Of a stretch of 11,645 nucleotides of DNA, positions 1-11,645 are shown one piece after another. The notes under the pieces were generated by a model. It was not told where the DNA came from, ran no database searches, and worked only from the letters and a program-made list of their open reading frames with translations. The stretch comes from a bacterium (GTDB taxonomy: Bacteria > AUK180), in contig JAUXGM010000069.1 of assembly GCA_030622125.1 (NCBI GenBank), positions 1 to 11,645 on the forward strand, read 5' to 3'. The translations under genes were made by a program, and so were the position numbers. Within the stretch, counting starts at the first letter, position 1. Every line of letters begins with the position of its first letter.

Positions 1-99
1 AGAGTTCGCAGAGGAATAATAGATGCTTAGCTCTGAGAAGAAACAAAAGAAAACAAGGAAATATAATAACCACAGCACCAAGAAGGTGCTGGATATACC
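1..99 (+). repeat. Long direct repeat B, copy 1 (cut by window start)
   Basis: Positions 1-79 are identical to 3944-4022, and 80-99 are identical to 4053-4072. The only difference is an extra unit of about 30 bp in the second copy (4023-4052). The repeat ends in a small hairpin, CAGCACC-AAGAA-GGTGCTG, at 73-91. It begins inside an element of the type CTCACCNCAGAGACGCAGAG, whose first part lies before the window. With the copy at 3944 it brackets the whole accessory segment. No open reading frame is present. Confidence 0.9.
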
Positions 100-121
100 A
101 TAGAGCACACGAAAGTAAGTG

Positions 122-179
122 TTGAGTTGGGAAAATACATAAATAAACAAGAAAAAAGAAAGTGCAAATACTGGATTCC
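122..179 (+). repeat. Direct repeat A, copy 1
   Basis: This 58-base stretch matches 2085-2142 at 56 of 58 positions (differences at 130/2093 and in AGTGC/AGCGC). It runs straight into a TGGATTCC palindrome at its right end. The two copies enclose the promoter, the small ORF and the DUF4062 gene, so they mark the edges of that module. Confidence 0.9.
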
Positions 180-199
180 TGATCAGGTCAGGAATGACG
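171..199 (+). repeat. Short interspersed palindrome (TGGATTCC...GGAATGACG type)
   Basis: ATTCCTGA (175-182) and TCAGGAAT (188-195) form a perfect 8-bp stem with a 5-base loop. The flanks CTGG and GACG recur in the other copies of this family in the window (2134-2276, 4212-4287, 4375-4403, 4471-4504). Such elements are scattered through intergenic DNA of many bacterial genomes. Confidence 0.8.
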
Positions 200-207
200 C
201 TTTTTCA

Positions 208-236
208 CTTTGCGGTCTCTGCGTCTCTGCGGTGAG
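208..236 (-). repeat. Short interspersed repeat CTCACCGCAGAGACGCAGAG, copy 1
   Basis: On the minus strand this reads CTCACCGCAGAGACGCAGAG followed by ACCGCAAAG. Related copies are at 3928-3956 (plus strand) and 4425-4453 (minus strand). It is non-coding and of unknown function. Confidence 0.8.
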
Positions 237-290
237 ATAGTTCGGAAAAACAGTGCCAGTTTGACGGTTTCAGAATTTATTGATTGGGAT

Positions 291-319
291 TTGAGAAAAA
301 GTAAAGAAAGTGATACAAT
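291..319 (+). promoter_or_regulatory. Sigma70-type promoter for the DUF4062 unit
   Basis: The -35 box TTGAGA (291-296), a 17-base spacer and the -10 box TACAAT (314-319) fit the housekeeping consensus, with TG at 311-312 giving an extended -10. Transcription would start near 326, about 26 bases before the ATG of the small ORF at 352. This is inferred from the sequence alone. Confidence 0.65.
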
Positions 320-351
320 AAATCGTGGATGATGTTGGTATAATTAATATT

Positions 352-477
352 ATGGTTTACAAACAGTATAATCTAACTGATGAATATATGAGAAGATTGT
401 CTTCTAAACTTTCAGAACAATTCAAAAAATCTGATGAGCGTGAAAAAAAAGATAAAAGAGAATCTGAAAACATTTGA
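352..477 (+). CDS. Small charged protein, 41 aa, coupled to the DUF4062 gene
   Basis: The ORF starts with ATG at 352 and ends with TGA at 475-477. The peptide begins MVYKQYNLTDEYMRRL and ends in a strongly charged Lys/Glu/Arg tail from about residue 25, with no Cys, no signal peptide and no membrane segment. I do not recognise the family. It lies directly after the consensus promoter at 291-319. Its stop overlaps a possible TTG start of the next gene by four bases (TTGA, 474-477) and sits 2 bases before that gene's ATG at 480. The downstream gene has no clear Shine-Dalgarno site, so translational coupling is likely. No good Shine-Dalgarno is visible before 352 either, which lowers confidence. 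It could be a small partner or regulator of the next protein, or merely a leader ORF. Confidence 0.5.
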   Translation: MVYKQYNLTDEYMRRLSSKLSEQFKKSDEREKKDKRESENI

Positions 478-479
478 AT

Positions 480-2018
480 ATGAAATATAAAATATTTATA
501 AGTTCGGTTCAGAAGGAAATGGAACATGAACGATCAACCATATCCAGTTTGATTACAACTGACCCTTTTCTTAATGAACACTTGATCCCAGTCCTTTTTG
601 ACAAAGAGCCAATATCAGGTCGCAAAACATCTAAACCATATCTTGATTGTTTGGATTCCTGTCAAATATATATACTTTTAATAAGCAAAGAATACGGGAA
701 GTTGCAAGGTTCCATTTCGGCAACCCATCTTGAATATAGACGCTCACAAAAAAATAAACTGCCAACCCTTATTTTTGTTAAAGGTCAGGACGATGAACAG
801 CGCGAAACAAAGACAAAGAAATTGTTCAATAAGATTAAAGCAGATGGGTATACTTATAAAAGATTTTATGACCGTCTTGATTTGCGTATAGAAGTACGTC
901 GGGCTCTTATAAAAGTACTTGAACAGGAATTTGGTATTGTTCCTACAAAGAATGAGTCCAAGAGTGGTGCAGATACATTGGAGGCAACATCTCCTTTTGA
1001 AGCTAAACAGACTGATATTTTATGGAATCAATTAGATTATGATGTTGCAAAAGAATGGCTTACAAAAATAGATGATGTTTTGAAGAAAAAAATACGGAAA
1101 GATATAATTCTCAACCATCTACGGACAAGAGGTATGTTATGGCACAAGCAGGGGACTGAAGATTATTTTGCTCTGGCTGCAGGGATTATTTTTCTTGGCA
1201 GGAATCCGTCTTCCGTATTCCCGCATTGCCGTATACTTGCTGATGCATACCGCGGACAAGAAACTGATCCTAACCCAAAAGATCAGAGTACCATAAATGC
1301 ACCTGCACCAGTAGTCGTTCAGGCTGTTATTGATTTTGTCAACAATAACACACGTCATCCACCTCGCATTGTCGGTCTGAATCGTATTGTGTTAAATGAA
1401 TATCCGGTGGAAGCTATTCGTGAAGCTATCGTGAATGCAATTGCCCATAGAAATTATGAGGATAAATCACGTACCATTATGGTAGAGGTATTTTTTAATC
1501 GTGTGGTAATTTCAAGTCCGGGATTACCGCCTCGGCCTTTGACCCTACCAAAATTACGACGGGGTAAATATCTACCCTGTTCCAGAAATCCCGTTGTGGC
1601 TCAATCATTAGCTCTCCTGAAACTTATGGAACAGCGTGGCAGCGGTCTTGCTCGCATGAAAGCTGCGATGCTTGACCATGGTTTGGATCCACCTGTATTT
1701 GATATTATTGACGGTTATTTTCAGGTCACATTACCGGGGGCAGGTGATAATGTAGATCGTTTAAGAATACCTGAAGATAAAATAAAAAACTTAATTTCAC
1801 CTTCGGTCGAAGAACGACTGAACGAACGACAAAAACAGATGATGGTTATACTCATTCAAGGCGAATCATTAACCAGCCGCAAGTGTGAGAAATTATTTGG
1901 AGTATCCAGACCGATTTCGGCGAGTGATTTCAAGGTTTTAGTCCAGACAGGAATAGCAAGACGAGTTGGACAAGGTCGTTCAACACATTATGTATTAAAC
2001 TCTAAGCATAATCGTTAA
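480..2018 (+). CDS. DUF4062 - GHKL ATPase (RecG-related, COG2865-like) - winged-helix protein
   Basis: The protein is 512 aa from ATG 480; a TTG at 474 would add two residues. Residues 1-100 match DUF4062 (opening KIFISSVQKEMEHER). Residues about 175-425 resemble the ATP-binding module of RecG-related regulators: GIIFLGRNPSSVFP at 235-248, the N-box REAIVNAIAHRNY at 314-326, a G1-like SSPGLPP at 345-351 and a G2-like QRGSGLARM at 385-393. The C-terminal 70 residues look like a winged helix (LNERQKQMM at 447 onward; KLFGVSRPISASDF). In this family the N-terminal domain is often a Schlafen-type AlbA_2 domain; here DUF4062 takes its place. DUF4062 is also known at the N-terminus of STAND-type NTPases in bacterial defence loci, so a phage-sensing role is a reasonable guess but is not shown. 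There is no signal peptide, so it is probably cytoplasmic. The gene lies between direct repeats A and is probably laterally acquired. Confidence 0.85.
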   Translation: MKYKIFISSVQKEMEHERSTISSLITTDPFLNEHLIPVLFDKEPISGRKTSKPYLDCLDSCQIYILLISKEYGKLQGSISATHLEYRRSQKNKLPTLIFVKGQDDEQRETKTKKLFNKIKADGYTYKRFYDRLDLRIEVRRALIKVLEQEFGIVPTKNESKSGADTLEATSPFEAKQTDILWNQLDYDVAKEWLTKIDDVLKKKIRKDIILNHLRTRGMLWHKQGTEDYFALAAGIIFLGRNPSSVFPHCRILADAYRGQETDPNPKDQSTINAPAPVVVQAVIDFVNNNTRHPPRIVGLNRIVLNEYPVEAIREAIVNAIAHRNYEDKSRTIMVEVFFNRVVISSPGLPPRPLTLPKLRRGKYLPCSRNPVVAQSLALLKLMEQRGSGLARMKAAMLDHGLDPPVFDIIDGYFQVTLPGAGDNVDRLRIPEDKIKNLISPSVEERLNERQKQMMVILIQGESLTSRKCEKLFGVSRPISASDFKVLVQTGIARRVGQGRSTHYVLNSKHNR

Positions 2019-2051
2019 GTAATCGTTAAGCGGATTGAGCTAATCGTTAAG
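2010..2051 (+). repeat. Three copies of AATCGTTAAG
   Basis: The decamer AATCGTTAAG occurs at 2010-2019, 2021-2030 and 2042-2051. The first copy contains the TAA stop of the DUF4062 gene. Spacings are 11 and 21 bases, about one and two helical turns. It could be a binding-site array or a residue of 3' end slippage; nothing in the sequence decides between these. Confidence 0.7.
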
Positions 2052-2059
2052 TCGGAAAA

Positions 2060-2095
2060 TGGGGACGATGGCATGAAAGAAGTTTTGAGTTGTGA
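2060..2095 (+). repeat. Direct repeat C, copy 1 (TGGGGACG type)
   Basis: This 36-base stretch matches 3861-3896 at about 30 of 36 positions, ungapped. Both copies start with TGGGGACG and end with GTTTTGAGTTGTGA. Both follow the 3' end of an accessory gene and lead into longer repeats. Confidence 0.65.
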
Positions 2096-2142
2096 AAATA
2101 CATAAATAAACAAGAAAAAAGAAAGCGCAAATACTGGATTCC
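2085..2142 (+). repeat. Direct repeat A, copy 2
   Basis: It matches 122-179 at 56 of 58 positions. It closes the DUF4062 module on its 3' side and is followed at once by a cluster of palindromic elements. Confidence 0.9.
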
Positions 2143-2278
2143 ACGGCTAAAGCCTCTGAATGACAATAAAAGAAATGGATCCCCGGGTCAAGCCCGAGGA
2201 TGACGGGAAGTAAGTGAAGAGAGAAAAGTGAAAGGGAATGAGATTCCTACGGAAACTTTGTTTCCTCTGAATGACAGA
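2134..2278 (+). repeat. Cluster of three short interspersed palindromes
   Basis: Three degenerate copies of the TGGATTCC...GAATGACA family lie in a row. The first (2134-2165) has the inner stem GGCT/AGCC. The second (2176-2204) is TGGATCCCCGGG...CCCGAGGATGACGGG. The third (2241-2276) has the inner stem GGAAAC-TTT-GTTTCC at 2251-2265. They fill most of the gap between the DUF4062 gene and the recombinase remnant. No gene is seen here. Confidence 0.7.
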
Positions 2279-2292
2279 AATATTAAAAAAAT

Positions 2293-2321
2293 TTGATTTA
2301 TGGGATTAAAAGTGGTAAAAT
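2293..2321 (+). promoter_or_regulatory. Possible promoter reading into recombinase remnant and cassette
   Basis: TTGATT (2293-2298), a 17-base spacer and TAAAAT (2316-2321) approach the sigma70 consensus. The predicted start lies near 2328, next to ATG 2329. In this position it could drive the recombinase remnant and the protease cassette, like the Pc promoter of an integron. The surrounding DNA is very AT-rich, so a chance match is possible. Confidence 0.4.
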
Positions 2322-2328
2322 TAAACAT

Positions 2329-2520
2329 ATGAAAAAGTATGAGATCAAAATAATAAAAGAGCGTATTGAATTTAATAAAATTCAAGAATTATTGGAACAT
2401 AGAAGTTCTAAAACGACAGAGATTTATACTCATGTGAGTAATAAATCTTTAAGAAGTATAATGAATCCATTAGATAATCTAAACAAAGGAGGTAATATTG
2501 AAGACAAACAACATCTATAG
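2329..2520 (+). pseudogene. C-terminal remnant of a tyrosine recombinase / integrase
   Basis: The reading frame from ATG 2329 (in-frame TTG at 2293) encodes 63 aa. From about 2380 it matches the end of XerC/D- and IntI-like recombinases: IQELLEHRSSKTTEIYTHV, then the typical tail NPLDNL. The nucleophilic Tyr (codon 2425-2427) and the preceding box-II His (codon 2398-2400, in LEH where families usually have LGH) are present. The N-terminal DNA-binding domain and the Arg, Lys and HxxR catalytic residues are missing, so the protein cannot recombine DNA. The 5' part (MKKYEIKIIKERIEF) does not match the expected fold and may be unrelated joined sequence. It is co-oriented with, and immediately upstream of, the attI/attC-like site and the protease cassette, which suggests it is the relic of the integron's integrase. 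A stray XerD-type integrase fragment is the alternative. Confidence 0.75.
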
Positions 2521-2521
2521 A

Positions 2522-2601
2522 GTGGTATATATGACGGTTGGTCACATATACCGCCAAATTAGAAGAATACACGACACTATGTCGTATAAAACAAGTTAGC
2601 C
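2522..2601 (+). other. attI/attC-like recombination site (5' edge of cassette)
   Basis: Directly after the recombinase stop codon is a strong hairpin: GGTATAT (2524-2530) pairs with ATATACC (2546-2552), extended inward by TGAC/GTCA (2532-2535, 2541-2544). A second imperfect stem follows: ATAC-AC-GAC paired with GTC-GTAT (about 2567-2587), with two unpaired bases. It ends in the core GTTAGCC at 2595-2601. The integron core consensus is GTTRRRY, so one position departs from it. No upstream AAC box (R'') is visible, which fits an attI better than a complete attC. The core marks the 5' edge of the protease cassette. Confidence 0.5.
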
Positions 2602-3654
2602 GTAATAATTTGATGGAGAACTTAAAAATGATAAATCAAGCAGAAATTTTAAAAAAAGAAGACTTTAAAAAACCGATAATATTAGTTTTTATTGCAGTTT
2701 ATATTTTTGCGGTTGTGTTGACTCTCTTAAATGAACCAGAAAATGCATTAGCTTATATAGGGTTAAGCATTGGTATGTTTTTCCTCTGCTGGTTAGTTGT
2801 TGATCTTACAAAAAAGATAAAAGTTAGGGATATTGAGATAAAACGACCCGGCTTGGAACTTATAGTCGGGGTTCTAATTCTTGTTATCTGGGATTATGTG
2901 CCCATCCCTAAAATTGATTTTGGAGACAAATGGAATATTGGGTTTATCTTAAAGAAGATAATAATATTTGTGGTTATACCATTTATATTTTTAAAAACCA
3001 GAAAGAACTCATTAACATCCATGGGGCTTACAATCAAAGAATGGAAAAAGAATCTTTGGGTCGGTTTAATTGTTTTTATTGTAATGGCAATTCCAAGTGC
3101 TTTTTTTATTGCTAATACAGGTAGTGAAATTCTTAGCGGAAAGTATAGCACTCCGCAGGTTGGAATCGGGTTATTTTCATCGTTTATCTATTTCTTTCTG
3201 ATGTCAGGTTTTTCCGAAGAATTTTTCTTTAGAGCATTTATTCAGACGAGGATTTCATATTTACTGAAATCGAGTATTAGTGGAGTTTTAATCACTTCAC
3301 TGATTTTCGGGTTAGGTCATATTCAGGCTATTATGCAATGGTATCCAGGAATAACAATTGGTGAAGCTTTTTGCAGGGCATTCTTTATGCAGACACTTAT
3401 TGGAATTCTATTAGGAGTAATTTGGGAAAGGACAAGGAATTTGATACCGGGGGTATTTATACACTCGGGGGTGGACGGTTTGAATAATTTATTTTCTATA
3501 ATTGCAAAGCTTGGTCTTTGAATTACTACGGATAACACGGGATAAACGAAATTGGAGATGATTACTTTATTAATTTATAAACATTGGGGAGAAGATGTTC
3601 AGTTAAAATTTTTACAATCTTTCAAAGCCTTCACCTTCGTTTATCCCGGGAACG
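2595..3654 (+). mobile_element. Integron-type gene cassette carrying the CPBP protease
   Basis: The segment between the GTT cores at 2595 and 3654 is about 1,059 bp and holds a single promoterless gene, the usual cassette layout. The start GTTAGCCGTAATAATT (2595-2610) matches the reverse complement of AATTACTACGGATAAC (3521-3536) at 14 of 16 positions. That is what a cassette requires: when excised as a circle, its own first bases become the R' side that pairs with the R'' side of its attC. The 3' site also contains the AAC and GTT triplets and a 13-bp inner stem. The recombinase remnant lies just upstream. Known from the family: AAC/GTT are the best conserved attC positions. Inferred: the cassette was inserted by an integron integrase since lost. 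Confidence 0.65.
2628..3521 (+). CDS. CPBP family intramembrane metalloprotease (CAAX protease / bacteriocin-processing type)
   Basis: The protein is 297 aa from ATG 2628, which has a GGAG at 2615-2618 nine bases upstream. An in-frame ATG at 2613 lacks a Shine-Dalgarno, and the longer TTG 2538 start falls inside the recombination site. The protein has about eight hydrophobic segments (near residues 17-35, 41-60, 77-92, 108-123, 143-163, 180-194, 216-234, 251-266), so it sits in the inner membrane. All three family motifs are present: EEFFFR (E197, E198, R202), FGLGH (H231) and HSGVD (H279, D283). These Glu and His residues form the active site in CPBP/Rce1-type proteases. The substrate is unknown; bacterial relatives include bacteriocin self-immunity proteins. 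The gene has no promoter of its own and fills a segment bounded by two integron-type cores, so it is probably a mobile gene cassette expressed from upstream. Confidence 0.9.
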   Translation: MINQAEILKKEDFKKPIILVFIAVYIFAVVLTLLNEPENALAYIGLSIGMFFLCWLVVDLTKKIKVRDIEIKRPGLELIVGVLILVIWDYVPIPKIDFGDKWNIGFILKKIIIFVVIPFIFLKTRKNSLTSMGLTIKEWKKNLWVGLIVFIVMAIPSAFFIANTGSEILSGKYSTPQVGIGLFSSFIYFFLMSGFSEEFFFRAFIQTRISYLLKSSISGVLITSLIFGLGHIQAIMQWYPGITIGEAFCRAFFMQTLIGILLGVIWERTRNLIPGVFIHSGVDGLNNLFSIIAKLGL

Positions 3655-3660
3655 TTATAT
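3521..3660 (+). other. attC-like site (3' edge of protease cassette)
   Basis: The R''-like GGATAAC (3530-3536) and the R'-like GTTATAT (3654-3660) carry the AAC and GTT triplets and pair as ATAAC/GTTAT. Inside them, CGGGATAAACGAA (3538-3550) and TTCGTTTATCCCG (3636-3648) are a perfect 13-bp inverted repeat. Spacers are unequal (1 and 5 bases), giving unpaired bases on one side as attC hairpins have. The central loop is about 85 bases with further imperfect pairing. The site begins at the protease stop codon. Confidence 0.6.
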
Positions 3661-3704
3661 GAAATTGCTCCTCAAACAATTAGAAATGGAAAAGAGAGAA
3701 TAAA

Positions 3705-3857
3705 ATGGAAAAGATTGGGTTGTTATTGATACTGTTTTTTATGGTATCAGGAATTGCCATGACGGATGAATTTAGTGATAGCTTCAATGATGGGAATTAC
3801 CATGGATATGTTTTGACTACCAGTTTGACGACTACTATTTTGCCCGTCAACATGTAA
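3705..3857 (+). pseudogene. Truncated secreted-protein gene (signal peptide plus first residues)
   Basis: ATG 3705, preceded by GAGAG, encodes 50 aa ending in TAA at 3855-3857. Residues 1-18 (MEKIGLLLILFFMVSGIA) form a good signal peptide. The next stretch, DEFSDSFNDGNYHGY, resembles the start of secreted or surface proteins with lectin-like or carbohydrate-binding domains, which usually run for hundreds of residues. Here the frame turns into low-information sequence (VLTTSLTTTILPVNM) and stops just before repeat C at 3861. I read it as a gene cut off by a repeat-mediated rearrangement. It begins 45 bases after the attC-like core, so it could have been a second cassette; no matching 3' site is found. 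A real 50-aa secreted peptide cannot be excluded. Confidence 0.5.
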
Positions 3858-3860
3858 AGT

Positions 3861-3896
3861 TGGGGACGGGGACATAAAGAAAGTTTTGAGTTGTGA
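3861..3896 (+). repeat. Direct repeat C, copy 2
   Basis: This is the partner of 2060-2095 (about 30 of 36 matching, ungapped). It starts TGGGGACGGGGACAT four bases after the stop of the truncated secreted-protein ORF and runs into GAGTT-rich sequence. Confidence 0.65.
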
Positions 3897-3927
3897 GTTA
3901 TTAGTTTTGAGTTGAAGAAAAGAGAGA

Positions 3928-3956
3928 CTCACCACAGAGACGCAGAGTTCGCAGAG
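3928..3956 (+). repeat. Short interspersed repeat CTCACCNCAGAGACGCAGAG, copy 2
   Basis: It reads CTCACCACAGAGACGCAGAG followed by TTCGCAGAG, in the orientation opposite to the copies at 208-236 and 4425-4453. Its right part is the first bases of long repeat B. Confidence 0.8.
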
Positions 3957-4072
3957 GAATAATAGATGCTTAGCTCTGAGAAGAAACAAAAGAAAACAAG
4001 GAAATATAATAACCACAGCACCTTTTCAAAGTGCTGGATAAACCACAGCACCAAGAAGGTGCTGGATATACC
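3944..4072 (+). repeat. Long direct repeat B, copy 2
   Basis: It is identical to 1-79 over 3944-4022 and to 80-99 over 4053-4072. It carries two tandem hairpin units, CAGCAC...GTGCTG (4016-4036) and CAGCACC-AAGAA-GGTGCTG (4046-4064), where copy 1 has only one. The perfect identity over 79 bases implies recent duplication or ongoing gene conversion. Confidence 0.9.
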
Positions 4073-4211
4073 GCAGAGCAACAAATAAGTGAATAGTGAA
4101 AAGTGAAGAGTGAAAAGTTAAAGAAAATCAAAAACAAAGAAAAGAAAGAATAAAGAACTTTAACTACGGAGGCTAAAAAGAAGTTTTGAGTTTAGTTGTA
4201 AGAAAAAAAGA

Positions 4212-4287
4212 TGGATTCCACAGTCGTGAAGTTTACCCCGTACACCCAATCAAGTTGAGTGCATGCTTAATACGGGGCAGGAATGAC
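4212..4287 (+). repeat. Large interspersed palindrome (TGGATTCC...GGAATGACA)
   Basis: The outer arms ATTCC (4215-4219) and GGAAT (4280-4284) and inner arms CCCCGTA and TACGGGG (4271-4277) enclose a longer centre of about 30 bases. This is a member of the same family as 171-199 with an expanded middle. Confidence 0.65.
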
Positions 4288-4374
4288 AGGACAAAACTGG
4301 TTTTGAATTGTATTTGACTGGTGACTGGTGTTTTGGTGCACTGGTAATCCGTAGTTAATATTATTATTTAAATA

Positions 4375-4403
4375 CTGGATATTTCGCTTCGCTCAATATG
4401 ACG
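4375..4403 (+). repeat. Short interspersed palindrome
   Basis: ACTGGATATTTCGCTTCGCTC continues as AATATGACGG. The arms ATAT (4380-4383) and ATAT (about 4396-4399) flank a CGCTTCGCTC centre. It is a variant of the TGGATTCC...GACG family. Confidence 0.6.
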
Positions 4404-4424
4404 GACAGGGATGGATTCTTCTTT

Positions 4425-4453
4425 CTTTGCGCTCTTTGCGTCTCTGCGGTGAA
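4425..4453 (-). repeat. Short interspersed repeat CTCACCNCAGAGACGCAGAG, copy 3
   Basis: On the minus strand it reads TTCACCGCAGAGACGCAAAG followed by AGCGCAAAG, closely related to 208-236 and 3928-3956. Confidence 0.75.
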
Positions 4454-4470
4454 TATTGTTATTTAAATAT

Positions 4471-4504
4471 TGGATTCCACGCCCACAAGGGGCTCTGAAT
4501 GACG
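4471..4504 (-). repeat. Interspersed palindrome downstream of asd, possible transcript end
   Basis: ATTC (4474-4477)/GAAT (4497-4500) and GCCC (4481-4484)/GGGC (4490-4493) form a hairpin 24 bases past the asd stop codon. It belongs to the TGGATTCC...GAATGACG family. It could stabilise or end the operon transcript on the minus strand. No U-run follows, so it is not a standard intrinsic terminator. Confidence 0.45.
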
Positions 4505-4523
4505 GTAGGAAGAGGCTGATTTT

Positions 4524-5522
4524 CTAAATATAACCGTTTTTTACTATGTATTCAGCGATCCTTACTGCGTTTGTTGCTGCACCGATCCTTATATTATCAG
4601 CAGAAATAACGAAATTGAGAGAATTATCGGAAGCTCCTCTTCTAAAGCGTCCAACATCAACGATATCGGTATTTGCAGAGGAAATCGGCATCGGGAATTG
4701 ATAATTATCTTTGTCATTTAAGACCCGAAGATAGGGATCATTACTCATTATTTTTTCAATTTCTTCTATCTCAAATGATTTTTCCGTTTCAACATAAAGA
4801 GATTCAAAGTGAGAATAAAATGTGGGCACCCTCAATGTAGTTGCATAAACATCGATCTTATCATTGAATATCTTATCTGTTTCCTCCCACATCTTGTTTT
4901 CTTCGGTAGAATAATTGTTCTTTTCTATAGAACCGATAAATGGTAACACATTAAACGCAATGGGATACGGATAAAATTTTGAAGTTATCTCCCCATCTGA
5001 AATGAATTCCTTTGTTTCATTGTAAAGATTATTTATAGATCTCAACCCTGAGCCGGATACCGATTGAAGTGTAGTTACAATAATTTTTTTTATTCCGAAA
5101 TTTTTATAGATCGGATGAAGAGCCAGTACCATCTCAATTGTTGAACAATTTGGATTTGCAATAATTTTATCTTCTTTCTTTATAATATTTCCATTTACTG
5201 ATGGGACAACAAGAGGAATACCTTTGACCATTCTATGTGCAGTTGAATTATCTATGATCTTTCCGACATTATTTTTTATTTTTTCAGCAAATTCTTCTGC
5301 AAATCTTGCCGATATAGCAAAAAATACTATATCATCATCAATATCATCACAAAATTTATCAACCTTGATCTCCTGTCCCCGGAATTTAAAAATTCTTGAT
5401 CGGGATCTTTCTGAGGCATACAAAGAAAGATTATCAACTTCTATGGTAGATGATTCAAGAAGTTCAAGCATCTTTTGACCGACCACCCCTGTAATCCCAA
5501 TAATAGAGACATTTATGCCCAT
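4524..5522 (-). CDS. asd: Aspartate-semialdehyde dehydrogenase
   Basis: It catalyses NADPH-dependent reduction of aspartyl phosphate to aspartate semialdehyde, the branch point to lysine/diaminopimelate, threonine and methionine. The protein is 332 aa from ATG 5522, a normal length. The start has AGAGG six bases upstream; a TTG at 5525 would add one Met. In this numbering the nucleotide-binding loop GITGVVGQKM is at 9-18, the catalytic Cys126 is in NPNCSTIE, the SVSGSG motif is at 154-159, and the catalytic His238 is in RVPTFYSHFE (most relatives have GH where this has SH). It is the last gene of the minus-strand operon, and its ATG shares one base with the pgi stop (TGATG), so the two are translationally coupled. 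Nothing suggests it is inactive. Confidence 0.95.
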   Translation of the reverse strand: MGINVSIIGITGVVGQKMLELLESSTIEVDNLSLYASERSRSRIFKFRGQEIKVDKFCDDIDDDIVFFAISARFAEEFAEKIKNNVGKIIDNSTAHRMVKGIPLVVPSVNGNIIKKEDKIIANPNCSTIEMVLALHPIYKNFGIKKIIVTTLQSVSGSGLRSINNLYNETKEFISDGEITSKFYPYPIAFNVLPFIGSIEKNNYSTEENKMWEETDKIFNDKIDVYATTLRVPTFYSHFESLYVETEKSFEIEEIEKIMSNDPYLRVLNDKDNYQFPMPISSANTDIVDVGRFRRGASDNSLNFVISADNIRIGAATNAVRIAEYIVKNGYI

Positions 5523-6763
5523 CAATAACCTCTTTTTCCAAGCCGCCGATACATTATTCTCTTTCCACCCTCAACTCCGGGTTGATCGAACGGATCAATA
5601 TCAAGAAGATGTGAACTATAAACCGTTAATATATATGAGAACATAATTAACCGTCCCAAATTTTCGGGGGATAATTCTTTAAGTTCCAATTCCAATGTAG
5701 GGACACCGAGATTATTAAGATTCTCCTGCGTTCCTTCAAATTCAATATTCACAATATTCCCAAAATCTTTATTGTAAAGATAACCGAAGGAAGAATAATT
5801 CAATTTCTCCGAGATCGTAAAATTTACATTACGATCCCTTACATTTAGAAAAAAGATCACCTTGTCCTGCGGTCCATCGGTAAAAAGTTGAATAATTGAG
5901 TGCTGATCGGTCGGTCCGACGGCAATCATTGGTGTTTGTCCGATTTTTCTACCCTCTTTATTTATCTTCCCCAATGATTCCGACCATAATTGAATGAACC
6001 ATTCACCATAAGTTTTTAATCTATAAACATAAGGAAAGAGTATTAGGATATTATGCCTTCGTTTGTAGAGCTTATAATTGGCAAATCCGATCTCAAATGG
6101 TTCTGTTAATGTTCCTTGTTTTACATCATTTAGATATTCCTTTGCTCCCGATATCAGTTCGTCAATTGGAAATCCGCCTAAATACAATGGGAATAAACCT
6201 ACATTGCTTAAAACGGAATATCTGCCGCCAAGCTCTTCAGGAAGGGAAAGATTAAAAAGCCGATTTTCTTCAACAAACCTTCTGAGATCACCCTTTTTCT
6301 GATCAGTTATAAAAACAAAATGATCTTTCCAGTTATCTTTTAATGTCTCTTTTGCTTTTCCAATAAAGAACAGCGTATTTGCTGCCGTTTCCATTGTTGA
6401 TCCTGATTTTGAAATTGGAATAAAGATCGTTTTTTTAATATCTATATTTTCAATTACCTCCGCCAATCTTTCCGGCTCGGTTGTGTCAACAATAATTATT
6501 CTTTTTTTAAATATTTTTTTAAAACAGTTATAGATCATTTTTGTTCCAAGTGCCGATCCTCCGATACCGATAACGACAATTGTATCGAATATTGGAAGCT
6601 TGCTAATTATTTTTTTATAATTACCAATATTTCCGCCAATATAATTAGAAAAAGGGAATCCCTTATCATTTAATTCCAAAAGAAATTCTTTTTTTAATTC
6701 TTGCACCTTAGCTGCGTATTTTGTTAGCAAAATTGAAACCTTTTTCGAGTAACTTGTTTTCAC
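5522..6763 (-). CDS. pgi: Glucose-6-phosphate isomerase
   Basis: It interconverts glucose 6-phosphate and fructose 6-phosphate in glycolysis and gluconeogenesis, in the cytoplasm. The protein is 413 aa, slightly shorter than the 440-450 aa bacterial type seen in Bacillus and Thermotoga. Sugar-phosphate-binding (SIS) motifs GIGGSALG (66-73) and SKSGSTMET (118-126) and the signature ELGGRYSVLS (177-186) are present. So are the probable catalytic Glu262 (WSES), His288 (GPTDQHS) and Lys401 (DPFDQPGVEGGK). The start is GTG 6763, supported by AGGAGG at 6769-6774 five bases upstream, the best Shine-Dalgarno of the operon. Its G is shared with the TAG stop of the LexA-like gene. The end overlaps the asd ATG by one base. 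Confidence 0.95.
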   Translation of the reverse strand: MKTSYSKKVSILLTKYAAKVQELKKEFLLELNDKGFPFSNYIGGNIGNYKKIISKLPIFDTIVVIGIGGSALGTKMIYNCFKKIFKKRIIIVDTTEPERLAEVIENIDIKKTIFIPISKSGSTMETAANTLFFIGKAKETLKDNWKDHFVFITDQKKGDLRRFVEENRLFNLSLPEELGGRYSVLSNVGLFPLYLGGFPIDELISGAKEYLNDVKQGTLTEPFEIGFANYKLYKRRHNILILFPYVYRLKTYGEWFIQLWSESLGKINKEGRKIGQTPMIAVGPTDQHSIIQLFTDGPQDKVIFFLNVRDRNVNFTISEKLNYSSFGYLYNKDFGNIVNIEFEGTQENLNNLGVPTLELELKELSPENLGRLIMFSYILTVYSSHLLDIDPFDQPGVEGGKRIMYRRLGKRGY

Positions 6764-7356
6764 TAATACCTCCTGATTACTCCTGTTATTTTCCCTAATA
6801 TTTTTACATACTTCTTTCTTATCATAGCGAATTCCGGATTTTCCGACTTTAATATTATTAATTTTTCTTCAAAAAAGATCCTTCTGATCATAATATTGCC
6901 TTCAAGTAGAACTGCAACAATATTACCATTTTTTGCATAATTTTGCATTTTTATGATCACAAAGTCATTTTGTTTTATCGCTGTATTTTTCATTGAGTTA
7001 TCGATTATTTTAAATGCGAAATATTCCCCAGTAGAAAAAAAATCCTTATCTATCGGAATATAGTTATTAATTGATTTTATTGGTAAAAATGAATTCCCAT
7101 TTATCTCATTTATGATTGGGATAAAGTTATTTTTCTTGGCGTCAACATTTATGATATTTAATGATCGGGAGTATTTCTTTCGTTTGATATAACCTTTTTT
7201 TCTCAATGTTTCTATCCTATCATAAGTAGCTCTGATACTTATTCCAAAGTGCCCTGCTATTTTTTTAAGAGTCGGTGTATATTTTTTTTCGTTGATATGG
7301 TTTTCTATGAAGGTAAGTGTTTTCATTTGAACCTCAGTCAGGTTATTATCTATCAT
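6763..7356 (-). CDS. LexA-like repressor (winged helix plus S24 peptidase fold), degenerate cleavage site
   Basis: The 197-aa layout is that of LexA. An N-terminal winged helix spans 1-70 (LTEVQMKTLTFIENHI; YTPTLKKIAGHFGISIRATYDRIE has the PT..EIA..FGI pattern). A C-terminal S24 domain spans about 78-197 (EYFAFKIIDNSM, ILKSENPEF, ILGKITGVIRRY). The catalytic Ser121 is retained in DNSM (usually GDSM). Where LexA has the Ala-Gly scissile bond, this has Asn86-Gly87 (IPIINEINGNS). Where the catalytic Lys should be (VKR), it has IRR, Arg158. Self-cleavage is therefore doubtful, and the protein may be a constitutive or ligand-controlled regulator. Its ATG overlaps the upstream stop as ATGA, and its TAG overlaps the pgi GTG. 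It could regulate its own operon, but I see no clear operator. I do not assign lexA. Confidence 0.8.
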   Translation of the reverse strand: MIDNNLTEVQMKTLTFIENHINEKKYTPTLKKIAGHFGISIRATYDRIETLRKKGYIKRKKYSRSLNIINVDAKKNNFIPIINEINGNSFLPIKSINNYIPIDKDFFSTGEYFAFKIIDNSMKNTAIKQNDFVIIKMQNYAKNGNIVAVLLEGNIMIRRIFFEEKLIILKSENPEFAMIRKKYVKILGKITGVIRRY

Positions 7357-8774
7357 AATTCGCCTTTTACCACCACATAGATACTGTAATTGGAGGTTTT
7401 GTTGAAATCATAAAAATCCTTTCTTGTTCCAATCCCCGCCTGAAATGATTTTGCAAAATTATAACCAATGGAAAAATTATAAAAGACGATCGGTGACAAA
7501 AATTTATTATCTTCAATTTCCGTCATATCGAGATAGTTGACATTTGCGTCCCAACCGATTTTTTTATAATTATAATGAGTGATGAATTCAAGTCTTTGGT
7601 ATGGTACATTTTTAGTTCTATTCGGATTGTAAAAATAGTTGAGTTTGACAATATTATTATAATTCAAATTAATAAAAGGTTCAATAAAAAAAATATCATC
7701 CTCAGATATTTTAAGGAAATTCATATCTTCGGTATATAAATCTTCGGCATATAAATTGTTTTTACTTTCCTCCGAATATTGAACGCCGCTTTTTATAATT
7801 AGTTTTTTATAATTAAACTTGAAATAACCGTAACAGCTATTTTTAATGTAAAATGTAGTTGCAAAATCAGAGAAATAAGGTAAAATGCTGGGGAAAGTTT
7901 TTTTCTCTATGGACACCTTGTTCTCAAGAATAAAAGAAATTCCTTTCAAGATTGACATTCTCAACCCAAAGAGCGGAATGAGTTTTCTATCAGTATATTT
8001 GGCTCCGGAAATACCTAATGAAAATGTAATTTTATCCCATTTATATTTTCCTGAAACCATAATATTATAGATCGGATTAAAATGATTAAAAAGATACAAA
8101 TGAATATTTGACCTGATTAGAATGATCGGCGATAAAAACAAGCTAATATTTAATCTATTATAGACCGATCTTTCTAAAAAATTTGAGATTGAGTTTAGAT
8201 TTGTATACTTAAACCCGGTTATATTCAATATTTTTATATTACTATTTACGATCTTATCAAATCCTAATTGCATATCAAGGGCAGTATTATTCAAGTTCTT
8301 TGCCTCTTCATATTCATAAAAATCATACATTCCATTTAGAATAAGAAAGGTTGTCATATCCTTTGTATTCAGATTGAGTTTGATGTCCCCTTTAAAATTT
8401 TCATAATACCTATCCCTAATATATGGATAGAAGTGATAGTATCCGAATTCAGGAGAGATGGAAAGGTTTTTTTTTGAAATGAAACCGTTTATATTCACTT
8501 TTGCAAGAATATTTGTTCCGATAAATGCACTATAACGATAAGAATTTTCAGATATTTCGTTTTCTTTTTTTTCTTCTATCTTTTTAAATTTTACTTTTTC
8601 CTTTTCATCTTTTTCCTTTTCTATACTGATCTTTTTCGTTCTACTTTCTCCCTCTGTTATCTTTTCGATCTCAGTCCCTTCGATCAGTATTTCCGGTAAA
8701 TCATTATTTTCAGAAAAAGGTTTTATAAAAAAAATAAGTAAAAAACAGAGGAATAATATCTTATTTTTTTCCAT
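7353..8774 (-). CDS. Predicted outer-membrane beta-barrel protein, function unknown
   Basis: The protein is 473 aa. Residues 1-21 (MEKNKILFLCFLLIFFIKPFS) look like a Sec signal peptide. A short segment LPEILIEGTEIE follows, then a very charged Lys/Glu linker at about 40-76, which may span the periplasm. From about residue 80 to the end there are many alternating hydrophobic/polar stretches rich in Tyr, Phe and Asn (for example NLSISPEFGYYHFYPYIRD; FYNFSIGYNFAKSFQAGIG), typical of a transmembrane barrel. No named family is recognised. TonB-dependent receptors are a possible distant relative, but no full plug domain is seen. Its ATG 8774 lies 14 bases inside the end of the upstream NTPase gene with a weak AGGG, and its stop overlaps the LexA-like start (ATGA). 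A role in uptake or envelope structure is inference only. Confidence 0.7.
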   Translation of the reverse strand: MEKNKILFLCFLLIFFIKPFSENNDLPEILIEGTEIEKITEGESRTKKISIEKEKDEKEKVKFKKIEEKKENEISENSYRYSAFIGTNILAKVNINGFISKKNLSISPEFGYYHFYPYIRDRYYENFKGDIKLNLNTKDMTTFLILNGMYDFYEYEEAKNLNNTALDMQLGFDKIVNSNIKILNITGFKYTNLNSISNFLERSVYNRLNISLFLSPIILIRSNIHLYLFNHFNPIYNIMVSGKYKWDKITFSLGISGAKYTDRKLIPLFGLRMSILKGISFILENKVSIEKKTFPSILPYFSDFATTFYIKNSCYGYFKFNYKKLIIKSGVQYSEESKNNLYAEDLYTEDMNFLKISEDDIFFIEPFINLNYNNIVKLNYFYNPNRTKNVPYQRLEFITHYNYKKIGWDANVNYLDMTEIEDNKFLSPIVFYNFSIGYNFAKSFQAGIGTRKDFYDFNKTSNYSIYVVVKGEL

Positions 8775-9288
8775 TTAGCAACCCTGCAATTTCATCTGCA
8801 AGTTTATCACGATTCTCTTTTGTAACCTTATGAAGTATAACATCCTTTCTCTTTGTAACAGCATCCCAGAAAAAATTTTTCTTATATTTTTTTAAGATGC
8901 CGATAATTTTTGGAAAGGAATCAATTGTATTCATTACACCCGCTCTGAATTTTTCAGCTTTGCTTTCTAAAAATCCGAGTTCATCCATAACAATAATATC
9001 TGAAAGTTCTACTGCGGAAATAAGTGCAGAAATACCATCACGATCAAATATATTTGCAATTTTTTGGGAATCATCATCAATGAAAAATGAAATCCCATCT
9101 CCACCGGAAAGATCGGTGAATTTTACCTCTCTATCACTTACCTTCAATGTTTTAAATCCGCCGGGTCTCAAATTTGTTTTTTTCAATATATTATTTAACA
9201 ACATTGTTTTTCCAATTCCTCTATCACCGTACAAAAATATTTTTATACCCGGTATTGATGTTGTTGATCTTTGCATTTCATTCTTCAT
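8761..9288 (-). CDS. THEP1-type nucleoside-triphosphatase (NTPase_1 / DUF265 family)
   Basis: This P-loop NTPase is 175 aa from ATG 9288. The Walker A GDRGIGKT is at residues 21-28, Walker B DIIVMDELG at 97-105 (the family has DEIG or DELG), and the C-terminal family feature VTKENRDKL is at 155-163. Members hydrolyse nucleoside triphosphates in vitro; their cellular role is not settled. A longer frame from TTG 9330 adds 14 residues, but that extension lies across the promoter (-35 at 9321-9326, -10 at 9298-9303), so it is rejected. With ATG 9288 the leader is only a few bases; ATG 9276 is an alternative. It is the first gene of the five-gene operon and overlaps the barrel-protein gene by 14 bases. 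Confidence 0.85.
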   Translation of the reverse strand: MKNEMQRSTTSIPGIKIFLYGDRGIGKTMLLNNILKKTNLRPGGFKTLKVSDREVKFTDLSGGDGISFFIDDDSQKIANIFDRDGISALISAVELSDIIVMDELGFLESKAEKFRAGVMNTIDSFPKIIGILKKYKKNFFWDAVTKRKDVILHKVTKENRDKLADEIAGLLNGKK

Positions 9289-9297
9289 AATTACAAT

Positions 9298-9326
9298 ATT
9301 ATACAAAAAAAGTTCTTTTTTTTCAA
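9298..9326 (-). promoter_or_regulatory. Sigma70-type promoter of the five-gene operon
   Basis: On the minus strand TTGAAA (9326-9321), a 17-base spacer and TATAAT (9303-9298) match the consensus almost fully. The predicted start is near 9291, only about 3 bases before ATG 9288, so the first message would be leaderless or nearly so. No other promoter is evident before the four downstream genes. Confidence 0.7.
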
Positions 9327-9574
9327 ACAAACAGCTTTTTACGAAATAGGGGAATAAGAGAATAAGGGAAAACAGAGGTTAGAGGTTGGTGAAGAAAATA
9401 TAATACAAAGCCGTAGGGGGTAGACCTGTGTATCTACCCATTGAGAGTAAAAAAATATTAAATTCAGAAAACAGGCGGGACATACTTTTAATAGTTGTGA
9501 GTTGCGAGTTATGAGTTTCGAGTTGAAATGCAAAAGCATGTATAATATTTTTTCTTGATTTTTAACCTTGAACC
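9327..9574. other. Intergenic segment between operon promoter and IS
   Basis: No gene is supported. It contains a hairpin, GGGTAGA (9418-9424)/TCTACCC (9433-9439) with an 8-base loop, and a stretch of degenerate GAGTT repeats at 9493-9526 like those at 3883-3916. It also contains CCTTGAACCTTGACC, a short near-tandem duplication at the edge of the insertion sequence. Confidence 0.6.
9418..9439. repeat. Short hairpin GGGTAGA...TCTACCC
   Basis: It has a perfect 7-bp stem with the loop CCTGTGTA. It is followed by no T-run on the plus strand, so it is more likely an interspersed palindrome than a terminator. Confidence 0.6.
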
Positions 9575-9602
9575 TTGACCATCCTGCAATAACCTAATTA
9601 TT

Positions 9603-11333
9603 TCAAAAAGCAAATAATTCATATTTTAAATGGAAAAAGCCTTCTTGTAATATTTTTCTTAAATTATAGAAATATTTTAGTAAGAAATGCCATTTTTGGG
9701 CAATATATTTTGAAAACGAAGAAGATAGGGCATTGATTTCCTTAATATCCCCTTTATCCTTGATATACTTACATAATCTCAGAAGATTAATACCGATTGC
9801 TCTGCAGATTATACCATTTTTCACCCTTGACAAACCGCGAAAGATGGTTCGCTTCACTGATTTATAAAAAAACATATAAACCATTGACTCCGCACCGGCA
9901 CGAAGTTTTAAGAATTCTTTATATTCAGTATCCTCTAACTGCTTTCCCTTGATTTTTACATAATATTCTCTTTCCTTGAAATAATAGCTGTAAAACTTTT
10001 TTCTTTCTTTAACAAAACATTGTGATAGGAAAGGACAATTTGAACAGTCTTCCTTTTTAAATCTACCACTTAAATATCTCCTTTTCGCATCATATTTTTG
10101 CTGATACGGCTTCTTGCCGGCAGGACATTCCTTTAGAACACCGTCTTCAATAATTGCATCTGCAAGGTTTTGATTATTTTTGACCTTTTCGGGGCTTTTT
10201 ATTGCGCTCACATGCAAATTAATCCCGAATTGTTTGCATTTATCTTCAGTATTCTCTCCTGAATAACCTCCATCTGTTAATAGATCATTTGCTTTGTCAA
10301 TTAGTGAATTTTCATCATTCAAACTTTCCAAAAGAAGTTCTGTATCAGGCGTATTATTGGGCTTTACTTCAACTTCTGTAATTACTTGAAATAAATTATC
10401 TTTAGAACAAGTTTCTCCAAAATTTCCAACATAACCTTTATGATGACCATCTTTATAACGATATGTAGCATCGGGATCTGAAGGGCTTTGAATACTTGAA
10501 CTGGAAACCTCTTTCGGGGGTTTTAAATCCACCTTTGGTGAGCTCCCACCGGTAATGTTTAATTGTTCATCAATCAAGCGGTTCAAATTCTTAAATTGTT
10601 TGGTTTTATTATAACTGCTGTTATTTTTATATTTCTCATAAAGCAAATATGCGTATTCCCCTAATCTCCGGAGCATTTCTTTTGTTTCATTCTGCTTTAA
10701 ACGATGGGATAGATCAAGATTCTTTTCCTTTAATAAAAGTTGAACTTCTTCCGGTAATGAACAAATATCAGTAGAATTAAGAATTTTTAGAAAGTTATGT
10801 ATGATCTTAACAAATAGGTTTAATCGGGTTAGCCGTTTTATATTTGCTGCTATCATGCTTGAATCCATCCGCTGAAGACTCAAATCAAGGTTGAATTCTT
10901 TTGTCAGATCAAGTGAAATATCCTTCAAAACCTCCTTTAATAAAGAGGTGTTATGTTTTTCGTCATACTTAACTAAATGTTCACGAAAATAATAAAGAGT
11001 GCGAGGCGCCAAACAAACTTCACCAGGATCCTCTAATCCAAGAGCATACATAGCACGTAAATCTGTATGAAAAGACTCAATCAATTCTTCATCTGTATAA
11101 TTAAATAAATGCTTAATAATCTCCAAACTCACGAGAATATTCACCGGCTTATTGGGGCGACTGTATTTATCGCTATACATATCTTTGAATTTGCTTTCAT
11201 CAATATTGCAAAATATGTGTTCATAAAATGGTGATGCCCAGCTTGAATTTATTATTTTCCTTACTTTAGGCGGCAAATTCTTCAAGAATGATATTAACTT
11301 TTTTTGGTTATGAGTTATGTTTTTCTTAAACAT
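9603..11333 (-). CDS. IS1182-family DDE transposase
   Basis: The 576-aa protein has an N-terminal DUF772-like region (about 45-125: SRPNKPVNILVSLEIIKHLF...TDEELIESFHTDLRAMYALGL). It has a DDE catalytic core with the probable triad Asp157 (LQRMDSSMIAANIKR), Asp354 (LLTDGGYSGENTED) and Glu482 (LRAGAESMVYMF). A Cys cluster lies between (C403, then CSNCPFLSQC at 430-439). The end segment SVKRTIFRGLSRVKNG is typical of the family. The frame is uninterrupted, so it is probably active. The start ATG 11333 has AGGAGA (11345-11340) six bases upstream. The enzyme cuts and joins the ends at 9575 and 11530. Confidence 0.93.
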   Translation of the reverse strand: MFKKNITHNQKKLISFLKNLPPKVRKIINSSWASPFYEHIFCNIDESKFKDMYSDKYSRPNKPVNILVSLEIIKHLFNYTDEELIESFHTDLRAMYALGLEDPGEVCLAPRTLYYFREHLVKYDEKHNTSLLKEVLKDISLDLTKEFNLDLSLQRMDSSMIAANIKRLTRLNLFVKIIHNFLKILNSTDICSLPEEVQLLLKEKNLDLSHRLKQNETKEMLRRLGEYAYLLYEKYKNNSSYNKTKQFKNLNRLIDEQLNITGGSSPKVDLKPPKEVSSSSIQSPSDPDATYRYKDGHHKGYVGNFGETCSKDNLFQVITEVEVKPNNTPDTELLLESLNDENSLIDKANDLLTDGGYSGENTEDKCKQFGINLHVSAIKSPEKVKNNQNLADAIIEDGVLKECPAGKKPYQQKYDAKRRYLSGRFKKEDCSNCPFLSQCFVKERKKFYSYYFKEREYYVKIKGKQLEDTEYKEFLKLRAGAESMVYMFFYKSVKRTIFRGLSRVKNGIICRAIGINLLRLCKYIKDKGDIKEINALSSSFSKYIAQKWHFLLKYFYNLRKILQEGFFHLKYELFAF

Positions 11334-11370
11334 AGAAAATCTCCTATAATCCTATCTTTAGATTATGTTT

Positions 11371-11399
11371 ATTATACCATATTACAGATAAAAAGTCAA
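11371..11399 (-). promoter_or_regulatory. Sigma70-type promoter of the transposase gene
   Basis: On the minus strand TTGACT (11399-11394), a 17-base spacer and TATAAT (11376-11371) are near-perfect consensus. Transcription would start near 11364, leaving a leader of about 30 bases that contains the AGGAGA ribosome binding site. Such a strong promoter is unusual for a transposase and suggests little transcriptional restraint. Confidence 0.75.
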
Positions 11400-11530
11400 G
11401 TAAATATTCATCATTTTACCGAATATAAAGAGAATTTTTAAATACTATGATAATTTATAAAACTTTTCTCTCCTAAAGAAATATTTTAAGAAATTATGTG
11501 AAAATAATACCCTTTTTGCAGTATGGTCAA

Positions 11531-11645
11531 AATTCATCTTTAAATTTTCAGTTATGAAATGAAATTTCATTATTCGAAATCTTTTTAATTATTAGAAAAT
11601 CAATTTTCTACTTAAAAAAAAGATTTAATGAAAAGTGATTTAGTA
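11531..11645. other. AT-rich flank of the IS with two palindromes
   Basis: No gene is visible. AATGAAATTTCATT (11558-11571) is a perfect 14-bp palindrome. TAGAAAAT (11593-11600) and ATTTTCTA (11603-11610) form an 8-bp stem with a 2-base loop, followed on the plus strand by CTT and an A-run. These could be an operator or promoter region of a gene beyond the window. Confidence 0.5.

Follow-up and report, generated by a model that had tools for sequence, protein, structure and literature searches.

What brought a gene for a CPBP membrane protease between two short GTTA-type cores in a bacterial contig, and what kind of enzyme would have moved it there? The window, i.e., the whole 11,645-nucleotide stretch of DNA that was analyzed, carries GTTAGCC at 2595-2601 and GTTATAT at 3654-3660 on either side of this gene, both as described in an earlier note that took the gene for an integron gene cassette. 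The features read around these cores are listed in Table 1. Both the family profile and the EExxxR motif place the encoded protein in PF02517, and neither a gathering-level Rfam search nor a search for the CPBP protein in plasmids gave a match.

Table 1. Features of the window between 2293 and 3857; E values of models made in this analysis are rough.
Feature	Position	Strand	Description and evidence
Promoter-like box TTGATT-N17-TAAAAT	2293..2321	+	Sequence and leader alignment; box of the original integrase gene, in a position to drive the cassettes
Integrase relic	2329..2520 (ORF listed from 2293)	+	C-terminus KIQELLEHRSSKTTEIYTHVSNKSLRSIMNPLDNL directly preceded by a short N-terminal piece, the middle of the gene being lost
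First hairpin in the relic-to-core gap	2522..2554		GGTATATATGAC..GTCACATATACC; folding z = -3.3/-3.7 for 2520-2605
attI	2562..2606	+	Hairpin ATACACGAC-ACTAT-GTCGTATAA, AACAA, core GTTAGCC 2595-2601; attI model (working mainly by sequence) E 0.012
Cassette 1	2595..3653	+	Runs from the core G up to the last base ahead of the following core; own-end complementarity 14/16, 15/20
CPBP (Rce1-like) membrane protease gene, 297 aa	2628..3521	+	PF02517 E 7.7e-17; EEFFFR at residue 197, conserved-type histidines
attC of cassette 1	3530-3660 (from 3517 with extended R'')	+	Structural scan, folding, mismatch signature
Second cassette, start GTTATATGAAAT	3654..3857	+	50-aa ORF 3705-3857 with signal-like N-terminus, running into repeat sequence

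The cassette start is complementary to the R'' side of its own end. The match at 14 of 16 positions is real, but it is counted from the core G (2595-2610 against 3521-3536) and not, as the earlier note had it, from the bases after the core. The next best AAC within the window scored 10 in this test, and 14/16 was reached by 1 of 3000 Markov-1 shuffles (2700-4200, sites ending in AAC); the earlier note had called the match hard to explain by chance. The perfect 13-bp inner repeat with unequal spacers was likewise recovered, and the arms of the site are R'' at 3517-3536 with its AAC at 3534-3536, a spacer of 1 nt (A), L'' at 3538-3550 (CGGGATAAACGAA), the loop, L' at 3636-3648 (TTCGTTTATCCCG), a spacer of 5 nt (GGAAC) and R' at 3654-3660. 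The site fits the form AAC-N1-3-perfect stem ... stem-N4-6-GTTR with 1 nt, 5 nt and 13 bp. The R/L pairs of a canonical attC are present, but the canonical spacers of about 5/5 and the extrahelical base are not; here the spacers are 1/5 and no base is extrahelical. The outer stem is mismatched at position 11, with A in the cassette start and C on the R'' side. Single-strand folding, which the earlier note had proposed, gave z = -3.8 for the bottom strand and z = -2.2 for the top strand.

Complementarity of a cassette to its own end had been regarded as specific to cassettes formed as circles; it is present here, but it also occurs in canonical integrons and does not by itself tell the kind of integron. 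A second, broken copy of the CPBP gene in the same genome (G000:C25) speaks more directly, as the preceding DNA differs and 86% identity over 116 bp begins exactly at the core G (2595 in the window, 6952 in locus L051), which makes it near certain that the CPBP gene is a gene cassette. Other genes bounded by similar sites, whose absence the earlier note would have counted against its proposal, were found in the own genome as well as in relatives. The second cassette of the window, with A at position 11 and T at position 12, is truncated and its attC is missing. Complete attCs are scarce, with one in the window and few in this genome, most other copies having lost theirs.

The recombinase gene of the platform is present in the window solely as a C-terminal relic, which lies on the same strand as the cassettes. 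The relic ORF matches positions 277-315 of TIGR02249 (E 1.6e-7), and at 2347-2481 it matches a profile of recombinases without the I2 segment of IntI (E 1.3e-11, a rough value); it is 45% identical over 44 residues to one such recombinase, that of G050. The relic stop is followed by a hairpin and then by TATAAAACAA|GTTAGCC. Because relic, hairpin and GTTAGCC stand in this order on the cassette strand, the first core (2595) is the attI behind an integrase gene and not the end of another cassette. The layout of attI in the I2-less branch, namely a hairpin, an A-rich spacer and a GTT core behind the recombinase stop, is matched in the window, and so is the canonical type in which a GTT core next to the integrase is the insertion point, the homology between the cassette copies starting from the core G. 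The earlier description of the gene as promoterless holds for the CPBP gene itself, but not for the platform, to which the box upstream belongs.

Several further features surround this region. Dispersed intergenic repeats occupy 1-180, 2090-2290 (repeat-rich from 2020) and 3850-4500 of the window, and the sequence of 1-110 is repeated directly at about 3948-4080, the two copies lying on either side of the relic region. A gene with DUF4062 and RecG-type HATPase_c_4 at 474-2018 (+), just upstream of the relic, is possibly mobile cargo too. A lexA gene (6763-7356, -) lies about 3 kb from the relic, and an IS1182-type transposase gene (9603-11333, -) is apparently intact.

At least a dozen loci carry the collapsed platform. 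Its leader, consisting of the promoter plus MKKYKIKI..., was matched by a model at n = 15 places in the own genome (window copy at a rough 5.8e-16) and strongly in G001, G002 and G005; outside the clade, there were only weak matches, none better than E 0.003, in 4 of 53 genomes. The leader ORF of most copies resembles MKKYKIKITKRQIGKMVSPLDNL, and of the integrase it keeps the SPLDNL end alone. An attI model, built with its pairs shifted by one column and working mainly by sequence, still recovered the known sites and that of G007 and gave 8 copies in G000 and 2 in G002. The genes behind the platforms, which we read as accessory, include KamA-like, DUF1611-type, CPBP, methyltransferase, radical SAM, restriction-type methylase and SIR2-like genes. 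At G002:C294, a 130-aa ORF fuses residues 7-68 to residues 310-365 of a G050-type recombinase in frame, and promoter, fused ORF, attI, a cassette with a complete attC of the window's geometry and the next cassette follow one another; in the C-terminus, this relic and the I2-less enzyme of G050 share 70% identity. Further recombinase relics occur at G002:C110 and G006:C205. In G007, the same attI hairpin lies about 50 bp 3' of a partial recombinase ORF, and the first cassette ends in the attC geometry of the window. A profile search of seven genomes found no intact recombinase of this kind; the other strong matches to the profile span its whole length in every genome and are XerC/XerD-like genes in G000. 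No IntI scored above the cut-off in the clade. As a side observation, contigs G000:C54 (L098) and G000:C169 (L055) seem to continue each other within one endonuclease-like gene; joined in this way, they would hold a run of three leaders, with different genes, over about 6 kb.

The nearest intact enzymes (G050, G059 and G035, together with the partial one of G007) are without the segment of about 42 residues that holds I2 in IntI. We found at least 560 relatives and fetched 80 loci from bacteria and archaea, whose sources include Spirochaetes, Nitrospirae, Aminicenantes, Atribacteria, WOR-3, Bacteroidota, Bacillota, Chloroflexota and DPANN/Altiarchaeal archaea. Between two fixed motifs there are 91-92 residues in 74 of the 80 loci, compared with 93-97 in Xer proteins and 133 in most IntI, and the branch has 15 residues where Vibrio cholerae IntI4 (2a3v) has 57. 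Many bacterial phyla, archaea and IMG/VR contigs have both recombinases and sites of the branch; its recombinases are present on plasmids as well. A quick tree with a weak backbone placed IntI as a single clade (100) within the I2-less group (96). L118 (G082:C1) carries a true IntI that has the I2 segment together with the N-terminal extension otherwise seen in the I2-less enzymes, and it may connect the two branches.

Sites shaped like that of the window stand beside these recombinases. A structural scan over 370 kb (AAC-N0-3-stem of 9 or more...stem-N3-7-GTT[AG], with R-box pairing) matched the window, G002:C294 (1 site), G007:C82 (1) and G035:C33 (4 in a row), and found this geometry nowhere in three rounds of Markov-1 random sequence. 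At G035:C33 (L134, 6661-11376), an intact I2-less recombinase is followed by at least 4 same-strand attCs of about 83 bp with nearly identical inner structure; this locus is the cleanest complete system that we saw. When the 80 loci were scanned strictly, 22 of them had sites on the recombinase strand (34 in total, 34/34 downstream of the recombinase), and 4 sites lay on the opposite strand. An attI-type hairpin followed the recombinase stop codon at 23 of 77 loci, compared with 1.7% in shuffles and 1 of 55 upstream windows. The IMG/VR contigs, putatively viral and intended as a control set, themselves bear arrays. These are divergent from the recombinase, 108 of 111 minus-strand sites lying 5' of it, and the spacers are mostly 2/5 or 1/5. 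Some of the contigs (L224, L235, L220, L259 and others of L215-L294) combine compact I2-less recombinases of 265-300 aa with up to ten attC-like sites in this divergent arrangement.

The pairing within cassettes follows the same pattern. Among 120 two-site cassettes, the first 20 bases matched their own R'' side at 13.5 positions and the neighbouring site at 9.8, the own end being better in 99 and the neighbour in 13. Position 11 is a constant mismatch: in loci other than the window, A occupies it in 92% (genomes) and 98% (IMG/VR contigs) of starts and C in 84% and 74% of ends, respectively, and the window has A against C. Of 18 hand-listed starts, 17 have A at this position, including the two of the window and that of tet(X5) described below. 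The attC signature of the branch, i.e., spacers of 1-3 and 5 nt, a perfect inner stem with no extrahelical base and A·C at position 11 of the outer stem, is found in the window.

The strongest alternative is that the region is the relic of an ordinary integron, with a canonical IntI carrying I2, inverted as in Treponema, and with a somewhat unusual canonical attC. Inverted integrons do exist (PMC3607928), the window relic matches TIGR02249 too, own-end complementarity is shared with canonical integrons, and the true IntI of L118 has the N-terminal extension. However, the 1/5 spacers, the perfect 13-bp stem and the position-11 A·C of the window attC fit the I2-less group, and the branch-geometry scan found no site in a Vibrio phage integron, a class 3 integron plasmid or a cyanobacterial integron plasmid; since a canonical one-base-bulge scan also found none in the Vibrio phage integron, these canonical records serve as a negative control and for the reading of single sites only. 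Read singly, the GES-1 site has a spacer of about five bases on either side, and its L arm contains one extra base; Vibrio cassettes pair with their own ends over 8-11 bases in clear cases and then stop, with neither the A·C mismatch nor a second paired stretch. The close identity of the G002 relic to the G050 enzyme and the lack of IntI above the cut-off in the clade also stand against an ordinary integron, which we consider improbable. Judging from the relatives and the attC signature, the deleted integrase of the window would have been I2-less as well. We conclude that 2293-3857 is very probably the relic of an integron-like platform whose lost recombinase most likely came from the I2-less branch of IntI relatives. 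The cassette proposed in the earlier note is thus borne out, but not as part of a textbook integron, the recombinases of its branch being without the IntI-specific insertion.

A second alternative, that host XerC/XerD move the cassettes in trans and no dedicated recombinase is involved, draws on the XerC-/XerD-like genes being the sole intact tyrosine recombinases found in the genome and on Xer enzymes lacking I2 too (PMC4792948); we hold it to be very improbable, given relics of dedicated recombinases at platforms in G000, G002 and G006 and intact dedicated recombinases at arrays elsewhere. Movement within cassette bounds is also seen between genera. The DUF1611-type gene, which is in first position at the G000:C25 locus, recurs in the same cassette at G002:C312, in another genus, with 93.7% DNA identity over 1172 bp starting about 10 bp before the core. 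The housekeeping protein asd of G000 and G002 is 66% identical, a contrast that marks horizontal transfer of the cassette. That the units are dispersed, MITE-like intergenic repeats with chance GTTA motifs next to ordinary genes is scarcely credible, for although copies of the leader and of other short repeats are found throughout the genome and 2020-2290 and 3850-4500 are repeat-rich, homology is bounded at the core, cassette ends complement their own starts, the leader has integrase homology and the G000/G002 transfer within these bounds already contradicts it.

The preferred reading, an I2-less platform that has collapsed, suggests the following history. A tyrosine recombinase gene would once have lain on the cassette strand with attI just behind its stop codon, and its enzyme, most likely of the IntI-relative branch without the IntI-specific I2 segment, would have joined attI with a folded attC strand. 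Its landmarks on that strand were presumably the unequal spacers (1-3 and 5 nt) and the A·C mismatch 11 bases into the extended outer stem, rather than extrahelical L-box bases; the strand used and the cleavage point are predictions. The CPBP gene would have been captured as a circular cassette at G^TTAGCC (2595), bringing its own attC at 3530-3660, with the now truncated second cassette after it. An internal deletion would then have left the promoter, a few N-terminal codons, the C-terminal codons and attI, so that the cassette array can now be transcribed from the former integrase promoter. Because no intact enzyme of the kind was found in the genome, the CPBP cassette is probably frozen unless a recombinase acts in trans.

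This system shares with canonical integrons the capture of single-gene cassettes at a GTT core, an attI beside the integrase gene, the R''/L''/L'/R' arms and a cassette start complementary to its own R'' side. It differs in that canonical IntI has the I2 segment of about 42 residues, absent from the recombinases of the branch, and in that canonical attCs have spacers of about 5/5 and an extrahelical base instead of 1-3/5 spacers, a perfect inner stem and the outer position-11 A·C. In the inverted integrons of Treponema (PMC3607928) and archaea (PMC9668308), the integrase gene likewise points toward an attI behind its stop codon; however, the archaeal integrases are described as possessing the additional domain specific to IntI (PMC9668308), which is missing in the relatives here, and the local gene is collapsed. 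CALIN and In0 elements (IntegronFinder, PMC9024848) are also degraded integrons, with cassettes and no working integrase, but here the integrase gene has lost its interior, with promoter and attI kept, and copies of the platform occur at many loci. From bacteriophages, integrons with a canonical IntI have been described, as have CALINs (PMC9892861). A paper on an 'Integron-like' tyrosine recombinase subgroup, in its available part, calls the insertion essential for integron function and reports no cassettes for insertion-less members (PMC8138268), whereas such members sit at arrays here. We found no earlier description of an I2-less cassette-capturing branch in the open-access literature.

The branch also extends to a resistance gene region on a plasmid. 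On the Acinetobacter baumannii plasmid p29FS20-1 (NZ_CP044520.1; L296), the recombinase groups with the I2-less ones, and it is followed within 4001-6070 by TATACGCC-ATTT-GGCGTATA, seven bases, GTTATGTGCCAT and tet(X5). This order suggests that tet(X5) entered as a cassette at an attI-type hairpin and core; no attC was found 3' of tet(X5) on this record. The tet(X) region was published as ISCR2-xerD-tet(X)-res, and the accessible part of that report treats it as an ISCR2-linked module with no mention of a cassette nature (PMC7530245); its 'xerD', however, groups with the I2-less recombinases, and tet(X5) stands after the attI-type hairpin and core.

The I2 helix is held to be an innovation for single-stranded attC, and its origin is considered hard to study, for example because of 'the lack of intermediates' (PMC7790495). 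It is a tentative idea, and one that we would sooner doubt than accept, that IntI descends from I2-less cassette systems, in which case capture at folded sites would have preceded the I2 helix. The strand would then have been marked at first by the A·C mismatch and the unequal spacers, and one branch would later have gained I2 and extrahelical bases. A widespread and probably cassette-capturing I2-less branch with its own attC signature provides living enzymes for testing the origin of integrons, and searches that require the IntI-specific domain would miss these recombinases. The cassette-like arrangement of tet(X5), a tetracycline-inactivating gene, means that the origin of a current resistance gene may lie in this branch. 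Scattered platforms with gutted integrase genes, as in the window, illustrate how captured genes can become fixed under the former integrase promoter.
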